IMG/VR virus record: IMGVR_UViG_3300025901_000002
Span: 1-62,529 of that record
Source of the DNA: a virus
Reading direction: 5' to 3' (one strand)
Length of the DNA stretch: 62,529 nt
Within the stretch, counting starts at the first letter, position 1; each line of letters begins with the position of its first letter. Positions 1-62,529 of this stretch are shown piece after piece. Position numbers and translations under genes: made by a program. Below the pieces are notes generated by a model. It saw nothing but the letters and a program-made list of their open reading frames with translations. It had not been told where the DNA came from and did not search any database.

Positions 1-16
1 TGGGAGCGGGGTCGCA
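1..16. repeat. left copy of 16-nt terminal direct repeat
   Basis: The first 16 bases (TGGGAGCGGGGTCGCA) are identical to the last 16 of the window. This is what is seen when a phage with cohesive ends is written with the overhang at both ends, or when a circular assembly is left with an overlap. It marks the likely packaging (cos) junction next to the small terminase gene. Confidence 0.8.
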
Positions 17-80
17 TGATGTGGATCTTAAAAGATCGAGAGTGACACTGTTATTCGATCTTCGTTGATCCACTTGGTCG
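17..80. other. left-end non-coding region with AAGATC palindrome
   Basis: This short gene-free end holds a perfect 14-base inverted repeat at 24-37 (GATCTT, two bases, AAGATC) and another GATCTT at 57-62. Further AAGATC words lie at 61971-61982 and 62443-62448, so the hexamer clusters around the joined genome ends. It could be a terminase-binding site; that role is inference. Confidence 0.4.
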
Positions 81-569
81 TCACACCAACCTCGCGTCCA
101 CTCGCAGCCAGCTGGGCTCGACGTTCACCACCGTGGGATCCAACTCGGCTGGATTACGATCGCCTTCCCAAGGGCTGTACCTGTGGTACCACACACCGAT
201 GGCCCTATTGGTGCCTGATGGGCGTTGGGCCTTGACTGCGCGCCGTCTGCACTCTGCTTCACCTGGGTTGAGCAGGTACACGGTGGCTGCCCACTGGTGG
301 GCTAGCCTGGCACGCTGTGCTGCTCGTGGGGCGGTGCGGATGACGTAGGCGGTACCTGGGGTGGGGTGTGCCGCGTGCGTGGCTATCTGGGCTTGCATGG
401 CTTGCTCTGCCATGGTGCGCCAAGGCTCGGGGTGTGACCACTGGACGGGTGAGCCTAGGTCTCGGGCTATGTCGTCGTAGTCCAGTACCGCGTCACCAGC
501 GTGTGCGAGACGGTGGGCGAGCGTGGTCTTGCCGGAGCATGGTGGGCCGCAGAGCAGGACGACGCGCAC
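81..569 (-). CDS. P-loop (AAA/polynucleotide-kinase-like) ATPase
   Basis: A 162-residue protein with a Walker A motif GPPCSGKT at residues 8-15, directly after a hydrophobic beta strand, as in phage nucleotide or polynucleotide kinases. An Arg-rich stretch near residues 105-130 could be the lid. I chose the GTG at 569 because TAGGAGG lies six bases upstream and overlaps the stop of the preceding gene (580-1017); a longer ATG start at 617 would overlap that gene. It is the last gene of the leftward array. The substrate is not identifiable. Confidence 0.75.
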   Translation of the reverse strand: MRVVLLCGPPCSGKTTLAHRLAHAGDAVLDYDDIARDLGSPVQWSHPEPWRTMAEQAMQAQIATHAAHPTPGTAYVIRTAPRAAQRARLAHQWAATVYLLNPGEAECRRRAVKAQRPSGTNRAIGVWYHRYSPWEGDRNPAELDPTVVNVEPSWLRVDARLV

Positions 570-579
570 CCTTGGCCTC

Positions 580-1017
580 CTACCCCAGTGTGAGGTCCAC
601 CTTGCCGGACTTGGCACCCTCGAGACTGAAGGGGACCTTGCCGCGGTGACTGACTTCCACCTGAACCACTGGTGATTCGGGCACGTTGGGGATGGTGAAG
701 GTGAACATGCACCCGCTGAACCACTTGCCAGCGTCCAGTGATCCAGTGGCTACCGCTGTGCCCGCACCGTTGTAGACGGTGACTGGTGCGCCTTGGGCAA
801 GGTCGCGGTAGCCCCCCTTGGTTGTGCAGGGTTCGCCTGCCGTGCCCGACCAGTAGTCGATCTGGGTGCTGTGCAGGATGACTGAGCCGTTGAGGTCGAA
901 CGTAGGCACCTCACGGGCAGGTTGCACGGGTTGGGCCTGAGTCGGCCACAACAGCCAAGTGGCCACCCCGGCAATGACGAACGCGCCAACGCCGGCCGCG
1001 ATCCATGAGCGCCTCAT
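580..1017 (-). CDS. predicted membrane-anchored or secreted protein
   Basis: 145 residues. Residues 1-5 are basic (MRRSW) and about 8-25 form one hydrophobic helix, so it is either a signal peptide or an N-terminal anchor, with the rest outside the cell. The outside part is beta-rich and has two cysteines (in GEPCTT and SGCMF) that could form a disulfide. No lipobox cysteine follows the helix. No family recognised; such proteins can act in superinfection exclusion, but nothing here proves it. Confidence 0.65.
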   Translation of the reverse strand: MRRSWIAAGVGAFVIAGVATWLLWPTQAQPVQPAREVPTFDLNGSVILHSTQIDYWSGTAGEPCTTKGGYRDLAQGAPVTVYNGAGTAVATGSLDAGKWFSGCMFTFTIPNVPESPVVQVEVSHRGKVPFSLEGAKSGKVDLTLG

Positions 1018-1080
1018 GATGTCCTCCGCTGTCGATGCCCCTGTTACATCGCTATGCGGATGGTAGACGTGTTGGGGTGG

Positions 1081-1230
1081 CTACGGGTTGTTTCGCCGCC
1101 CGCGGTAGCTGGCCAGCAGGCACAGGAGCTGTGTCTGCGTGAGCACGATCTCGCGTCTGCCGGTGTTCATCTCGCAGGTCAACCCCGGTGGGATCACGCC
1201 TCCCTCGTGGTACCGCCGCTGCTCGCTCAT
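1081..1230 (-). CDS. small hypothetical protein
   Basis: 49 residues starting MSEQRRYHEG. The ATG overlaps the TGA of the gene at 1227-1466 (ATGA), the usual junction in this array, which supports translation by coupling. There is one cysteine in the middle and a basic C terminus (YRGRRNNP). No domain recognised. Confidence 0.5.
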   Translation of the reverse strand: MSEQRRYHEGGVIPPGLTCEMNTGRREIVLTQTQLLCLLASYRGRRNNP

Positions 1231-1466
1231 GCCCGCATCGGCTCGTCATCCGAGGTCGACTTGATCGGGATCCGATAGGTGACTTCGGCGAGGGCGTCAT
1301 CATTGAAGACTGGCTGCCCGTCGTCTCCCAGGGCCTCATATGTCAACTCGACATGTTCGATGTCGAAGACCACCCGACGGACAAGCCGATCACCCTGGAC
1401 ATCGAGCCCTAGGCCTTCGAGTGCCTTCAAGATGTCCGCGCGGCTGATCGCGTCCGGCCTGCTCAT
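1227..1466 (-). CDS. hypothetical protein
   Basis: 79 residues starting MSRPDAISRA. Start at 1466 is supported by GGCAGGAG a few bases upstream. The N-terminal third is helical and the rest looks like an amphipathic beta fold ending acidic. No family recognised. It lies between an HNH nuclease gene and a coupled 49-residue gene. Confidence 0.6.
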   Translation of the reverse strand: MSRPDAISRADILKALEGLGLDVQGDRLVRRVVFDIEHVELTYEALGDDGQPVFNDDALAEVTYRIPIKSTSDDEPMRA

Positions 1467-1486
1467 GCTGCTCCTGCCTTCGTGTC

Positions 1487-1834
1487 TCACACTGCCGCTG
1501 CGTCCACACTGAGGAACCCGTGGCGTGGTTCGAGTGCCGCACACGGCATGCCCAGACTACAGGCGCAATCCGTGCGAGCCAGGCCGCGCAGAGCGTTCGA
1601 GCGGGCCGTGTTGCAGCGGATGTGCGCCAGCTTGAGGTTCGACCGAGCGGCCGGTAGGCCGTCGTGTTGGAGCTGGATCAGGTGGTCCGCCGAACGTGAC
1701 CATGGCGTACTCGGCGGGAGCGACTGATCGACCCATTCGCCGCAGAGCCAACAGTGTGCTTCCTCGCGGTACACGCGGGCTGACACCTCGCGCCACGGTC
1801 GGCCGACTCTGCCGGCCGCGTTGGTGCGACTCAT
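1487..1834 (-). CDS. HNH endonuclease
   Basis: 115 residues with the zinc pair C28-x2-C31, the catalytic-type segment D50-H51 and a downstream block N66...H71-x2-C74-N75, matching the C-x2-C...H...N...H/C-x3 layout of phage HNH nucleases. HNH proteins encoded near cos often act with terminase to nick packaging DNA. If the genome is circularised here, this gene lies within about 2 kb of the small terminase gene. A homing role is possible but less likely given the compact size. Confidence 0.85.
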   Translation of the reverse strand: MSRTNAAGRVGRPWREVSARVYREEAHCWLCGEWVDQSLPPSTPWSRSADHLIQLQHDGLPAARSNLKLAHIRCNTARSNALRGLARTDCACSLGMPCAALEPRHGFLSVDAAAV

Positions 1835-1840
1835 CGCTGG

Positions 1841-2020
1841 TCAGTCGCGATGCTGGTGGTTGTGGTGAGTGCAGAGGGCGAGGATGGCGACGCGGGGCTC
1901 GGCGTCCGGGTTGACGAGTGGGATGTCGTGGACGCGGACCAGGTGTACGGCGCGGGCGTCGAGGTCGCAGAAGCCGTCCTCGGTGTGGATGCCGCGTGGC
2001 CAGCCGCAGGTGAGAGGCAA
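1841..2020 (-). CDS. small zinc-binding-like protein, TTG start
   Basis: 59 residues with Cys in LTCGW and GFCDL and a C-terminal CTHHNHQH cluster, so a metal site is plausible. The only start after the upstream stop is TTG at 2020, with no clear ribosome site, so the start is uncertain. Reading frame composition and fit between neighbours support a real gene. Confidence 0.45.
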   Translation of the reverse strand: MPLTCGWPRGIHTEDGFCDLDARAVHLVRVHDIPLVNPDAEPRVAILALCTHHNHQHRD

Positions 2021-2023
2021 GGG

Positions 2024-2167
2024 CTACTGCACCATCAGGTAGATCAAGTCTACCCCCGCGAGGATGGCGGCGGCGATGACTCCGACCTGGGCGAACCGAC
2101 CGCCGAGGGCGATGCCGAGGAAGCCGACAAGCACGGCGAGTGGAAGCAACACGTCGATCAGGCGCAT
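2024..2167 (-). CDS. small two-helix membrane protein
   Basis: 47 residues, nearly all hydrophobic, with helices at about 5-22 and 27-45 separated by GGRF. Start at 2167 follows GGAGAG. The gene overlaps the end of the upstream gene by ten bases. No family assigned. Confidence 0.65.
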   Translation of the reverse strand: MRLIDVLLPLAVLVGFLGIALGGRFAQVGVIAAAILAGVDLIYLMVQ

Positions 2168-2358
2168 GGCTGTTCTCTCCTGACTGCCTCGGTCACCAGC
2201 AGGTTCTGCAGTCTGGACGCGAGGGAAGCGCGGCGTCGGGCCCACACCATGAACTCGCGGCGTGATCGACGGTCGAGGGCGCGGTTGATGCGGGCGTCGG
2301 TGTCCAAGAGTTGGATGTAGAGGCCAGCTACCTGGGCCTCGGTGGTGGCGGTGAACAC
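2158..2358 (-). CDS. hypothetical helical protein
   Basis: 66 residues from a GTG start (MFTATTEA). Predicted entirely helical and basic (R-rich middle, LDRRSRREF), compatible with a short coiled coil or nucleic-acid contact. No ribosome site is obvious, so the start is only the first in frame. Confidence 0.5.
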   Translation of the reverse strand: MFTATTEAQVAGLYIQLLDTDARINRALDRRSRREFMVWARRRASLASRLQNLLVTEAVRREQPCA

Positions 2359-2412
2359 GGGATGACCACGGCTATCCGGCCAACGCGACTATGCGGAGGT
2401 CGTCGGGCTGAA

Positions 2413-2628
2413 TCATCGGACCTCCTCGCGATGTAGTAAGCGCCAGTCGGCTACGTCCATGTCGGTGAGTGCGATGACCTCGAGCTGGAAGTTGGGCCAG
2501 GCCCAGCAGACCCAGCACCGGTCCCCGGTGACCATCTCGTCAGGCAGGCGCTGAGCGACCCTGCCGTCTGGGGATAGCCGGACCTCGTTGGACGGATGGC
2601 GTGCTCCGGGGAACGGGCTCGACTGCAC
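2413..2628 (-). CDS. hypothetical protein
   Basis: 71 residues. The GTG at 2628 is preceded by AGGAGGAAGC, a strong ribosome site, so I prefer it to an ATG at 2682. Contains CWVCW, a possible single metal or redox pair. A 14-codon reading frame overlaps its stop (ATGA at 2413-2416) but is too short to call. Confidence 0.6.
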   Translation of the reverse strand: MQSSPFPGARHPSNEVRLSPDGRVAQRLPDEMVTGDRCWVCWAWPNFQLEVIALTDMDVADWRLLHREEVR

Positions 2629-2768
2629 GCTTCCTCCTCGGTTGGGAGGACGTTGGGAGGTAGTGCCGCCTTTGTAGATCACCCTCGTCCGACGGCTAGA
2701 CGAGGAGAGCGTGAGGAACTGGCTCGAGAGACAGTGCTGTCAAGCCTGATGTTGCTCATGCTCGATCG

Positions 2769-2786
2769 TTTGGGCCCAAATGTCAA
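2769..2786 (-). promoter_or_regulatory. candidate promoter -35 with 12-bp palindrome
   Basis: On the minus strand a consensus TTGACA (2786-2781) is followed at once by the perfect palindrome TTTGGGCCCAAA (2780-2769). It lies just past the stop of the gene at 2787-3071 and ahead of the 2413-2628 gene. The -10 is poor, so this is a candidate operator/promoter for the leftmost genes. The rest of the 2629-2786 gap holds only weak inverted repeats. Confidence 0.4.
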
Positions 2787-3071
2787 CTACGCTGAGTCGC
2801 GCGTGTCGTCTAGGACGTACCGCGCTTCGAAGACGCCTGGGTTGCGCACCGTGAACCGGCCATGTCGATCCTTGACAATGTAGTCGCCTGGACAGGCGTA
2901 TTGGACCATCTCATAGCCAGGAACGGCTATTACGGCATCGTCCACGGCGCCGTTCGATACCCACCCGTTGCACCAACGTGCAATGTCGCTGACATGGTTG
3001 TCGTCGTGACAGGGCACCTGCCTTGCCTCCACGACGGTCGGCTTCGACCTCCACGTTCGCACCTCGCTCAT
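2787..3071 (-). CDS. PGDxI-motif phage protein
   Basis: 94 residues. The end, ACPGDYIVKDRHG...FTVRNPGVFEARY, matches a pattern frequent in phage accessory proteins (VxPGDWIVR...FYPCxPDIFAxTYE). The start at 3071 overlaps the upstream stop (ATGA). Function of the family is unknown; presumed cytoplasmic early protein. Confidence 0.7.
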   Translation of the reverse strand: MSEVRTWRSKPTVVEARQVPCHDDNHVSDIARWCNGWVSNGAVDDAVIAVPGYEMVQYACPGDYIVKDRHGRFTVRNPGVFEARYVLDDTRDSA

Positions 3072-3901
3072 GCCGCATCCTCCTTGGTCTTCCTCGGTCG
3101 GGCGATCCAGTCTCTGACCACCTCGACCACGTCGCCCCACCGGTACAGCTTGTGTCCGAAGTGGTCAACGTCGTCGTGGGGGATACGGTGTTCGGCCATC
3201 CAGCGGCGCCAAGTGCCGTCCGGCATGGCCTTGCCCAGGAGTAGGCGTACCCACGACAGTGCTTCAGTGCCGGTGAGGCGGTACTCGATGGCCTGAGCCG
3301 ACATCCAGGCATGCCGTTCGGCCATGTCGTGGGTGATGCCGCACTTCGGGCAGTCGACCGTCTCGGACTGTGGTTCGGCGTAGAGGTAGGCCGGGCAGTC
3401 GTTGAACATGCACTGGCCGGCCGGGAGCTTGTCCGGTGGCCGGTCGATGGCTCGGTAGGCGCGTTGAACGGCGTCGCCGATCTCGTCGACAGCTTCTCCG
3501 GCCGCCTCGTGCATGATCAGACTGTCGATGTGGGCGAGGATCCACCGGCTCGCGGAGATCGTGATTCGATGATGGGAGGGGTGGCCGTCCACGGCGCGGT
3601 CGATGACCTCTGAGGTGAGGTTGTAGTGCTCGAGCAGCACACGCGCCCAGCCTGTCATCGTCCTGTTGAGGTCCCAGAGGATGCGGGTGGCGTGGTCCTT
3701 CCAGGGGATGGCCGTTTCGGCGGCCTTGCGCCCGCCGGAGGCGCCGAGGACGTCTTGCCGGGTGATGGTGGTCAGCAGGTCGTCCACGAGAGCTGGAGCG
3801 GACGCCAGGTCCTGCCTCAGGACCCGCTTGCAGTCCGAGCAGATGAAGTAGCTCGCCGGGATGACCTGCCCGCAGCGTGGGACCGTGCAGATGTTCGTCA
3901 T
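3068..3901 (-). CDS. zinc-finger protein with C-terminal HTH-like domain
   Basis: 277 residues. The N terminus has CTVPRCG...FICSDC, a four-cysteine zinc ribbon. A second set, CMFNDC...VDCPKCG, lies at about 180-210. The last 60 residues (W-R-R-W-M-A-E-H ... HKLYRWGDVVEVV) resemble the winged HTH of excisionase/MerR-type proteins. This suggests a DNA-binding regulator or replication accessory. Start at 3901 is chosen because it overlaps the neighbour's stop (ATGA); the 3946 start would run through that gene. Confidence 0.65.
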   Translation of the reverse strand: MTNICTVPRCGQVIPASYFICSDCKRVLRQDLASAPALVDDLLTTITRQDVLGASGGRKAAETAIPWKDHATRILWDLNRTMTGWARVLLEHYNLTSEVIDRAVDGHPSHHRITISASRWILAHIDSLIMHEAAGEAVDEIGDAVQRAYRAIDRPPDKLPAGQCMFNDCPAYLYAEPQSETVDCPKCGITHDMAERHAWMSAQAIEYRLTGTEALSWVRLLLGKAMPDGTWRRWMAEHRIPHDDVDHFGHKLYRWGDVVEVVRDWIARPRKTKEDAA

Positions 3902-4113
3902 GGCTTCCACCTCCCTGACAGAAGATCTTCGTACACGCTCTGACACCCGCTGGTGTCATCGCGCATGAGTTCGCTCCGGCGAGCGCATTCGCGGATTACC
4001 TGTGCACGTTGGCCCGGTTCCATGATTCGGATCAGGGCGAGTATCACCTGATTGAGAGCTGCATCATCACGCTCCGGAGGCGGCACCAATCGAAGAGGGG
4101 GTCCGCTGGTCAT
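3898..4113 (-). CDS. hypothetical helical protein
   Basis: 71 residues, largely helical after a Pro-rich start. It is bounded by ATGA overlaps on both sides, so it is part of a coupled set 3068-4906. No motif recognised. Confidence 0.55.
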   Translation of the reverse strand: MTSGPPLRLVPPPERDDAALNQVILALIRIMEPGQRAQVIRECARRSELMRDDTSGCQSVYEDLLSGRWKP

Positions 4114-4250
4114 GTGTCCTCCGGCAGTGGTTTAGGGCGATCGCCGTCAGTGTCCGTCCAGACCCATGCTCGGTCACAGGACCAGCAACGGTCCATGAGG
4201 TCCAGGGGCTCGCCGCAGTCGAGGCAGAGGTCACTCGCCGGGAGGGTCAT
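4110..4250 (-). CDS. small zinc-ribbon protein
   Basis: 46 residues. CLDCG followed by CWSC gives two C-x2-C knuckles 14 residues apart, a rubredoxin/zinc-ribbon fold. Start at 4250 (MTLPASDL) is set by ATGA overlap with the upstream gene. Confidence 0.6.
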   Translation of the reverse strand: MTLPASDLCLDCGEPLDLMDRCWSCDRAWVWTDTDGDRPKPLPEDT

Positions 4251-4906
4251 GCGTTCTCCCGAGACCAGTTCCGGCAGCGTGAGGGGGTCGCCCACGCCTG
4301 CTCTGACTCATGGTCCACATAGGTTCCGCCGCACGTCGCACACCGCTTTGTATCCGGCTCCCAGTCGCCACAGTCCTCTTTGTGGTAGACCGGACGTGCG
4401 CAGATCTCGTTGAATACCTGCCAGCCCCGGAAGTCGCCGACTAGCCGGTGCTTACCGCAAGCTGGTCGATCCCACGATGGACTCGCCCACACCAGGACTT
4501 GGCGACCGCCGTAGCCCTCCCGCACGGTCACCAAACCAGGATTGATCCACATGACCGTCTTGATCGGAAGCTCGCCAGTCTTCAGGCGACTGATCCCAGC
4601 CGATTCGGCCGCGTCTGCCAGTACTGGATCCGGGCCGTAGTCGACCACGACTGTGCGGAGTGCGGACGCCCACTGCGGATCCTTCGCGCGATCCCAATGC
4701 GGCACGACGTGTGCCTCAAGTGCGGGAACTAGGGCGTTGCGGAACGCCAGCACCTCCGTGCTAGTACGTTTCCGCTCGACAGCCACCGAGGCTTTGATCT
4801 CGGCGGTGAGTTCCGGATCGCCCGCATCGATCCAGCTCCGGTCGCCTCGGAGCCTGCTTGCCCACCAATCTGCAGCAGCAACTATCTCTGGCATGCTGGT
4901 GGTCAT
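4247..4906 (-). CDS. hypothetical phage protein
   Basis: 219 residues. An N-terminal helical half (MPEIVAAADWWASRL...) is followed by a beta-rich segment and a C-terminal CATCGGTY zinc-knuckle-like region with DCGDWEPD upstream. Coupled by overlaps at both ends. Resembles accessory proteins of actinophages, with no assigned function. Confidence 0.6.
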   Translation of the reverse strand: MTTSMPEIVAAADWWASRLRGDRSWIDAGDPELTAEIKASVAVERKRTSTEVLAFRNALVPALEAHVVPHWDRAKDPQWASALRTVVVDYGPDPVLADAAESAGISRLKTGELPIKTVMWINPGLVTVREGYGGRQVLVWASPSWDRPACGKHRLVGDFRGWQVFNEICARPVYHKEDCGDWEPDTKRCATCGGTYVDHESEQAWATPSRCRNWSRENA

Positions 4907-5073
4907 CTGTCCTCCCGAGGGATCTGGAAGCGGTACACCTTGCGGGGATGCAGGGCGTCGGCAGCATGGGCTTCAGCGCGAGTGGCGGCTTCGTGCGCCT
5001 TACTAGCCAGAATGAGCGAGACCACGGCCATGATGAACGCGAGGGCCGCCAAGAATAACGCCGCGATGATCAC
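4903..5073 (-). CDS. single-pass membrane protein
   Basis: 56 residues from GTG at 5073, preceded by GGGAGGACAC. Residues 2-22 form a strongly hydrophobic helix; the rest is a charged helical tail with Ala-rich coiled-coil character. The start overlaps the preceding stop (GTGA). Confidence 0.65.
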   Translation of the reverse strand: MIIAALFLAALAFIMAVVSLILASKAHEAATRAEAHAADALHPRKVYRFQIPREDR

Positions 5074-5318
5074 GTGTCCTCCCGCATAGGTCCAGCGGTG
5101 ATCCGGAGAGCGCCTCGGGCCGGCGCCCACGGCTTGGGTGCCTGCGTGCCATCGGTGACTTGAGCGCCTGCCGATGCCGGGGCTGTGCGGAGAGACCCGA
5201 GGGCTTCCTTCCAGGTCGGCCAGAGGGACACCTGCGGGTCGGGGTTGAAGCCGAAGCCGGGCCGAGTGACCTTCCAGCCGGCGTCCGACTTGCGGATGGA
5301 GGGCTTCATGCTGGTCAT
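5070..5318 (-). CDS. hypothetical protein
   Basis: 82 residues beginning MTSMKPSIRK. The start overlaps the upstream stop (ATGA). A beta segment with GWKVTRPGFG suggests a small compact fold. No family recognised. Confidence 0.55.
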   Translation of the reverse strand: MTSMKPSIRKSDAGWKVTRPGFGFNPDPQVSLWPTWKEALGSLRTAPASAGAQVTDGTQAPKPWAPARGALRITAGPMREDT

Positions 5319-5569
5319 TCGGTCGGCCCAGAGTTCTTGGATGTCGCGTCCAGAACACGTGGCGCAGCAGGCCGTGAGTATCGCCAAGCCAATACCGGTA
5401 GGTAGACCGCAACAAGACTCGATGAGACCACGCCAACCCACGCCAAGAGCGAGCCGTCTAGATCCAAGACCGAATCGAGTACGTATTTGACCATCGCGAG
5501 GACGATTAGCGCTCGGAAGACGACGTGGTCCTTCATGCATCCTTGGCTGACCTTGCGGTACTCGCTCAC
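5315..5569 (-). CDS. two-helix membrane protein
   Basis: 84 residues with hydrophobic helices near residues 16-32 and 40-60. The GTG at 5569 is chosen because it overlaps the stop of the neighbour (GTGA). Both loops are short and the tail is polar. Function unknown. Confidence 0.6.
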   Translation of the reverse strand: MSEYRKVSQGCMKDHVVFRALIVLAMVKYVLDSVLDLDGSLLAWVGVVSSSLVAVYLPVLAWRYSRPAAPRVLDATSKNSGPTE

Positions 5570-5895
5570 GGCATGCTCCTCTGCCACCATCTGAGACCTA
5601 GGCGCTTACGGCGCTCCCTGCGGGACTTGGGACGCTTGGGCTTGATCCATCCCTCAACGACCGGAGTGGACTCCTCCTCTGTGTTGACCATGACCACGGG
5701 GATGCCCATGAGGTCGCCGAGCGGCTTGTACAGCGGGTAGGGCGTCGGGACGCCATGCGGAAGGATCGCCCACTGGCCGGGGGTGAGCTTGATCGGCTCC
5801 GTGGGAGCGGGGACGCCGGCGGCCCGGATCATCTCGGCCGCCTTCATGACGGCGTCGTACACCTCGTCCGACGAGTAGCATCGGATCTCGCTCAT
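5566..5895 (-). CDS. hypothetical protein, basic C terminus
   Basis: 109 residues beginning MSEIRCYSSD. A helical N terminus is followed by a beta segment and a strongly basic tail (PKRPKSRRERRKR), which may bind nucleic acid. Start overlaps the upstream stop (ATGA at 5892-5895). Confidence 0.55.
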   Translation of the reverse strand: MSEIRCYSSDEVYDAVMKAAEMIRAAGVPAPTEPIKLTPGQWAILPHGVPTPYPLYKPLGDLMGIPVVMVNTEEESTPVVEGWIKPKRPKSRRERRKRLGLRWWQRSMP

Positions 5896-6284
5896 GGCGT
5901 CTCGATTCCATAGCCGTGGGCCAGGGCCTTCAGGACGTTGTCGTAGGCACCGAGCCGGACCTTGCACGCTGCGGCCAGGATGGTGCCCTCGACGGCCTCC
6001 AGTCCGTTCTGGTTGGCCTGCCAGTGCTCCACTATCTCTCGGTGTGCCTTGCAGAGGCGCAGTGGTGAGCCGGGCTCGCCGTGCTGGGCCACGTGTCGTC
6101 GCGCCAAGACCAACAGCTCATCACCGTCGCCCGCCAGGAGCCAGCCACATTCGCAGTGGACCTCGTGGCCCTCGCCATCGTCGGTCAGGCTCCATGATGT
6201 CTTGGTTTCGAGCAGTGCGTCCACCTCTGCGCGTTCCGCTTTCGTGATGGCTTCGAGAAGTCGGGTGGACAAGTCGTCGGTCAC
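5892..6284 (-). CDS. DUF6221-like protein
   Basis: 130 residues. The layout (MTDDLSTRLLEAI..ERAEV; a CECGW segment; EIVEHWQ; a final KALAHGYGIETP) follows the DUF6221 pattern of small actinobacterial/phage proteins of unknown role. It is adjacent to a second, longer member at 6281-6958, and a third lies at 32294-32614 on the other strand. Confidence 0.65.
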   Translation of the reverse strand: MTDDLSTRLLEAITKAERAEVDALLETKTSWSLTDDGEGHEVHCECGWLLAGDGDELLVLARRHVAQHGEPGSPLRLCKAHREIVEHWQANQNGLEAVEGTILAAACKVRLGAYDNVLKALAHGYGIETP

Positions 6285-6958
6285 CGGATCCCCTCCCCGT
6301 GCTCAGGGCAGTCGGAGTCGGGTCCGTCGTAGCTCTCCGAAGAGGCCCCCGGCCAGAGGCAACGACAGGCACTGGAAGGCTGGAGCGAAGCCATCGGCAC
6401 CCAGTGATCAGTGCCGTCGACACGGACCTTGACTGGCCGCGTACCGGTCGTCCACATAGGGGCAATCTCGACGATCGTGCCGACGCGCCAGCCAACAGCG
6501 TTGAAGTGCTCCCACCATGCGACTCGATCGCGATGCTTGAAGCCGTCGGTCTCCTCGACTGCCTCGGGCTCGGTAATGCCGAAGCCCTTGAGTAGAGCGC
6601 GGACAGTGTCACAGGGGCTGGTGGCCGCCATGCAGCACCCGCACGGGCGGCCAGCGGGCTCGCCCCACCAGTTCTTCTCGCCGATCGGTTCGTGCTCAGC
6701 GATGATCTCACGAACTGCCGCCACTAACCCCAGTACAGCCTTGGGGTCCCAGCGGGCGATGTGGGCGAACTGCCTGTCAGTCGGAGAGCCTTCGTCATAG
6801 ACGACCGGTTCGAGGGTGTCGACATCGCGCAGGTGCTCCGGCGCGTGGCCAAGCCCTCGTGTCCACTCACCGCTACTGCCGACGCGGATCGCCGCAAGAG
6901 CTACCCGCTCTATCTCGTCTAGGGTCTCCGAGAGGCGGGAGACAAGGTCGTCAGTCAT
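6281..6958 (-). CDS. DUF6221-like protein with extra C-terminal domain
   Basis: 225 residues. The first 130 match the DUF6221 layout (MTDDLVSRLSETLDEIE...FAHIARWDP..VLGLVAAVREII..LLKGFGI). About 95 further residues contain a KHRDRVAWWEHF segment, a beta region and a CRCLWPG...DCPEH metal-like end. The ATG at 6958 is preferred to a TTG six bases upstream. The fusion is unusual for the family, which usually ends near residue 130. Confidence 0.65.
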   Translation of the reverse strand: MTDDLVSRLSETLDEIERVALAAIRVGSSGEWTRGLGHAPEHLRDVDTLEPVVYDEGSPTDRQFAHIARWDPKAVLGLVAAVREIIAEHEPIGEKNWWGEPAGRPCGCCMAATSPCDTVRALLKGFGITEPEAVEETDGFKHRDRVAWWEHFNAVGWRVGTIVEIAPMWTTGTRPVKVRVDGTDHWVPMASLQPSSACRCLWPGASSESYDGPDSDCPEHGEGIR

Positions 6959-7088
6959 GCTCAATCGCCTCCAAGGCTCGCTGGATCATCTCCGACAACG
7001 CAGGCCAGCATTCGGGAGTCAGGTTCATGATTCGCACACCCGATGTCACCTCGGGGACGATGGCCATGGGTTCGTTGTGTTCAGCCAC
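6951..7088 (-). CDS. small hypothetical protein
   Basis: 45 residues from GTG at 7088, preceded by AGGAGT with good spacing. The sequence (MAEHNEPMAIVP...) is soluble and mixed. It lies between the SARP gene and the DUF6221 pair and overlaps the latter by eight bases. Confidence 0.55.
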   Translation of the reverse strand: MAEHNEPMAIVPEVTSGVRIMNLTPECWPALSEMIQRALEAIEHD

Positions 7089-7098
7089 TGGTCGACTC

Positions 7099-7893
7099 CT
7101 ACTCGGCGTTCAACTCAAGACTCGGATCCCCCGCCAAGATCTGCCCCTGCAACCGCTGCAGCGCCGGACACGGCTCCAGCCCGTACTCCTCGACCAACAC
7201 CGCTCGGACCGCGTGGAACACCCGCAAGGCGTCCGCTCGACGGTTGCAGCGGTACAACGCCACCATCAGCTTCGCGGCGATGTCCTCCCGGGCGGGGTCC
7301 AAGCGGACCTCGGCCGCCAAGTCATCCACGATCTCGCGGTGCCGGCCGGCGCGCAACGCCAACTCCCATCGCAGCCCCAACGCGGTCCTGCGGGCGTCAT
7401 CCAGTGCTTCCCGATGTGCGGTGAGTAGCGGGCCGCATTCAACCTCGCTCAACGCCTGCCCTCGCCACAGGCTGAACGCCGCGGTCAAGGTGTCCTGCGC
7501 GACCAGCAGTCGCCCCTCGGCGAGTTGCCGGTGGGCTTGCCCCACATACGCCGTGAAACGGAGCGCGTCGACCTCGAACGGCTCGGCCGCGAGCGCGTAG
7601 CCCCGTGGACGGGTTTCGATCACCAGGTCAGGGATGCGCCGCAGGTACATCACGTAGGTCTGGACCGATTGGGCTACCTGCCGGGGTGGTTTGCCCACCC
7701 ACAGCTCCCAGATGAGATCCGTCACCGACACGAACGCACCGGGGTTCAAGGCGAGTAGGGCGAGGGTCTGTCGCTCCTTCTTCGCTGACGGTCCTGGGCC
7801 TCCGCAGACGTGCAGAGGCCCGAGGAGTCCCACGCGGATGGGCTTGTCAACCGGCTCGGCTGACGGGGCCAGGATGATGGGCTGGGTGGTCAT
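7099..7893 (-). CDS. SARP/BTAD-family transcriptional activator
   Basis: 264 residues with the full two-domain layout of Streptomyces antibiotic regulatory proteins. Residues about 20-100 form an OmpR-type winged helix (RVGLLGPL, KKERQTLALLAL, QSVQTYVMYLRR, RPRGYAL); 105-245 form the helical BTAD domain (VDALRF, LWRG, ERLIELHRE-like R-L-L-L-R-E equivalents, ADALRVFHAVR..L.EE.GLEP). Family members bind direct repeats near -35 and recruit RNA polymerase. It lacks the NB-ARC part of AfsR, so it is a small SARP. In a phage it could drive early genes or alter host secondary metabolism; which is unknown. Confidence 0.9.
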   Translation of the reverse strand: MTTQPIILAPSAEPVDKPIRVGLLGPLHVCGGPGPSAKKERQTLALLALNPGAFVSVTDLIWELWVGKPPRQVAQSVQTYVMYLRRIPDLVIETRPRGYALAAEPFEVDALRFTAYVGQAHRQLAEGRLLVAQDTLTAAFSLWRGQALSEVECGPLLTAHREALDDARRTALGLRWELALRAGRHREIVDDLAAEVRLDPAREDIAAKLMVALYRCNRRADALRVFHAVRAVLVEEYGLEPCPALQRLQGQILAGDPSLELNAE

Positions 7894-8276
7894 TCCTGGA
7901 CACCATCTGTGACAAGTTTAGCTAATCCAGTGGTTAGTTGCTCCACCAGTTTGTGAACTTGTGCCTCCTCGGCGCCGTGCGGATCGAGCCACGGCTTACC
8001 GTCGACGCGGAACCACTCCAGTGCCTCATGGACCGCCTCACCGACCGCCATCGAAGCGAAGTGAGCCAGCCAATCCGACTCGGGAACGTCGAGTTCTTCC
8101 TCGTTCAGTGAGGTACCCCCCGTCCATTCGCCGACCTGAGGGTGGTCTCCACCATAGGCGTCGGGAAGGTCTGGGCCTCTCATCTCGTCCGGGAAAAAGG
8201 TCCGAGGCTCCGTGCGCGCATAGGTAAGGCTGAAGTCCACCCGTCCGACTGCTCGCTCCCAAGGTAGTGCCGTCAT
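7890..8276 (-). CDS. hypothetical protein
   Basis: 128 residues, acidic, starting MTALPWERAVG. The start overlaps the upstream gene and the stop overlaps the SARP start (ATGA), so it is translated just before the regulator. The C-terminal half is helical (VHEALEWF). No family recognised. Confidence 0.55.
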   Translation of the reverse strand: MTALPWERAVGRVDFSLTYARTEPRTFFPDEMRGPDLPDAYGGDHPQVGEWTGGTSLNEEELDVPESDWLAHFASMAVGEAVHEALEWFRVDGKPWLDPHGAEEAQVHKLVEQLTTGLAKLVTDGVQE

Positions 8277-8530
8277 CTCGCCTCCTCCTCAGTCCCCGAG
8301 TGGTGAACGTAACCCCTCGATGACCACGGCTCCGGCTTCGTCAGGGCGTTCAGAATGCTCGCCGCAGCGCTGGTCGCCACGCCCGCGTAGATGACCCATT
8401 GGGGCCATTCGACGTGACTCGTCAGGCTGAGAACAGCGAGCAGAACGAATCCAGTCAGTGCGCCGCATTGACCTGTCCAGAAGCCGACCTCGGCGATCTT
8501 GTGTCTCAACGGGGTGTAGTTCAGGGACAT
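8273..8530 (-). CDS. two-helix membrane protein
   Basis: 85 residues with hydrophobic helices at about 24-40 and 44-62, joined by HVEWPQW. Polar ends. Start ATG at 8530 overlaps the 3' end of the upstream gene. Could be one of several small phage membrane proteins that affect the host envelope; no direct evidence. Confidence 0.6.
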   Translation of the reverse strand: MSLNYTPLRHKIAEVGFWTGQCGALTGFVLLAVLSLTSHVEWPQWVIYAGVATSAAASILNALTKPEPWSSRGYVHHSGTEEEAR

Positions 8531-8754
8531 GGCAAGGCCCGTACTTCAACGGCAAGGCGGCGCAACTGCGTCTGCATGTCGGTAGATGCCCCCGTGCGAA
8601 GCGTGTCCAGTACGGCCACCACGGACCGCCGAGCCATCTCCCGGTGAATCGGCGCGCTGATGGACTGGACGACCTGAGCGTGCCACTCGGGCGGACCGAT
8701 CCATGAGGCTTCGGCTGCTGCGTCTACGAGGAGCTGGGCAAGAGAGTCAGCCAC
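8521..8754 (-). CDS. hypothetical helical protein
   Basis: 77 residues from a GTG start overlapping the upstream gene. All helical by composition. No motif recognised. Confidence 0.5.
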   Translation of the reverse strand: MADSLAQLLVDAAAEASWIGPPEWHAQVVQSISAPIHREMARRSVVAVLDTLRTGASTDMQTQLRRLAVEVRALPCP

Positions 8755-9127
8755 GGTCGCCTCCGAGGATCAGGCGCGACAGTTCCAGGGCGTGGCCGAA
8801 GTGATGGCCGATCAACCGATCCACTTCGCCGCGAGTCCGGCGAGGATGGATCCGCGGCTCCGGCTCTTCCCAGACTGGGACGTGCACCTCAAGTGAATCC
8901 GCAGCTGCCCTCAGCCACGCTACGAGTGGTTCAGCAACAGCAGGAGAAACAGTGGCGATCCATTCGCCGTCTCTCGGCGTCAACTCGCTCACGACAGGAT
9001 CCCCGTCGGCACTCCACACGATCCCGTTGACGTAGTCCGCCCAAGGTGACTGTGAGGTCCGGGCGGCGAGTGACTCGAGTCGGTCCGCTGCTGCTCGGAT
9101 TACTTCCCAAGGAGCCTCAGTCGACAT
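8747..9127 (-). CDS. hypothetical protein
   Basis: 126 residues starting MSTEAPWEVI. Start at 9127 lies within the end of the upstream gene. A paired-helix N terminus (AADRLESLAART) and a beta middle (NGIVWSADGDPVVSEL) give the look of a small phage regulatory or host-directed protein. No assignment. Confidence 0.55.
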   Translation of the reverse strand: MSTEAPWEVIRAAADRLESLAARTSQSPWADYVNGIVWSADGDPVVSELTPRDGEWIATVSPAVAEPLVAWLRAAADSLEVHVPVWEEPEPRIHPRRTRGEVDRLIGHHFGHALELSRLILGGDRG

Positions 9128-9536
9128 CGGACACCTCGCTGCCGCCTTCCTGGATGCCGAGAGCGGAACGGTATGCCTGAAACGCGGCGATGACTGCGTC
9201 AACCTTATCTGGATTGTCCGAGCCGCCACCGATCAACCAATCCTTAGCAGCGGCATGCGCTAGTCCATTGAGGCGGCCCACTCGCTCACACTCAAACGCT
9301 CGAAGCGCCTCAACCGAGTCCGGCTTGACCACACGGTAACGCCATGTATTCCATGTTCCGCCCAGGCGCTTCGACTCAAGCCTGTCCAGCTTGATCCGCT
9401 CGTCCAGTCCGTCAAGAGTGAAGCTCTGCGCTGCGACCTTCCCGACCTTCATTCGCCTGGGGTTGGCCCGGCCGCCGGTAGCGAGAACGACCACCTCGAT
9501 CCCCGGCTTGATCCACGAACTATCGATCTCAGCCAT
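9117..9536 (-). CDS. hypothetical protein with beta-barrel-like N terminus
   Basis: 139 residues. The first half (IKPGIEVVVLATGG...KVGKVAAQSFTL) looks like a KOW/SH3-type small barrel; the second half is helical. Other genes in this array (9908-10117) have a similar barrel-like element. Function unknown. Confidence 0.55.
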   Translation of the reverse strand: MAEIDSSWIKPGIEVVVLATGGRANPRRMKVGKVAAQSFTLDGLDERIKLDRLESKRLGGTWNTWRYRVVKPDSVEALRAFECERVGRLNGLAHAAAKDWLIGGGSDNPDKVDAVIAAFQAYRSALGIQEGGSEVSDVD

Positions 9537-9908
9537 CTACTCCACCCCCTTCTCTATGGAGTCGGCGAGCATGCGGAGCCCTTCCCGCTCCCATGGGCCG
9601 AGGCCGAAGCGATGGTGACCTACTTTGATCATTCGCACTCCGCCCGGTTCAGACGGTGTGGCGCCAGCGGCAAGCTCCCGCAGTACGGCAACCACGACGG
9701 CATCGGCGACCACAGACACGCTTCCCAGTTCCGGCGAGGCGTACATCTCTGGGAGGTTGATCTCCTCCGAGCGCGCCTGCTCCGTCGTGGAGACCAGCTC
9801 CCAGCCGACGACCGTCTCCGTGTCATCGGGATTAACCGGGTCTTGGGGGAACGCGCGTGCGGCGACCTCTCGCAGCCTCTGGGCCAGTGAGGTGGGGTCA
9901 GTGGACAT
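9537..9908 (-). CDS. hypothetical protein
   Basis: 123 residues from ATG at 9908, with GAGGAGG upstream. Helical N terminus (LAQRLREVAARAF) and a predicted alpha/beta middle. It abuts the preceding stop. No family recognised. Confidence 0.55.
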   Translation of the reverse strand: MSTDPTSLAQRLREVAARAFPQDPVNPDDTETVVGWELVSTTEQARSEEINLPEMYASPELGSVSVVADAVVVAVLRELAAGATPSEPGGVRMIKVGHHRFGLGPWEREGLRMLADSIEKGVE

Positions 9909-10117
9909 CACGCCTCCTCACGCATTACGGCCGGGTACTCCATGTGCCATGTCGGGTGCACCGGGATCGGCTCGGTCTCGCCGTCGAGCCTGATCATCAG
10001 GTGGGCGTCGGAAGTGCCGACGATCCGGCCCGGCTTGCCGTCGAACACCACGGGGCGGTTGATCTCCGCTGGGACTTGGTAGTAGCCCCGGATATAGGCC
10101 ATGCCGGCGCTGGTCAC
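9908..10117 (-). CDS. small beta-barrel-like protein
   Basis: 69 residues from GTG at 10117 (GTGA overlap). The centre, PVVFDGKPGRIVGTSDAHL, is typical of small SH3/KOW-like phage proteins (FDGKxGxIxG). Likely a nucleic-acid or protein adaptor; inference only. Confidence 0.55.
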   Translation of the reverse strand: MTSAGMAYIRGYYQVPAEINRPVVFDGKPGRIVGTSDAHLMIRLDGETEPIPVHPTWHMEYPAVMREEA

Positions 10118-10401
10118 TGCCGCTCCCCGCGAAGTTCGGAGGCGCGGCGCTCCAGTAGTGAGATCGCCGCCGAATAGCCGTCATAGAGGCCTCCATGGGT
10201 GCCTTCTATGGCGACTTCCAGTTTTGCCGCAAGTCGCTCGAGTTCGGCCGCCACGATTAGGGGTGCAGCGGACACCACGGCTCGCTCCTGAAGCTCGTTG
10301 ATGTCCCACGCCGACCCCTTGGCAGAGATCACGTCCTTCAGCGGAGCGGCCTTGACTACGGCGTCCCAGACCTCGTCAGGGATCTCCATCTCGGCTCCCA
10401 T
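10114..10401 (-). CDS. hypothetical helical protein
   Basis: 95 residues. The ATG at 10401 has GAGGAGG eight bases upstream and is preferred to a start at 10710, which would run over two neighbours. Helical (VWDAVVKAAPL; AELERLAAKLE). No motif recognised. Confidence 0.55.
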   Translation of the reverse strand: MGAEMEIPDEVWDAVVKAAPLKDVISAKGSAWDINELQERAVVSAAPLIVAAELERLAAKLEVAIEGTHGGLYDGYSAAISLLERRASELRGERQ

Positions 10402-10414
10402 TGCTCTTGCCTCC

Positions 10415-10645
10415 TCAGCCCTCGTCGTCATCCGAGTCGTCGGAGTCCTCATCGAACAAGTCTTCGGCCATGCACTCGGCGAGGTAGTCGGCGCTATCGC
10501 GGATGTAACCCGCGATAGCCGCGATCGCCTCATCTCGGGTGTAGGCAGCGAACCGATTGCCGCCGCCGTTGCTGTCCGAGACCGCCACTCCGGCGTCGTC
10601 CAGCGTGGCCATGAAGCCGTACTCGGAAGATTCCTTGTCTGCCAT
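10415..10645 (-). CDS. acidic-tailed hypothetical protein
   Basis: 76 residues from ATG at 10645, preceded by GGAGG. The end is a run of Asp/Glu/Ser (FDEDSDDSDDDEG), a DNA-mimic-like tail. Middle helical. Such acidic tails occur in anti-restriction and single-strand-binding-associated proteins, but no family match is claimed. Confidence 0.55.
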   Translation of the reverse strand: MADKESSEYGFMATLDDAGVAVSDSNGGGNRFAAYTRDEAIAAIAGYIRDSADYLAECMAEDLFDEDSDDSDDDEG

Positions 10646-10670
10646 TGCTGCCTCCATCGCAGATAGACGG

Positions 10671-10841
10671 TCAGTGCTTCGTCAGCGACACATCTCCGCC
10701 GTTGAGCCAATGCACTCGCTCGGCCGCCTCATCGCTGCTGCCGTGGTCGCTGTCGGCCTGCCACCGGCCGGACGGGTCGTAGTAGCCAACCGTCCACAGC
10801 CCAGGCTCGCTGCGCAGATATACCCATGCCGTGCGCTCCAT
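10671..10841 (-). CDS. small hypothetical protein
   Basis: 56 residues, MERTAWVYLR to SLTKH, with a beta hairpin pattern (LWTVGYYDPSGRW) followed by a helix. It resembles short phage proteins of the xxxVGFYDPxGxW type. AAGGAG precedes the start. It is the first gene left of the divergent promoter region at 10842-10955. Confidence 0.6.
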   Translation of the reverse strand: MERTAWVYLRSEPGLWTVGYYDPSGRWQADSDHGSSDEAAERVHWLNGGDVSLTKH

Positions 10842-10955
10842 GCCACTCACTCCTTCGCAGTTCAGCGATCCTCTATGTAGCTACGGCATCGTAGCACACG
10901 CAGACCGCGTTACACCCGGTATACTCATGTCCACGTAGCCACATGAGGAGCCGCC
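10842..10955. promoter_or_regulatory. divergent promoter region
   Basis: This gap separates a leftward and a rightward gene. On the plus strand TATACT at 10920-10925 is a near-consensus -10 for the gene at 10956. On the minus strand TACGAT at 10893-10888 is a -10 candidate for 10671-10841. Both -35 boxes are weak. A perfect palindrome GTAGCTAC lies at 10876-10883 and could be an operator. Confidence 0.5.
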
Positions 10956-11153
10956 GTGCCAGAGGAAGACTGGGATCCGCCTCGACGGGTCCGCGCGTCC
11001 GACAACCTCTGGCGCGAATTCGGCCTTGCCGCCGCCGCCAACAACCGGAAGCGCTCGGATCTCCTCCGGGACTACATGCGCCGCTACGTCGCCGCATGGA
11101 AGGGCCGACAAGCCAAGGGTGATCACGACGGCTCCTCGGACACCAGCCGGTAG
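10956..11153 (+). CDS. ribbon-helix-helix (CopG/Arc-like) DNA-binding protein
   Basis: 65 residues from GTG with GAGGAG upstream. The core RVRASDNLWREFGLA...NRKRSDLLRDYMRRYV follows the ribbon-helix-helix pattern (beta strand, helix, turn with K-R-S-D/E-L-L, helix). It is the only plus-strand gene inside the leftward array and overlaps the next gene's 3' end by 31 bases tail to tail. Its position beside the divergent promoter suggests it represses that region. Confidence 0.7.
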   Translation: MPEEDWDPPRRVRASDNLWREFGLAAAANNRKRSDLLRDYMRRYVAAWKGRQAKGDHDGSSDTSR

Positions 11154-11374
11154 CCAGCGGCCAACGCCCGCTCCGCGTACACCAGCGCTGTATGCCGCAT
11201 GAGGTCGTACTCCCAGCCCATGCCTCCCGGATGGGTCTTGTTCCAGAACCGAAAGGCCGCCGGTTCCATGATGGCCGCTAGAGCCTCCCGTGCTGCCCTG
11301 TCCACCCCAGTACCCTCGGGATCCGGTTCTGTCTCGCCTGCGGCCACGCTGGACGGGTCTACGGCGGCAGTCAT
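11123..11374 (-). CDS. hypothetical protein
   Basis: 83 residues, helical, in the same coupled set as the MerR-like and WhiB genes (ATGA at 11371). Its 3' end overlaps the plus-strand RHH gene. No motif recognised. Confidence 0.55.
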   Translation of the reverse strand: MTAAVDPSSVAAGETEPDPEGTGVDRAAREALAAIMEPAAFRFWNKTHPGGMGWEYDLMRHTALVYAERALAAGYRLVSEEPS

Positions 11375-11634
11375 GACGCCTCACCTAAAGCCTGAAGCAG
11401 CGACACGACCACGGCAGGCTCGCGTCGCGCCGCATTCACGGCCGCCGTCGGCGTCATGCCTTCCCGCACCATCCGACCCGCACGGACAACCACGCGCACC
11501 TCAGGCAATGAAAACTCCCGCTCCCGACCCGAGCCCGAACCTTCGTTGAGCGCCGAGACCAATCCGGTCCGACACCAGTAGTCGAGCTGTCGATAGGTGA
11601 TGCCCGCTCGGTCGGCAAGCTCGATGGCGTTCAC
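11371..11634 (-). CDS. MerR-family-like transcriptional regulator
   Basis: 87 residues. IELADRAGITYRQLDYWCRTGLV is a MerR-type helix-turn-helix, followed by a wing (REREFSLPEVRVVV) and helices. It has no effector domain. Translated after WhiB via GTGA overlap. Likely binds phage promoters; targets unknown. Confidence 0.8.
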   Translation of the reverse strand: MNAIELADRAGITYRQLDYWCRTGLVSALNEGSGSGREREFSLPEVRVVVRAGRMVREGMTPTAAVNAARREPAVVVSLLQALGEAS

Positions 11635-12065
11635 GCCACCACTCGCTTGTCAGCTAGGGCGAGGATCCGCAGCACGGTCCGCTCCGTCATCCCGATGGCC
11701 GATGCAATCCCAGCCGAGGTCCACCCCAGTCCGGATAGCCTGACCGCCTCGCGGTCTTGAGTGGTGATCGGGTTGCGCGGCTTCAGCTTGCGGCGCTCGC
11801 GTTCGGACAGGCCACCCCAGATGCCAAAGCGTTCGTCGTGGGCCAGGGCGTACTCGAGGCACTCGGCGCGGACGTCACAGCCCTGGCAGATGCGCTTGGC
11901 CTCGCGGGTGGAGCCGCCCTTCTCGGGGAAGAACAGCTCGCTGTCTACCTGTGCGCACAGGGCTCGCTCATGCCAGTCCCGCTCTTCGGGGAGGTCATCC
12001 CAGACGGTCTGCTCCCAGGTCAGCGCCAGGGTTCCCGAGATCAGGCTGTAGCTAGGGGTGGTCAT
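11631..12065 (-). CDS. WhiB-family iron-sulfur regulator with C-terminal HTH
   Basis: 144 residues. The four cluster cysteines C37, C60, C63, C69 (C-x22-C-x2-C-x5-C) and the GIWGG turn at 81-85 define WhiB. These proteins carry a 4Fe-4S cluster and bind region 4 of the primary sigma factor. Unlike a minimal WhiB, residues 100-140 look like a second HTH (GWTSAGIASAIGMTERTVLRIL). Phage WhiB proteins are known to block host WhiB2 and septation. The start overlaps the primase stop. Confidence 0.95.
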   Translation of the reverse strand: MTTPSYSLISGTLALTWEQTVWDDLPEERDWHERALCAQVDSELFFPEKGGSTREAKRICQGCDVRAECLEYALAHDERFGIWGGLSERERRKLKPRNPITTQDREAVRLSGLGWTSAGIASAIGMTERTVLRILALADKRVVA

Positions 12066-13696
12066 GACGCCTCCATGGATTCCACAACGGATAGATGGCG
12101 CTCTTCTGGTTCGTCCCAGGATCGGTAGTCAGGGATATGTGAACCACGGTCCTTGACCACCCAAGGCCACGGCGTTCCCCAGACGAGGTGGCTTGGCCAC
12201 CGGCGCTCGTCGCGGTCACCGCGCCACGGCCGGACCTCAACCTCCCGGACCCGACCCGCGCTGTCCGGCTCGCAGGCAGGCGCGATGCCGTAGCCGAACT
12301 CCGGCCACCGCATCAGCAGGGAACTGCCGAGGGGGCGAACTGATCGATGCTTTCCCGATTCACCCGGTCCGCCGTGCCCAGCGTGCGCCTCGACGACCAG
12401 AGCGCAGTCCACTTGCGTCCGCGCCGCGTCGAGTACCGCAACCGTTCGGCGGGCCGCCGTCTCCTCGTTGATGTTCGCCGCGTGCAGCCGATAGAACGGG
12501 CCGATGATCAGCAGGTCCGGTTTGTGTGCGGTTACTCGCTCCAGCAACCACGCTGCGTCGTCGTCTCGGGTCAGGTCGATGCCCTCGGGCTTGTGTATCA
12601 ACCTGAGTGCCCCCTCGGGCACGCGGCGATTGGCTCCGATCGACGCTTCTGCCAAAGGACGGAACCGCCGCCGGGACTGGCGGCTTGAGTTCTCGCAGTC
12701 GATCAGCAACACGAACTGGGGATCTATCGGACGGAACGTGAACGGGTGGAGGCCCGCGGCGGCAGTGACCGCAAGCTGCCTGACGAACATCGACTTGCCG
12801 AGGCCCTCGAACCCGGTCCAGATCAGGCGGTCGCCACGCTCGAGAAGGTCCGGCACCACCCACTCATGCGGTAGATCTTGATGGCCGAGGAATTCCCAGA
12901 GATCCGGCGCCAGGTCGGGCTTCGTGTCGACGCTGTCTGCTGCCCTGGTTACGACGAGTTCACCGATGGACTTGCCCGAGTTCACATGGTCGGTGACGTC
13001 CTTGCCAACCGCGCTCTCCACAATCCGAACCGAACTCGCCACGCCCGCCAATGCGGCTGCGACCATGCGGGCGTGCTTCTCGCCGGGTGCGTCGCGATCC
13101 GCGACGATCGTCACGTCGCAGTCGACGAAGAACCCGTTGAACTCGTCGCGCCACTTCCCCGCCCCGCCAGGGCAGCATGTGCCCACCAGTCCGAGCCCTT
13201 CCAGGGTCTGGACATCCTTCTCGCCTTCGACCACGAACACGGCCTGTCCGCTGTCCATCGCCTCGAGAAGTTTCGGCAGCCGATAGGGCACGCGGCGGAC
13301 GTCGCCGAGCTTCCAGCTCCAGCCCTTCGGCTTGGACGGGTCGGGCCGTCGCTGCGGGAATTGCTTGTCAGCGGTGCGGCACACCTGGAAGAGCAGGTTT
13401 CCCACCTCGTCGACGTAGTCGTAGACGGCCACAGCCGGGCCTCGGGGCGTCCATTCACCCTCGTCCTCCCGGTCACGGGGCTGGCACAGATCCGCCCACG
13501 TGAGGCCGATCGCGTCGAGGACCGCGTCGCGGTCGCAGCCAGCATGGCAGTGCATGACAACGGGTTGATCCTTGCCTGGCCCGACGGACAAGCTGGCGCG
13601 GCCGTCGTCGTGCGCCGGGCACTTCGCGTCGTAGCCAGCGCCGGACTTGCGCAGTCCGGTGAGGCGCGGCAGGAGGAGTTCACGCAGGGCGTCCAT
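12062..13696 (-). CDS. primase-helicase (CHC2 zinc finger, Toprim, RecA-like ATPase)
   Basis: 544 residues. C26-x2-H29...C50-x3-C54 is a CHC2-type zinc finger. EGEKD at 157-161 and D200/D202 form a Toprim active site for primer synthesis. GFEGLGKS at 295-302 is Walker A and LIDCEN at 331-336 a Walker B candidate of a RepA/DnaB-like ATPase. It should prime and unwind at the phage origin. ATG at 13696 is set by TAATG overlap with the upstream gene; the longer start at 13759 would intrude further. It pairs with the replisome-organiser-like gene just upstream. Confidence 0.9.
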   Translation of the reverse strand: MDALRELLLPRLTGLRKSGAGYDAKCPAHDDGRASLSVGPGKDQPVVMHCHAGCDRDAVLDAIGLTWADLCQPRDREDEGEWTPRGPAVAVYDYVDEVGNLLFQVCRTADKQFPQRRPDPSKPKGWSWKLGDVRRVPYRLPKLLEAMDSGQAVFVVEGEKDVQTLEGLGLVGTCCPGGAGKWRDEFNGFFVDCDVTIVADRDAPGEKHARMVAAALAGVASSVRIVESAVGKDVTDHVNSGKSIGELVVTRAADSVDTKPDLAPDLWEFLGHQDLPHEWVVPDLLERGDRLIWTGFEGLGKSMFVRQLAVTAAAGLHPFTFRPIDPQFVLLIDCENSSRQSRRRFRPLAEASIGANRRVPEGALRLIHKPEGIDLTRDDDAAWLLERVTAHKPDLLIIGPFYRLHAANINEETAARRTVAVLDAARTQVDCALVVEAHAGHGGPGESGKHRSVRPLGSSLLMRWPEFGYGIAPACEPDSAGRVREVEVRPWRGDRDERRWPSHLVWGTPWPWVVKDRGSHIPDYRSWDEPEERHLSVVESMEAS

Positions 13697-14439
13697 TAGT
13701 TGTCCCACCAGCCCTTCGGGGAACCGTTGACAACGCGCGCCTCGGGTTGGTCGGTCCATCGCTCAGCATTGAGCCACGGGCCGGGATGCTTCGTGAACTC
13801 GATGTCCTTGCGTCGCCGCGCTGGATCGTCGCGGTAACGCTCGGCGCCGGCGACCACGCTCGCCGGATCGACGCCGGCCTTGACGATCTTGGCCCACGCT
13901 TTGCGGGCCTCGCCCTTGCCCACCTTTCGGGGGTAGGCATCCCAGAACGCGGCGAAGGCTTCGTCGACCGTCGACCGCGAAGCGGTTGATGAAGTTCTCT
14001 TCTTAGTACTGTCCTGTACCGTCCCGTCCTGCGGTGAGGCTCGATGTGTTTCGGGGAGTTCCGGTGAGTTTGCGGGAGTGTCGGGGAGTTCCGGTGAGTT
14101 TGGGCGAGTCTCGGCACACACCTGACAGCGCGGTGACCAGCGGCTATCCAGTTTTTGATGGTTCGCGAGTCGAATTACATGCAGGTACTTCCGGCCGCTC
14201 AAGGTCTGGATTCGCGCCACTCGACCTTCGTTGATGAGTTCCTGCAGAAGTACTTCAGGGTCGACATCATCGTCAGGCAAGATCAGTCGCTTGAGGGCCG
14301 CAGCGTCATCCTCTGCGTGCCCGGAATCACAGTCCGTGAAGTTCCACATCCCGATGTAGAACAGTCTCGCCAAGGGCGACAGTCTGACCATCTTGCTGTC
14401 GGTCCAGAAGGACGGCTTGATTGTCCTGATGCGCGCCAC
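13696..14439 (-). CDS. phage replisome organiser-like protein
   Basis: 247 residues. The first 110 (ARIRTIKPSFWTDSKMVRLS...ARLFYIGMWNFTDCDSGH...LLQELINEGR) match the N-terminal winged-helix of phage replication initiators that load helicase. A Ser/Pro linker with NSPELP written twice precedes a C-terminal helical part (AFWDAYPRKVGKGEARKAW) of DnaD-like look. GTG at 14439 overlaps the previous stop (TAGTG). Confidence 0.85.
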   Translation of the reverse strand: MARIRTIKPSFWTDSKMVRLSPLARLFYIGMWNFTDCDSGHAEDDAAALKRLILPDDDVDPEVLLQELINEGRVARIQTLSGRKYLHVIRLANHQKLDSRWSPRCQVCAETRPNSPELPDTPANSPELPETHRASPQDGTVQDSTKKRTSSTASRSTVDEAFAAFWDAYPRKVGKGEARKAWAKIVKAGVDPASVVAGAERYRDDPARRRKDIEFTKHPGPWLNAERWTDQPEARVVNGSPKGWWDN

Positions 14440-14984
14440 TATGCAACCCCCCGAGGCCTCACGCGCGGGGCGCGCCGGAAGTCGATGTCTCCAGACCGAA
14501 ACCAGGTACCGCCGTTCTTCCAAGGGATGTTGGGCTCGCGACCCACCGAGAAGTGATGGCGACAAGACCAGATCCCGTTGTAGTCCATGAAGCAGTAGTG
14601 CCCGCACTCGGCGCACTCGACCAAGATGATGTCCTGACTGCTGCTAGCGGGTTCCCAGACGGCTCGGCCGCCGGGACCAGTGGGGCGGAGAATCACTACC
14701 AACTTGGAATGCCAATCCCACTCGTCGTAGTTCAGCGACTTGTGGAGGTTGATGGGCTTGCCGATGCGCTCGTTGTGCGGACCCTTGACTTCGCACCAAA
14801 CCCGTTGCCCGGCGAGGTAGAAGTCCGGTCGGTACAGCGTGCCGTCGGCCAACTCAAGCGCCTCCGGCTCGTACTGCCACGTGTCCCAGCCGAGATAGTC
14901 GAAGGTGGCCGCCCAATCCGCTTCCAGAGTCGAAGCGAACCGAGTGCCGCGATACCAGGTTGGGACCGACCGGACTCCACTCAC
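14439..14984 (-). CDS. PD-(D/E)XK nuclease-like protein with zinc ribbon
   Basis: 181 residues. GTRFASTLEADWA (E21), YRPDFYL (D54) and WCEVKG (E65, K67) give the E...PD...ExK core of T7 endonuclease I/Holliday-junction-type nucleases. CAECGHYCF...SCRHH follows as a probable zinc site. Start GTG at 14984 overlaps the upstream stop (GTGA). It sits beside replication genes, so branch cleavage or repair is plausible. Confidence 0.75.
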   Translation of the reverse strand: MSGVRSVPTWYRGTRFASTLEADWAATFDYLGWDTWQYEPEALELADGTLYRPDFYLAGQRVWCEVKGPHNERIGKPINLHKSLNYDEWDWHSKLVVILRPTGPGGRAVWEPASSSQDIILVECAECGHYCFMDYNGIWSCRHHFSVGREPNIPWKNGGTWFRSGDIDFRRAPRVRPRGVA

Positions 14985-15295
14985 GCCGCATCCCTCCCCG
15001 CCGTGAAGCCCTCGGTCCACGCCAGCAACGCCGCCGCGGGCTCGTCGACCGGAACCATCGCCGCCAGCGCCACGGTCACCGCGTAGAGCCTCAGCGGGTC
15101 GTTCTGACCCCACCACGCCAACCGCCCCCAAACCTCACGTGGGTCGAGGTCGCGGATGTCCATGGCGATCTGGCCGGCGTCCTCTTCCGCCCTGGCAGCG
15201 ACCGTGTGTGCGTCCTGGGTTGGGATGGTCGGGGACATCGCGATGTAGGTATGCCGCCGGACAGCGGTGTTGCGGATCTCTTTGACGGTGGTCAT
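14981..15295 (-). CDS. hypothetical protein
   Basis: 104 residues. Helical, with a hydrophobic but not membrane-like segment (LYAVTVALAAMV). Coupled by ATGA to the cytosine methyltransferase gene upstream and by GTGA to the nuclease downstream. No family recognised. Confidence 0.55.
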   Translation of the reverse strand: MTTVKEIRNTAVRRHTYIAMSPTIPTQDAHTVAARAEEDAGQIAMDIRDLDPREVWGRLAWWGQNDPLRLYAVTVALAAMVPVDEPAAALLAWTEGFTAGRDAA

Positions 15296-16038
15296 GGGGA
15301 GGTGTCACCGCCATGACCACCTGAGAGAATCAGCCTGCCGACATATTCGGAGACCTGAGGGACTACGGCGTTTCCGCCGACCGCAACCATCCGGGTGGCA
15401 ACCCCATCAGCCACTCGATCAGTGGCACCGGCGGCTTCCAGCCAAACCTCTGGACGACTCCAAGCATGTTCGCCATCGCCCGGCGGCCATACCGTGGCGC
15501 CGACTCCGGCGAACTTTTCGGCCACCCGTGCCGGCCGAAACTGGCCAGCGGGGTAGGCCACAAGGAACACCCGCCCACGTGGGTGTGGCGCACCAAAGGC
15601 GCACGCCGATAGCACCGACCATTCCGCATCGAACCCGCAGTCGGCCAAGTCCCCGAGAATTCGACCCCATGCTGCCCCGTCTCCAAGGAGAGCTGCGACG
15701 TTCTCCATGATGACGAACCGGGGTGCCAGGTCGCGAACGACAGTGAGCATCCAGGGCCAGGACCAACGAGGGTCTCCGATGCCCAACTGTGCGCCCGCAC
15801 GGGAGAACGGCTGGCAATGAGGGCCTTCGGCGACAACGTGAACAGGTGGCCGGGGCTCGGATCGCCACCACTCGACAGATGTTCGGACATCGTCATGCCT
15901 TGGGACCTCCGGCCAGTGTTTCGCCATCACTCGTCGGCAGAACGGATCGATCTCCACCTGACCTACCGTGGTCATGCCTGCCCGCTCCAACCCGAGTTCT
16001 AGACCGCCGATACCCGAGAACAGCGACAAGACGTTCAT
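15292..16038 (-). CDS. C5-cytosine DNA methyltransferase (Dcm-type)
   Basis: 248 residues. FSGIGGLELG at 7-16 binds AdoMet; EGPHCQPFS at 71-79 holds the catalytic C75; MENV at 111-114 is motif VI; PRGRVFLV is motif VIII; GGNAVVPQVSEYVG is motif X. It is short, with a small target-recognition region. Motif IV has His before the catalytic Cys where Pro is normal. No matching restriction gene is adjacent, so it probably protects phage DNA from host restriction. Confidence 0.92.
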   Translation of the reverse strand: MNVLSLFSGIGGLELGLERAGMTTVGQVEIDPFCRRVMAKHWPEVPRHDDVRTSVEWWRSEPRPPVHVVAEGPHCQPFSRAGAQLGIGDPRWSWPWMLTVVRDLAPRFVIMENVAALLGDGAAWGRILGDLADCGFDAEWSVLSACAFGAPHPRGRVFLVAYPAGQFRPARVAEKFAGVGATVWPPGDGEHAWSRPEVWLEAAGATDRVADGVATRMVAVGGNAVVPQVSEYVGRLILSGGHGGDTSP

Positions 16039-16658
16039 GTCGGCGCACCACCCTCCGGGTGCACTGCGCACACTGGACGGGAGAAGCCGGCGAGGAACCG
16101 CTTGGCGGTCTCATGCGAGCACCGACCGGGGCCCGAGCCGTGGGTTTGACAAGCGCCGTGGTGGTCGAAATGCCCACATGGCGTCGGGTCTGCCAACTGC
16201 GCTAGCAGTTCAATTGCCTCGCCGAGCTTGCGAACGGCGGCGGCCTCGGCTCCTCGCGCGGCGTCACACTGCTCGTCCAAATGCAACGCTTCTTCAGCCC
16301 ACGCTTGACGGGAAGACCGCTCAGCGTCGACAGCACGGAGTAGGGCCACGATCCGCGGCCCCTCGTCTCCGCTGGAGCCGTCGAACACCTCAGGCGGGTA
16401 GTACTCGTCGAGAAGGGACATGAGGCCCTGCCAGGTGCCAACCACGCCTAGGACCCTGTCCGCCAAGGCAGCCACGTCGCCCCGGCAGACGAGGCAGGAG
16501 CCCATGAGCTGGTGCCCATCATGACGCTGGCCCTTCACCAGTTCAGGGCTGGGATCCTCGATCGGCAGGGGTTCGTATGCCGTGTTGAACGCCTCGATGA
16601 GTAGCGCGCGAATTCCGGTCGCAACCATGGATGCTCCTGGTTCTACAAGATGAGTCAT
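16035..16658 (-). CDS. hypothetical protein with zinc-like Cys/His cluster
   Basis: 207 residues. C-terminal CGHFDHHGACQTHG...CSHETAKRF is rich in Cys/His; SCLVC lies near residue 55. The middle is a long helix (AVDAERSSRQAWAEEALHL). Start at 16658 fits the ATGA overlap; an alternative ATG at 16628 has AGGAG upstream. No family assigned. Confidence 0.55.
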   Translation of the reverse strand: MTHLVEPGASMVATGIRALLIEAFNTAYEPLPIEDPSPELVKGQRHDGHQLMGSCLVCRGDVAALADRVLGVVGTWQGLMSLLDEYYPPEVFDGSSGDEGPRIVALLRAVDAERSSRQAWAEEALHLDEQCDAARGAEAAAVRKLGEAIELLAQLADPTPCGHFDHHGACQTHGSGPGRCSHETAKRFLAGFSRPVCAVHPEGGAPT

Positions 16659-17845
16659 CGCTGCAGCTCCGTAGATGCAGCGAACGGGTCGCGGTCGGCT
16701 TCGAACAACGGGTCCATGAGGTCAAACAGAGGGTCGGTGCCGCAGGTCGGCCCACATAAGGCGTCTGTCGTGAACTCGACGGGTTCGGCCTCCTTGCCGG
16801 CGCTGCGCCGCTGGGCCATGTACTCGGCTTCGGCGGCTTGCGCGATTGGATCCGCGCCCCAACCCCAGCGCTTCCGGTGTTCCGGTATGTCCGGACGCGC
16901 CCTCAGCTCGTCTTCCATGGCTTGCACGGCCAGAACGAACGGTTCGGCCGGGTAAGCGCTGAACCATTGGTCTCGCTCACCAGGGTGCGTGGCCATCGAC
17001 AGGCATCCGCACTCGCCCGACATGCCAAGCGTCTGGGCCACGGGGTTGAGTGGCATATCAGAGTGCAGCAGCCGGTAGGCCCGGAGATCAGCCTTGTGCC
17101 AGATCGCCAGCGGACTTGTCCACAGGATCGTGTGTTTGCGTTCGAAGTGCGGCACGGTCGCGCGTCGTTTGCTCTCCGGTCGGCGTCGCCCAGCTATGAA
17201 TACGACCTGGTCTTTACGGCTGCCCGAGATCCCGAAGTAGTGCGGCACCCGAGCAAGCGCTCGTTCTTTCAACCGCTGGTACATCAAGGCATGCGCGGCC
17301 GAGCCGGGGAATCCGCCGGCCCACGCTTGCACTAGCTCCCCGGTCTTGCGGCTGCGCGCCATCACAGTGCCGCGTACCAGGTCCCAGTAGCCTTCGCCCG
17401 CCTTCGGGAACTCCTCGATCAGCCGCAATCCCCACTGTGCTGCTGTGTCCCGAACGTGCTCCCGCGTCGCCTCGATACCTGTCTGGGTGTTCGCGTGTGT
17501 CCAATGCGTACTCACTGATCGGAATATATGAGCAGTCGTGTAGGAATCGTTTCCGCCTGACACCAACGCGCACACACCCGCAACCCCTTGCCCGGCGATA
17601 GAATCCATGGCCTGGTCGAATCGGTTCCATGCCATCTCAACTAGTCGTCTAACACGCGCTGCGCGCTCCGACGCAGTCAGGCGCACCACCATCTCGATCG
17701 GTGTCGGATACTCATGGTGTGGATCGAGCGGGTCATGATCAAACGGGACATCGCTCGGCAGGCCGAGGATCAGGGACGGTTCCGGCTCGCGATATCTCGA
17801 CCGGTCAGCCTCTTCCACGTCTCCTGGTTCTAAAGACTGAGTCAT
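16655..17845 (-). CDS. PAPS-reductase/DndC-like PP-loop ATPase
   Basis: 396 residues. SGGNDS at 96-101 is the PP-loop pyrophosphatase motif (usually SGGKDS), followed by HTQT-like HANTQTGIE, as in PAPS reductase and DndC. C279 and C281 (GECGC) plus CGPTCG near the C terminus could bind a cluster. Family members reduce adenylylated sulfate or activate sulfur for DNA or tRNA modification. Phage copies are common and mostly uncharacterised. It neighbours the cytosine methyltransferase. ATG at 17845 is set by ATGA overlap. Confidence 0.85.
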   Translation of the reverse strand: MTQSLEPGDVEEADRSRYREPEPSLILGLPSDVPFDHDPLDPHHEYPTPIEMVVRLTASERAARVRRLVEMAWNRFDQAMDSIAGQGVAGVCALVSGGNDSYTTAHIFRSVSTHWTHANTQTGIEATREHVRDTAAQWGLRLIEEFPKAGEGYWDLVRGTVMARSRKTGELVQAWAGGFPGSAAHALMYQRLKERALARVPHYFGISGSRKDQVVFIAGRRRPESKRRATVPHFERKHTILWTSPLAIWHKADLRAYRLLHSDMPLNPVAQTLGMSGECGCLSMATHPGERDQWFSAYPAEPFVLAVQAMEDELRARPDIPEHRKRWGWGADPIAQAAEAEYMAQRRSAGKEAEPVEFTTDALCGPTCGTDPLFDLMDPLFEADRDPFAASTELQR

Positions 17846-18108
17846 GCCGCCAACTCCCCTGCGAGTTCCGGCCAGAGCTTCAACCGATACGCCTCGACCT
17901 CGGCCGCGCTCTTCGGATCCAATAGCCACCGGGTCGACGGTGGAGCACCCGTGACGGCACCGCATTCACGGCACCGTCCGAAGCCCAGCGCCAAGTGGGT
18001 TCCATGGGACCGCATCGAGCGCTTGTTGACCCGCATTGTGGGAAACATGAACGCCGTTCGGATGTAGCCGCACACGCCGCAGGCATCGGTGGAGACGAGG
18101 GTGACCAT
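17842..18108 (-). CDS. small double C-x2-C protein
   Basis: 88 residues with CGVCGY and CRECG, likely a zinc ribbon. A GTG three bases upstream is also possible. Coupled to the PAPS-reductase-like gene, so it could be a partner; no direct evidence. Confidence 0.55.
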   Translation of the reverse strand: MVTLVSTDACGVCGYIRTAFMFPTMRVNKRSMRSHGTHLALGFGRCRECGAVTGAPPSTRWLLDPKSAAEVEAYRLKLWPELAGELAA

Positions 18109-18293
18109 CACCTGCCATCACCCTCCTCGTCAGCCGCAGGCCGGTCTTCGCGCATCGACCGGCGCAACTCCCGCAACTCCCGCTTCTGCAGCCGGTCGAG
18201 ACGTCTCTCGGCCGCCCACGCACCCATCAGTCCGGCTCCGGCGATGGACACGACACCGGTCAGGGCTGAGATCCAGATGGCCCACGCGTTCAT
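18108..18293 (-). CDS. single-pass membrane protein
   Basis: 61 residues. A hydrophobic helix at about 3-24 is followed by a charged coiled coil (RLDRLQKRELRELRRSM). ATG at 18293 overlaps the upstream stop. Function unknown. Confidence 0.6.
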   Translation of the reverse strand: MNAWAIWISALTGVVSIAGAGLMGAWAAERRLDRLQKRELRELRRSMREDRPAADEEGDGR

Positions 18294-18631
18294 TGGGGCA
18301 CCTCCCGCCATCCACGGATGTAGATCTTCCTGAGCTTCGCGGCGATCGCGGCGTCCAGGTCGAAGCCGTCCTCCTCGGCCAGGACGTAGGCCGTGATCAC
18401 CGTGTCGGCTACTTCGAAGTGGAATTCCTCGCGCGTACCCGAACGGCGCGCATGACCCACCAAGCGCCGATACGCGCCGACTACCTCACCGGCCTCCTCG
18501 GCGAGGTTCAGCACTTGCCGCAGAACCCCCGACTCCTTGCCGAAACCGTTGTCCCTCAAGTGACTCACGATGGTCACGGCGTGTGGGGCCAGCCAGGAGC
18601 GGGGGGTGTCCACGTACTCTGCATCAGCCAT
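18290..18631 (-). CDS. MazG-like nucleotide pyrophosphohydrolase
   Basis: 113 residues. NLAEEAGEVVGAYRR and FEVADTVITAYVLAEE provide the EExxE...ExxD metal-binding pattern of the all-alpha NTP pyrophosphatase group; KLRKIYIRGWRE is the typical end. Such proteins cleave NTPs/dNTPs and in phages may lower (p)ppGpp or sanitise nucleotide pools. Confidence 0.85.
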   Translation of the reverse strand: MADAEYVDTPRSWLAPHAVTIVSHLRDNGFGKESGVLRQVLNLAEEAGEVVGAYRRLVGHARRSGTREEFHFEVADTVITAYVLAEEDGFDLDAAIAAKLRKIYIRGWREVPQ

Positions 18632-18902
18632 GACGGGCCTGCCGAACTAGACGCTCCCCAGCCATGCCGATCAAGTTGACGATGACCGCTGCCGGAATGT
18701 CGGGGGTGCACAACGGCATCACCGAGGCAGCCGCAATGACGAAGGCCTTCCCGCACATCTCCATGTCGAGCACGCCCTCGAAGTCTCCGCGCACCCCGGC
18801 GACCAACTTGTCCGCCAGCAAAGCTGTCTCCCACATCAGCGGGTCGGCCACGGCTCGGGCCCGCGCTATCTCCCGCAAGCCGTTCTCTATGTCGAACGTC
18901 AT
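18624..18902 (-). CDS. hypothetical helical protein
   Basis: 92 residues starting MTFDIENGLR, nearly all helical with a mildly hydrophobic end. ATG at 18902 overlaps the upstream stop. No motif recognised. Confidence 0.5.
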   Translation of the reverse strand: MTFDIENGLREIARARAVADPLMWETALLADKLVAGVRGDFEGVLDMEMCGKAFVIAAASVMPLCTPDIPAAVIVNLIGMAGERLVRQARHG

Positions 18903-19345
18903 GCTGCGCCACCTATCCATTCCGCTATCTCAGTCAGGTCACAGGGATCGAAGTCGCCGGATTCGCTCAGCCACACGAACACCCCGCGCCGCTTCACCGG
19001 CACTCGACCAGGGTCGACACTCGGGTGCACCGTCCACCCGTTGGCCCGGACCTTGGGGTCACTGCCGTGAGCGGTGAGGTAGCCCTCGCATCCGGTGGTT
19101 CCCGAACCGCAACCGGCCAGACCGTTCACCGCCGACCACTTCTCCGCAGGTGAAGACTGGCTCCGGCGCTTGCGATGGCTGAACACCGACGCCGCGCCCA
19201 AGCACACGCCGGGGACTTGGATCTCGCACACGCCGTCAGACCGTGCGGAAACAAGACCGCGGCCGTACTTCTCGGCGGATCGCGGGCCGGGTGAGCGACG
19301 CGGCTTTAAGGCAGTACGCCGCAACTGAGTGCGACGCGGCTTCAT
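18899..19345 (-). CDS. HNH-like zinc-binding phage protein
   Basis: 148 residues. After a basic start (MKPRRTQLRRTALKPRR), residues around 45-95 carry CEIQVPGVC...FSHRKRR...WSAVNGLAGCGSGTTGC, which is a phage HNH-like layout with two Cys pairs, a His and an Asn. The order matches nicking HNH proteins but the second catalytic His is not obvious, so activity is uncertain. Start set by ATGA overlap. Confidence 0.65.
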   Translation of the reverse strand: MKPRRTQLRRTALKPRRSPGPRSAEKYGRGLVSARSDGVCEIQVPGVCLGAASVFSHRKRRSQSSPAEKWSAVNGLAGCGSGTTGCEGYLTAHGSDPKVRANGWTVHPSVDPGRVPVKRRGVFVWLSESGDFDPCDLTEIAEWIGGAA

Positions 19346-19806
19346 GGCGTCACCTCGGCGAGATTGTGGGTCTCGACCCCGGCAACGCCTTGGCGGTAGA
19401 TCAGGGTCGGGATGCCGGCGTCTATGGCAAGCTGTGCGCAGTGCATCGCCCCCTGAGTCCTGGACTGAGGGTCGACGAAGGCGACCGTCAGATCCGGCGC
19501 TGACTCCACCATCGCCACGTTGCGGCGCTTCCCTGCCCCTGGGCAGTACACCTCGCCGGCCTTGTTCACCTTGCGGTGCGGGGCGTGTGGGCAGTCCCAT
19601 CCGCACTCGGGCCACTTCGCCGGCCACGCCTCGACGGGTCCGTGCGTCCCCCGCCACATCCCAGCGGCGTCGCGGTCTCCATCAGGCGCGTCACCGTGTA
19701 CCAGCACCGCGTCCGGGTATCGCTCATGGGCAAGAGCTAGCGCGGCACGCATGGTGGACCACTCACGCCACGATCGCGAGCATGTCAGCAAGATCCGGAC
19801 GGTCAA
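19342..19806 (-). CDS. SLOG-superfamily (YspA/cpYpsA-like) protein
   Basis: 154 residues. It starts with a Rossmann strand (RILLTCSRSW), then VLVHGDAPDGDRDAAGMW and VAFVDPQSRTQGAMHCAQLA, the ligand-binding turns of the SLOG fold (nucleotide-derivative binding, DprA/LOG related). A CPH..CPGAGKRRN loop may bind metal. Many actinophages carry one beside a DUF4326 gene, as here. Confidence 0.8.
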   Translation of the reverse strand: MTVRILLTCSRSWREWSTMRAALALAHERYPDAVLVHGDAPDGDRDAAGMWRGTHGPVEAWPAKWPECGWDCPHAPHRKVNKAGEVYCPGAGKRRNVAMVESAPDLTVAFVDPQSRTQGAMHCAQLAIDAGIPTLIYRQGVAGVETHNLAEVTP

Positions 19807-20279
19807 GACGGGTCACCACCGTTCGCGATCTCCAGCAGGACATCGGCGTGACACGGAACCCGGGACCCCTCGCCGTCGTCGATCGGACACCAGCAGGCGA
19901 GGTCCATGCCCGCGAGTTCACGCTGCACGTCCTGGACTGTCAGCCACGGAAGGCCGGCTCCCACGTGGATGTGAAGGTGTGCGTCAGGCATGGCAAGCGC
20001 CCGGTGGTACATGTGGACGCACTCGGCCCGAGTCATGTATCTGATGTTGTGGACTGTCCACGTGCCATCGGGGTGGTAGCAGTCGTGGCGGGTCCCGGCC
20101 GCGCTAATCCGGCCCTCGTACTCCCATGGAGACCCGTCAACGGCCGGCACGCGCGCGAGACCATATGAGGTGCGGTAACGGAACGGATTCCCCCACTTCG
20201 TGGGCCGCCCGACATACACCGCACCCTCAGGCATTCGCCACCCGCTGACGCGCTTACGCTGGATCCGTCGCGGCTTCAC
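19803..20279 (-). CDS. DUF4326 protein
   Basis: 158 residues. PEGAVYVGRPTKWGNPF at the start and DLACWCPI...VPCHADVLLEIANG at the end are the DUF4326 signature. The family is common in actinophages and of unknown function; the conserved Cys/His suggests catalysis or metal binding. Start overlaps the upstream stop. Confidence 0.85.
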   Translation of the reverse strand: MKPRRIQRKRVSGWRMPEGAVYVGRPTKWGNPFRYRTSYGLARVPAVDGSPWEYEGRISAAGTRHDCYHPDGTWTVHNIRYMTRAECVHMYHRALAMPDAHLHIHVGAGLPWLTVQDVQRELAGMDLACWCPIDDGEGSRVPCHADVLLEIANGGDPS

Positions 20280-20905
20280 GACACACCACCAATCGGGACC
20301 AGCGACAGAGACGGAGCCGCCGCCAGTCCGCCCTCGCCGTCACCGAGGACCAGCGAGAAGTCCGGTCGCGGTCGAGTTGTTCGTTCCGGATGCTCAACCC
20401 AACTCGGATCAAGCCTCCTCCAGAAATCCGGCCAGTCGACGCGAGGGAAGTGTCTGGCCAGCACGCCGCCGTGGTTGGCGTACGGGAGCGGGACGACATC
20501 CGGCTTGCCCTGCCAGTTGGCGCGTTTATGCGCGTCGAACCAGCCGTAGTGCCGGGTACACGCCCCGATGTAGGCCAGTTCTCCAGTGTCCCAGTCAGTG
20601 GTGTGACCCCACGTGGTAGCTGGCCGGCCGCACAGGTCTTCACGTCTGATCATCGAAGCGGTACACAGCCGGATCCGAGGAGTTTCCGGTTGATAGCGCC
20701 GGAAGTCCCGCCGGAACGTCTCGCGGATCTTCCAGTGGGGATCAGGAGGACTGGACCACAGCAGGTCCCCGATGCCGTCTATGCCGTTTTCGTAGGACAT
20801 GCCGAAGTCGTAGATGGCCGCGAGGCCAAGGCCGACCAGGAGGAGGTCCCCGCCGAGGTCTGGGTCTTGGATGAGTCGCACGATACGTGCGCCGCGCGCG
20901 TCCAT
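20276..20905 (-). CDS. hypothetical protein
   Basis: 209 residues with no membrane segment. RLCTASMIRREDLCGRPA and YIGACTRHYGWF hold three Cys and a His that could bind zinc. Start GTG/ATG overlaps the 257-residue gene upstream. Conserved look but not recognised. Confidence 0.55.
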   Translation of the reverse strand: MDARGARIVRLIQDPDLGGDLLLVGLGLAAIYDFGMSYENGIDGIGDLLWSSPPDPHWKIRETFRRDFRRYQPETPRIRLCTASMIRREDLCGRPATTWGHTTDWDTGELAYIGACTRHYGWFDAHKRANWQGKPDVVPLPYANHGGVLARHFPRVDWPDFWRRLDPSWVEHPERTTRPRPDFSLVLGDGEGGLAAAPSLSLVPIGGVS

Positions 20906-21678
20906 CAGGCGATCACCCCAGGCTGCATCTCTGCGCGCAGGACGTCGGACAACGCGGCCAGACCGGCCCCCTGTCGCGATATCTGCTCGGACAGCCGCTT
21001 AAGTCGGTCCGCCGCCAGCGCCGGGTCTTCGGACCAGCGTTGGACCAGGGCGACCGCACGGCCAATCGCCCCGGACGAGTATTCGTCAATCTTGAGGCCT
21101 GCGGCTTCTTCGAAATCCTGGACCACCTGGCGGAGATTATCGAGTTGAGCTTTGACGAATGCTTTGCCGGATTGCCGCTCCGCCTCGCGTTTACCAACCT
21201 CGACCCCTTGGTCGTGTCCTCGCTGCTCCGCGCGCTGCAATGCGGTATGTCCGGCGTCGGCCGACGCCCGCATCACCCCGATGCAAGTCGACCACGGCAA
21301 AGGCTCAGGGGTGCGCTTGGGTGCCTTGACAATCACCAAGGACGACTGGTCGCCACAGGCGATCAGTCCCCACGTTGATGGCAGCTCAGCCTTGACCTTG
21401 TCGGCCATGACAGCGGGGACGGCGACCCAAAAGCGGTGGGTATGCTTCCACCACCAGTCAGCCTTGGCCGCGTTCTCCAACTCGCGCTTCCAGTCAGACA
21501 TGCACACCTTTACTTCGACCGCGTCCAACTCAAACCCGCGCGACTGCCACAATGAAACCACGAGCAGATCAATCTTGCGTCCCATGCGGCTCGCGTCCTG
21601 CGGAGCTTCGGCGACCTTCAGATACTCACTGTCGGGCCAACGCCGATCGAGGGCACGGATAACATCACTGGCGTTCAC
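20905..21678 (-). CDS. PD-(D/E)XK nuclease-like protein with coiled-coil tail
   Basis: 257 residues. RKIDLLVV (D37) and AVEVKVCMSDWKREL (E55, K57) give the D...ExK core seen in MmcB-like nucleases. Residues 140-230 form a long helical, coiled-coil-like tail. GTG at 21678 is chosen because it overlaps the upstream stop (GTGA); an in-frame extension to 22101 crosses two genes. Part of the recombination block. Confidence 0.7.
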   Translation of the reverse strand: MNASDVIRALDRRWPDSEYLKVAEAPQDASRMGRKIDLLVVSLWQSRGFELDAVEVKVCMSDWKRELENAAKADWWWKHTHRFWVAVPAVMADKVKAELPSTWGLIACGDQSSLVIVKAPKRTPEPLPWSTCIGVMRASADAGHTALQRAEQRGHDQGVEVGKREAERQSGKAFVKAQLDNLRQVVQDFEEAAGLKIDEYSSGAIGRAVALVQRWSEDPALAADRLKRLSEQISRQGAGLAALSDVLRAEMQPGVIA

Positions 21679-21884
21679 GATGTCACCGGCCGTGGTGCAG
21701 TCGGCCGCTTCAGGTAGTCCATCAGCGGTTCTACGAAACCATCCAACTGATCGCGACACCGGCACATCGGGCAGTCCACGACACCCACGATCTTGTAGGC
21801 GCCCACGTCCACTCGGAGCTGTCCTATGTCTGCGCAGACCGGGCACGCGCCAGGCTTGGCGTTGGTGATGACGAGTCGGTTCAT
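21675..21884 (-). CDS. small zinc-ribbon protein
   Basis: 69 residues. CPVCADIG and CPMCRCRD form two C-x2-C knuckles. Sits in the recombination gene block with overlaps both sides. Confidence 0.6.
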   Translation of the reverse strand: MNRLVITNAKPGACPVCADIGQLRVDVGAYKIVGVVDCPMCRCRDQLDGFVEPLMDYLKRPTAPRPVTS

Positions 21885-22237
21885 CCTCCGAACCCCCGCT
21901 CGCCCGCATACATCGCCCGGATTGATGCCCCGATCGATTGCGTGGCTCGAAGTTCGTTCTCCAGCGCTCTCGCGTTTCGCTCCGCGTGTCGGAACGCAAC
22001 CTCGGCGACCTCGGCTGCCTGCCGCTCGGTCGACGTTGCCGACTCGGCGAAGTACTTGCGTTCGTGCGCGGGGCCGTCGTGGTTAAGGTATGCCTTCGCA
22101 AACGTCAGGTCGTACTGCCGGCGCTTCTCCCGCGCTTCCCGCTCGGCGGCGGTGACGACGGACACGCCGTTGTGGATGCGTCGGGAGATCTCCTGGATCG
22201 TCTTCTCGAGATCGACGGGATTGAGGACATCGCTCAC
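21881..22237 (-). CDS. hypothetical helical protein, ERF neighbour
   Basis: 118 residues, one long helical protein (AAEREAREKRRQYDL...RHAERNARALENEL). Genes of this type regularly sit next to ERF genes in actinophages, suggesting an accessory in recombination, but no motif proves it. Overlaps both neighbours. Confidence 0.6.
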   Translation of the reverse strand: MSDVLNPVDLEKTIQEISRRIHNGVSVVTAAEREAREKRRQYDLTFAKAYLNHDGPAHERKYFAESATSTERQAAEVAEVAFRHAERNARALENELRATQSIGASIRAMYAGERGFGG

Positions 22238-22866
22238 GAGTCACCTCCAGCTGTCCGACGCATACGGGTAGGTGGCTTTAGGTGCGTCTTGTACTCCTTC
22301 AAGACGTCCGCGTCAGCTTCGGTGATAACGCCACCTTGGCTCCACAAGGTGAAGTCCTCGGCCAGTTCGGTGAAGTCACCTTCGGAGATCCACCCTTTCT
22401 CCTCGGCGATCGTCCAGATCTCGTTCTTCACCTTGGTCAGAGGGTCAACCCCGCGCGTGGTCGACTTCCCGGCCGGGTCGGACTCGCCTGTGGGAATCTG
22501 CAACATCTGGATGTGGGCGATCCGCAGTGCCACACTCATCGCCTTGGACACGGCGCTGTCTCCCGTGTCGGAAGCCTCGCCGGCCACGAGGGCAACCACC
22601 GAATCGCCCTCGGGACCCGTGTAGGTGTAGGCCATCGTTACGGTGACCTCTCGGGCGCGCTTGCCCTTCTCCGTGGTGATGTCCCGCGAGTCCAATGAGC
22701 GCAGCTCTGGGATGACGTTGATCTCGTTGACGAGGAGCGCCGGCCCCACGCGGTTGAGGATGGAGTCGATGCCGCGATAGGCGAAGTTGTGGAACGTGTT
22801 GCGGTCGCCCTTGCCGATGATCCCGACGTCGTGACGGGTCTTGAGGAGTGCCTCGTGGATTTTCAT
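22234..22866 (-). CDS. erf: ERF-family single-strand DNA annealing protein
   Basis: 210 residues. NFAYRGIDSILNRVGPALL, VTVTMAYTYTGPEGDSV and SKAMSVALRIAHIQMLQIPTG match the conserved core of ERF recombinases, which anneal complementary single strands for phage circularisation and repair. It is directly followed by a small basic partner and preceded by a Cas4/RecB-like nuclease, the usual two-gene recombination pair. Confidence 0.92.
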   Translation of the reverse strand: MKIHEALLKTRHDVGIIGKGDRNTFHNFAYRGIDSILNRVGPALLVNEINVIPELRSLDSRDITTEKGKRAREVTVTMAYTYTGPEGDSVVALVAGEASDTGDSAVSKAMSVALRIAHIQMLQIPTGESDPAGKSTTRGVDPLTKVKNEIWTIAEEKGWISEGDFTELAEDFTLWSQGGVITEADADVLKEYKTHLKPPTRMRRTAGGDS

Positions 22867-23645
22867 GCCGCTACTTCCGGTGGTTCGAGCGGGAGCCCGA
22901 GGAGGTTCTTCAGCTTGTCCGACTGCACGTTCTCCCGATAGTTCTCCAGTGCCACGAGGAACTTGCGGAACGCCTCATCATCGGCCTGCGCGGGTATGAG
23001 GTCATAGGTGCCTGGCTGGATGTGGAGGATGTACGCGGCCTCGACAGCGATCATCGGCTGTTCGTCGTCGCCGTCCTTGAACGTCTCGGCGAAGCGGTAG
23101 CCCGCGCACTGCAGGGCATGCTCCCCGTAGACACCAGCACCTGACTTGTAGTCGATGAGGCAGCGCCCAAGGGATGGAATGTCCTGTATGGAGTCGAGTC
23201 GGCCGGCGTACATGTGGGTCCGGTTCGCGACCACCAGTTCCTCGTGAACCGACACGGGGTTGTAGTCGGAGATGTAGTTGGCATAGCCCTGGACATAGGG
23301 CATCAGCTCATCGGAGACTTCGATCTCCTCGTCGCGGATGTACCGCTCGGCCAGGTCGTGGACTTCGGTCCCCCGCGTCGCAGCCCAGTCCCTCTTCTGG
23401 TTCGGTATGTCCGACAGCATCTTCATTGCGGGACCGAACCCCGCCGAGTCGAGCAACCAGCCAACTTGCCGGATGTTCTCCAGCGCATAGCGGGCGACCT
23501 CGCGGGCAGCCCAGTACTTCAACCCGTCCTTCGGGATGCCGTTCAGGGCTGTAGTCACACCAACAGCCCACTTACCATCGATCTTGTATCGATGGTAGTT
23601 CGCGTACTCGACGACCTGGATTCCCTTGCTCGGCACCTTAGGCAT
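22863..23645 (-). CDS. Cas4/RecB-like exonuclease (PD-(D/E)XK)
   Basis: 260 residues. RGTEVH (H96), AGRLDSI (D151), LIDYKSG (D165, K167) and LQCAGYRF (Q179, Y183) are the ordered motifs of the Cas4/RecB nuclease family. It probably degrades one strand to load the ERF protein. ATG at 23645 overlaps the upstream stop. Confidence 0.88.
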   Translation of the reverse strand: MPKVPSKGIQVVEYANYHRYKIDGKWAVGVTTALNGIPKDGLKYWAAREVARYALENIRQVGWLLDSAGFGPAMKMLSDIPNQKRDWAATRGTEVHDLAERYIRDEEIEVSDELMPYVQGYANYISDYNPVSVHEELVVANRTHMYAGRLDSIQDIPSLGRCLIDYKSGAGVYGEHALQCAGYRFAETFKDGDDEQPMIAVEAAYILHIQPGTYDLIPAQADDEAFRKFLVALENYRENVQSDKLKNLLGLPLEPPEVAA

Positions 23646-23820
23646 CGGCACCCCGATCCGCAGCGTCGGCGGTGACCTCGGCCAGCTTGTCCCGGTCGAT
23701 GGCGCGCGCCTCCTCCATTGCTTTGAGCAGGGCGTCACGCTCAATCGTCGTGAGCATGTAGAACCCGACACCGCTCCGCGCGAGTTTCACGGCGACCCGC
23801 TTCCAGCCGAAGTCGTTCAT
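23638..23820 (-). CDS. small hypothetical protein
   Basis: 60 residues starting MNDFGWKRVA, mostly helical, between the exonuclease and the resolvase with overlaps on both sides. No motif recognised. Confidence 0.55.
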   Translation of the reverse strand: MNDFGWKRVAVKLARSGVGFYMLTTIERDALLKAMEEARAIDRDKLAEVTADAADRGADA

Positions 23821-24257
23821 GCCGCACCTTCTAAGATATCGATCGTCAGCCACAGATTCCGCCGAATCCCGTCCGGCTTATGGATGACCGGCATCATCTT
23901 GACCATGTACTCCGGCGTGTCGTCTTTGACCAATTTCGCGTCCACCAAGCCATCGCAACACGGCTTCAGCGTGGCGACCAGGTTGTCCTCGTCGCGACGC
24001 CGACGCTGGAGTGGGCGGTAGTGCAGTGTCACCCGGACACGCCCATAGGTGCCGAGGCGTGCGCCCTTCGCCACCCACCCAGCCGACTCGCGTACTTCGG
24101 CGACAGCCTTCGCCTTGACGATCTCGTTGGGCCAGCGGTTGTTCAGGTTCAGCGGGGGCGTCTCCCACGGGAGACCAATTACGATGGTGGTTCCGACTCC
24201 TGCTACCGCTCCCTCTGTGCCGGCAGCAGGAGTCGGGTGCCCTTTGCGGTCACTCAC
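23817..24257 (-). CDS. rusA: RusA-family Holliday-junction resolvase
   Basis: 146 residues. RDEDN at 88-92, K98, D102 and DD at 112-113 (pattern D-x-D-N...K...DGL...DD) are the RusA catalytic residues; the N-terminal PPLNLNNRW strand is typical. It resolves branched DNA before packaging. GTG at 24257 is chosen by overlap; a longer frame to 24542 runs over the neighbour. Confidence 0.9.
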   Translation of the reverse strand: MSDRKGHPTPAAGTEGAVAGVGTTIVIGLPWETPPLNLNNRWPNEIVKAKAVAEVRESAGWVAKGARLGTYGRVRVTLHYRPLQRRRRDEDNLVATLKPCCDGLVDAKLVKDDTPEYMVKMMPVIHKPDGIRRNLWLTIDILEGAA

Positions 24258-24549
24258 CGCGCTCACCCCACGGGCCGTACAGGATCCGGCGTGCGACGAC
24301 CTTGACCGTGACCCCCGGCTCACCGGGGTACGTCGCCCACCTGGCCGCGAGCTGGCGAGCTTTCTCCCGGTCGTCCTCGGAGGTCCCGTAGACCGTGACC
24401 GATCGACTGCTGGGGCGTGCATACTCGACACCCCACTCGACCACCATCTCCGCGCCCCACTCAAGCTCACGACCGATGAGGCGCCACGACCTGTCCCCCG
24501 CCTCGTCTTCCGCCGCCATCGCTTGCCGGTCCATCGGGACATCGTTCAT
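24250..24549 (-). CDS. hypothetical protein
   Basis: 99 residues. Acidic helical start, then a beta-rich part (SVTVYGTSEDDREKARQLAARW...VTVKVVARRIL) of ferredoxin-like alternation. Start overlaps the upstream stop (ATGA). No family assigned. Confidence 0.55.
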   Translation of the reverse strand: MNDVPMDRQAMAAEDEAGDRSWRLIGRELEWGAEMVVEWGVEYARPSSRSVTVYGTSEDDREKARQLAARWATYPGEPGVTVKVVARRILYGPWGERGE

Positions 24550-24824
24550 CCCGTCACGCCCTCTCCTCGATCCATCAGCACCTGAAGGCCGTCCGCGGTC
24601 AGCACCATCTCGCTGCCCACCTGGCCACATCGGCACGCCGGAACGGCGGCGATCAGCCGGACAACCTCCAGTGCGTGGAACAGGTCCTGTTTGACCGCTG
24701 GAATCTCTCCTCCGGCATGCCAGGCATAGCCCATGGGATGGCCCCCATAGCCTGGGTAGTAGTCCACGGCGTGTGCTGCGACGTCACGCAGTGCGTCGAC
24801 CATGGCGTCGGTCAGCGGGATCAC
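24546..24824 (-). CDS. hypothetical protein
   Basis: 92 residues from GTG (GTGA overlap). Contains ACRCGQVG, a possible half metal site, and a C-terminal wHTH-like LTADGLQVLMD. No assignment. Confidence 0.5.
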   Translation of the reverse strand: MIPLTDAMVDALRDVAAHAVDYYPGYGGHPMGYAWHAGGEIPAVKQDLFHALEVVRLIAAVPACRCGQVGSEMVLTADGLQVLMDRGEGVTG

Positions 24825-24958
24825 TTCGACCCCTTCGGGTCGTCCTTCGCCGCCTTGTTCAGGGCCTTCTCAACGGTCTCGGTGCCGTCCGCCTTGCCGA
24901 CGACCAGGTCCGTCGCCTTGTCGGCCAGCTTCTCGGCGGCCCTCTTGAAGATGCCCAT
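24821..24958 (-). CDS. small Lys/Ala-rich protein
   Basis: 45 residues, MGIFKRAAEKLADKATDL... ending KAAKDDPKGSK. Basic amphipathic helix. Too short for homology calls, but it is coupled to both neighbours and its codon use fits the region. Confidence 0.55.
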   Translation of the reverse strand: MGIFKRAAEKLADKATDLVVGKADGTETVEKALNKAAKDDPKGSK

Positions 24959-25305
24959 CACGCCACCTCATCGGGCTTGCTGTGTCGGCCCGGAAGAACG
25001 TCGTCGGCCGTCGTCATGCCCGCGATCTCCGCGATCCAGTCTCCGAGCGGCAGGTCGATCAATGCGGCGCTACCGTCGTGATGCAGCCACTCGATGGCAT
25101 CCATCGCGGCCACGACCACACCCAGCAATCGTGCCGTCTCGCCGACCGTCGTGCCATGTCGTTCTGCGGCGTCGGCGTACTGCTGCTGGGCGAGTGCGAT
25201 CCGCTGGAACAAGGCTCCGAGGGGTCCGGGGATGGACTGGGCGGTGTCCTGGAACCGCGAGAACCGGTCGCCGAACGACTCGGCGGCATGCTTGGCGGCG
25301 GTCAT
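24958..25305 (-). CDS. hypothetical protein, paralogue of 25302-25532
   Basis: 115 residues. PGPLGALFQRIALAQQQYADAAE resembles PGPIGELLRAIARAEADGR in the next gene, so the two may be diverged duplicates. Helical, with W-rich C-terminal part. Function unknown. Confidence 0.55.
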   Translation of the reverse strand: MTAAKHAAESFGDRFSRFQDTAQSIPGPLGALFQRIALAQQQYADAAERHGTTVGETARLLGVVVAAMDAIEWLHHDGSAALIDLPLGDWIAEIAGMTTADDVLPGRHSKPDEVA

Positions 25306-25532
25306 CGCTGAACCCCGCTCAGGTCACGGGCCAGCTTCTTCGCCAACACCACGGGGTTGGACCAGCGCCACTGCTCAGCGCCGGGCATGCCATGCTGTCG
25401 CCCGTCGGCTTCGGCTCGCGCAATCGCCCTGAGCAACTCCCCGATCGGGCCTGGGACCGCCGCCGCGCGTAGCTCAAACGGCGATTGCCGCGCGAGTTCC
25501 ACAACGGGTGCCGTAGAATCCTGTACTGACAT
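25302..25532 (-). CDS. hypothetical protein, first of the long leftward array
   Basis: 76 residues from ATG at 25532, preceded by AGGAG at good spacing; a start at 25562 lacks this. Shares the PGP(I/L)GEL core with the gene that follows. It opens the early leftward operon. Confidence 0.55.
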   Translation of the reverse strand: MSVQDSTAPVVELARQSPFELRAAAVPGPIGELLRAIARAEADGRQHGMPGAEQWRWSNPVVLAKKLARDLSGVQR

Positions 25533-25623
25533 GGAGATCTCCTCTCTCAGTTGGTTCTCCATGGGGCGGGTCGGTCGGGTGGGATCCGACGGCCCGCCAC
25601 TTACGTAGTGGGCGCAAAGTCAG
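25533..25623 (-). other. leader between excisionase-like gene and early array
   Basis: Immediately after the excisionase-like stop, 25592-25613 can fold into a bulged hairpin (arms GCC-CACT / AGTG-GGC around ACGTA). It has no T-run, so it is only a weak terminator candidate. No clear promoter was seen for the downstream array, which could therefore be read from the switch promoter at 26202-26231. Confidence 0.3.
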
Positions 25624-25848
25624 TCACGCCGCACCCGCAACGGCCGGCGCAAGGAATCGTTTGATCTCCAGAGTTGGGACGATGAAGTGCTTCCCCGCCT
25701 TGCGCGCTCCGAGATTGCCGGAGTGGATCAGCGTTAACGTCGCGTCGTAGGTCAGCCCCAGTAGCCACGCCGCTTCTCCGACTCGGTAGCCCTGCCTAAC
25801 GCGCTGGGACTCCTCGGAGACGGGTTTGACCTTGGATGCGGCGCTCAT
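25624..25848 (-). CDS. xis: excisionase-like HTH protein
   Basis: 74 residues. YRVGEAAWLLGLTYDATLTLIHSG followed by the wing HFIVPTLEIKRFL is the excisionase/MerR-type winged HTH. In temperate phages such a protein directs integrase to excision. It is co-transcribed after the Cro-like gene (ATGA), as expected for an early lytic product. A pure transcription regulator is the alternative. Confidence 0.75.
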   Translation of the reverse strand: MSAASKVKPVSEESQRVRQGYRVGEAAWLLGLTYDATLTLIHSGNLGARKAGKHFIVPTLEIKRFLAPAVAGAA

Positions 25849-26195
25849 GCCGCAGCCTTCGCGCGCTTCGGGCCTTTGCCATTGGTGCGTCGCGGAGGAC
25901 CGACGGTCTCGCGCTTGGGCTCGACTTTTTCGGGCTCAGCCTTCTCGTCCTCGTCATCGCCGGCCTTGAGTACCCCGGGCCTGACGTTGAGCGCCCTGGC
26001 GATCAGCACGATGCGGTAGTCCGCGACCTGATCTCTGCCGTGGACTGCCTCAGAGAGAGTGCGGCGGGGAATGCCGGTCCGATCGGCGAGTAGTTGGACG
26101 CCGTTCGGGGGCCGTTCGCCGCGGTCTCGCGCGGCCGACAGTCCGAACTCGATATCGATGAGCTTGAGCGTCATCGCTCGGTCCAAGCGGGGCAT
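25845..26195 (-). CDS. Cro-like HTH regulator
   Basis: 116 residues. LLADRTGIPRRTLSEAVHGRDQVADYRIVLIARALNV is a lambda-type HTH; the tail is Lys/Glu/Pro-rich. ATG at 26195 is chosen because a TTGACA/CAGACT promoter ends six bases before it, so the transcript would be leaderless; upstream in-frame ATGs would lie inside that promoter. It faces away from the XRE repressor, so it is the natural Cro-type early gene. Confidence 0.78.
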   Translation of the reverse strand: MPRLDRAMTLKLIDIEFGLSAARDRGERPPNGVQLLADRTGIPRRTLSEAVHGRDQVADYRIVLIARALNVRPGVLKAGDDEDEKAEPEKVEPKRETVGPPRRTNGKGPKRAKAAA

Positions 26196-26201
26196 GGCCA
26201 C

Positions 26202-26231
26202 AGTCTGTCTTACTCTGTCCATCCATGTCAA
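26202..26231 (-). promoter_or_regulatory. leftward switch promoter
   Basis: TTGACA at 26231-26226, 18-base spacer, CAGACT at 26207-26202, then six bases to the ATG at 26195. The spacer holds the ACTCTGTCC word repeated elsewhere in the switch. This would make a leaderless Cro-like mRNA and run into the early array. Confidence 0.6.
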
Positions 26232-26273
26232 GGCAGGCTCGGGTAGAGTCGCCGCCTTCGGCCCGGTCACTGC

Positions 26274-26303
26274 TTGACTATCTGTCGGACTCTGTCCTAG
26301 TCT
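26274..26303 (+). promoter_or_regulatory. rightward repressor promoter
   Basis: TTGACT at 26274-26279, 18-base spacer, TAGTCT at 26298-26303. Expected start near 26310. The spacer contains GACTCTGTCC. It would give the XRE gene a leader of about 100 bases if translation starts at 26410. Confidence 0.55.
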
Positions 26304-26409
26304 GCTTGTCATGCGAACGTTAGCGGGGGCATATCGCAGGTCACTACGTATCCAACGGTCTAGACGACGGCCCTACTGCGGCCTGCCTGGCTCTGCCAGA
26401 CTCTGCTCT

Positions 26410-26919
26410 ATGCCTTCTCGTAACCTCCGTACTGCGCACTACTCAGACGAGGCCCGACGGGAACTCGGCGACGCAATCGCCGCCGCACGACGTGCCGCTG
26501 GGTTCAGATGGCGCACGGACTTCGCGAGGGCTCATGCCGAGGTCAGCGTGAGTAGCCTGAAGCTTGTCGAGCAGGCCAAGCCCGTGGTGGGGATAACGGC
26601 CTTGCAGGCCATCGGCCGCGCGCTGGGGAAACACTTCCCCGACTGGACACAGGACACCCCGCGCGCCATCCTCGAGGGAGCGGCGCCACCGGCGGTCAAA
26701 CCGGCGGCCGACCCGCGCATCTCACCGGTCCTCACCAGCCACCCCGACGACCCTCTGTTTTGGAAGGGGTTGGCTGATGAGGTACCGAAGGACAAGTTCG
26801 ATGAGCTGTGGAAGATTTATCTCGACCATCGGAAATTACGTGAGGAACTTAGTCGGGCGGACCGTGCCGGACGGCTGGGGATCTTGGATCACTCCACATC
26901 GGACACAGACGGAGAGTAG
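26410..26919 (+). CDS. XRE-family immunity repressor
   Basis: 169 residues. LGDAIAAARRAAGFRWRTDFARAHAEVSVSSLKLVEQ...ITALQAIGRALG is an XRE-type HTH at about 18-65; the rest is a Pro-rich linker and a helical oligomerisation-like end (DKFDELWKIYLDHRKLREELSR). An in-frame ATG at 26311 would add 33 residues, but that stretch uses codons (TTA, AGG, CTA, AGA) foreign to the rest, so I treat it as leader. It is the likely lysogenic repressor. Confidence 0.75.
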   Translation: MPSRNLRTAHYSDEARRELGDAIAAARRAAGFRWRTDFARAHAEVSVSSLKLVEQAKPVVGITALQAIGRALGKHFPDWTQDTPRAILEGAAPPAVKPAADPRISPVLTSHPDDPLFWKGLADEVPKDKFDELWKIYLDHRKLREELSRADRAGRLGILDHSTSDTDGE

Positions 26920-27056
26920 GTCCCGAGGACCATTCGGATGAACATCATAACGCCAACATAACTTGCAGTAACCATTTCTCATGATCAGACGACACGCCCC
27001 GTATCCATGGGAGGCCCGGACCCCGCAGCCCACATGTCTCAGATTGGACCGCGTCC
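26920..27056 (+). other. intergenic, AT-rich patch
   Basis: 137 bases between repressor and next gene. Positions 26938-26985 are clearly more AT-rich than the surroundings (AACATCATAACG...). It is a candidate for attP or a promoter, but no core sequence can be named without a host genome. Confidence 0.3.
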
Positions 27057-27359
27057 ATGTATCGGCAGCACGGCGAATTCCCGATTCCCGAATCGACGTC
27101 AGCATCCCTCGCGATCGTGGTGGCGGGCAGCCTCGCCGGTGCCATGGCTCCCTGGGAGCTGGTCCGGCACGTGGGGTGGGCGGTCGTCGCGATCGGGTTG
27201 GCGTCTCTGATCGTCGGGCTGGCACGGGTGCTGTGGCTGACGATGGCCGAGAACCGAGTTCAGTTCATGTCCAGAGTGGCGCGCGAAATGATCGAAAGCC
27301 TCACGGTGGATGACCTCGACCACTACCCGGAAAGGATCAACGAGGAGGAGAAGACATGA
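27057..27359 (+). CDS. two-helix membrane protein
   Basis: 100 residues. Hydrophobic helices at about 15-30 and 40-62, then a helical cytoplasmic tail (MIESLTVDDLDHYPERINEEE). No good ribosome site is visible. Beside repressor and integrase, a superinfection-exclusion role is possible but unproved. Confidence 0.55.
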   Translation: MYRQHGEFPIPESTSASLAIVVAGSLAGAMAPWELVRHVGWAVVAIGLASLIVGLARVLWLTMAENRVQFMSRVAREMIESLTVDDLDHYPERINEEEKT

Positions 27360-27604
27360 CGCTGTTTCGATCACCCGCTTGGGTGTTCTCGAGAATGATG
27401 TTGCTCGTTTTCCCGATGGTTGCCTTTGGTGACGTGTTCGCCGATGACGAGTACCTGGATCACCTCGCGCAGTACGGCCCTTTCCCGTGGGATGCCGTCG
27501 GGACGGTGCTGGACGACTGGCGGCAGGGCATCGACGAGGCCCGCATTGAGCCGCTCGCCGTTGACGATGCCTCCACCAGCCTCCGGGCACGGGGACGGGA
27601 GTGA
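27356..27604 (+). CDS. hypothetical protein
   Basis: 82 residues with a hydrophobic N-terminal stretch (VFSRMMLLVFPMVAFG) that could be a signal anchor, then an acidic soluble part. Coupled by ATGA to the upstream gene and TGATG to integrase. Confidence 0.55.
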   Translation: MTLFRSPAWVFSRMMLLVFPMVAFGDVFADDEYLDHLAQYGPFPWDAVGTVLDDWRQGIDEARIEPLAVDDASTSLRARGRE

Positions 27605-28773
27605 TGGCCCGACCACCGCTCCCGATCGGGGCGCACGGCAATCTCAAGGTCAAGGAGATCACCCTCAAGAACGGCCAGAAGGTGCACGAGGCGCGATGTC
27701 GGTTCCGCGCCGCCGACGGGACGCTGCGTCGGCTGAAGCGCTCCCGCAAGACCAAGACGGCGGCCGAGAACGCACTGAAGGAGTCCGTCGTCGCGTTGAC
27801 CGAGGAGACCCGCAGCGGCGACGTCAAACCGGTCACCCGTCTGAAGCAGGTTGCGGAGAGGTGGTTCTCCGAGGAGGTCATGCTCGCGGTCACCGAGGGC
27901 CGCAAGCAACCCAAAACAGCCGACATCTACCGGTCCTACCTCGACGTGCACATCCTGCCGGCCATGGGGGAGCTGCGAATGCAGCAGGTGGACACGGTCG
28001 CGTGTGAAGCCCTGATGTCCGCCAAACGCCGGGACGGGGCGCGCGATGACAAGCTGGCCGGCATCCGCAACGTGCTGTCCTCGGTGTGCGGGTACGCGGT
28101 GAGGCATGGGGCACTCAAGACGAACCCTGTCCGCGAGTTGTCGCGACTGCAGCGGGTCGAGCGCAAAGAGGTCCGGGCGCTCACCGCGGACGAGCGCACC
28201 CGGATGTTCGCCTGGTTGGACGAGGACGAGAAGGCGCTGGACCTGGACCTGGGCCCCGTGCTCCGTGGCCTGCTGGCGACGGGCGTGCGGATCTCCGAGC
28301 TGCTGGGGTGCTGCGGGGACGACGTTCTGCTTGACGACCCCAGCAGGCCACGGCTGGTGGTGGAGCATCGCACCGGCCGCGTCAAGGGCAGCGGCGTTAC
28401 TCGCCGGCGGATCGCTGGTGGGAAGAGCGCGGTGCCTAAGCGCCCAATCCCCGCCTGGTCGGTGCCGCTGTTCCGGGAACGCAAACTCGCCTCGGGCGGG
28501 GTTGGTCCGCTGTTTCCGGACAAGTTCGGGGACTGGCGCTCGAACGACTCGGTCAGTTCTCCGCTGCGCAAGGCCCTGGACCGGGCCGGGTTCGACTGGG
28601 TGACGTCACACGTGATGCGCAAGACCGTCGCCGCGCTGATGAAGGAAGCCGGCATCCCGGTCAGGGACATCGCGGACTGGCTGGGTCAGCGGTCGACGGC
28701 GGTGACGGAGCGGCATTACCTGGAGGACACGGTGAACGAGCGGAACGTGCGAGCGCTGGAGGGGATGATGTGA
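27604..28773 (+). CDS. int: tyrosine-family site-specific integrase
   Basis: 389 residues. Arm-binding N terminus (10-60), SAM-like core-binding domain (about 78-180), catalytic domain with R229 (TGVRIS), a K279/K280 region, H336-x2-R339 (SHVMRK), and nucleophile Y372 (ERHY). The usual H/W between R and Y is Q362 (LGQRS). It inserts phage DNA at attB. ATG at 27604 overlaps the upstream stop. Confidence 0.95.
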   Translation: MARPPLPIGAHGNLKVKEITLKNGQKVHEARCRFRAADGTLRRLKRSRKTKTAAENALKESVVALTEETRSGDVKPVTRLKQVAERWFSEEVMLAVTEGRKQPKTADIYRSYLDVHILPAMGELRMQQVDTVACEALMSAKRRDGARDDKLAGIRNVLSSVCGYAVRHGALKTNPVRELSRLQRVERKEVRALTADERTRMFAWLDEDEKALDLDLGPVLRGLLATGVRISELLGCCGDDVLLDDPSRPRLVVEHRTGRVKGSGVTRRRIAGGKSAVPKRPIPAWSVPLFRERKLASGGVGPLFPDKFGDWRSNDSVSSPLRKALDRAGFDWVTSHVMRKTVAALMKEAGIPVRDIADWLGQRSTAVTERHYLEDTVNERNVRALEGMM

Positions 28774-29003
28774 TCACAGAACTTACGGACAACGGCTGGA
28801 CGTACAGGATGGCCGACCCCACCGACTTGTGGTCGCGCTGGACCATCACCACACCCGACGGGCGTGTCCTCGACGAGACAGGCCGGGGGATCCCCGAGTG
28901 TCGTCGGATCGCCTTCGAGGCCAGTCGCACCGAATCGGCCGTGACCTACACGATCGCAAGCGGTCCGGGCCGCGCTCAGCAGACCCGCCGACACACCGAC
29001 TAG
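28770..29003 (+). CDS. hypothetical protein
   Basis: 77 residues from GTG overlapping the integrase stop (GTGA). WTITTPDGRVLDETGRG suggests a small beta sheet. Probably co-transcribed with integrase. Confidence 0.55.
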   Translation: MITELTDNGWTYRMADPTDLWSRWTITTPDGRVLDETGRGIPECRRIAFEASRTESAVTYTIASGPGRAQQTRRHTD

Positions 29004-29033
29004 GGACATCCATGAGCAGTTCCGGCTTCCCCC

Positions 29034-29062
29034 TTGCGCATTGTCGTATGATACGACATACT
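29034..29062 (+). promoter_or_regulatory. palindrome-controlled leaderless promoter
   Basis: TTGCGC (29034-29039), 17-base spacer, CATACT (29057-29062), and an ATG six bases later at 29069. The perfect 17-base palindrome TGTCGTATGATACGACA fills 29042-29058, overlapping spacer and -10, the classic position of a repressor operator. Confidence 0.65.
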
Positions 29063-29068
29063 TGGTTC

Positions 29069-29188
29069 ATGACCGCGAGCCTGATCCTCCACCGGACCAC
29101 CGTCTGGGACCACGAGCGGGGCTCCAAGGTTCAATCGTTCGAGCGAGCCGAGGACGCTGTCGACCTGATGATGGAACTGGCCTACTGA
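29069..29188 (+). CDS. small hypothetical protein, leaderless
   Basis: 39 residues, MTASLILHRT...DLMMELAY. Start at 29069 chosen because the promoter ends six bases before it; an upstream ATG at 29012 would put the operator inside the gene. A strong hairpin follows the stop, so it may be a one-gene unit. Confidence 0.55.
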   Translation: MTASLILHRTTVWDHERGSKVQSFERAEDAVDLMMELAY

Positions 29189-29193
29189 CCGAC

Positions 29194-29217
29194 TGGCCGC
29201 CCCTTCGGGGGCGGCCA
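29194..29217 (+). terminator. perfect GC hairpin terminator
   Basis: Ten-base-pair arms (TGGCCGCCCC / GGGGCGGCCA) around a TTCG loop, five bases after the stop at 29188. No T-run, as is usual for actinobacterial terminators. Confidence 0.75.
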
Positions 29218-29239
29218 CCGTTCCCGAACGGAGAACGCC

Positions 29240-29347
29240 GTGTCTGAACTTGCGATTGCTCTCGAAGACCTAGCAGCCGGCAACACGCTGACCGCCGAGC
29301 AAATCGACTTGGTGCGTGTCTATCTGGACTACCTGGCCGGCCTGTGA
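29240..29347 (+). CDS. small helical protein
   Basis: 35 residues from GTG, MSELAIALEDLAAG..., two short acidic helices. GGAG lies upstream. Overlaps the next start (GTGA). Confidence 0.5.
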   Translation: MSELAIALEDLAAGNTLTAEQIDLVRVYLDYLAGL

Positions 29348-29565
29348 TTGCCCGCGAGCTGTGGACCACTGAACAGGCACGGGACTACCTGGGCCTGAAG
29401 ACCATCAGGTCGGCGTCCCGGACCCTGATCCGGATGGGTATCACGGCCGTATCCCGGGAGCCTGGTAGGTCGGGAATGAACCTGTACGACGCGAAGGAGA
29501 TCCGGCGCGAACACGGTAAACGCCCACGCGCTGGAGCCCGGACCGATCCACGAGAGAAGATCTGA
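29344..29565 (+). CDS. small HTH DNA-binding protein
   Basis: 73 residues. LWTTEQARDYLGLKTIRSASRTL is an excisionase-type HTH, followed by a wing (MNLYDAKEIRREH) and a basic tail. Similar small HTH proteins are encoded at 33732-33968 and 25624-25848. Target unknown; one candidate for binding the palindromes in this arm. Confidence 0.7.
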   Translation: MIARELWTTEQARDYLGLKTIRSASRTLIRMGITAVSREPGRSGMNLYDAKEIRREHGKRPRAGARTDPREKI

Positions 29566-29568
29566 GTG

Positions 29569-29721
29569 ATGTACGAACTTGAGTTTCAGTTGACCGAGCA
29601 GCACGTGACGCTGCTGCGCAATGCGTACGTGAATTGGGACGACTGCGAGTTCGGCGCGCCGGCCATCAACTGCAAGCGTTGCTGGAATCTCCGGAACACC
29701 CCCGCCGGCGGTGCCCGATGA
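29569..29721 (+). CDS. small Cys-containing protein
   Basis: 50 residues, MYELEFQLTEQ.... DDCEF and NCKRCWN give three Cys, a partial zinc knuckle. Overlaps the next gene (ATGA). Confidence 0.55.
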   Translation: MYELEFQLTEQHVTLLRNAYVNWDDCEFGAPAINCKRCWNLRNTPAGGAR

Positions 29722-30002
29722 GCCCCCGCAGGCCGTACAAGGTCGCGTACCACTACCCCGGCACCCGCATGTGCGACCCGGTGACCGGTGCGATCTGGAT
29801 CGACACCGAGCGCCCGATCGACGGCAAGGCGTCGAGCCACGAGCGGGCCAAGGTTGAGCGCTTCGCCCGCGACGTCAGCCGCCGTGGCGGCCGCGCCGTG
29901 GTGACCTACGTCGACCCGGACACCGGCGCCGTGACCCACATCCTCACCCTGGCGGAGTTCGAGACCGCGCTCGCCGAGATGGCAGCCGAGGTGAACGAGT
30001 GA
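29718..30002 (+). CDS. hypothetical protein
   Basis: 94 residues, mixed alpha/beta (RAVVTYVDPDTGAVTHILTLAEFETALAEM). Overlaps at both ends. No family recognised. Confidence 0.55.
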   Translation: MSPRRPYKVAYHYPGTRMCDPVTGAIWIDTERPIDGKASSHERAKVERFARDVSRRGGRAVVTYVDPDTGAVTHILTLAEFETALAEMAAEVNE

Positions 30003-30154
30003 TGGCCGCTGAATGGGAAGTGCGGATCACCGTGCTATGCAACGGCCGCGAGGTCGCCACGAGCGATGCGCTGGGCGAAGACCCAGTCAGCGCCGTACAT
30101 GGCGCGACCAGTGACCTCGAGCGGTGGGCTCTGGACCATGAGGCGGGTCCGTGA
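30002..30154 (+). CDS. small hypothetical protein
   Basis: 50 residues, MAAEWEVRIT..., with a beta hairpin and a C-terminal helix. Coupled to neighbours by TGATG junctions. Confidence 0.55.
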   Translation: MAAEWEVRITVLCNGREVATSDALGEDPVSAVHGATSDLERWALDHEAGP

Positions 30155-30555
30155 TGACCCCTCTGCTCTCCGGTCCGGCCTACACCTACTCAGCCACGGT
30201 GCTCACAGTGCACGACGGCGACACGTTCACCGCGGATGTCGACCTGGGCTTCCAGGTGCACGTGGTGACGTCGATCCGACTGCTGGGCTGCAACGCGATC
30301 GAGCTGGCCCGCCCAGGCGGCAAGGAGTCCCGAGACAACCTGGCGGGCCTGCTCCTTGGCAAGTCGATCTACCTGCGGACAGTGAAGGTCGACAAGTTCG
30401 GCGGCCGGTATGACGCACAAGTCACCCTTCCGGGTGATATTGACCTGGTGACCCACCTGATCTTGGAGGGTTGGGCGGCTCGATACGACGGCCGGGGACC
30501 GAAGCTTGTGGTCCCGTGGCCGAGGCAAACGACGGAACCGCGCAAGGAGTGGTGA
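30154..30555 (+). CDS. staphylococcal-nuclease-like (thermonuclease) protein
   Basis: 133 residues. TVHDGDTFTADVDLGF (DGDT 21-24), RLLGCNAIEL and ESRDNLAGLLLGK follow the TNase OB-fold motifs, with later YDAQV..DIDLVTHLILEGWAARYDG matching the family end. No signal peptide, so it acts inside the cell. It may degrade host nucleic acid or bind DNA. Confidence 0.82.
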   Translation: MTPLLSGPAYTYSATVLTVHDGDTFTADVDLGFQVHVVTSIRLLGCNAIELARPGGKESRDNLAGLLLGKSIYLRTVKVDKFGGRYDAQVTLPGDIDLVTHLILEGWAARYDGRGPKLVVPWPRQTTEPRKEW

Positions 30556-30559
30556 AGAG

Positions 30560-30826
30560 ATGCACCCGGAGTGGATAGCTTACGACCCCAGCATCCTGGA
30601 CAGACTGAAGAACCGCGAGCAGTTCAACGGCTCAAAGCCCGCATGGGGTGAGTCGTTGGACGACTTCAACAGCAAGCAGGGCATCCCCGTCCCGATGGTC
30701 GGAGACGTGTTGCAGCTCCGCATGGGGCGCCGCGTGGTGGAAGAGCGACGCCTTGAGCAGCCGGAGCGCGACGACGACGGCAACCGGGTCACGGGTTGGT
30801 ACTGGACGATCATGGTGCGGGGATGA
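30560..30826 (+). CDS. hypothetical protein
   Basis: 88 residues starting MHPEWIAYDP. Contains PMVGDVLQLRMGRR and a final beta pair (GWYWTIMVRG). Separated from the nuclease by a short gap with AAGGAG. Confidence 0.55.
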   Translation: MHPEWIAYDPSILDRLKNREQFNGSKPAWGESLDDFNSKQGIPVPMVGDVLQLRMGRRVVEERRLEQPERDDDGNRVTGWYWTIMVRG

Positions 30827-31017
30827 CCACCGAGGAGATCCTCGCCAACACCTTCTGCTCCATCGTCCTGAGCCTGGAGAAAGCTCAGCGACTGGGCTAC
30901 GTCCGCGCCTCCGACGAGTGGATGGACAACGGGGAGCCACTACCTGATCTGTTGCAGGATGCCGCGCACGTGTTGGTGAGGCACGGACTCCTGCCCAAGT
31001 TTGAGGAGTACATGTGA
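30823..31017 (+). CDS. small helical protein
   Basis: 64 residues from ATG (ATGA overlap). All helical and acidic. No motif recognised. Confidence 0.5.
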   Translation: MTTEEILANTFCSIVLSLEKAQRLGYVRASDEWMDNGEPLPDLLQDAAHVLVRHGLLPKFEEYM

Positions 31018-31457
31018 GAACCGCTGAATTGCGTGAGATGTGGGCCGCGAAAATCGCCCGCCACAAGGCCGAGGACAGCCAGCGACAGAGTAGGACTCAC
31101 GAGGAGATATCGAGGTCCATGGCGATTCAGGAGGAGATGCAGCGGAGTCTCCGAGCCGCGACTCCGACCGACTATGGCCGCTGGCTCGCCGGGTACTTCG
31201 CGAAAGGTCGCCAACCGACGCACTTCTACGACTACATGATGCCTAGTAGGTGGTTCGTCGCCACGCGGGATGTCGACATCAAACCGCTTTACGGGCAGTT
31301 CTCGATCAACATCATCGTCCCGGCGGGCATCTCGCTCACTGGCGTAACCGGTCACAGCGCCGTGTACTATATGGACGGCTTCGTCAGTCGAGGATTCCAT
31401 GACCAACCGGCGATCGTGCCGATCTACTCGGATACCACCGTCGAGGAAGCCCAGTGA
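31014..31457 (+). CDS. hypothetical protein
   Basis: 147 residues from GTG. Helical N terminus (ELREMWAAKIARHKAED) then beta-rich centre with INIIVPAGISLTGVTGH. Coupled to the next gene. No family recognised. Confidence 0.55.
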   Translation: MRTAELREMWAAKIARHKAEDSQRQSRTHEEISRSMAIQEEMQRSLRAATPTDYGRWLAGYFAKGRQPTHFYDYMMPSRWFVATRDVDIKPLYGQFSINIIVPAGISLTGVTGHSAVYYMDGFVSRGFHDQPAIVPIYSDTTVEEAQ

Positions 31458-31792
31458 CCGAGCCGACGTTCGAGCCAGACTTCCAAGTCGTCCGGGACGA
31501 GGTTGACGAGGAAGGCAACCGGACGATCCACGAGGTCCGCCTGCGCGGCACCTCGGCGAACCTGTCCGGCGACACGCTCCGGGCCTACCTACAGGTGTCT
31601 GGGCAGTCACGACAGGCTTGGCTGTCTGGTTGGCTAGCGGCGCTCCAAGAGGTTGATACCTGGGCCCAGGGATCGGCGGACCAGGCGGTCGACCACGGAG
31701 ATGACGCGGGCGAGCGCGCGTATCAATGGTGCTCAACGTTCGCCCTGACGCGAATGTGGATCCTGTCACGGCTCGAAGGCCCGCAGCTGTGA
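31454..31792 (+). CDS. hypothetical protein
   Basis: 112 residues from GTG, acidic. No motif; mixed beta then helical (AYQWCSTFALTRMWIL). Confidence 0.5.
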   Translation: MTEPTFEPDFQVVRDEVDEEGNRTIHEVRLRGTSANLSGDTLRAYLQVSGQSRQAWLSGWLAALQEVDTWAQGSADQAVDHGDDAGERAYQWCSTFALTRMWILSRLEGPQL

Positions 31793-32115
31793 TCCCCCCG
31801 GAACCGCCGATCGGCTGCGAGGTCATCGACAAGCACGGTGTCCGATGGGAGCACGTCGAGGGCACCTACGGGCGTGACTACTGGATGCGCTCGGACTCCG
31901 TGCCCGATGGCGAACCGGAGTCCTGGGTACGGGTTAACGAGTTCGGGCCGTTGCGGTTGGTGTGGATCACAGCCGACCTTCGAACCGGTGAGATCAAGGA
32001 AGACCTCCAGGACATAGGTCCACTCTGCACATGCCCTCCAGTCCAGCCCCACGGCTCAAACCCGGTGCCGCCGACCACCAACCCTGACTGCTGGGTCCAC
32101 GGAGCCACGCTGTGA
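31789..32115 (+). CDS. hypothetical protein
   Basis: 108 residues from GTG at 31789 overlapping the upstream stop. DKHGVRWEHVEGTYGRDYW is a beta segment; the end has CTCPP...NPDCWVHG, a possible metal site. Confidence 0.5.
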   Translation: MIPPEPPIGCEVIDKHGVRWEHVEGTYGRDYWMRSDSVPDGEPESWVRVNEFGPLRLVWITADLRTGEIKEDLQDIGPLCTCPPVQPHGSNPVPPTTNPDCWVHGATL

Positions 32116-32294
32116 CAGCCTGGGACTTCGACGTCGCCGTGTCAACCTATGCCCTCGTCAAGGCCGGCGTCGGTATAGCGGACTGGCGCCGGGTAACGGT
32201 CGCCTCAGGCAGCTACCTGGACGCCAGTCTGACCGCTTTGCAGATGGCCTGCGTTGACGGGGCCATTCCCACCGACATTCTGTGGAGGTACTGA
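32112..32294 (+). CDS. small hypothetical protein
   Basis: 60 residues from GTG. Helical, no motif. Coupled both sides. Confidence 0.5.
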   Translation: MTAWDFDVAVSTYALVKAGVGIADWRRVTVASGSYLDASLTALQMACVDGAIPTDILWRY

Positions 32295-32614
32295 TGACCA
32301 CGCCCCTGTCCGCGTGGCTGCTTGAGCAGATCGCCGAGGATGAGAAGTACGCGCGGGGTGAGGCGCTGGAGAGTCCCCCGTGGGCTTGGGCGCTTCACGC
32401 GCTCACATGGTGTGAGGCCAAGCGGCGCCTAGTAGGGCTGCACACAGACGAAGAAGAGCACGACTGCCCGACCGAGGACGGCGGATCGGTGTACTTCAAC
32501 TATCTCAAAGGCTGGGCCGAGGAAGCCGACAATCCGCAGGTTTGCCCGACGCTCAGGCTTATTGCTCTGCCCTACGCAGACCGTCCGGGCTACCGCGAGG
32601 AGTGGAAGCCATGA
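32294..32614 (+). CDS. DUF6221-like protein
   Basis: 106 residues. LSAWLLEQIAEDEKYARG at the start and RLIALPYADRPGYREEWKP at the end are the textbook DUF6221 ends. It is the third member of this group in the genome (others at 5892-6284 and 6281-6958). Function unknown. Confidence 0.8.
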   Translation: MTTPLSAWLLEQIAEDEKYARGEALESPPWAWALHALTWCEAKRRLVGLHTDEEEHDCPTEDGGSVYFNYLKGWAEEADNPQVCPTLRLIALPYADRPGYREEWKP

Positions 32615-33024
32615 CCGACCTCGGCTATGTCATGCCAGAGGAAGCGGGCCTCAGCCAGCGCTACGGCGTGTGGGTCGGTGGACTCGGCGACGACCCGATC
32701 GGGTCGGCCGGGTGGATCGCCTGCACCCACGACCGCCCACGGGCACTCGCGGCGATCGACGCGGAGGTTCGGGAGGTGTGGGGCAGTCCGGTCCTCGACT
32801 ACATCGGCATCCGCGAGGAGTGGTGGCGGCTGGTCACCAACTGTGGATGCGGCGACACTTGCCCGCACGAGGCGGATACCGACGGCTTCGTTGAGTGCGA
32901 CGACTGCGACCTGTACGGCCTTCCGCCGTGCGTGATGGACGAGCTGACGTGGATCGGCGACAAGTGCGGCGCCGATGTGCCGGGCGCTGTTCCGGTGACG
33001 GTCGTGAGGGAGGTGGTGACGTGA
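32611..33024 (+). CDS. hypothetical Cys-rich protein
   Basis: 137 residues. CGCGDTCPHE, CDDCDLYGLPPC is a dense Cys cluster near residues 80-110, likely zinc binding. Overlaps both neighbours. Confidence 0.55.
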   Translation: MTDLGYVMPEEAGLSQRYGVWVGGLGDDPIGSAGWIACTHDRPRALAAIDAEVREVWGSPVLDYIGIREEWWRLVTNCGCGDTCPHEADTDGFVECDDCDLYGLPPCVMDELTWIGDKCGADVPGAVPVTVVREVVT

Positions 33025-33272
33025 CTGATGTCGGGCGTCCACCATCGCTAATCGAGTGGTCTCACCCTCGGCTCGGTCGCATCAGTGAGGTCGTCTGTGG
33101 CAGGCACGAGCAGGACGTCCTGCTCGCGCTCCAGACCCTTGGCATCGGATGCGGCGGAGTGGCCGCGCCCGGGAGAGCGTGCCATCGTGCGCTCATCACG
33201 GCTCCCGTGTCGCCGCGTGGCTCGCCGACGTGGCAGAGCCGATCGCAGAGTCAGAATGAATCTGGCCCGTAA
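33021..33272 (+). CDS. hypothetical protein, possibly frameshifted
   Basis: 83 residues from GTG. The first 55 look normal (RISEVVCGRHEQDVLLALQTLGIGCGG). The end (APVSPRGSPTWQSRSQ) looks non-coding, while the frame two bases on continues as AHHGSRVAAWLADVAEPIAESE and stops at 33259. A single indel near 33180 would restore a conventional ending. Confidence 0.45.
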   Translation: MTDVGRPPSLIEWSHPRLGRISEVVCGRHEQDVLLALQTLGIGCGGVAAPGRACHRALITAPVSPRGSPTWQSRSQSQNESGP

Positions 33273-33529
33273 GTGGACCTTTGATCATGTAGAGGACCAG
33301 GTACGAGCAGGTCAAACCCCAGCTCAACGTTTAACTGTTCGCTATACGCAGGACGTCCCCGTTGGTACCGGTTGGTCCTCTGGCCTGCTCGAACAGTCCC
33401 GGATAGTCCTTGTTGGTACCGGTTGGCACCGGTTGAAAGTGGCCCGTAAGTGGACCTCTGATCTTGGGCGGGATCGCAGCTTGCATAGTGGGACTTGCAC
33501 CACAGTGCACGGTGCACTATAGTCAGTCC
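33273..33529. repeat. repeat-rich non-coding region
   Basis: A 24-base direct repeat (TGGCCCGTAAGTGGACCT[T/C]TGATC) occurs at 33263-33286 and 33440-33463. Inside it GTTGGTACCGGTTGG occurs at 33361-33375 and 33412-33426, with a partial CACCGGTTG third copy after it. ACTGTTCG (33334-33341) and CGAACAGT (33390-33397) form inverted arms. It may be an origin, attachment or regulatory site. No tRNA found. Confidence 0.6.
33495..33523 (+). promoter_or_regulatory. strong palindrome-controlled leaderless promoter
   Basis: TTGCAC (33495-33500), 17-base spacer, TATAGT (33518-33523), ATG at 33530 six bases on. The spacer carries the perfect palindrome AGTGCACGGTGCACT (33504-33518). Same architecture as 29034-29062 with a different operator sequence. 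Confidence 0.7.
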
Positions 33530-33739
33530 ATGGTCGACGACAGAGAGATCAAGCGAGAAGTCATCAACATGCTCGCGGGCTACGACACGCACTACGACGT
33601 GGACGACATCGTCCGGGAGCTGGTGGACACCTACAAACTCATCGGCGATGCCCCTGAAGTGACCTTCGACGAGATCGACCGGGACGACTTCTGGGTGATC
33701 GTGGCCCGGCACGACCTCGGCGAAGGTCCGCGTGGCTGA
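33530..33739 (+). CDS. small acidic protein, leaderless
   Basis: 69 residues, MVDDREIKRE..., helical and acidic (YDVDDIVRELVDTY). No Shine-Dalgarno; ATG lies at the expected transcription start. First gene of the 33.5-36 kb unit. No family recognised. Confidence 0.65.
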   Translation: MVDDREIKREVINMLAGYDTHYDVDDIVRELVDTYKLIGDAPEVTFDEIDRDDFWVIVARHDLGEGPRG

Positions 33740-33968
33740 GCGCTGGACCGCAGCACAGGCCGGGGCGCACTGCACTACTCCTCGTTCGCCGGACGGCGTG
33801 AGCGGCAGGGTCTACCGCAACTACGTCCGCGACCTGGGAGCGCCCGACGCGGTAGGCAGGGACCTCTACACCGGGCACAAGCTCTACGACCCGGAAGCGG
33901 TCATGGAGTGGCACGCACGACGTCCGGGGCAGGGGTTTCGGACGGATCTGACAGGAGCGCAGACATGA
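33732..33968 (+). CDS. small HTH-like DNA-binding protein
   Basis: 78 residues from GTG. WTAAQAGAHC...PRSPDGVSGRVYRNYVRD then GHKLYDPEAVMEWHARRPG resembles the excisionase-like HTH and wing of the 29344-29565 protein. It lies right behind the palindromic promoter, so autoregulation is plausible. Confidence 0.6.
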   Translation: MAERWTAAQAGAHCTTPRSPDGVSGRVYRNYVRDLGAPDAVGRDLYTGHKLYDPEAVMEWHARRPGQGFRTDLTGAQT

Positions 33969-34081
33969 CAGAAAGGTCATCCGACATGGCCCGCCGCTAC
34001 AACGCTTTGAGCTGGCCGACGTACCTCGGCGCGTTCATCTCCCTCGTCGTCGTGGCGGCGATTGTGTGGTGGGTAGCGTGA
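33965..34081 (+). CDS. small single-pass membrane protein
   Basis: 38 residues with a hydrophobic helix at about 18-37 (TYLGAFISLVVVAAIVWW) at the C terminus. ATGA overlap upstream and GTGA downstream. Confidence 0.6.
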   Translation: MTERSSDMARRYNALSWPTYLGAFISLVVVAAIVWWVA

Positions 34082-34362
34082 GCGAGCAGGTCATGATTCC
34101 GGATGATGTGATCCACGAGGCATGGTCCGAGTATCGATACCCGCTCGATGCCGTAGCCGGACCGGATCTGAACTCCCGATTCACGCGCGCCATGCGGGTA
34201 CTGCACCAATGGGAACGGGATCGGCGGCCGACCCGCGAGGAAGTCTGGGACGTGATCTCCCGTGTCCGGGATGCCGCCCCGCGTCGGCCGGACGATGCGT
34301 CGACCGACGACATCATTGATGCCCTCGTAGCCGCCAACCTTCTTCAACTCGCGGAAGTGTGA
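34078..34362 (+). CDS. hypothetical protein
   Basis: 94 residues from GTG, MSEQVMIPDDVIHEAWSEY.... Helical; the PTREEVWDVISRVRDA segment and C-terminal helix look like a small adaptor. No family recognised. Confidence 0.55.
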   Translation: MSEQVMIPDDVIHEAWSEYRYPLDAVAGPDLNSRFTRAMRVLHQWERDRRPTREEVWDVISRVRDAAPRRPDDASTDDIIDALVAANLLQLAEV

Positions 34363-34363
34363 C

Positions 34364-34657
34364 ATGAGCCGCGAAGACCTCCCTGAGCAGCGCGTTGCCG
34401 TAACCGTGTTCGCCACGGTGCGCGCGATCGACGAGTTGGACGGTGCCAACGTCGCCGCCTATGCAATCCGGGACGCCCTCCGGCAGGCATCCAACGTCTC
34501 CGGACATCTGATCGTTCGCCACGTCACCGGAGAGATCCCTGTCCGGTGGGGAGTGGTGATGGATACCGGAACTGCCGTCGGTCGCGGCTACCTCCGGGTG
34601 CGCCCGACCTCGAAGGCCTTCGCCGAAGGTCCCGCAATGGACAAGGAGACGTCGTGA
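34364..34657 (+). CDS. hypothetical protein
   Basis: 97 residues, mixed alpha/beta (VAVTVFATVRAIDELD...HLIVRHVTGEIPVRW). One base separates it from the upstream stop. No family recognised. Confidence 0.55.
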   Translation: MSREDLPEQRVAVTVFATVRAIDELDGANVAAYAIRDALRQASNVSGHLIVRHVTGEIPVRWGVVMDTGTAVGRGYLRVRPTSKAFAEGPAMDKETS

Positions 34658-35046
34658 GCATCTTGGGACCCATCGATGACAGCGACTATCGGCGTTGGCA
34701 GCGGCACAGCCTCACCGCGCTAGCCAACGTGCTGGATCTGGGGATCTTGCTCAAGCTGCCCCCCTTGTCCTGGCGGCTGCCGCGCATAGGCGCACTGGTG
34801 GGCGAAGTAGTGGGCATTGACCATCCGCGCGATGCGTTCGAGACATGGCACCTGGCGCTGGTGGGGACGATGTGGGTGTCGCCGCGCATCCTCCCGGATC
34901 GCTCCGATGACACGCACAGGACTGAGCGGACCGCCGACGGTCGGACCCAGCTCTACGCCGCGTTCACAGTCCGCATGCCCGACAAAGACGTTGACCTCGC
35001 TCTGATGGCCGAGTGGTACTCCGAGGACTTGGCAGGTGCACGATGA
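34654..35046 (+). CDS. hypothetical protein
   Basis: 130 residues from GTG. Amphipathic; W-rich first half, LYAAFTVRMPDKDVDLALM beta-helix end. Not membrane. No family recognised. Confidence 0.5.
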   Translation: MSILGPIDDSDYRRWQRHSLTALANVLDLGILLKLPPLSWRLPRIGALVGEVVGIDHPRDAFETWHLALVGTMWVSPRILPDRSDDTHRTERTADGRTQLYAAFTVRMPDKDVDLALMAEWYSEDLAGAR

Positions 35047-35264
35047 TTGCCGTGTTTGTGTTGGCCGTTGCCATAGTGCTGGCTGCGGTGGTGTTGCCGA
35101 GTGAGCCTGCCGGCCGGCATCGCTCCCCTCGGGTCCGTCGCCTGCGACGGTTGGACAGCTACTCGCTGGACGACGAGTCCGCGTGGGAGATGGTGCGGGC
35201 CGATGACGGATCACCGTGGATCATGGTGCGGATTGGGGACAAGGCCCGGATGGTATCCGTGTGA
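35043..35264 (+). CDS. single-pass membrane protein
   Basis: 73 residues. N-terminal helix (IAVFVLAVAIVLAAVVLP), then an Arg-rich segment (RSPRVRRLRRL) and a beta end. Basic side predicted inside. Confidence 0.6.
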   Translation: MIAVFVLAVAIVLAAVVLPSEPAGRHRSPRVRRLRRLDSYSLDDESAWEMVRADDGSPWIMVRIGDKARMVSV

Positions 35265-35530
35265 GCGGGTACCTCAACGCCGTCCCCACCACGGGCGACA
35301 TCGCCGCGTGGCTCCTCGCCGAGTACCAGCTGCCATCGCTTCGGGCGGACGCATGGGCACGCTTCCTTCAGGGCCTCACTTGGCGGTGGATACGGACCGT
35401 GGTGCAGATCACCGTCAACAGTCACCAGGAGCACCCTAAAGCCGTGCTGGAGGCGGCTGCCCGAGCGAGCACCAGCAGGTCGTTCAGAGCAGCGGCGAAG
35501 CGGCATCTACAGGAGCAGGAGCCGATATGA
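35261..35530 (+). CDS. hypothetical protein
   Basis: 89 residues from GTG. Helical, basic end (FRAAAKRHLQEQ). Coupled both sides. No motif recognised. Confidence 0.5.
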   Translation: MSGYLNAVPTTGDIAAWLLAEYQLPSLRADAWARFLQGLTWRWIRTVVQITVNSHQEHPKAVLEAAARASTSRSFRAAAKRHLQEQEPI

Positions 35531-35973
35531 GCACCGACATAGCGATCGTGATCTTCGCGAGCGACCGGGACTACCGACAGGCCGGGTTCGGGCCGGGCGC
35601 GTTCGGCGGCCAGGTTGGCAAGGAGATCCAGGTCGGCACCGCGGTGGGGACCCTGGTCTCCGCGACGATCTCGCCGGATGGATCTTCGGCCGTGCTCCAG
35701 CTACGGATGGACGACGCCGTCGCCGAGGAGTGGATGCGACCTCGCCTCACGGGCCGAGTAGATGAGCACGCACCAATCGAGCACCCCCCGGGGCCTGCGA
35801 GTCTGGGCGTCGGCATCATCGCCGCGCTGGAGGACCCCACCAGTCGGCCGATGACGTTAGCGGAGATGTTCGGCTATGACCTGACGCGATTCAACGCCGA
35901 GGAACTCACCCGGATCGAGGCCCTATTGGAGCGCGATCTAGGCGAGTCACGATCCGAACGCACCGAGCGATGA
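35527..35973 (+). CDS. hypothetical protein
   Basis: 148 residues. Beta-rich first part (IAIVIFASDRDYRQAG) and helical end (NAEELTRIEALLERDL). ATGA overlap upstream. No family recognised. Confidence 0.5.
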   Translation: MSTDIAIVIFASDRDYRQAGFGPGAFGGQVGKEIQVGTAVGTLVSATISPDGSSAVLQLRMDDAVAEEWMRPRLTGRVDEHAPIEHPPGPASLGVGIIAALEDPTSRPMTLAEMFGYDLTRFNAEELTRIEALLERDLGESRSERTER

Positions 35974-36004
35974 GTAGTCGAGTCCCAACCAAGGAGCCCC
36001 GACT

Positions 36005-36307
36005 ATGCCTACTCTGTCACCCCGCCTGTTCATCGGCCTCATCGGCGTCGCACTCGTCGTGACCGGTCTGGTATTGCTCTCCAACGAAGTGTCCGTCGAC
36101 TACGACGGTGGGATCATCGGCCACAGCGACACCGCGTGCGGCACAGCACTCGAACCTGTCAGCAACTACTACGGCAAGCTTGCCGTCGACTGCGCCACCG
36201 CCATCACGACCCGACAGACGTGGTCCTGGGTGATCCTCGCCATTGGCGCTGTCGTCACGCTCGGAGCAGCAGCCGTGCGTTCGGCCAAGCCTGCAGCGCA
36301 GCCGTGA
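36005..36307 (+). CDS. two-helix membrane protein with external Cys loop
   Basis: 100 residues. Helices at about 8-25 and 72-90; the 45-residue loop between holds DTACG and VDCAT, which could form a disulfide outside the cell. AAGGAG upstream of the ATG. This topology occurs in phage envelope proteins; role unknown. Confidence 0.6.
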   Translation: MPTLSPRLFIGLIGVALVVTGLVLLSNEVSVDYDGGIIGHSDTACGTALEPVSNYYGKLAVDCATAITTRQTWSWVILAIGAVVTLGAAAVRSAKPAAQP

Positions 36308-36531
36308 GACACCGGAGTAGGCCAGCCTGACATGATCACCAAATCTCCGGATCGTCACCGCCAGATACTCTCCCCCGACCTAGCGGTGGCGGTCCGGGCC
36401 AACCTTTCGCAACACGCCAGGTCCGCGCGGCGGCCCTGTCACCGCCCATGTGGGACGGGCCTGGCAACCGGTGCCGACGGACGGCAGGGGATCGAGTCGG
36501 TCGTCCGTCGGCACCCCTAAAGGAGGGCATC
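36308..36531 (+). other. leader region before 36532 gene
   Basis: 224 bases without a convincing gene. An ATG frame at 36332-36520 has no ribosome site and an unlikely Arg/His/Pro composition. The right end holds the long stem at 36470-36515. Confidence 0.5.
36470..36515 (+). ncRNA. 14-bp perfect stem-loop in leader
   Basis: GGTGCCGACGGACG (36470-36483) pairs perfectly with CGTCCGTCGGCACC (36502-36515) around an 18-base loop. It ends five bases before AAAGGAGGG, the ribosome site of the next gene. It may be a terminator of the upstream unit, a processing site, or a translational control element. Confidence 0.55.
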
Positions 36532-36777
36532 ATGAGCGAGCCCAGAGCACGCCGCGCGCAGAACCAGTTGAGTGTTAGCCTCGAGGCGCAAGGGCGACCA
36601 ACCGGCCCCGTGCTGGCGCACCTGATGCAGTTCGGGCAGTGGGCGCTCGAGGAAGCCAGCTTCGACCTCCTCGCAGGCAACGTCACACCCCAAACTCTTC
36701 GGGAACTGGCCGACGGCCTCGAGCAACTGGGTTGCATGATCCGCGCATACACCCTCAGCGACGACGACCAGGCGTAG
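36532..36777 (+). CDS. hypothetical protein
   Basis: 81 residues from ATG with AAAGGAGGG upstream, the best ribosome site of this arm. Helical (TPQTLRELADGLEQLGCMIRAY). Last rightward gene, next to the convergent terminator. Confidence 0.6.
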   Translation: MSEPRARRAQNQLSVSLEAQGRPTGPVLAHLMQFGQWALEEASFDLLAGNVTPQTLRELADGLEQLGCMIRAYTLSDDDQA

Positions 36778-36783
36778 CAAAGA

Positions 36784-36835
36784 GCCCTCACCTACTCACG
36801 CGGCAGGCAGGGTGCACACGCGAGCAGGTGAGGGC
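36784..36835. terminator. convergent terminator hairpin
   Basis: GCCCTCACCT (36784-36793) and AGGTGAGGGC (36826-36835) form a perfect ten-base stem with a 32-base loop between converging gene sets. A second imperfect stem (GCCCG.CCC / GGG.CGGGC) lies at 36841-36869. Either could stop both strands. Confidence 0.6.
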
Positions 36836-36890
36836 CGGTTGCCCGCCCCGCTGGCGCTGAGGGACGGGCGGCTAGGAGACTACGGTGAGG

Positions 36891-37163
36891 TCAGCGCCAG
36901 ATGCCCAGGACGAAGTGACCGAAGAGCCACACGAGCAGCACGCCCAGGATGCCGGCGATGAGGAAGTGCACCGCGCCCCAGTTGACGATGGACTGCCCAG
37001 GGATGAAGCCCTGCATGCGCCAGATCTGGGCGCTGAGCGTGTTCTCCGGGTGGCCGGACAGCAGCGCGTACAGCTCAGGCCCGAAGAACGCGACCGGGAA
37101 CGTGAAGACGAACCACGCCAGCCAGTACCAGGACCAGGCGTTCCAGCCGGGGTTGGCGGACAC
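36891..37163 (-). CDS. two-helix membrane protein, holin candidate
   Basis: 90 residues from GTG (TAGTG overlap). Helices at about 9-26 (WYWLAWFVFTFPVAFF) and 62-82 (VHFLIAGILGVLLVWLFG). The tail end is short. Together with the next gene it forms a likely holin pair downstream of the lysozyme. Confidence 0.65.
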   Translation of the reverse strand: MSANPGWNAWSWYWLAWFVFTFPVAFFGPELYALLSGHPENTLSAQIWRMQGFIPGQSIVNWGAVHFLIAGILGVLLVWLFGHFVLGIWR

Positions 37164-37348
37164 TACTCGGCCGGCTTCGGCGGGGTGAGGTAGCTGGCGC
37201 CAAACATGATCAGCAGAGTGATCGCCGCCGCGACCTCGTCCGGCATGTCGACGTGGAACCGGCCCAGCGCCCACACCAGAACGATGGACAGCGCGCCGGT
37301 GACACCTGCGGTGCCGACCTTGCGGGTCGGGGTCCAGTCAGTGCTCAT
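37163..37348 (-). CDS. small two-helix membrane protein, holin candidate
   Basis: 61 residues, MSTDWTPTRKVGTAGV..., with helices at about 11-27 and 36-54, and a short Lys/Glu end. The size and topology fit class II phage holins (tRNA-protein-like MSTxWxPTRK start is common in actinophages). Strong AGGAGG upstream. Confidence 0.7.
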   Translation of the reverse strand: MSTDWTPTRKVGTAGVTGALSIVLVWALGRFHVDMPDEVAAAITLLIMFGASYLTPPKPAE

Positions 37349-37431
37349 GTCTTCGTCCTCCTGGTGATGGCCAGCTGGCGTTCGCGCCTGCGGGGTTCTC
37401 GTTGATGGGTCCCTGCTTACCTGTCCCCGCG

Positions 37432-38124
37432 TCACTGCATGACGTCGGCGAGTCGCACCCCCGGCATGAGGCAATCCAGATCCACCGGGCCCGTGATGCC
37501 GGGGACGGTGGCCTTGTTCCAGTATTGGTGGATGAGCGCCGGGTGGTCGGCGCTGCCCCGATACGGTGTTTGACCGGCCCACTCCTCAGCCAAGCCCGGA
37601 TCGCCGTTGGGGTTCTTAGGGTTGGAGAACGAGCCGGACCAGTGCGCCGGCCACAGCGACACTCCCGGCGGGAGATTCGCGAGGCCGCCGTACTTGCCGG
37701 TGTAGAACGACCCAGACGTGTACCAGAGCACCCGCGCCCCGGCGGTCAGGTCCATCCACGCCGCGAACAGGTCCCGCACCCAAACCGCGAGGTCGACACC
37801 AGGCGGTGTGGCGTCGATCGGTTCGATGTCCAGCGCGGGCAGTAGGCGGCCGATGCCCAGAAGATCCAGTTCGGCGAGCCGGTTCACGCACAGCGCGGCC
37901 TCTCGCTCGGCGGTGTTCCGGCCGTAGTTGACTCGCTGGTAGCCGCCTGGGATGACACCTCGCAGCAGGCAGCCCTGCAGGTTGGCGTCGGCCTGCCAGT
38001 CCACGTTGCCGGTCGGCCAGTCCGTGATCCCGACCATCGCGAACGCGAACCGGTCCGGTATCAGAGTCCAGTCGATCCGATCCTGATGCCGAGAGACATC
38101 CAGGCCACGCAACAGTTCCGTCAC
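37432..38124 (-). CDS. GH25 lysozyme endolysin
   Basis: 230 residues. GLDVSRHQ with D9 and ALDIEP with D99/E101 are the catalytic strands of glycoside hydrolase 25 muramidases; LWYTSGSFYTG and a Trp-rich third quarter follow the barrel. It cleaves the glycan strand of peptidoglycan. No signal peptide, so it relies on a holin. A second lysin (amidase) is at 39488-40342. Confidence 0.9.
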   Translation of the reverse strand: MTELLRGLDVSRHQDRIDWTLIPDRFAFAMVGITDWPTGNVDWQADANLQGCLLRGVIPGGYQRVNYGRNTAEREAALCVNRLAELDLLGIGRLLPALDIEPIDATPPGVDLAVWVRDLFAAWMDLTAGARVLWYTSGSFYTGKYGGLANLPPGVSLWPAHWSGSFSNPKNPNGDPGLAEEWAGQTPYRGSADHPALIHQYWNKATVPGITGPVDLDCLMPGVRLADVMQ

Positions 38125-38134
38125 GGCTCCCCCA

Positions 38135-38638
38135 TCACCGGTTGGCGAAGTAGATGCCAGCGATGACGATTAAGAGCATGGCCGCGGTGGCGAGAGCGGC
38201 CCATGTGGAGTGGGTACCACCGCTTCTGCCGTCGCTCTTATCGAGGCGGGTCGTCAAGGCGCTGATCTCTTTGGCTCCCGCCAAGGCGAGAGCGTCGATC
38301 TTCTCGGCGAGTTGCGCGAACCGGGCTTCGGCCTCAATCCTTGGCATGGTCTGCGCGAGAATCTCCGTCTGCTGTGCCCGGAATTCGTTCACCGAGTCCA
38401 GCCGCTTTTCGCTGGCCACCTCAGCTTTGCCGACCGCCTTCTCCGCGGCGGCCAGTGCGGCGGCGACCGCTTTCTCCTGCGCCGCGAGCGCGGTCATGGT
38501 GGCCCGGTCCATATCGGTGAATCGTTGCCCGCTCTGCTTCTGAACGGCGTCAATCTCGCCCTTGACGTGGTCGAACTTGGTGTCCACCAACACCCTGAGG
38601 CTCTCCAGGGTCCAGCCTGTGGGGTTGGGCTCAGTCAT
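38135..38638 (-). CDS. coiled-coil protein with C-terminal membrane anchor
   Basis: 167 residues. Residues 20-130 are one long Ala/Glu/Lys coiled coil; 145-165 (LATAAMLLIVIAGIYF) are a single membrane helix at the C terminus. It resembles the tail-anchored proteins found beside lysis genes and could act as a spanin-like or holin-regulating factor; not proved. Confidence 0.6.
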   Translation of the reverse strand: MTEPNPTGWTLESLRVLVDTKFDHVKGEIDAVQKQSGQRFTDMDRATMTALAAQEKAVAAALAAAEKAVGKAEVASEKRLDSVNEFRAQQTEILAQTMPRIEAEARFAQLAEKIDALALAGAKEISALTTRLDKSDGRSGGTHSTWAALATAAMLLIVIAGIYFANR

Positions 38639-38973
38639 CGGGGACCCGATCGCCGCTCACGCCTCATGGCCAGGTGGTAGCGCTCGAACACGACCACCCG
38701 CCACACCACCGCCGACGCCAGAAGTGTGAACAGCACCATGCGGGTAAGCCCTCGGGCTGGCATCGACGGCCACACCCACACCAGCAGAGAGAAGATACCC
38801 AGCAGGCCGAGCGAGGCCGACATTGACATCAGGTGCCGGCCGAAATCATTCTTCCACCACCGGTTCGTCATCCAGTATCTGACGATGAACACGACGCAGC
38901 CGAGGGAGAGGATGGCTCGCAAGGCCACCTCGTATACCCAGCCCAAAGGGAACTGCGCTTCCCAAAAGCTCAC
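38635..38973 (-). CDS. three-helix membrane protein of the lysis region
   Basis: 112 residues. Helices at about 13-32, 47-66 and 77-96. RYWMTNRWWKNDFGRHLM is the WW-type segment common to small membrane proteins near actinophage lysis genes. Coupled to its neighbours. Confidence 0.65.
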   Translation of the reverse strand: MSFWEAQFPLGWVYEVALRAILSLGCVVFIVRYWMTNRWWKNDFGRHLMSMSASLGLLGIFSLLVWVWPSMPARGLTRMVLFTLLASAVVWRVVVFERYHLAMRRERRSGPR

Positions 38974-39161
38974 GTAGGTCTCCGGCGACTCTGCTGCATG
39001 GCCTGCACCAATCTCTTCGCGAAGTCATTCTCCGACAACTGCGCCTCAAGGCGTTGGAGGAGCGGCTCCCGATCGCGTCCCTGCTGGCGGACTTCCGCGC
39101 TGTCCTGCCGAGCCTTGTGCAGCTCGGACCTCAGGTCCTTGATCCTCTTTCGTCGAATCAT
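38970..39161 (-). CDS. small basic coiled-coil protein
   Basis: 63 residues (MIRRKRIKDLRSELHKARQ...). Highly charged helix. Start at 39161 set by ATGA overlap. Function unknown; a tail or lysis-region accessory. Confidence 0.55.
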   Translation of the reverse strand: MIRRKRIKDLRSELHKARQDSAEVRQQGRDREPLLQRLEAQLSENDFAKRLVQAMQQSRRRPT

Positions 39162-39424
39162 TCGTTTCCCCGATGGAAAGGCGGCTGATTCGGACCGAGG
39201 TCCAGGGTCCGTGGCAACTGCGAAAAGAAGCGGTCCTGGATCTGCGCTGTAATCTCCAGCCGATCCTTCTGCCGCCGAAGTTCCTCGATCGTCTCCTGTC
39301 GCGCCTCGGCCAGAGCCTCGGCCACGGTAGCCCGGTTCAGCAGATACTTGATGAAGAACCCGAACGGGGTGCCGACAGCTGCAACCACGCCCAGGATCAA
39401 CGCAATTACCGCTCCGGGGTCCAT
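39158..39424 (-). CDS. membrane-anchored coiled-coil protein
   Basis: 88 residues. N-terminal hydrophobic helix (4-26) then a coiled coil (VAEALAEARQETIEELRRQK). Mirror topology to the C-terminally anchored 38135-38638 protein, so the two could pair across the membrane. Confidence 0.6.
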   Translation of the reverse strand: MDPGAVIALILGVVAAVGTPFGFFIKYLLNRATVAEALAEARQETIEELRRQKDRLEITAQIQDRFFSQLPRTLDLGPNQPPFHRGNE

Positions 39425-39487
39425 GCCTCAGCTCCTGGGGTTCGACCGTAGGCGGGAGGGCTGTGTCTCCCGGCATGAGATGCGGGC

Positions 39488-40342
39488 CTACAGCCCGGTT
39501 CCGCCGCGGGTCATCGCCCGATCGAGCGCCGCGCGGATGCCCTCGTCGACTGCGGCCGACAGTTCGCCCTTGGTGGCACCGCCGATGCCGCGCGCGGCCA
39601 GTCCAGCCACGATGTCGACGGACAGTGCCTTCAGCGCCGCCTCGTCGAGTTGGAGACTCGGCGCCGCCCCGATCAGCTTCCGGTTCACCCAGACGGCGTC
39701 GTAGAGAGTCTCGCCACCGGGCGCCGCCTTGCTGTCGAAGAGGGCCTGGTAGATCTTCGAAAGCCACATCCGCTCGTCGGCCTGCATGTCTACTTCCTCC
39801 ACTGGTTGTCCGGATGCGATCCGGGGGATGATCAGGCTGCGCATCTGGGTGATGCGGGGGGCGCCAGGGCAGGTCTTGCCCACTGCGGTCGTCCACGGGT
39901 TGATACCCATGTTCGTCCGGGTGTTGACGCCCCACATCGAGTGCCAGCCCAACCCCGCGCCATCCCAGCGGTCAGCCTGCCGGCGCGGAATCGGGTGGAC
40001 AGTGCACAGCCAATCGTTGAGCCGCAGGATTGTCGCCACCTGCGGGTTGGTCCAGGGACTGTCGCCGGGGTGGCCTTCGTCCTCGGTTTCGTAGGACACG
40101 GCGAAGTTGTTGGCCTTGTAGTTGGCCTCCGCGACAACGTTGGTGTCCATGTACTGGGTGAGCGCACCGTCGAGGTGCACGAAGAAATGCGATTCGAGCC
40201 CGGATTGGGCAAACCACCCGAACAGGTCGGTAGGACCAGGCGCATCGACCGCTGTGTGCGCGATCGACAGCCGAGGAGTCATGCGCGCCTGCTTGGCGTT
40301 GGCCGGAAGGGGTTCCCAGTGAGCGAAGGGGCAGCGCGCCAT
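39488..40342 (-). CDS. N-acetylmuramoyl-L-alanine amidase endolysin
   Basis: 284 residues. An Amidase_2/PGRP-type domain fills about 20-165, with zinc ligands H29 (IAHTAV), H134 (GLGWHS) and C158 (GKTCPG). Residues 180-284 are helical and may bind the wall. It cuts the stem peptide from the glycan. It lies directly after the tail genes, so it could be virion-linked or a second lysin beside the GH25 enzyme. Confidence 0.85.
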   Translation of the reverse strand: MARCPFAHWEPLPANAKQARMTPRLSIAHTAVDAPGPTDLFGWFAQSGLESHFFVHLDGALTQYMDTNVVAEANYKANNFAVSYETEDEGHPGDSPWTNPQVATILRLNDWLCTVHPIPRRQADRWDGAGLGWHSMWGVNTRTNMGINPWTTAVGKTCPGAPRITQMRSLIIPRIASGQPVEEVDMQADERMWLSKIYQALFDSKAAPGGETLYDAVWVNRKLIGAAPSLQLDEAALKALSVDIVAGLAARGIGGATKGELSAAVDEGIRAALDRAMTRGGTGL

Positions 40343-40365
40343 GGTGTCTCCTCGTTTGCCTTAGG

Positions 40366-41280
40366 TTAAGGGCCGACCCACACCAGCGATATCGTCGTTG
40401 AATTCGACACGCCGATAAGATCTAGCGTTCCGCCGGAGTCCTGGTAGGCGAAGGCAGCGACCACCTTGTTCGCAGCGAATCGTTCGATAGCCACACATGA
40501 TACCGCGCTCTCCAGGGAACCGGAGGGTAGCACGCCTTGCTGACCTAGCAGGTCGCTGCAGGTTCCGCCGGAAACGGTCGCTGGATCCGCGATTATCAAC
40601 TCGCGCTTTCCGGTTCCGTTGGCAACCCACCGGCATTGAGCCTTGATAATCCACAGCCCGGCCCGCAATAGGGTGAACTGGTTGCTCGTGGAGTCGAAGC
40701 TGATGTCGCCGCTACGTGAGATCGTCTGGGTCCACACGATCTTCGTAAATGAGCCGCTCGCGGTCCCGGTCTGGTTGGCGGTTCTGCTGAGCTTCGCCTG
40801 CGCGCTGGTGTACATCCTGTCGTCGGTGATCTGACCGGATGTGATGACCGTGTCTGTGGCGGGAATGTCTACGATGCCGATGCTGGTTTCCCACAGGGAC
40901 GTGGTCTGGGTGAGCGAAGGTGCCACGGGTGATGCCGCCGCATCTCCGGTGAGAACGTCGAATTCTATCCGGTTGTTAGTGAAGTCTCCCCGGACGATGA
41001 TGCGGTCTTTCCGGGCGAGTGTCGCGTGAGCCGCCGCGATCGGCAGGGTCTTGATGGACGAATTCTCTCCATAGTGACCTCGAACCCAGCATTCTCCCGT
41101 GTCTACCGTTACGGTCATGCCCGTGCCAGCCGCCGAAGGGCTGCATTCGTTCTGGAAGCCCCGGATGATACCGGATTGCGAACCCAGCATGTGGCGCATG
41201 AACTTCCGCCACGTGTCCTCGGTGACAGAAGACCCAGCGCCCGAATCAAAAGGGGCGTAGGTATCGAGCGAGGTTGCCAT
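40366..41280 (-). CDS. minor tail / receptor-binding-type protein
   Basis: 304 residues. N terminus (SVTEDTWRKFMRHMLGSQSGII) is a typical tail-attachment start; middle beta-rich; C-terminal 150 residues (ISFDSTSNQFTLLRAGLWIIKAQCRW...) resemble the C1q/TNF-like jelly roll of receptor-binding proteins. Last of the distal tail genes. Confidence 0.75.
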   Translation of the reverse strand: MATSLDTYAPFDSGAGSSVTEDTWRKFMRHMLGSQSGIIRGFQNECSPSAAGTGMTVTVDTGECWVRGHYGENSSIKTLPIAAAHATLARKDRIIVRGDFTNNRIEFDVLTGDAAASPVAPSLTQTTSLWETSIGIVDIPATDTVITSGQITDDRMYTSAQAKLSRTANQTGTASGSFTKIVWTQTISRSGDISFDSTSNQFTLLRAGLWIIKAQCRWVANGTGKRELIIADPATVSGGTCSDLLGQQGVLPSGSLESAVSCVAIERFAANKVVAAFAYQDSGGTLDLIGVSNSTTISLVWVGP

Positions 41281-41290
41281 GATTCTCCCG

Positions 41291-41608
41291 TCACACCGTC
41301 TGTCCGGCGATCACGTTCCACAGGGCGTCGATTGTCGCCAGGATATCTTCGTCGGTCGCGGCAGTGTCGGCGATGTTCGGATCTGCTGCGACCGCCCAGG
41401 CGAAGGTGTCGATCCATTCCGATGTGCCGGCGCCGAGCATGATGTTCCGGGCGAGTGTCAACCGAAGCTTGTCGACCTCGGTCGGGTTTTCCATGGCTAG
41501 CGTCTGCGTCGAGATGAAGTTCGATTTGTAGGCGATCCCAGCAGCCACTCGAGATTTGAAGGCCGTATCCCCTGCGATCGTAGCTACGTCAGCCAAGACA
41601 GTTGCCAT
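41291..41608 (-). CDS. small tail protein
   Basis: 105 residues, helical (VATIAGDTAFKSRVAAGIAYKS...). Short conserved proteins of this size occur between the Gp37-like and receptor-binding genes in actinophages. Role unknown. Confidence 0.6.
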   Translation of the reverse strand: MATVLADVATIAGDTAFKSRVAAGIAYKSNFISTQTLAMENPTEVDKLRLTLARNIMLGAGTSEWIDTFAWAVAADPNIADTAATDEDILATIDALWNVIAGQTV

Positions 41609-41614
41609 GGCGGA

Positions 41615-42757
41615 TCACCGCCTCTCGAGGTTGATTACCCGATCGCGGAGTTCCCTGACAGTCCCCCAGATTTGCAGTCCGCCGTCCTGTGTGCCCTCGG
41701 GCCCAACCGCTGGCGTAATCACGAATCCGTTCTCATCGCCCTTCAGTTTGACACGGCGGATCAGATCCTGGACAACGTCCGTCGAGCCGGGGTTGTCCAG
41801 TTCTACGGATACCTTCGTACCAAGGTCGTAGTCGGTTCCGTAGGTAGCCTGCGGGGTGTCGATGAGGGTTGCGGTGAGGATATTCTTCGCGGCTTTTCCA
41901 GAGAAGGCCTCGTCTGCCGCCTGTGACAGTTCTGATGCTGTCGACGTGTCTCGACGGTCGACAAATTCGCCTTCGATCCTCCCCCATCCAGCGATGGAAA
42001 CGGCGTCCGACTTCTCAAAGAGAACACGCGCCGTGCCCTCTCCGCCACCGCCGACGTAGAAGTAGTTCGCTTCCGGCGCGCTCTCCTCGTATTCGAACTC
42101 TGCGAGGTTGCCGATGTCTCGGGAGAACCGCACTGTCGCGGTTCGGTCGATGGCAGCGAAGGTCTGGAACTCCAGGTTTGCGCCGGACTGAACCAGGTTG
42201 AACCCCGCATCTCCGGTTGTGGCCAGCTCCTGCAACATTGTGAGCAGAACCTGCCATCGGGCCCGCCCTGTCACCGTCGACCCGACGGCCGGATCGATTC
42301 CCAGTGTTACCTCGGGCCGCTTGCGCACCCCCGCGGCACCGGGGCCAAGATTCATGTTGACGTACTGTCGGAGAATCGTTGAAGCGATGCCGGTGCGGAC
42401 GTCATAGCTCTGGATCGTGTACGGCGGCACTGACTCCGTTGGGCTGGGCGATGCCTGCCTGCGCCGAAGCCAGATGTTGTCGTCGCTGCCGGAAAGCTCG
42501 AGGACTTCCTGGCTGTTCTTCACGGCGTGGTGGGCTTTGGTCCATGGCCCGCTCATCCAGACCGAGTCGTCTCGGGTGATGATGATTCCCGCTCCCGGAT
42601 CGCGCAGGATGCTCGCCATCGGGGATCGGCGATCGATGGTCAGCGTCCAACTGCCGATGTCATTCCAGCGCCGGATAGCTTCCAGGTCGGCGAAGTCATC
42701 GATCTCGCCTTGACGCTGGAGTAGCCCGTCGCGGGCGTAGACGTTCCAGGTGCTCAC
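41615..42757 (-). CDS. Gp37-like tail protein (tail-associated, Tal-type)
   Basis: 380 residues. WNVYARDGLLQRQGEIDDFADLEAIRRWNDIGSWTL is the hallmark start of the ReqiPepy6 Gp37-like family; GRARWQVLLTMLQELA..GDAGFN and FVDRRDT are later marks. It forms the central tail hub after the distal tail protein. Confidence 0.88.
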   Translation of the reverse strand: MSTWNVYARDGLLQRQGEIDDFADLEAIRRWNDIGSWTLTIDRRSPMASILRDPGAGIIITRDDSVWMSGPWTKAHHAVKNSQEVLELSGSDDNIWLRRRQASPSPTESVPPYTIQSYDVRTGIASTILRQYVNMNLGPGAAGVRKRPEVTLGIDPAVGSTVTGRARWQVLLTMLQELATTGDAGFNLVQSGANLEFQTFAAIDRTATVRFSRDIGNLAEFEYEESAPEANYFYVGGGGEGTARVLFEKSDAVSIAGWGRIEGEFVDRRDTSTASELSQAADEAFSGKAAKNILTATLIDTPQATYGTDYDLGTKVSVELDNPGSTDVVQDLIRRVKLKGDENGFVITPAVGPEGTQDGGLQIWGTVRELRDRVINLERR

Positions 42758-43620
42758 GGCGACAAGAACCTGCGCTTGTACGACAGCCGCAACCGCGACG
42801 TGAGCGGGACGGTGCCGGACATCTCCAGGCGGACCCGGTTAGCACCTCTGGCCAGCGGCCACAGAGCTGATCCGAAGTCCACAAATGACCACAGGTTCGT
42901 GCCATCGTCACGCTTCACTGTCTTGAATCCTGGCCGGGTGTCGATCTCGATGTACTGCCCCGTGGCGAGGGTCATCGTAGACAACAGTAGGTTTTTCCCG
43001 GTGGTGAGATTCCGCAGCGCTATCCCTGATCCGGGGCCGAAGACTGTCCACGTTGGCCAAGTCTCGACCGAGCCGTCATTGGTGATCGTGGTGTCGACGA
43101 CGATCTCGCTGGCGGAGACGCGGATCGGGAAGAAGGGAAAGAACGTAGGCGAGCTGGTGACCTGATAGTCCCCCGGCGTGATGGTGGTGACGTCATACCA
43201 GTAGGGGTCGGCCGCATGAAACATGACCGGCACCAGTTGGTTGGCGGCGCCCGTGCCTTCGCCCAGGTGTTCTTCGACGTCGAGGCCGTCTGACACTCGG
43301 CAGGAGATCTCGCGCTGATCTCCGAGCGGCGAGGTGGCGCGAATCTTTCCCTCACCGCGCACCGGGTCCATCAGATCCACCATGGCGCGCATCTGGGTGC
43401 GGAGGTCCGCCTCGGACGAGCCTACGAACCAGAACGGGATCACCATGTTCCTGGGTCCGTGGCGAACGGAACGTATCCTGGTGCCAGGCTGACCTGCTAC
43501 CACGTCCTCGCTGATCTCGGCTGGTGGCATGAAGCGCTTCGACACGGCGGCCATGCCCATTTCGGATTCCAGCGTGGTTTGCCCGCCGTCGACGTCGACC
43601 CATACAACGGTCTCGGTCAT
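42754..43620 (-). CDS. distal tail protein (Dit-like)
   Basis: 288 residues. N-terminal belt (RIRSVRHGPRNMVIPFWFVG...LRTQMRAMVDLMDPV) and a C-terminal galectin-like beta sandwich are typical of Dit in phages of Gram-positive hosts. It follows the tape measure (ATGA), the normal order. Confidence 0.85.
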   Translation of the reverse strand: MTETVVWVDVDGGQTTLESEMGMAAVSKRFMPPAEISEDVVAGQPGTRIRSVRHGPRNMVIPFWFVGSSEADLRTQMRAMVDLMDPVRGEGKIRATSPLGDQREISCRVSDGLDVEEHLGEGTGAANQLVPVMFHAADPYWYDVTTITPGDYQVTSSPTFFPFFPIRVSASEIVVDTTITNDGSVETWPTWTVFGPGSGIALRNLTTGKNLLLSTMTLATGQYIEIDTRPGFKTVKRDDGTNLWSFVDFGSALWPLARGANRVRLEMSGTVPLTSRLRLSYKRRFLSP

Positions 43621-46600
43621 CGACGCTCCAAAGCTTCCATGCGCCGGAACTGCTCGCGCACATCCAGTCCACGGTCACTGACGTGCGCGTTGAGGATGAA
43701 GTTCTTCACCGGGCGATGGGACTTCAGCGCGTCCAGCAACTTGTCCTCGGCGGCGGCCGAGCGCACGTTCTCCGGCCGCCCGGTTCCGTTGAATACGGGG
43801 GTCCAGCCGGGCTGAAGCTGACCACCGTTGTCATACCCGCCTGGTCGGTTGAGGGCGGACAGTGACCCATACCGGTGGATGGCGTAGTTGAGTCCTGAGT
43901 AAATGTTCGCCAAGGGGTCAACGGACGTCCCGTACAGGAACGGCCCCGTTCCCGCGAACGGGCCAGCGTTGTGGGCGAAAGTCGGCCCGATAACTTGCAT
44001 CAAGCCGACTGACGGAGTGCCTCGCTGCCAGTTGCTATCCCAGCGGTTCACCACGGTCGGATTACCGCCGGACTCTTGGTTCATGCGCCTTTGAACCACG
44101 GGCAGCCAATCCGCGGATTGGCCCAACATGGACAGGGCCTGCAGGATCTGCGGCGTCCACTGGGCGACACCACGTCCCGCAATGAAGCTCCCCGGCGAAA
44201 TCGTCTGAGTCACCGCGGCGACGGGAGCGACGTAGACGGGGAGTTGCGCGGGGTGTGGCATCCCCATCACGCCGAGCGTGTTCACGTCGGAGACGTAGGC
44301 GGTCGCCAGGTTCGCATACGCGGCGAAGGCTTCGATCATGCCGCCCTTGGCGTAGCCGGGTAGCGCCGCGCCGTCCGAGCCGACGATCCGCAGCTTCTTC
44401 TGCCTGATCGCCTCCATGACTCCCGCGCCGTAGTAGGAGACCGCGTCGGCCGGCTGCATGTACTCGCCGTGTGACGCCCAGATGAGGTTGGCGTCGTCCC
44501 TCGGTCCGCCCATGCCGACCACGGGTCCACCGGACGCGAGCCGGCCGGCCGAGGCGATCCCACCGGAACCCAAGCTAGATGTGAAGACTTTGACGCCGTT
44601 GATCGTCTGCTGGGTGATCGCCTGGAGATCCGCCCCGGCGACAGCGGTGACGTTGTACTTGAAGTCCTTGGGAATGAGGCCCAATTGGGCCAGGAACAAG
44701 GCCGCTGCGTCAGTGCTCATGCCGAAAACGGATGCGGTTTGGCCCACAAGGGCGTTGAATCGGTCCTGAGTAGGCATGCCGCTGGCCTCGATGGCAGCCC
44801 ACAGGGTCATGATCTGCCGCAGGTTCTCCTGGCCAGCCTTGGTGTTGATGTCCAGGGATCGGCTGGCCTGGTCTTGGGCGTCTCGCAGCGACTGCTGGGC
44901 GGCCGTGACGCGCTCCGCGCTGCGTTCCCGGTTGTACTCAGCGTCTTCCACGGCCTGGTGTGCGCGCCTTAGGCTGTAGGCCGCGTCTTCCACGGCTTGG
45001 TGTGAACGCTTCAGGCTGTAGTCGGCCTCTTCGACCTGCCGTTGCGCCTTCACCAGCGAACTCGACGCGGATGTCACCTGCTCGTGCGCACCAACCAGCG
45101 CCTCTTGGGCGGCTATCACGCCCTGGGCGCCTTCTACGCCGGCGGCATCGGCCTTGGCGACGTCGGCGCGCAGCTTCTGACCGGAGTGCAGCGCTTGGTT
45201 GAGCGAGTTCTGCGCGGACAGGACGTCGAGAGCGGCCCGGATCTGCTCCTCGTTGTCCTCAGTGATGGTCTGTGTGGACATCTCCCGAGCGTTGCCAGGG
45301 TTGACTCCGAGGAGATCACCAGACTTGATGGCGTCGAACAGCCGCAGGCGGGCTTGCCCCTCACTGACGACCTGGCCCTCAAGCTGGGCGTGCATCTCCT
45401 TCAGGTCTTCAATGGCCTGCTGGCGGGCCTCGTTGAGCGAGAGCTGTGCGCGGCGCTCATCTTCCGTAGCGCGGATGATGGCTTGCTGGGCAACGCCTAC
45501 ACCAGCCTGCGCGTCCGCGAGTGAACGCTGGGCGGCGAGTTCAGAATGTCGCGCGTCCGCGAGTGAGCGTTGGGCAGCGAGTTGGGAGTGCTGAGCATCT
45601 GCGACGGCCCTGGCCGATCCCGCCAGGGAGTGATTCGACTCCCTCAGGCTGGACTGGGCCGAGATCACAGCCTTGTCGGCGCTCACGAAGTGGTCCGTCA
45701 CGGAGGTTTGCGCCTGAGCCATCGCCAACCGGGTCTTGATGAACGCGGCGGCGACGTCCGTGGTCGATGTGGACGCAGCTGTTCCCGTGGCTACTACAAT
45801 TCGGAAACCGCCGGAGACTTCACCGAGGCTCAAGCCGAGCGCTCTCGCCGTGCCGGAGGCGGCATCCTGATACTCGGCTGTGCGCAGGAGAACTGTGCCA
45901 ACCTCAACTTGCGCGGCGGAATACTCTCGCGCGCGCTGTTGGCCGTCGGTGAACGCTTTCGTCGCCTCGTCGAACGCTTTCAGGGCCTTCGCTGGGTCTT
46001 CGGTAAGCTCGAAGTCGCCGGAATCCGCCAATCTCATGATCGCTTCGGCGGCTGCCTGCAGCTTCGCGCGCATTTCATCCAAGGTAGGTCCGCCCTGGAC
46101 GATCGCCTTGAACACGTCGGCCTGGCTGATGCCGAAAGTTTTGGCGGCGTCTGCGGCGGCCTTGAAGCTGTCGCTGTTCAGTAGGGCATCGTCGGTGGTT
46201 CGGTTCATAGCCCCGTGGCTGGCGATGAACGCAGACGCGAGCTGGTCGGTAGTGCCAGCGAGACGCAGCGAAGACTCCGCTGCCTTGTCCTGACTGTCGG
46301 ACAGAAGGCCGAACAGGATCGCCCCGCCAGTGATCGCGAGACCAATCGGACCGGCCAGCGATGACGCGGCGGCGGCGAACCCGATCGAAGCGCGCGCGGT
46401 CGCCGCACCAGCAGCGGTCAAGGCGGTAGCGGTCGCGGAAGCCTGGACGGCCACCCCTCGTTGCGCGGCTACATATCCGGCCGCCCTGACAGCACCCACC
46501 TGCATGTTGGCGCCGAGGTTCATGACTCCGGTCGCGAGAATATTCACGCCCGTGCTGGCGATGCTTGCTACCTTGAAAGCGCCCCATGTAGCGAGAGCGA

Positions 46601-47510
46601 CCGTTCCGACCGTGCCCAGCAGTGGGGCGACAGGCCCGAGGATGTCGGTGACGCCGGAGATCAGGCCTGTCAACACCTGCAGCCCAGCGGACAGCAGTGG
46701 AACGGCCCCGTTGGCGACACCTGTGATGGACTCGCCGATCCCCTCGGCCGACGACACGATCCCACCGGCGTTCTCAGCCCACACGTGGTTCAGGTCGATG
46801 ACGATCGTGCTCGCGGCGCCCAGCGCGGCCGACGTGACGCCGCCGAGCGACTGGACACTGATGCCGAACTCGTCGGAATGCTTCGACAGTTCGGTCAGCG
46901 TGTTGCCGGCTGACGTGCCGAGTTGGCCCATCAGCGACGAGAAGCCCTCCATGACCGGAAGGGATTCCTTCATCACCGCGTTCAGGCCGGGCATGACGTT
47001 GTGCGCGAGAGTGTTGAGGCCGTTGGTCAGCGCGACGATGTCCGGCCCAGCGAAGGAGAACGCGCGTTCCAGGTCCGGTCCAAGCGTCTGGAACTCCGCG
47101 TCGATGGCGCGGCCAGCACCCGCGATCTGTGGCACCAATTGGTCGGTGGCGTTCTTCGTTGTCGCCGCGACATTGCGCCAGAGCAGTTGGTAGGTCTCGC
47201 GTATTTCGGCGTTGGACTTCTGGGCTATCGCCGCGATGGCGATGAACCCTGCGCCGATGCCACCGATGATCGCCGGGCCGGCGAAACCCGAGACCGAGAC
47301 CACGCCGGCCGCGAGCTTCTGGAACCGGGACTCCAGTAGATCGATGCTCCCGATCGCCTTGTCGGTCTTGACGTTGACGTTGACGTTGACGTCTTTGCGG
47401 TCCAGTTTGTCCAGTCGCAGTGCGAACCGCTCGACCTGCTCGGACAGTTTGATGAACGTCTTGGAGGCGTTGTCCAGGGCGATGATGTTGAATGAAAGAT
47501 CATTAGCCAC
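43617..47510 (-). CDS. tape measure protein with transglycosylase domain
   Basis: 1297 residues, the longest gene. N-terminal helices, a hydrophobic middle (about 240-400), then long Ala/Gln/Arg coiled coils with repeated SLADA...AQRSLADA and AVEDA.YS.RRAHQAVEDA units at 640-900. Near the C terminus QESGGN...GLMQVIGPTFAHN and ANIYSGLNYAIHRYGS give the SLT-type lytic transglycosylase fold with catalytic E. It sets tail length and may help penetrate the wall. Confidence 0.95.
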   Translation of the reverse strand: MANDLSFNIIALDNASKTFIKLSEQVERFALRLDKLDRKDVNVNVNVKTDKAIGSIDLLESRFQKLAAGVVSVSGFAGPAIIGGIGAGFIAIAAIAQKSNAEIRETYQLLWRNVAATTKNATDQLVPQIAGAGRAIDAEFQTLGPDLERAFSFAGPDIVALTNGLNTLAHNVMPGLNAVMKESLPVMEGFSSLMGQLGTSAGNTLTELSKHSDEFGISVQSLGGVTSAALGAASTIVIDLNHVWAENAGGIVSSAEGIGESITGVANGAVPLLSAGLQVLTGLISGVTDILGPVAPLLGTVGTVALATWGAFKVASIASTGVNILATGVMNLGANMQVGAVRAAGYVAAQRGVAVQASATATALTAAGAATARASIGFAAAASSLAGPIGLAITGGAILFGLLSDSQDKAAESSLRLAGTTDQLASAFIASHGAMNRTTDDALLNSDSFKAAADAAKTFGISQADVFKAIVQGGPTLDEMRAKLQAAAEAIMRLADSGDFELTEDPAKALKAFDEATKAFTDGQQRAREYSAAQVEVGTVLLRTAEYQDAASGTARALGLSLGEVSGGFRIVVATGTAASTSTTDVAAAFIKTRLAMAQAQTSVTDHFVSADKAVISAQSSLRESNHSLAGSARAVADAQHSQLAAQRSLADARHSELAAQRSLADAQAGVGVAQQAIIRATEDERRAQLSLNEARQQAIEDLKEMHAQLEGQVVSEGQARLRLFDAIKSGDLLGVNPGNAREMSTQTITEDNEEQIRAALDVLSAQNSLNQALHSGQKLRADVAKADAAGVEGAQGVIAAQEALVGAHEQVTSASSSLVKAQRQVEEADYSLKRSHQAVEDAAYSLRRAHQAVEDAEYNRERSAERVTAAQQSLRDAQDQASRSLDINTKAGQENLRQIMTLWAAIEASGMPTQDRFNALVGQTASVFGMSTDAAALFLAQLGLIPKDFKYNVTAVAGADLQAITQQTINGVKVFTSSLGSGGIASAGRLASGGPVVGMGGPRDDANLIWASHGEYMQPADAVSYYGAGVMEAIRQKKLRIVGSDGAALPGYAKGGMIEAFAAYANLATAYVSDVNTLGVMGMPHPAQLPVYVAPVAAVTQTISPGSFIAGRGVAQWTPQILQALSMLGQSADWLPVVQRRMNQESGGNPTVVNRWDSNWQRGTPSVGLMQVIGPTFAHNAGPFAGTGPFLYGTSVDPLANIYSGLNYAIHRYGSLSALNRPGGYDNGGQLQPGWTPVFNGTGRPENVRSAAAEDKLLDALKSHRPVKNFILNAHVSDRGLDVREQFRRMEALERR

Positions 47511-47513
47511 GGG

Positions 47514-47705
47514 TCACCCCTCCACGTTCTTCGCCAGGGCCTCAATGCGGTCCGCGAAAAGATCGAACTCGACAAGCTCGAGTTCCTGGATGTCGGGCGG
47601 ACGCAGTGACATCGGGAACGTGCAGAACGACACTAGGTAGCGGAGGTACCTGTCTCGGGGGTCGTTCCACCGGTCTGGGTAGGGTCCGGCGGCGTCCCAG
47701 TGGCT
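47514..47705 (-). CDS. tail assembly chaperone, -1 frame segment
   Basis: This reading frame has no own start in its 5' part and is open from just after a TGA at 47708-47706. It encodes SHWDAAGPYPDRWNDPRDR, then YLRYLVSFCTFPMSLRPPDI and a helical end, stopping four bases before the tape measure. Relative to the 47633-47968 gene it is the -1 frame, exactly as in the gpG/gpGT fusions of siphoviruses. Slip must occur between about 47705 and 47633; a five-C run (47657-47661) is the best candidate site. Confidence 0.8.
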   Translation of the reverse strand, partial: SHWDAAGPYPDRWNDPRDRYLRYLVSFCTFPMSLRPPDIQELELVEFDLFADRIEALAKNVEG

Positions 47706-47968
47706 TCAGTCGTGGGTTCCTCGGTCTCGTCGGGGACCACGTCGTAGGTGCGGATGTCGAGGTTCAGCATGTCCTCCCACCGGATCACCTTCCCGGCGCG
47801 CCGCATGAGAATCCACATCCATGCCGCGATGGCATACGGGTTGCCACGCCGAAGCTCGACATCGGCTTCGTTGACGCCGCAGCCAGCCTTGTCCTGGAGG
47901 ATCATCGCCTCCTTGACGGTGAGCTTCCCGTCGAAGGCGTACTCCTCGTCTTCGATCTTGAATTTCAA
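47633..47968 (-). CDS. tail assembly chaperone (short form)
   Basis: 111 residues. FKIEDEEYAFDGKLTVKEAMILQDKAG...AIAAWMWILMRRAGKVIRWEDML is typical of the pre-tape-measure chaperone. The last 25 residues are low-complexity Thr/Pro/Glu, where the -1 shift occurs to make the longer form ending at 47514. Confidence 0.85.
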   Translation of the reverse strand: MKFKIEDEEYAFDGKLTVKEAMILQDKAGCGVNEADVELRRGNPYAIAAWMWILMRRAGKVIRWEDMLNLDIRTYDVVPDETEEPTTEATGTPPDPTQTGGTTPETGTSAT

Positions 47969-47981
47969 CCCTGCCTACCTT

Positions 47982-48530
47982 CTACTTTTCTATTTCCTGC
48001 CGGATCTCGTCCATGGCTTCCAGAATCGCACGGCGAAACCGGGGGGCGTGGCGTTTGATCGTGACCGCGAAATAGGGCTGACCCCGCTGATGAACCGGCT
48101 TGCGGCCGTTGTGCCAGTTACCAAAGACGGGGTGGCGCCACCCTTTTGGACTGTCCAGATGTCGAGGCAAGTTCCGCTGATCCTGCGGCAAACGATCCGA
48201 GTTGACGATGATCCTCACACCTCGGGACGTGATCCGCAGGCCGGTCGCGGAAGCGATGGACCTACGCAGTCCCGTCTTGCGCCGCGCCGAGATGGTCCGT
48301 TTCGCCGATAGGAACTTGCGTCTCTGCGAAGACCCTCCCCCGCGCGACCCGGTGACCGCTATCCCCTGGACCGCGCTCTTGACGTCATCGACCACCGGCT
48401 TGCCGGCCTCGACGATTTTCTTCCGCAGCTTGGCGCGCAGATCCTTTCGGCCCGCCTGCCGTAGACTCCGCGCCAGCGCCCGGTATTCCGCGGCTCCCTG
48501 GGATGACATCGAGAACCGGGCCTGAGGCAT
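47982..48530 (-). CDS. HK97 gp10-like head-tail or tail completion protein
   Basis: 182 residues. Basic N-terminal helices (LARSLRQAGRKDLRAKLRKKI), a beta core and GWRHPVFGN.HNG..PVHQRGQPYF...FRRAILEAMDEI follow the HK97 gp10 layout. It comes after the major tail gene rather than before it, an unusual order. Confidence 0.78.
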   Translation of the reverse strand: MPQARFSMSSQGAAEYRALARSLRQAGRKDLRAKLRKKIVEAGKPVVDDVKSAVQGIAVTGSRGGGSSQRRKFLSAKRTISARRKTGLRRSIASATGLRITSRGVRIIVNSDRLPQDQRNLPRHLDSPKGWRHPVFGNWHNGRKPVHQRGQPYFAVTIKRHAPRFRRAILEAMDEIRQEIEK

Positions 48531-49567
48531 CAGACCACCGTCGCCTCGTCGCTCTGGATCTTCACCTGGATGACCGGATCGATCTCGTTGCTGTACGCCT
48601 CGAAGTCGACGCTCATCTGCACGATGTCCGGCCCGCCCACCATCGGTGGGGCGGCCTTGAACTTGATGGCCGGCAGAATGAACGACAGCAGGTAGTTGCT
48701 CGCGGTCGCACCGATCACCCCGCCCTGCAGGTCGAGCTGGAGCGGGATCGTCGTGTTGGCCTTGTACACGTCGTAGAACTCAGTCTTGGAGAACTCAGCC
48801 GACAGCTTTCCCGTGATGGTGGGGGTGGCGTTGGGGCCGATCTGCTCGGCCTTCAGACCGGCGTTGCCGAGGCCGAACCGATCCGTGGCGAGCGGCGTCT
48901 TGCCGGTCAGGGTGAAGTCCTTGACGATCGTCGCGACCGCGACACCGGAACCGATCGTGGTCTCCCCCGCCGATGTGGTGGGGGTTCCGCCGAGCTTGAA
49001 GTTGGCGACCTGCTGGAAGGTGAACACGGTGGCGCCGGACAGATAGCTCGCGGTGGCCAGCGCAGTTGAGGTCGACTCCGACTTCGCGTCGATCGTCAGC
49101 TTCAGAGACGGGATCGCCTGTTCTTTGACGCTGAACTCCCAGCCGGTCACCTTGCAGCCGGCGTACGTGAACGGTCGCACCGTGCCGCCGGGCTCCGGCC
49201 GGCCGAGCTGCGTGGTGAACCCGAGCCCGTTGAAACCGCCGGGGGTGTGGATCTGCTTGAAGGCGGTGCCGGTGATCACCGTCGTCGTGGTGGTGGCCGA
49301 AGCCAGCGCGTGATGCCAGAGCAACCCCATGCCTTTGGTGGCGTGCTCAACCTCGATATCGCCGGTCACATCCGACTTGGCGACCTGGACACGGTTCGCC
49401 CGCTTGAAGTACACGCCCGGACGCAGCCCCGTCGGCTCCAGGAAGCTCGGGTTGAACTGCGTGGCCTCGCTGTTGAACTCGAGGAATCGCGTGACGGTGA
49501 CCGGAGTCCCCCACGTCGACTCCGACGCGAAGCCAAGTTGCGCGTCAAGACCTGTGCCGGTGGCCAT
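48530..49567 (-). CDS. major tail tube protein
   Basis: 345 residues. TGTGLDAQLGFASESTWGTPVTVTRFLEF is the common start of actinophage tube proteins; PSLEPTGLRPG and EVEHATKGMGLLWHHALAS follow. Alternating beta strands throughout. Forms the tail tube hexamers. Confidence 0.9.
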   Translation of the reverse strand: MATGTGLDAQLGFASESTWGTPVTVTRFLEFNSEATQFNPSFLEPTGLRPGVYFKRANRVQVAKSDVTGDIEVEHATKGMGLLWHHALASATTTTTVITGTAFKQIHTPGGFNGLGFTTQLGRPEPGGTVRPFTYAGCKVTGWEFSVKEQAIPSLKLTIDAKSESTSTALATASYLSGATVFTFQQVANFKLGGTPTTSAGETTIGSGVAVATIVKDFTLTGKTPLATDRFGLGNAGLKAEQIGPNATPTITGKLSAEFSKTEFYDVYKANTTIPLQLDLQGGVIGATASNYLLSFILPAIKFKAAPPMVGGPDIVQMSVDFEAYSNEIDPVIQVKIQSDEATVV

Positions 49568-49568
49568 G

Positions 49569-49841
49569 TTACTTCTCCTTCACCGGCGCGGCCGGCTTGT
49601 CGTCGACGGACTCCCACAGGGCATGGGGCCATGCCCGCTCGTCGTCGCCGTTCGCCACGACGTACGCGTCATCGGGTAGCGGATTCGGCTCCGGATCGCC
49701 CTTCTTGGTTTCCCGCGACGTGATGAGCCGGCCGGGGATGTCCACGACCTGGCCCGGCTCGACGTTGAACGCATCCGGGTCGCCGGGCTTCGCGAGGATC
49801 GTGACCGGCGGGCCGTCGGCGCGCAGTCGGAACTTCGGCAT
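49569..49841 (-). CDS. small structural-region protein
   Basis: 90 residues. VEPGQVVDIPGRLITSRETKKG suggests a small barrel; acidic/Lys tail. It is directly ahead of the tail tube gene. No family recognised. Confidence 0.55.
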   Translation of the reverse strand: MPKFRLRADGPPVTILAKPGDPDAFNVEPGQVVDIPGRLITSRETKKGDPEPNPLPDDAYVVANGDDERAWPHALWESVDDKPAAPVKEK

Positions 49842-49852
49842 GGTGAGATCTC

Positions 49853-50281
49853 CTAGACGCGGGTCATGACACGGACGAGGAAGACGTGCCGGGCAGCGCC
49901 GTCTTCGTAAAACAATTCCCTGGGAATCACTCCCGCCACATACGGCGAGTCGAAGCCCAGCGAAAGGTTCGCTCTCAGAGTGGTTTCGACCGTCGCTAGC
50001 AGGGCTTTGACGGCATCGCGACCGGATTTGATAGTCTCGTCGTAGGGCGCCAGTGCGGCGCAGATGACGTCGAAGCGCTCATCTCGGCTTCTGTTGCCGA
50101 TGGCAGCCCAATCCTGGTCACCGTCAAGTGCCTTCCAGTCACCCTCGGGGTTTCCGTCGTAGCCGACGAAGACCATGGCCTGGTAGTCGCCGATCTCCGC
50201 TGGCCCATCGACGACGGTCAAACCAGCGGTTCTCAAGACGCTGATAATCGCGTCGATCGAGTCGAACGCGCGCGTGGGCAT
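49853..50281 (-). CDS. tail terminator-like protein
   Basis: 142 residues. AIISVLRTAGLTVVDGP..YQAMVFVGYDG, a helix then beta strands, resembles tail terminator/minor capsid proteins (gpU-like) usually found at this place between connectors and tube. Confidence 0.65.
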   Translation of the reverse strand: MPTRAFDSIDAIISVLRTAGLTVVDGPAEIGDYQAMVFVGYDGNPEGDWKALDGDQDWAAIGNRSRDERFDVICAALAPYDETIKSGRDAVKALLATVETTLRANLSLGFDSPYVAGVIPRELFYEDGAARHVFLVRVMTRV

Positions 50282-51117
50282 CAGGCGATCCCCGACAGGC
50301 TAGGTCCGAGCAGCTCCAGCGCGGCGTAGGGAATCGAGTAACCGAAGGAAGTGAATCCCGCTCCAGGAGTTTCCAGGCCAGCCCGCGCTGGCCCTTTCTG
50401 ACCTCGTTGAGTGTTCTGCCAGATGTGCTGCACGATTATCCCGGCGGCCTCGGAGTATTCGGCCGGCGTGATCAGCATTCCGGCTTCATAAGTGAAGGTC
50501 ACCGGTCCCCAGATAACCGATCCGGCCAGCACTCGAACCACGCCACCCTCGGTGACAGTCATATTACTTGGATTCCAGGTCAGTCCACCGTCAGCGGCTA
50601 CCACGCTGGTCAGCGAGATCACTGGCTTCGTTGTGAGGGTGAAGGACTGCAGGATGTCCGGAGATCGAGACGGGCTTGGATTACCCATGTCGCGCTTCTC
50701 GGTTACCGTCCGGCGCACTACGGCTTTGTCAAGGTGGCGCTCGACGGCGGCCGTTGCCGATTCGACTAGGCGACGCAACTCCTCATCGTCGATCGTCGCG
50801 ATCTTGTTCAGTTGCTCCTTGGCGTCCGCCAGTGACAGCAGATAGGGTGGCGCCGCCGGGTGGACGTTGAAGACATCCGAATGAGCGCCTGGATTAGCGC
50901 CCGTACCTTGCCAGTAGACGCGATGCGGACCGGCCTGGATCGTCTGGTAGTCGTACTGATAGATGCCCGTGGTGACCGGGGCGATCGGGCCGAACTGGCT
51001 CGGCGTGTTGTTCGGCAGCGTGACAGTGAGCGTGACGGAGCCCGCGTTCACCGGTGCCCCAGCGGGGGACGTGTTCGTCCATGCCAGACGAATCACATCG
51101 CCGATGTCGACGGTCAC
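50281..51117 (-). CDS. head-tail connector with N-terminal Ig-like domain
   Basis: 278 residues. Residues 1-85 form an Ig-like beta sandwich (VNAGSVTLTVTLPNN...VTTGIYQYDYQTIQAGPHRVYWQ). From 90 on, YLLSLADAKEQLNKIATIDDEELRRLVESATAAVERHLDKAVVRR is the gp6-like connector. The fusion may put an Ig decoration at the neck. Confidence 0.8.
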   Translation of the reverse strand: MTVDIGDVIRLAWTNTSPAGAPVNAGSVTLTVTLPNNTPSQFGPIAPVTTGIYQYDYQTIQAGPHRVYWQGTGANPGAHSDVFNVHPAAPPYLLSLADAKEQLNKIATIDDEELRRLVESATAAVERHLDKAVVRRTVTEKRDMGNPSPSRSPDILQSFTLTTKPVISLTSVVAADGGLTWNPSNMTVTEGGVVRVLAGSVIWGPVTFTYEAGMLITPAEYSEAAGIIVQHIWQNTQRGQKGPARAGLETPGAGFTSFGYSIPYAALELLGPSLSGIA

Positions 51118-51467
51118 AGGTCAACCACCGTGATCACGCCATACAACGCCGTCTTCCGCAACGTCCCGCTCAACACGTCGAGGCGCCACCATTTCATCGC
51201 GGTGGTGATGCTGGCCGCCGGGACAAGGACAGACAGTTGACCGGCGGCGGCGTTGGTGATGGTGACTGCCGGCGTGCCACCGGTCGACATGCCTTTCCAC
51301 GTGCTGGCATCGCTGTCCGCAGTGGCCGCGCTCACCTTGAGGTACGCCTCGATGGTCTTGCCCGTGAGGTCCAGAGCGGTGCCGGCCGAGGGCTGGTTGG
51401 TGGTGAGAGTCGCGAGGATCTCCTCGTCGTTGTTCTCGTTGAGGGTCAGGGGAACCTGAAGTGCCAT
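51114..51467 (-). CDS. Ig-like virion protein (BppU-N type)
   Basis: 117 residues. LTLNENNDEEILATLT...LTGKTIEAYLKVS is the BppU N-terminal/Ig-like fold of phage decorations. Coupled to the connector gene (ATGA). Confidence 0.65.
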   Translation of the reverse strand: MALQVPLTLNENNDEEILATLTTNQPSAGTALDLTGKTIEAYLKVSAATADSDASTWKGMSTGGTPAVTITNAAAGQLSVLVPAASITTAMKWWRLDVLSGTLRKTALYGVITVVDL

Positions 51468-51476
51468 CGCTGTCCC

Positions 51477-52373
51477 CTATCGTCCGCAGATGGATGCTGT
51501 GCCGGCGTAGCCAGCCATGTTGGCCGCGCCTTCGTCCGTGACCAGTGACGTTGATCCGGCGTAGGCCACCACGACCGCGGCACCCGCGTGGGAGACGGCG
51601 ACGACGGCGCCAGCGAGGTCTTGGCAGATGAAACCCTCGGCACCCGGTGGTGTCGCCATGCCAGTGATGGTGGCCGACAGGGTGACGGTTCGGGTCAGCC
51701 CGCCGATTCCAGATACTTGGCCGGTGATACTGGCCGAGAGGGTGACCGAGCGGCTGACGGTTCCGGCATCGCTGCGGGCGCCGGTGACGCTCGCCGACAA
51801 GGTCAGCGTTCTGGATAGCGCCCCGCTGCCGGATACCGAACCGGTGATCGACGCCGACAGCGCCACGGCCCCGGAAACGGCCCCAGAATCAGAGCGAGCA
51901 CCCGCGACGCTTCCCGCGAGCGTCATCGCGCCGGTTGTAGACCCGGCGTCGGATCTCGCGCCGACGACCGTGCCGGACAGTGTCAGGATGCCCGCTACAT
52001 CGCCGGACGTCGGAGGAACTTCGATGGGCGCCCCGGCGATAACGATGCTGGTGTCGTAGCGCAACCGGGCCCGATAGGCAGAGTCCGTGTTGGACACGAT
52101 GATCGGCCGGACCTGGAGCACAGGATCGGATGATGATCCGGTTACTGCCGCAGCGAGGGTCACCGTGGCTGTTGCAGAGCCGGAGTCCAGCCTGGATCCC
52201 GTTACCGTCGCGGCCAGCGTGACGGCCTGGCTAAGCGCGCCAGAATCGGATCTGGCGCCGCTGATGGTGCCGGAAAGCGTCGCTACACCAGCGACTGCGC
52301 CCGTGGTGGCCGGCGACGGCGGCGTGCGTATGAAGATGACCGGCGCGGGCTGCATGCGGCCGAGGCGGGCCAT
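51477..52373 (-). CDS. virion protein with nine 20-residue beta repeats
   Basis: 298 residues. Nine repeats of exactly 20 residues with consensus G-x-h-S-x-x-V-T-L-S-A-S-h-T-G-x-x-S-D-S occupy residues 25-84 and 124-243 (DNA 51645-52301), split by a 39-residue insert. The last 55 residues are Ala/Gly-rich. The repeat is beta-solenoid or fibre-like. ATG at 52373 is chosen next to the upstream TAA. In a decoration block beside the capsid genes, a head fibre is the best guess. Confidence 0.7.
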   Translation of the reverse strand: MARLGRMQPAPVIFIRTPPSPATTGAVAGVATLSGTISGARSDSGALSQAVTLAATVTGSRLDSGSATATVTLAAAVTGSSSDPVLQVRPIIVSNTDSAYRARLRYDTSIVIAGAPIEVPPTSGDVAGILTLSGTVVGARSDAGSTTGAMTLAGSVAGARSDSGAVSGAVALSASITGSVSGSGALSRTLTLSASVTGARSDAGTVSRSVTLSASITGQVSGIGGLTRTVTLSATITGMATPPGAEGFICQDLAGAVVAVSHAGAAVVVAYAGSTSLVTDEGAANMAGYAGTASICGR

Positions 52374-52374
52374 C

Positions 52375-53109
52375 TTACCAAACCCCGGCTTGGATGGCCG
52401 CGAGCGATGGTGCGACGATCGGTTCGATCGCAGCCGGTGCCGCCCCGGCGCTCGCCGTGCGGATGACCACCGACACGGACACCCACAAGATGTTGTTTCC
52501 AGGCACACAGGTGAACGTCCGGGTTCCGGTAGCACCGGACGCACTCAGTTGCTCAGTGGCGCCGACACCGGACATTCCGCCGACGTGGATTTCGTACTGC
52601 TCCGTCATCGAACCGGGGGATCCGTAGGCGGTGTTGCTGCTGGGTCCGCTGTTGTTGAAACAGATGAGGTAGCCGTCGCTGACAGTCGCCGTGACACTGG
52701 GGCAGGTCTGGCTGTCGTTGCCTGGCGTGCCGTTGAAGCTCGCCGCTACGTCGACCGGAGTTGTGGTGTCCGCTCCGGTGAGGACGTAGACCACCATGGC
52801 CTTCTCTTCGTCGTGTGAGCCGGTTTCGGTGACGGTCACCGTGTTGGCTCCACCGGTATTCGCCACGGCGGTGTAGGTCTTGATGTGCCCCTCTCCGGTA
52901 CCTCCGTCGGCCGTGCCGTTGGTGATGGCGGTGAGAGTGGGGGCACCGGTACACGTTGGGGTGGGCATGGTGGTGAGGGTGTAGAAGTCGTTGGAGTGCG
53001 CGACCACCAACAGATCGCCGATCTGGGTGGTGGATGGCGTGGTCGCGGATACCGCAGCCGACGAGCCGTCATTTGTGCCCACCGTGACACTGCGCACCGC
53101 GATCGCCAT
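52375..53109 (-). CDS. beta-sandwich virion protein
   Basis: 244 residues. Thr/Ser/Val-rich beta strands (VGTNDGSSAAVSATTPSTTQIGDL; NTVTVTETGSHDEEKAMVVYVLTG) like capsid or fibre decorations; ends in an Ala/Ile-rich segment. Stop-start overlap with the beta-helix gene. Confidence 0.6.
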   Translation of the reverse strand: MAIAVRSVTVGTNDGSSAAVSATTPSTTQIGDLLVVAHSNDFYTLTTMPTPTCTGAPTLTAITNGTADGGTGEGHIKTYTAVANTGGANTVTVTETGSHDEEKAMVVYVLTGADTTTPVDVAASFNGTPGNDSQTCPSVTATVSDGYLICFNNSGPSSNTAYGSPGSMTEQYEIHVGGMSGVGATEQLSASGATGTRTFTCVPGNNILWVSVSVVIRTASAGAAPAAIEPIVAPSLAAIQAGVW

Positions 53110-53930
53110 TAGGGCACCGCCGCTCCCGTGGAGTCGTTGACGTTGCCGGACCACTCGGTGATGTGACTCGCGGGGGGCGTCGGGATCACGTATCCGAACA
53201 GTCCGGGCGCCATCCGATTGTTGCGAACCCGGATGTTGTTTCCGGTGGCGTCCGCATTCGGAAGCCGGACGCACGCGCCGCCCGTGTCGGGCTTCAGCAG
53301 CATCTTGTTGTTCTCGATCAGCCAGTTCACGTTGTCTGTGGAGGTGACGTTGAGCTGGATGCACGAGTTGTTCGGCCCGCTGTTCACTCCCGACAGGTCG
53401 AACGTATTGTGCACGATGGTGATGTTGGAAACTCCGGGACTGGTCTGCAGTCCATCAGTGTGCGGATCGCCACCGGCCGGGTTCAGGTCATAGATGTAGC
53501 AGTCCCGCATGTCGAAGTTGGACAGACATCCGACGCCGTTCTCAGTACGCCGGATCTGACACCGACGCAGGGTCACCGCCGGAGGTGTGGCGTTCGTGTC
53601 GTAGAAGACCCCGCTCGTCCCGGCACCGTTGCTGACGTCGAACTCGCAGTCATAGCAAGTGATCGTGCCGCCGGATGCCGTGTTGGCCACGAACAGTGCG
53701 CACAGCTCGGTCGATGGCGCGGTGATTCGGCAACTTTGTAGGACCAGATTCGTGTGGTTCGCGACGAACGCGCCCGTGATGTCCAGGGCTGTGATGGTCT
53801 GCCCGTTGCTGGTCGTGTCGAAGTTGCCCGGAGATGCAGTGAGTGATGTGCCAGACGGGACACCTGTGTTCGTGGGACCCGGCCACGATGACCCTGCCGC
53901 CTGGACCGACCTTGGCCGGACCAGTCTCAT
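53109..53930 (-). CDS. right-handed beta-helix protein
   Basis: 273 residues. Regular coils such as NLVLQSCRITAPS, TITCYDCEFDVSN, VTLRRCQIRR, NFDMRDCYIYDL, ITIVHNTFDL and WLIENNKMLL, with an N/C ladder, mark a pectate-lyase-type beta helix. Such proteins bind or cut polysaccharide in phage fibres. A capsule-degrading role is possible; catalytic residues are not identified. Confidence 0.8.
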   Translation of the reverse strand: MRLVRPRSVQAAGSSWPGPTNTGVPSGTSLTASPGNFDTTSNGQTITALDITGAFVANHTNLVLQSCRITAPSTELCALFVANTASGGTITCYDCEFDVSNGAGTSGVFYDTNATPPAVTLRRCQIRRTENGVGCLSNFDMRDCYIYDLNPAGGDPHTDGLQTSPGVSNITIVHNTFDLSGVNSGPNNSCIQLNVTSTDNVNWLIENNKMLLKPDTGGACVRLPNADATGNNIRVRNNRMAPGLFGYVIPTPPASHITEWSGNVNDSTGAAVP

Positions 53931-53931
53931 G

Positions 53932-54411
53932 TCAGATTCGCTCGAACCAGAAGCCAGCTCTGACGTTCACCGTGGCCGGCGCGGTCAAGCGCAGCACGAT
54001 TCCGGCCGACACATCGGCTTCGAGTGACGTGCCGAGTGCGCAGTCGTACACGAGCAGTCCACCCGTGGGCGTGAGGTAGTTGCTCTCCACCACCGTGAGC
54101 ACCGTAGGCTCCGAAGTGGACGCCGAGAACCCGGTGAACCCGGTGGTGATCGCACGGCCGTATACCTGCTGGATGTTCGACGTCTCGGACGTGTTGGCGG
54201 TTCCCGGCGTCGAGTTGGTGGCCAGCGTTGAGCGGCAGAGTTCCCAGAAGACCGGGACGGCGGACGCGGTGACGCCATCGAAGCCGATGCGGAACTTCAC
54301 CAGGTCGATGCCGAATTGAGCAGGGCTGATGACGCACAGCACCGACTTCGCGGTCGCCGCAGACAGTGCCACCGCCGATGTGGTGCGGATCGTGTATCCG
54401 GCCTTGGCCAT
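53932..54411 (-). CDS. jelly-roll-like virion protein
   Basis: 159 residues, almost entirely beta (VLCVISPAQFGIDLVKFRIGFDG; TEPTVLTVVESNYL; PATVNVRAGFWFERI). Looks like a head or fibre decoration. No name assigned. Confidence 0.6.
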   Translation of the reverse strand: MAKAGYTIRTTSAVALSAATAKSVLCVISPAQFGIDLVKFRIGFDGVTASAVPVFWELCRSTLATNSTPGTANTSETSNIQQVYGRAITTGFTGFSASTSEPTVLTVVESNYLTPTGGLLVYDCALGTSLEADVSAGIVLRLTAPATVNVRAGFWFERI

Positions 54412-54421
54412 GACTGTGCTC

Positions 54422-54802
54422 CTATGCCGCGATCGGCGAGACGGACAGGGTGTATGTGGAGATCGCGAACGTTGATCCGTTCACGACCGGGACAGTGGCC
54501 GTCAGTGCCCACGACTCGATGAAGTTCCCCGCCGTTGACGCATCCCATTCGGACACGTGCGACAGTGTCTCCGAGGTCGTCATGGACCACGTGCCCAGCG
54601 AGTTGAGTGTCATCGAACCCGCCGACGGGGCGTTCCAGGTGATGGCGTTCCTCGTGGTGACGGCGGAAGCGTTCGCGGTGCCGGCCGAACCGGGGTCGCC
54701 GATGTGGAGCTTGATGAACGGCGTAGCGATCGCCGAATAGGCGGTGTTGCGATGAACATTGAGGATCGAGTTCGCTCGAGACGCGCTGACTCCGGCGGTC
54801 AT
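54422..54802 (-). CDS. beta-rich virion protein
   Basis: 126 residues. IKLHIGDPGSAGTAN followed by TWSMTTSETLSHVSEWDAS resembles the small putative structural proteins that many actinophages carry near minor tail genes (HxGDPGxAGTxN). ATG at 54802 set by overlap. Confidence 0.65.
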   Translation of the reverse strand: MTAGVSASRANSILNVHRNTAYSAIATPFIKLHIGDPGSAGTANASAVTTRNAITWNAPSAGSMTLNSLGTWSMTTSETLSHVSEWDASTAGNFIESWALTATVPVVNGSTFAISTYTLSVSPIAA

Positions 54803-55122
54803 GCCTGAACCTCCTGCTTGTCCGGAAGGGCCGTGGGATGCACGGCATGACCGGTGACGACGGCGGTGACACCCACGGCGAAGTTCGTCGGCGCGTTCAC
54901 CCGCTCGTAGATGTGGACCACGTCGCTCTCCGCGCACAGGAATCGGTAGCTGTATTCGCCGGCAGAGTCGAGAACGATGGTGCCGTCAGACTGAAGGGAT
55001 CCGTTGTCCCGCAGCGTGTCCAAGAGGGCAACCGACACGCGGATCAGCGGATCCGCCCTCAGTACCTGCCGGACGCCGTTCACCAACTGAACGGTGGCTT
55101 CGCCGGGAACGAGGGTGCTCAC
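54799..55122 (-). CDS. beta-rich structural-region protein
   Basis: 107 residues. Central beta pattern (GTIVLDSAGEYSYRFLCAESDVVHIYER) typical of small structural proteins. Coupled to the methyltransferase gene (ATGA). Confidence 0.55.
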   Translation of the reverse strand: MSTLVPGEATVQLVNGVRQVLRADPLIRVSVALLDTLRDNGSLQSDGTIVLDSAGEYSYRFLCAESDVVHIYERVNAPTNFAVGVTAVVTGHAVHPTALPDKQEVQA

Positions 55123-55904
55123 TCGCTAGCCTGAGGAGGCTTCGAGGAACGGCCCTGGGGTGGCTGCTTGCGCGCCTCGCGCTTCGGCTCCTCGTCGGTG
55201 ACGTAGCCGCGCAGTTTCAGCTGCTCGTCCACGAGTGCCACCCGGTCGGTCTTGCCGGCAGCCACCAACCCTGCACGTTCGCGCAGTAGGGCGGCGATGG
55301 CCTTGTTCTCAACCGGCTCCGACATCACTTTCTCCTTCAATTGCGGTTGAGGGCCGACCGGAAGCACGTCCACACCGACCCACGGATTCCCTCGCTGTGG
55401 CTGCCAGTCGTCAGGCTTCCTCACCTTGACGAAAACTCCTGGATCTTGCGGGTCCTCGATAATCTCCAGAATCTCCAGGCGAGCATTGGAGAAAACGCGC
55501 CGTAGCGACTCCGCCGTGTATCTCCAGTAGTCACCCGGGAACGGGTGGTAGGGAAACCCCGGAGAGCGGGTGGTGACCATCATGAGCCCACCGGGGGCAA
55601 CGACGGCGATGAGATTGCGAATACTGGAGCGCCAGTCTTCAACGTGCTCGAGCATCTCCGTGGAGATCACTACGTCCCAACTGCTGGCGCCAAACGTCTC
55701 GATGAGTGCCGTGCAGTCGATAACTTGGTCAACGTCTGGTCCAGCGGAAGCATCGACACCGATGTAGTCCTCGGGCCCTAATGCGGTGACGAGTGGTCGC
55801 ACCGAGCCGTTGACGTTGTAACTTCCGGCTTCGAGGACCCGCTTTCCCCGTACCTCGTCGGCGCTCAGCGCGGTGCGGAACCAGGCTAGGACTGAGGCGT
55901 GCAT
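55119..55904 (-). CDS. class I SAM methyltransferase with C-terminal tag
   Basis: 261 residues. RVLEAGSYNVNGS (23-34) is motif I, IGVDASAG (48-55) motif II, and STEMLEHVEDW (81-91) motif IV of Methyltransf_11 enzymes. Residues 203-235 (ALLRERAGLVAAGKTDRVAL..EQLKLRGY) match the C terminus of the neighbouring glycosyltransferase-like protein. An internal ATG at 55325, with AAGGAG upstream, would make a free 68-residue tag protein. Likely modifies a virion protein or its glycan; the target is unknown. Confidence 0.8.
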   Translation of the reverse strand: MHASVLAWFRTALSADEVRGKRVLEAGSYNVNGSVRPLVTALGPEDYIGVDASAGPDVDQVIDCTALIETFGASSWDVVISTEMLEHVEDWRSSIRNLIAVVAPGGLMMVTTRSPGFPYHPFPGDYWRYTAESLRRVFSNARLEILEIIEDPQDPGVFVKVRKPDDWQPQRGNPWVGVDVLPVGPQPQLKEKVMSEPVENKAIAALLRERAGLVAAGKTDRVALVDEQLKLRGYVTDEEPKREARKQPPQGRSSKPPQASE

Positions 55905-56621
55905 CTACTGATACCCCCTCAGTGCCAGTTGCTCGTCCACGGCGGCCGCGCGGTCGAACCTGCCGGCCCGCTTGTACCCGGCCCGCTCCCGCAGCAGTGC
56001 GGAGATGTCCGAGGTCGATCTTTTAGCCGCGGATTCGTCCTCGTCGGCGGTGCTGCTGCTGACGGGGATCCGCTTCGGCGGCTCCCGCTCCTCGAGTTCG
56101 AAACCCAGGTCGGACACCGTGTAGTGCAGATGTGTCGCCGGGGCGTCCCAGATGATCTCCACCCGGTCGGACACCTTGTTCTTGTGCCATCCGGAGAAGC
56201 TGCCGTCGGAGAAATGTCCCTGCCAGTCCGCCCTGAACGCCTCCACCACGGACCGGGGGAAGTAGATGAGGCCGAACCCGAAGGCGCTGCACCACCGTTC
56301 GCCGGTCGCGACGTGCGATCCGTCGGAACGGCGGTGGCACCACACTGGCTGCTTGAGTCGATGGCTTCTCACGGTGGTCTCATACAGCCGATACGGCGCC
56401 ACGATGACCGTGTCCGGCTTGGCCTTGGCTCTCTCGACGAAAACCTCGAGAGAGGTCCGGTCGACTGCGATATCCCACTCGAGTAGGACGATGTCGTCGT
56501 CTATCTCTGCCATGGGAGAGAGGTCGTAGTCGTCGAGATAGATCCTGGGGATCGGGTCGATCACGTGCGCCCGAGCGGTATTCGCCGGGACCACGGCCGG
56601 CCACGAGCGAAGGAGCTTCAC
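55905..56621 (-). CDS. GT-A-like glycosyltransferase with C-terminal tag
   Basis: 238 residues. DDDIVLLEWDIAVDR (41-55) has the D-x-D-like acidic patch of GT-A glycosyltransferases; WCSAFGFGLIYFPRSVVEAF and HLHYTVSDLGF continue that fold. Residues 206-238 (ALLRERAGYKRAGRFDRAA..DEQLALRGY) repeat the methyltransferase tag. GTG at 56621 is preceded by AAGGAG at ideal spacing. It directly follows the capsid gene, so capsid glycosylation is the leading idea. Confidence 0.7.
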   Translation of the reverse strand: MKLLRSWPAVVPANTARAHVIDPIPRIYLDDYDLSPMAEIDDDIVLLEWDIAVDRTSLEVFVERAKAKPDTVIVAPYRLYETTVRSHRLKQPVWCHRRSDGSHVATGERWCSAFGFGLIYFPRSVVEAFRADWQGHFSDGSFSGWHKNKVSDRVEIIWDAPATHLHYTVSDLGFELEEREPPKRIPVSSSTADEDESAAKRSTSDISALLRERAGYKRAGRFDRAAAVDEQLALRGYQ

Positions 56622-56653
56622 GGATTGCTCCTTCGCTCGTGCGGCCGTGCGGA

Positions 56654-58072
56654 TTAGAAGACTGGCGTGACCAATCCGGTACCGGAGACCGACTGCACCG
56701 AGTTCGCGTAGCGCCGGAAGGAGAACGCGAAGTACCCGTACACCACGAGCAGGACGCCGAGGTTTGCCGCCTTGGGCTGCTCGGCGCGGATGAACACCGG
56801 GGCGTTCGGGTCCTCCCACAGGTGGCACTCGTCAGAGCAGATGACGTAGATGACGTCCTCGTTGGTGCCGGTGCCACCGTTGATGGCGATGTTGTTGTCC
56901 ACCACGACCGGCATCCCGTTGGGCAGCATGCCGCGGAATCCGGCGCCGTAGGCCACGGCGTTGTTGGTGCCGATGGCCCTCGGGTCCATGCCGGGCTGCG
57001 AGATCAGCGGCCAGGTGCTGGTGAGCTGACTGTTCAGCCAGTGCCACCGACGCGAGTGCATAACCGCGTGGGTGGGCATGCCGTATGTCAGCAGCGCCGC
57101 CTCGACGCCGGCCGCAGCGGAGAGGATCTTCGGATACAGCTCGGCGCCGGTCGGGGTGGTGTCCGTGTAGCTGGTGGTGGTGGCGAGCGCCGCCAGGCCC
57201 ACGGTCGCCTTGTTGATGAGCATCGAGTCCTTGTTCGTGGCGTAGCGCCGGAACAGGTCGCCCATCGTGACGTCTTCGATGCCGGTGCCGCGCTCGATGG
57301 CCTGCCGAGACAGCGTCTGCTGTCCGGCGGCGGTCAACACGTTCTCCGTGAGGAGCGTGTCGTCCATGTCGGTCTCGGACACCGCCGAGTTTTCCGTGGT
57401 CTGCTCGGCCACCGAGGCAGAGGTGGTGATGCGAGAGATGTTGACGGTCATGCCGTCGGCCGGCAGCGGGTGCTTGTTGCAGATGTCGGCGAACGGCGAC
57501 ATGTTCGCCACAGCCGGCGCGTACATCTCGGTCAGGTACTGCGGCACCACGAGCCCCGTGAAAGCGCCGGTGCCGACCGCGCGGGTCAGGTACTGCGGTC
57601 GCTCGACGCGCTCTTCCTGCATGTGGCGGTTGAGCCGCATGTTCGACTCGGGGTTTCCCATGAGCCACGACGCCGCGACGTCGCGCAGGAACAGCGCGCC
57701 GCCGGGGTCGCCCTCACGCGAATATGTCCGCTCCTCGCGACCCACTCGCGCGACCCGGTCGTAGGCCGGCTTGGTGTTGCCGGCGTTGGTCGGCTCGGAC
57801 CGCTTCGCGTCCTCGGCGATCTCCAGTTCCTCGATCTTCGCCTCGCGGGCCCGCTCCAGCTTCGAACGGATGCCGATGAGATCCTGCTTGCAGCGCTTGG
57901 CCGTCGCGTCGAGGTCGTCGCAACGAGTCTGCTCGTCGGCGGTGAGGGTGGATCGGCCCTCCTGGTCGGCCAGGGAGAGGATCGCGGCGACTTCGGCCTT
58001 GCACTTGTCGCGATGCCGAACAGTCGTCTCCTCCTCAACCTCAATCTTGGTGATCAGCTCGTCGAGATTCAC
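56654..58072 (-). CDS. HK97-fold major capsid protein
   Basis: 472 residues. Residues 1-110 are a charged helical delta domain (LITKIEVEEETTVRHRDKC...LERAREAKIEELEI) removed by the protease. The rest has LVVPQYLTEMYAPAVANMSPFAD, PLPADGMTVNISRITTS and the P-loop/A-domain pattern of HK97 capsids. GTG at 58072 has GGAGG upstream. Confidence 0.95.
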   Translation of the reverse strand: MNLDELITKIEVEEETTVRHRDKCKAEVAAILSLADQEGRSTLTADEQTRCDDLDATAKRCKQDLIGIRSKLERAREAKIEELEIAEDAKRSEPTNAGNTKPAYDRVARVGREERTYSREGDPGGALFLRDVAASWLMGNPESNMRLNRHMQEERVERPQYLTRAVGTGAFTGLVVPQYLTEMYAPAVANMSPFADICNKHPLPADGMTVNISRITTSASVAEQTTENSAVSETDMDDTLLTENVLTAAGQQTLSRQAIERGTGIEDVTMGDLFRRYATNKDSMLINKATVGLAALATTTSYTDTTPTGAELYPKILSAAAGVEAALLTYGMPTHAVMHSRRWHWLNSQLTSTWPLISQPGMDPRAIGTNNAVAYGAGFRGMLPNGMPVVVDNNIAINGGTGTNEDVIYVICSDECHLWEDPNAPVFIRAEQPKAANLGVLLVVYGYFAFSFRRYANSVQSVSGTGLVTPVF

Positions 58073-58143
58073 GACGGCCTCCACTTCCGGTAGTCATGGT
58101 TGGGGTTTCTCGCGATCCCGGTCTGACTGCCGTCCATGCGAGG

Positions 58144-58165
58144 CCCTCGGTTTGACCGCCGAGGG
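58144..58165 (-). terminator. hairpin before capsid gene
   Basis: CCCTCGG and CCGAGGG pair across eight bases in the 140-base gap between protease and capsid genes. A further GCCGG...CCGGC lies at 58181-58197. It may attenuate or be a processing site to raise capsid mRNA. Confidence 0.45.
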
Positions 58166-58212
58166 GTCATGCGCCCGCTTGCCGGTCTGAGGGCCGGCGT
58201 AGCGGAAAGTCT

Positions 58213-58995
58213 CTAGTCGTCCAGCATGGACAGCCGGACTTTCATCAGCGCGACACTGCCGCCGCCCAGTTCGGGGGTGCGCTCGACCGAAGGTTCTTGG
58301 TCGCGCTCGATGACCGACTCGTCCGTTGCGGCCGGCGCGAGCCGGACCTGCAGATCCTCAACGACCGCTCGCTGGGCGCCCTCGGGAAGCAGTCGGAGGT
58401 CTTGCATGATCTCCGACTGCCGTGCCGCAACAGAGGTGTGCGGCGAGGCTCCGTAGTTCACCGCCGATACGTCCCCCCGGTCCAAGTCGACCTTGGCGAT
58501 GCGGAACTCGGTGAAGTCGTCGTTCCACTCGCCCTCGTCGATGCGGAACGCGAAACTCATCTCCGTGACGTCGCGGTCCTCGATCGCCGTGACGAGGTCG
58601 CGAACATCGGTGCGCTTGGGGTTGACGTAGGCCGAGGTGGCCAGGCCTTTGCCGTCGGCGAGAAGCTCCAGACTGCCGTTCGTAGTGCGCGCCATAGTGA
58701 CGCCCCGGTGGTTCACCAGGTAGGCGACATCCGGGTTCTTCGACAGGGTCTCGTCGAAGGCGCCCTGGGAAACCACCTCGTCGTACTCGCCGAAGATGTC
58801 CCACATTCGGTACTTCTTCTCGACAACGGAGGCGTAGCCCTCCAGCAGGATTCGCTCCTGCTTGTTCCAGATCACCGTGGAGGCGCGCATCTTCACCCCG
58901 AACGCGTGGGATCTCGCCACGCCGTTCGGGACGTCGCCCGGGTTCGCCTGTACCGCTGCGGCGCGGCGCTGCAGCATGCGAGCACGGTCGGTCAT
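58213..58995 (-). CDS. HK97-type prohead protease
   Basis: 260 residues. YLVNHRG (H96) and MSFAF (S147) are the catalytic His and Ser of the U35 family. LEGYASVVEKKYRMWDIFGEYDEVV is the usual start. ATG at 58995 has CGGAGGAACC; a 59010 start overlaps the portal stop. It cleaves the capsid delta domain. Confidence 0.95.
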   Translation of the reverse strand: MTDRARMLQRRAAAVQANPGDVPNGVARSHAFGVKMRASTVIWNKQERILLEGYASVVEKKYRMWDIFGEYDEVVSQGAFDETLSKNPDVAYLVNHRGVTMARTTNGSLELLADGKGLATSAYVNPKRTDVRDLVTAIEDRDVTEMSFAFRIDEGEWNDDFTEFRIAKVDLDRGDVSAVNYGASPHTSVAARQSEIMQDLRLLPEGAQRAVVEDLQVRLAPAATDESVIERDQEPSVERTPELGGGSVALMKVRLSMLDD

Positions 58996-59006
58996 GGTTC
59001 CTCCGG

Positions 59007-60182
59007 TCATTGCGGATTCGGGCTGGAGGTCGCGGGGGTCGCCCTCGGCGGAAAGAAGTGGTCGAACTCGGCGATCTGCTCTGGTGTCAGCGGTTCCAAG
59101 TCATCGAGCATGCGTGCCTCGGACGGGGTGAGCGTGCGGGAATCGATCCGCAGCTTCAAGGTCTCCGCGCGCGCCTTGGGGTCCATCCGCAGCAGAGCGT
59201 CGGTGTTCAGCTTCACGTACCGCGGCTTGGCCGTCAGTCGTCCGAGTGCCTTCTCTCGGCGGATCACCGCAGGGCCGATATGCATGATCAGCAACTGCAG
59301 GTTCCGCTCGGTGATCGACGCGTACGTGATATGTCCAGAGCGGACCACCGCATCGATCAGGTCCCCAGGGCAGTCGAAGAACCTGGCCACGTCACCGACG
59401 CTGTACTGCTTGGCTTCGAGCCACGAGTTCCCCGCTGCTTCCGACTGCAGGAGGTTCAATTCCCAGTCCTGGCCGGAAACGAACAACCCGCCCTGCTGGA
59501 CGCTCGCGGAGAAGCGGTCTTTGACCTCTTGCGCCTGCGGACTGGTGATCGTCTTGCCGGTGTTCTTCAGGTGCATCGCCGGGACGCCGCCGTTGCCGAA
59601 CCAGTCCAGCGCGAAGTCCTGGATCGATAGATACTCGCCGATCGTCCACGCCGCATACGCGACCGGCGACAAACCCACCGGCAGTCCGGCGACCGTGTAT
59701 TGCTTCTCGTGCCACACTTCGTGCGGGTCGTAGAGCTTCCCGCAGATCCTCCACCGCCACCCATCGGGCGTGGCTTTCGTGACCTCCGCTGGCACTACCG
59801 CGCACTCGCCGATCGGCTGCAGGTCAATGCGGTTCGGCAAGCCCGAACCGGTGACCTCGGTGACCAAGCCGACGCCGTTGCCGGCCCTGTCCAGATCGAC
59901 CTGGCTCGAATACAGCCACTCCTCGATCTCAACCCGCTCCCCGCCCGGCTTCACCAGTACCGGCGGCTTAGGAACCTCGACCTGATGCCCCAAGACCTTG
60001 CGATACAGATCCACGGGCATGGTGGAGATCAAGTTCGCCCGCAGGCGCAGGCACGCCCACACCGCCGAGTGTCGCAGCGCGGTGTCGCTCGTGACCGCCG
60101 CCCGGCCTCCCGAGGTCACGCCGACGCGCCGGATGTAGTCCTCGGCGGTCATGCCTTGGAATGAGCGGCGAAACAGGCTCAC
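59007..60182 (-). CDS. HK97-family portal protein
   Basis: 391 residues. TALRHSAVWACLRLRANLISTMPVDLYRK, GNGVGLVTEVT, VAYAAWTIGEYLSIQDFALDWFGNGG, and LMIHIGPAVIRREKAL-like segments are the HK97 portal pattern. GTG at 60182 overlaps the upstream stop. Forms the 12-mer packaging ring. Confidence 0.95.
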   Translation of the reverse strand: MSLFRRSFQGMTAEDYIRRVGVTSGGRAAVTSDTALRHSAVWACLRLRANLISTMPVDLYRKVLGHQVEVPKPPVLVKPGGERVEIEEWLYSSQVDLDRAGNGVGLVTEVTGSGLPNRIDLQPIGECAVVPAEVTKATPDGWRWRICGKLYDPHEVWHEKQYTVAGLPVGLSPVAYAAWTIGEYLSIQDFALDWFGNGGVPAMHLKNTGKTITSPQAQEVKDRFSASVQQGGLFVSGQDWELNLLQSEAAGNSWLEAKQYSVGDVARFFDCPGDLIDAVVRSGHITYASITERNLQLLIMHIGPAVIRREKALGRLTAKPRYVKLNTDALLRMDPKARAETLKLRIDSRTLTPSEARMLDDLEPLTPEQIAEFDHFFPPRATPATSSPNPQ

Positions 60183-60379
60183 GTCTGACCGCCGCGGAAC
60201 TTGGCCTTCAATTTGGCAAGTCCGCCGTCCGCCCACCAGCTCCCCGCGAGCACAGCAGCTCCCGCCGGGCCCGTTGCCCAGCCACCCATCACGGGCCACA
60301 AGGCCAGCAGTGGGGCTGCGGCAATCAGCAGGATTCCCAGCGTGTCCAGTGCCGTCGTCACGTGCTCCTGAACCTTCAC
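60179..60379 (-). CDS. small membrane protein between terminase and portal
   Basis: 66 residues from GTG at 60379 (AGGGGTG upstream); an ATG at 60427 would overlap the terminase end by 32 bases. Hydrophobic segment LDTLGILLIAAAPLLALWPVMGG. A short membrane protein at this place is seen in many actinophages; role unknown. Confidence 0.6.
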   Translation of the reverse strand: MKVQEHVTTALDTLGILLIAAAPLLALWPVMGGWATGPAGAAVLAGSWWADGGLAKLKAKFRGGQT

Positions 60380-60395
60380 CGGCGCACCCCTATCG

Positions 60396-61913
60396 CTACC
60401 ACGCGGATTCGAGTACGTCGTAGTCATTCGTCACTAGGTGCGCCCAGGCTTGATACAGCCACTTCGCCACGGTCACCGCGTTCAGTGGAGTGATGTCGCC
60501 ACCGGAGTCCTTCCGAGACCAACCCACCGAGTCAGTGCCTTCGCGTACCCGCCCAGATGCGGCCGCCATGTTCAGTTCACGCTGTCCGATGTGGCGCGCC
60601 CGGTAGTCCAGCGCCCCGTCGTCACCGATTACCGGGCGGCAGACGGTGAGCATCTGCCCGGTCGCAGCCGACATGTCCGCGCCCGCGACGATGGCAACGT
60701 TGCCGCGCTCCGGCTCGTCCGGGTTCTCCGGACGCACGAAGTCCCGTTTCTTCAGCTCAGCCTCGAGCGCCGCATACGTGTTGCGGCCCATCGCGTACCC
60801 GACCGGATTCAACAGGTCTCGCAGCTCAACAAACCTGTCCGGAACCCAGTCGATACCGGGTCGGCAGTCCATCAACTGCATGTGCTCCCGGCCGTCCTCG
60901 CGCATCCCGAACAACCCGATCGACGCGCTGTCCTGCTGCGGGTTGAGGTCAACGCCGATCGTGACGTCACCGTGACGACGAGAGTTCTCATCAAGCATCT
61001 GCTGCCACGCGGCGGCATCGATGTCGCCACCGGTAAGCGGTGGGTCTTCGTGCCACCCGAGACGTTCCCGGCCGTACTCCTGAACCGGCAAGGCCAATCG
61101 CTCGGCTCGCAGGTATTCCCAGGTGATCCGCTTACCCGCAGTGTGGTTTGCCTTCCCGATGAACTCTTCGCGGTCGAGCGCGCAGCCGGCCGAGCCGACG
61201 GTGTGCTGACAGGCTCTGCCCGTCTCGCACCCGGGATCCTTCCATGAACCTGGGGCGCAGAACTCGATCCAGATCAGGGACGGATCCCCGCCCTTTCGGC
61301 CGCGGTCCTTCAGTCGATGTAGGTGGTCCGAGGTCTCGAGCGCGGCACTGGAGCCGTAGTTCACCTGCGGATCCTGTCGAGCCGACAGCACCGGCAGCAG
61401 CGCGCCCATCGCGGACGCGGCAATGAAAAGGGCCTCATCCATGACGACCCGCTTGCCGCCGAGTCCTCGGCCACCGCCTTTGCTCCGAGCCAGAAATTCG
61501 AGCTTGGCGCCGGAGTGTAGCTCGATGAACTCTTCACCGTGGCCGTAGGAGATGTTCTTGACCCGGCGCGACAACTCCGGCGCGGTCTCGATGCAGGTAC
61601 AGAAGTCGTCGAACGCGTCGCGGGCGGTGCGGAAGATGTGAGCCGTCCACACAATCCGGTCGGGCGGCAGCAAGAATAGGTCGAACAAGGTCACCGGGAG
61701 GAGAACGCCGCCAGTCTTGCCGTTCTGCCGAGGCTCGACGATCCCCGACTCGAGGGCGACCCATCGTCCGCCTGAGCCATATGAGAGCATCGCGTCGACG
61801 GCTAGGCACTGCTCCTCGTCGAGTTCCCGGCCGGCGAGACGTGCGAGGTCGACAGCCTCATCGCCGTACGAGCCGCTCCGTGGCGGGATCCAGAGGTAAG
61901 CCGGCTCGATCAC
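60396..61913 (-). CDS. terminase large subunit
   Basis: 505 residues. PRQNGKTG at 61-68 is Walker A, RVVMDE at 155-160 Walker B with the catalytic Glu, and IGVDLNPQQDSASIG (D322) opens the RNase-H-like nuclease domain. It translocates and cuts DNA with the portal. Start is the first ATG; the portal set follows in the same direction. Confidence 0.96.
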   Translation of the reverse strand: MIEPAYLWIPPRSGSYGDEAVDLARLAGRELDEEQCLAVDAMLSYGSGGRWVALESGIVEPRQNGKTGGVLLPVTLFDLFLLPPDRIVWTAHIFRTARDAFDDFCTCIETAPELSRRVKNISYGHGEEFIELHSGAKLEFLARSKGGGRGLGGKRVVMDEALFIAASAMGALLPVLSARQDPQVNYGSSAALETSDHLHRLKDRGRKGGDPSLIWIEFCAPGSWKDPGCETGRACQHTVGSAGCALDREEFIGKANHTAGKRITWEYLRAERLALPVQEYGRERLGWHEDPPLTGGDIDAAAWQQMLDENSRRHGDVTIGVDLNPQQDSASIGLFGMREDGREHMQLMDCRPGIDWVPDRFVELRDLLNPVGYAMGRNTYAALEAELKKRDFVRPENPDEPERGNVAIVAGADMSAATGQMLTVCRPVIGDDGALDYRARHIGQRELNMAAASGRVREGTDSVGWSRKDSGGDITPLNAVTVAKWLYQAWAHLVTNDYDVLESAW

Positions 61914-61984
61914 TGGGCGCCTCCGGCCTAAGTTACCGGCCGGTATGAGTGCGACCAGCGCGTTTGCCGTAAGATCGATCTTGG
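61914..61984 (-). other. TerS-TerL gap with two perfect palindromes
   Basis: TACCGGCCGGTA (61934-61945) and AAGATCGATCTT (61971-61982) are perfect 12-base palindromes in a 71-base gap. The second is built from the AAGATC word found at the genome ends. Could be terminase or regulator sites. Confidence 0.45.
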
Positions 61985-62392
61985 TTAGGCGCCCGTGGCC
62001 TTCCGCGTGCGACGAGCCGACAGCTCATCCAACGCGTCCGCCTGCTTCGCGGCACCCCTCAGCGCCAGTTCCATCGCCGACCGCAGTTCCTTCGACAGCG
62101 ACGCGGCGCCTGCCGCCGTGTGCTTACCGTTGGCGAACAGTTCAACCAGCAGCATCACGTGCGTGCCCTCCGGTGTCTCCAGCCGGTCAGCGGCGTCTAA
62201 CTGCCTCCGATAGGAGGCCACCACCGGCAGATCGATATCCGGCAACGTATCGGAGGACTTCGGCAGGGTAATGACCCGCGGATTCGGCCGGTTCTTGGGC
62301 GGACGGCAGACGACGCAAAACTTCCGTGGGCGAGCAGAACCCTGCTGCGGAGGAATGATCGCGGAACACTCTTGGCAGATGCGTTCACCCAT
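61985..62392 (-). CDS. terminase small subunit with zinc finger
   Basis: 135 residues. CQECSAIIPP...KFCVVC gives a C-x2-C...C-x2-C zinc finger, followed by DLPVVASYRRQLDAADRLETPEG and TAAGAASLSKELRSAMELAL, as in actinophage small terminases. It should recognise cos, which lies about 130 bases upstream. GAGGTG precedes the ATG. Confidence 0.85.
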   Translation of the reverse strand: MGERICQECSAIIPPQQGSARPRKFCVVCRPPKNRPNPRVITLPKSSDTLPDIDLPVVASYRRQLDAADRLETPEGTHVMLLVELFANGKHTAAGAASLSKELRSAMELALRGAAKQADALDELSARRTRKATGA

Positions 62393-62513
62393 GTGAACAC
62401 CTCGCTCTACCTGCGGAAATTTCTACACCCTCGAACGATAGCAAGATCTACTTCCGGGCGCGCAGGGCTCTGACCTGCTTAAACTTCGCCCGGGGAGAGA
62501 AAACAGGGAGCCT
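62393..62513. other. right-end non-coding cos-side region
   Basis: No gene. Contains AAGATC at 62443-62448 and a purine-rich stretch (GGGGAGAGAAAACAGGGAG) at 62492-62510 just before the terminal repeat. A promoter for the late operon could lie here; no clear -35/-10 pair seen. Confidence 0.4.
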
Positions 62514-62529
62514 TGGGAGCGGGGTCGCA
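62514..62529. repeat. right copy of 16-nt terminal direct repeat
   Basis: Exact copy of bases 1-16. It lies about 120 bases upstream of the small terminase start, where a cos site is expected in HK97-like phages. Whether it is the single-stranded overhang or an assembly overlap cannot be told from sequence. Confidence 0.8.

Follow-up and report, generated by a model that had tools for sequence, protein, structure and literature searches.

Two neighbouring reading frames of unrelated fold, encoded next to the major capsid gene of a virus, contain similar C-terminal elements, and this raises the question of what the element is and why two enzymes should carry it. We analysed the whole viral record (IMGVR_UViG_3300025901_000002; 62,529 bases, hereafter referred to as the window). 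Its minus strand reads terminase, portal, S78 protease, major capsid protein (MCP), a glycosyltransferase-like (GT-like) ORF and a methyltransferase (MT) ORF, in this order. The portal protein (59007..60299; phrog_12, E 2e-44), the S78 prohead protease (58213..59010; Pfam, E 4.7e-27) and the HK97-type MCP (56654..58084; phrog_2263, PHROGs E 6.7e-50) are followed by the GT-like ORF (55905-56621; 238 aa, GTG start), the MT ORF (55119-55904; 261 aa) and, further downstream, a head-tail adaptor (50281..51117; phrog_442, E 5e-22), all on the minus strand.

The shared element corresponds to residues 204–237 of the GT-like ORF and to about residues 201–235 of the MT ORF, with 68% identity over 34 columns. 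The ungapped BLOSUM62 score of the pair is 103, against a mean of −24 (sd 13) and a maximum of 42 in 100,000 shuffles. The element that an earlier note on this DNA had described at the end of both enzymes is therefore real, but the MT copy is not terminal: it is followed by 26 residues, including a PPQGR motif common to the X proteins described below. A profile search of all the frames of the window revealed no third copy.

The element is the core of a small head-region protein

What the two ORFs share is the helical-hairpin core of a small head-region protein, here called X, which is ordinarily encoded by a gene of its own. In X proteins (52–99 aa in our examples; PHROG phrog_6852), a two-helix hairpin is joined through a variable linker to a short, conserved, PPKGR-like end motif. 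AlphaFold models of X have a confident hairpin and a low-confidence tail, and the hairpin is predicted in both contexts, GT and X. The hairpin core, LLxERxxxxxxGxxxRVxxVDxxLxxxG, is kept almost entirely in both window copies, which score 61–65 bits with the X profile built in this analysis and match phrog_6852 with E values of 0.0024 (GT ORF) and 0.093 (MT ORF). The copy in the GT ORF is a hairpin without the X tail and without a start of its own, whereas that in the MT ORF is a complete X.

In actinobacterial phages and prophages, X normally has a gene to itself, located after the MCP and before the head-tail adaptor. Its best annotated relative, gp22 of the cluster J mycobacteriophages (phrog_6852), is a stand-alone protein encoded directly 3' of a glycosyltransferase and just 5' of the head-tail adaptor; within cluster J, X is found as gp22 of Courthouse and gp20 of Thibault. 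In nearly all the loci recovered by the X scan of viral contigs, X is stand-alone with a recognisable ribosome site of its own, often with the adaptor immediately downstream. The MCP lies upstream in 72 of 78 X loci, most of the remainder being short contigs, and a GT precedes X in 24. In Actinobacteria genomes, the X matches adjoin an MCP gene, except for one weak, chance-like match without a capsid gene. The proposed tie between the element and the capsid region is therefore borne out, with no wide occurrence in non-capsid contexts, and a domain scattered over unrelated proteins can be ruled out, since the matches are X genes adjoining the MCP.

The position of X in the window, between the MCP and the adaptor, matches the placement of the family, with other ORFs intervening, so that X and the adaptor are set apart by several head genes. 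These extra ORFs (51477-54937, minus strand) include one (54422-54937) that matches phrog_240 'head protein' and another (51477-52544) in which 'VTLSATITG'-like segments recur; they are possible capsid decoration or display proteins.

Sequence searches with X against solved structures gave nothing credible and fold searches returned generic hairpins only. A tblastn search for the element in named phages with other X queries yielded weak or no matches, because the motif is short. The X of L021/L022 (4007-4207) has a weak match, below the cut-off, to the Pfam family DUF7302 (PF23976). In a set of contigs with the order MCP-MT-GT (L006–L012 and L014), the place of X is taken by a small protein with a similar hairpin-plus-charged-tail layout and little sequence similarity, which is possibly a very diverged X.

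The two enzymes and their capsid-side setting

The GT domain (residues 1–178 of the GT-like ORF; 56088..56621, minus strand) was modelled by AlphaFold with a pLDDT of about 97 over most blocks (mean for the GT model, 90.7). The top PDB match with Foldseek was STIV A197 (E 2.6e-6), followed by EXTL2, and phage GT-A proteins were also matched, with modest TM scores of about 0.4–0.5 at best. No Pfam glycosyltransferase match was obtained for this ORF; possible catalytic or metal-binding positions are an EWD motif and, towards the C terminus, HLH(Y), both conserved. The GT-like ORF is thus predicted, from its model, to have a GT-A fold. The adjacent ORF contains a class I SAM-dependent methyltransferase domain (Methyltransf_23, PF13489; residues 1–190; 55335..55904, minus strand), detected with an E value of 2.5e-12 and a score of 47.3 bits, against a gathering cut-off of 27. 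The description of the pair as enzymes of unrelated fold was therefore correct.

Many phages of Actinobacteria have capsid-side GTs, and in some of these phages virion glycosylation has been linked to immune recognition. We know of no account of how capsid-side enzymes find virion proteins. In our dataset (77 GT loci, 64 of them distinct), the MCP was found upstream in 54 of the distinct GT-family loci, and the gene order of the cassettes was variable; one contig (L093, 4001-8508) has three copies of the capsid-side GT family. No GT of this family was found by tblastn in named phage records. Virion glycosylation has been reported for some actinobacteriophages (Freeman et al. 2023, as cited in PMC13313380).

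The methyltransferase ORF runs into a complete X gene

The second copy of the element (hairpin core, 55200..55301, minus strand) is part of a complete X gene of 68 aa (55119..55325, minus strand), with hairpin core, linker and PPQGR motif, in frame with the MT ORF. This gene has its own ATG at 55325, with a Shine-Dalgarno (SD) sequence, AAGGAG (55332..55337, minus strand), 6 nt upstream, and no in-frame start of the MT ORF other than codons 193/194 is preceded by an SD. The nested X, the only complete copy in the window, has a tail reading PPQGRSSKP and is 51% identical over residues 1–67 to the stand-alone protein of L025, with which it shares the tail PQGRSSKP. MT homology can be followed in frame until approximately 'NPWVGVDVL', about 15 codons short of X, and the MT ORF is therefore an in-frame run-on of two genes. 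The earlier idea of a modular tag on the MT is not supported: a whole downstream X gene, with its own start, is read in frame. Given this separate ATG and ribosome site, the phage probably makes free X in addition to MT-X.

Among the 82 MT loci examined, the MT-X arrangement was found only in the contig of the window and in L110. The window MT is 54% identical to that of L110 and 49% identical to that of L014. In L110, too, the MT reads in frame into X, which belongs to a different subtype and could plausibly start at a GTG. Other relatives of the window MT (L193, L195, L208, L209, L235, L237 and L251) form in-frame fusions with further large domains, and as some of these resemble glycosyltransferases, fusions of an MT to another enzyme exist elsewhere in phages. 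In L021/L022, the MCP and the MT are separated by a reading frame (2263-2928) of zinc-finger and HNH-like character.

Hairpin-bearing glycosyltransferases form a clade

The hairpin of the window GT (residues 197–237; 55911..56033, minus strand), a duplicate of the X core, is predicted by AlphaFold to consist of two helices (197–218 and 222–234), and no SD-preceded start was found in the GT ORF. Most of the capsid-side GTs in the loci examined lack this hairpin, and among the 51 GTs placed on a tree it is present in four: the window and its three nearest GTs, L084, L085 and L086. These are the GT loci closest to the window among the 77, besides its identical contig, and the four tagged GTs are each other's closest relatives, forming an exclusive clade (support 100/96). 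The second contig with the fusion of the window is identical over 12,784 bases and therefore provides no independent support. In L084, the GT is fused to a full X with an internal start (GGAGGA-5nt-ATG), whereas in L085 and L086 a separate X comes after the tagged GT. L085 and a prophage of Amycolatopsis palatopharyngis DSM 44832 are identical, and this prophage holds the one tagged GT in our host-genome sampling; no further tagged GT was found among 392 genomes of the Amycolatopsis family.

The paths from the window GT to the other tagged GTs correspond to 0.93–1.42 changes per site, and the hairpin is still recognisable, and free of stops or frameshifts, in every sampled member of the clade. 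The hairpin of the L086 GT is 62–65% identical to those of the window and L084 and 44% identical to its own adjacent X, and is therefore not a fresh duplicate. That of L085 has drifted (28 bits), with changes to the conserved G24 and R28 residues. The simplest reading of these comparisons is a single old GT-hairpin fusion, retained while the proteins diverged to roughly 50–60% identity; such retention, seen over 34 residues and four lineages, suggests a function.

The expectation that the element would be fused to enzymes near capsid genes in other phages was thus confirmed for the GT, in a clade-wide manner, and GT/MT cassettes beside the MCP proved common, in cluster J as well as in our GT loci. 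However, the element cannot be regarded as a tag made for enzymes, being ordinarily a stand-alone head-region gene and absent from most capsid-side GTs. We conclude that it represents a head-region gene of fixed position, and that the targeting idea is partly supported, being kept alive by the fixed fusion to one GT clade.

A possible role in virion modification

In its position and conservation X resembles a head-assembly factor, and we infer that it may bind the assembling head, with the hairpin itself as the putative binding part. The hairpin on the GT and the X on the MT would then deliver both enzymes to the working place of X on the head, increasing their local concentration there, which might allow glycosylation of the capsid or of an adjacent head protein and perhaps methylation of the sugar. 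We lean, somewhat better than evenly, towards this reading as a whole, with the hairpin as the core of X, a nested X, an old GT fusion and enzymes brought to the assembling head for modification. One published observation counts against the presence of X on the head. Mass spectrometry of Omega virions detected the head-tail proteins gp25–gp28 and gp30, gp25 being a 189-aa protein of the adaptor's size, and nothing from the position just before gp25 (PMC3706429), which is where X is expected by synteny. The absence of the hairpin from most capsid-side GTs, its drift in L085, the generic outcome of the X fold search and the identity of the second contig also weigh against the reading as a whole.

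It is also conceivable, albeit unlikely, that the fusions are by-products of cassette insertion. GT and MT genes inserted upstream of X would have lost a stop, so that the enzyme reads into X, and the GT hairpin would be a recombination scar; X would matter for head assembly and the fusions would do nothing special. In many loci X does directly follow a GT, in most cases as an ORF of its own that lies close to the GT or overlaps it, and the differences in cassette gene order between loci are consistent with such insertions. Furthermore, free X could still be initiated from the SD and start codon retained in the window MT-X and the L084 GT-X, and reading on from the enzyme may then be incidental. 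However, a neutral scar should have decayed, and the GT hairpin is present, with no stop or frameshift, in every sampled member of its clade. Moreover, L085, L086 and the window have a separate complete X besides the GT copy, which is not, therefore, required to encode X.

An improbable alternative is that the GT pairs with X through hairpin-hairpin contact, X being an acceptor or regulatory subunit that does not link the enzyme to the capsid. Self-association is frequent among helical hairpins of this size, an interaction can often be expected between fused partners (Rosetta-stone reasoning), and many genomes have the GT and X genes side by side. Against this, no acceptor site is evident, and in many phages X occurs with no such GT found nearby, so X must have another main role. 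It is more doubtful still that the MT 'tag' is a matter of annotation, with X translated from its own ATG only and a real stop or small indel, of assembly or biological origin, dividing it from the MT: the internal SD is strong, out-of-frame TGA triplets (TTGA, GTGATG) lie right at the junction and the second contig is not independent, but the MT homology extends in frame almost to X and L110 has the same arrangement with a different X subtype.

Returning to the recruitment of enzymes to the assembling head, we suggest, tentatively and with less than even confidence, a more general form of it: phages of Actinobacteria may recruit virion-modifying enzymes through a borrowed X hairpin, either by nesting or as a fixed duplicate, and X may be a general assembly factor that binds the capsid in many of them. 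The fixed head-region hairpin of one GT clade and the enzyme-X nestings together provide a targeting hypothesis that can be tested, and they make X, whose small head gene is widespread, a candidate capsid-binding protein.

Comparison with known systems

The hairpins of CysS_C (PF23493) and McsA have the same size and two-helix shape as X. Kinship with CysS_C was rejected, as every score was below the Pfam cut-off, and the fold matches were weak; the likeness most likely reflects the same simple shape.

In phage lambda, the C-terminal part of an enzyme, the gpC protease, is the head-assembly protein Nu3, and initiation at an internal in-frame codon yields Nu3 on its own as well. C, Nu3 and the portal form a complex (PMC3224144). 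The parallel with MT-X would be one of nesting logic only: the enzymes differ, and the window displays just the nested in-frame start. The gene for lambda gpFI is likewise small and lies after the MCP gene and before the first of the head-tail joining genes. An interaction between FI and the MCP (E) has been reported (PMC3224144), and X would resemble gpFI in position only.

The closest known counterpart of X is the phrog_6852 protein gp22 of Courthouse, a cluster J omegavirus, named 'head-tail connector protein' in RefSeq, a putative function given by annotation only. It resembles the window X in its hairpin core, its charged, proline-rich tail and its place after capsid-side GTs and before the adaptor, but is stand-alone, with no enzyme fusion in the records seen. 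Capsid-side GT/MT cassettes, with a GT and an MT between the MCP and the head-tail genes as in the window, are known from cluster J actinobacteriophages (PMC3706429). The putative glycosylation cassette of the window is of a known kind; it differs in that its GT bears the hairpin of a head protein and its MT runs into a head gene, and these are the new features described here.
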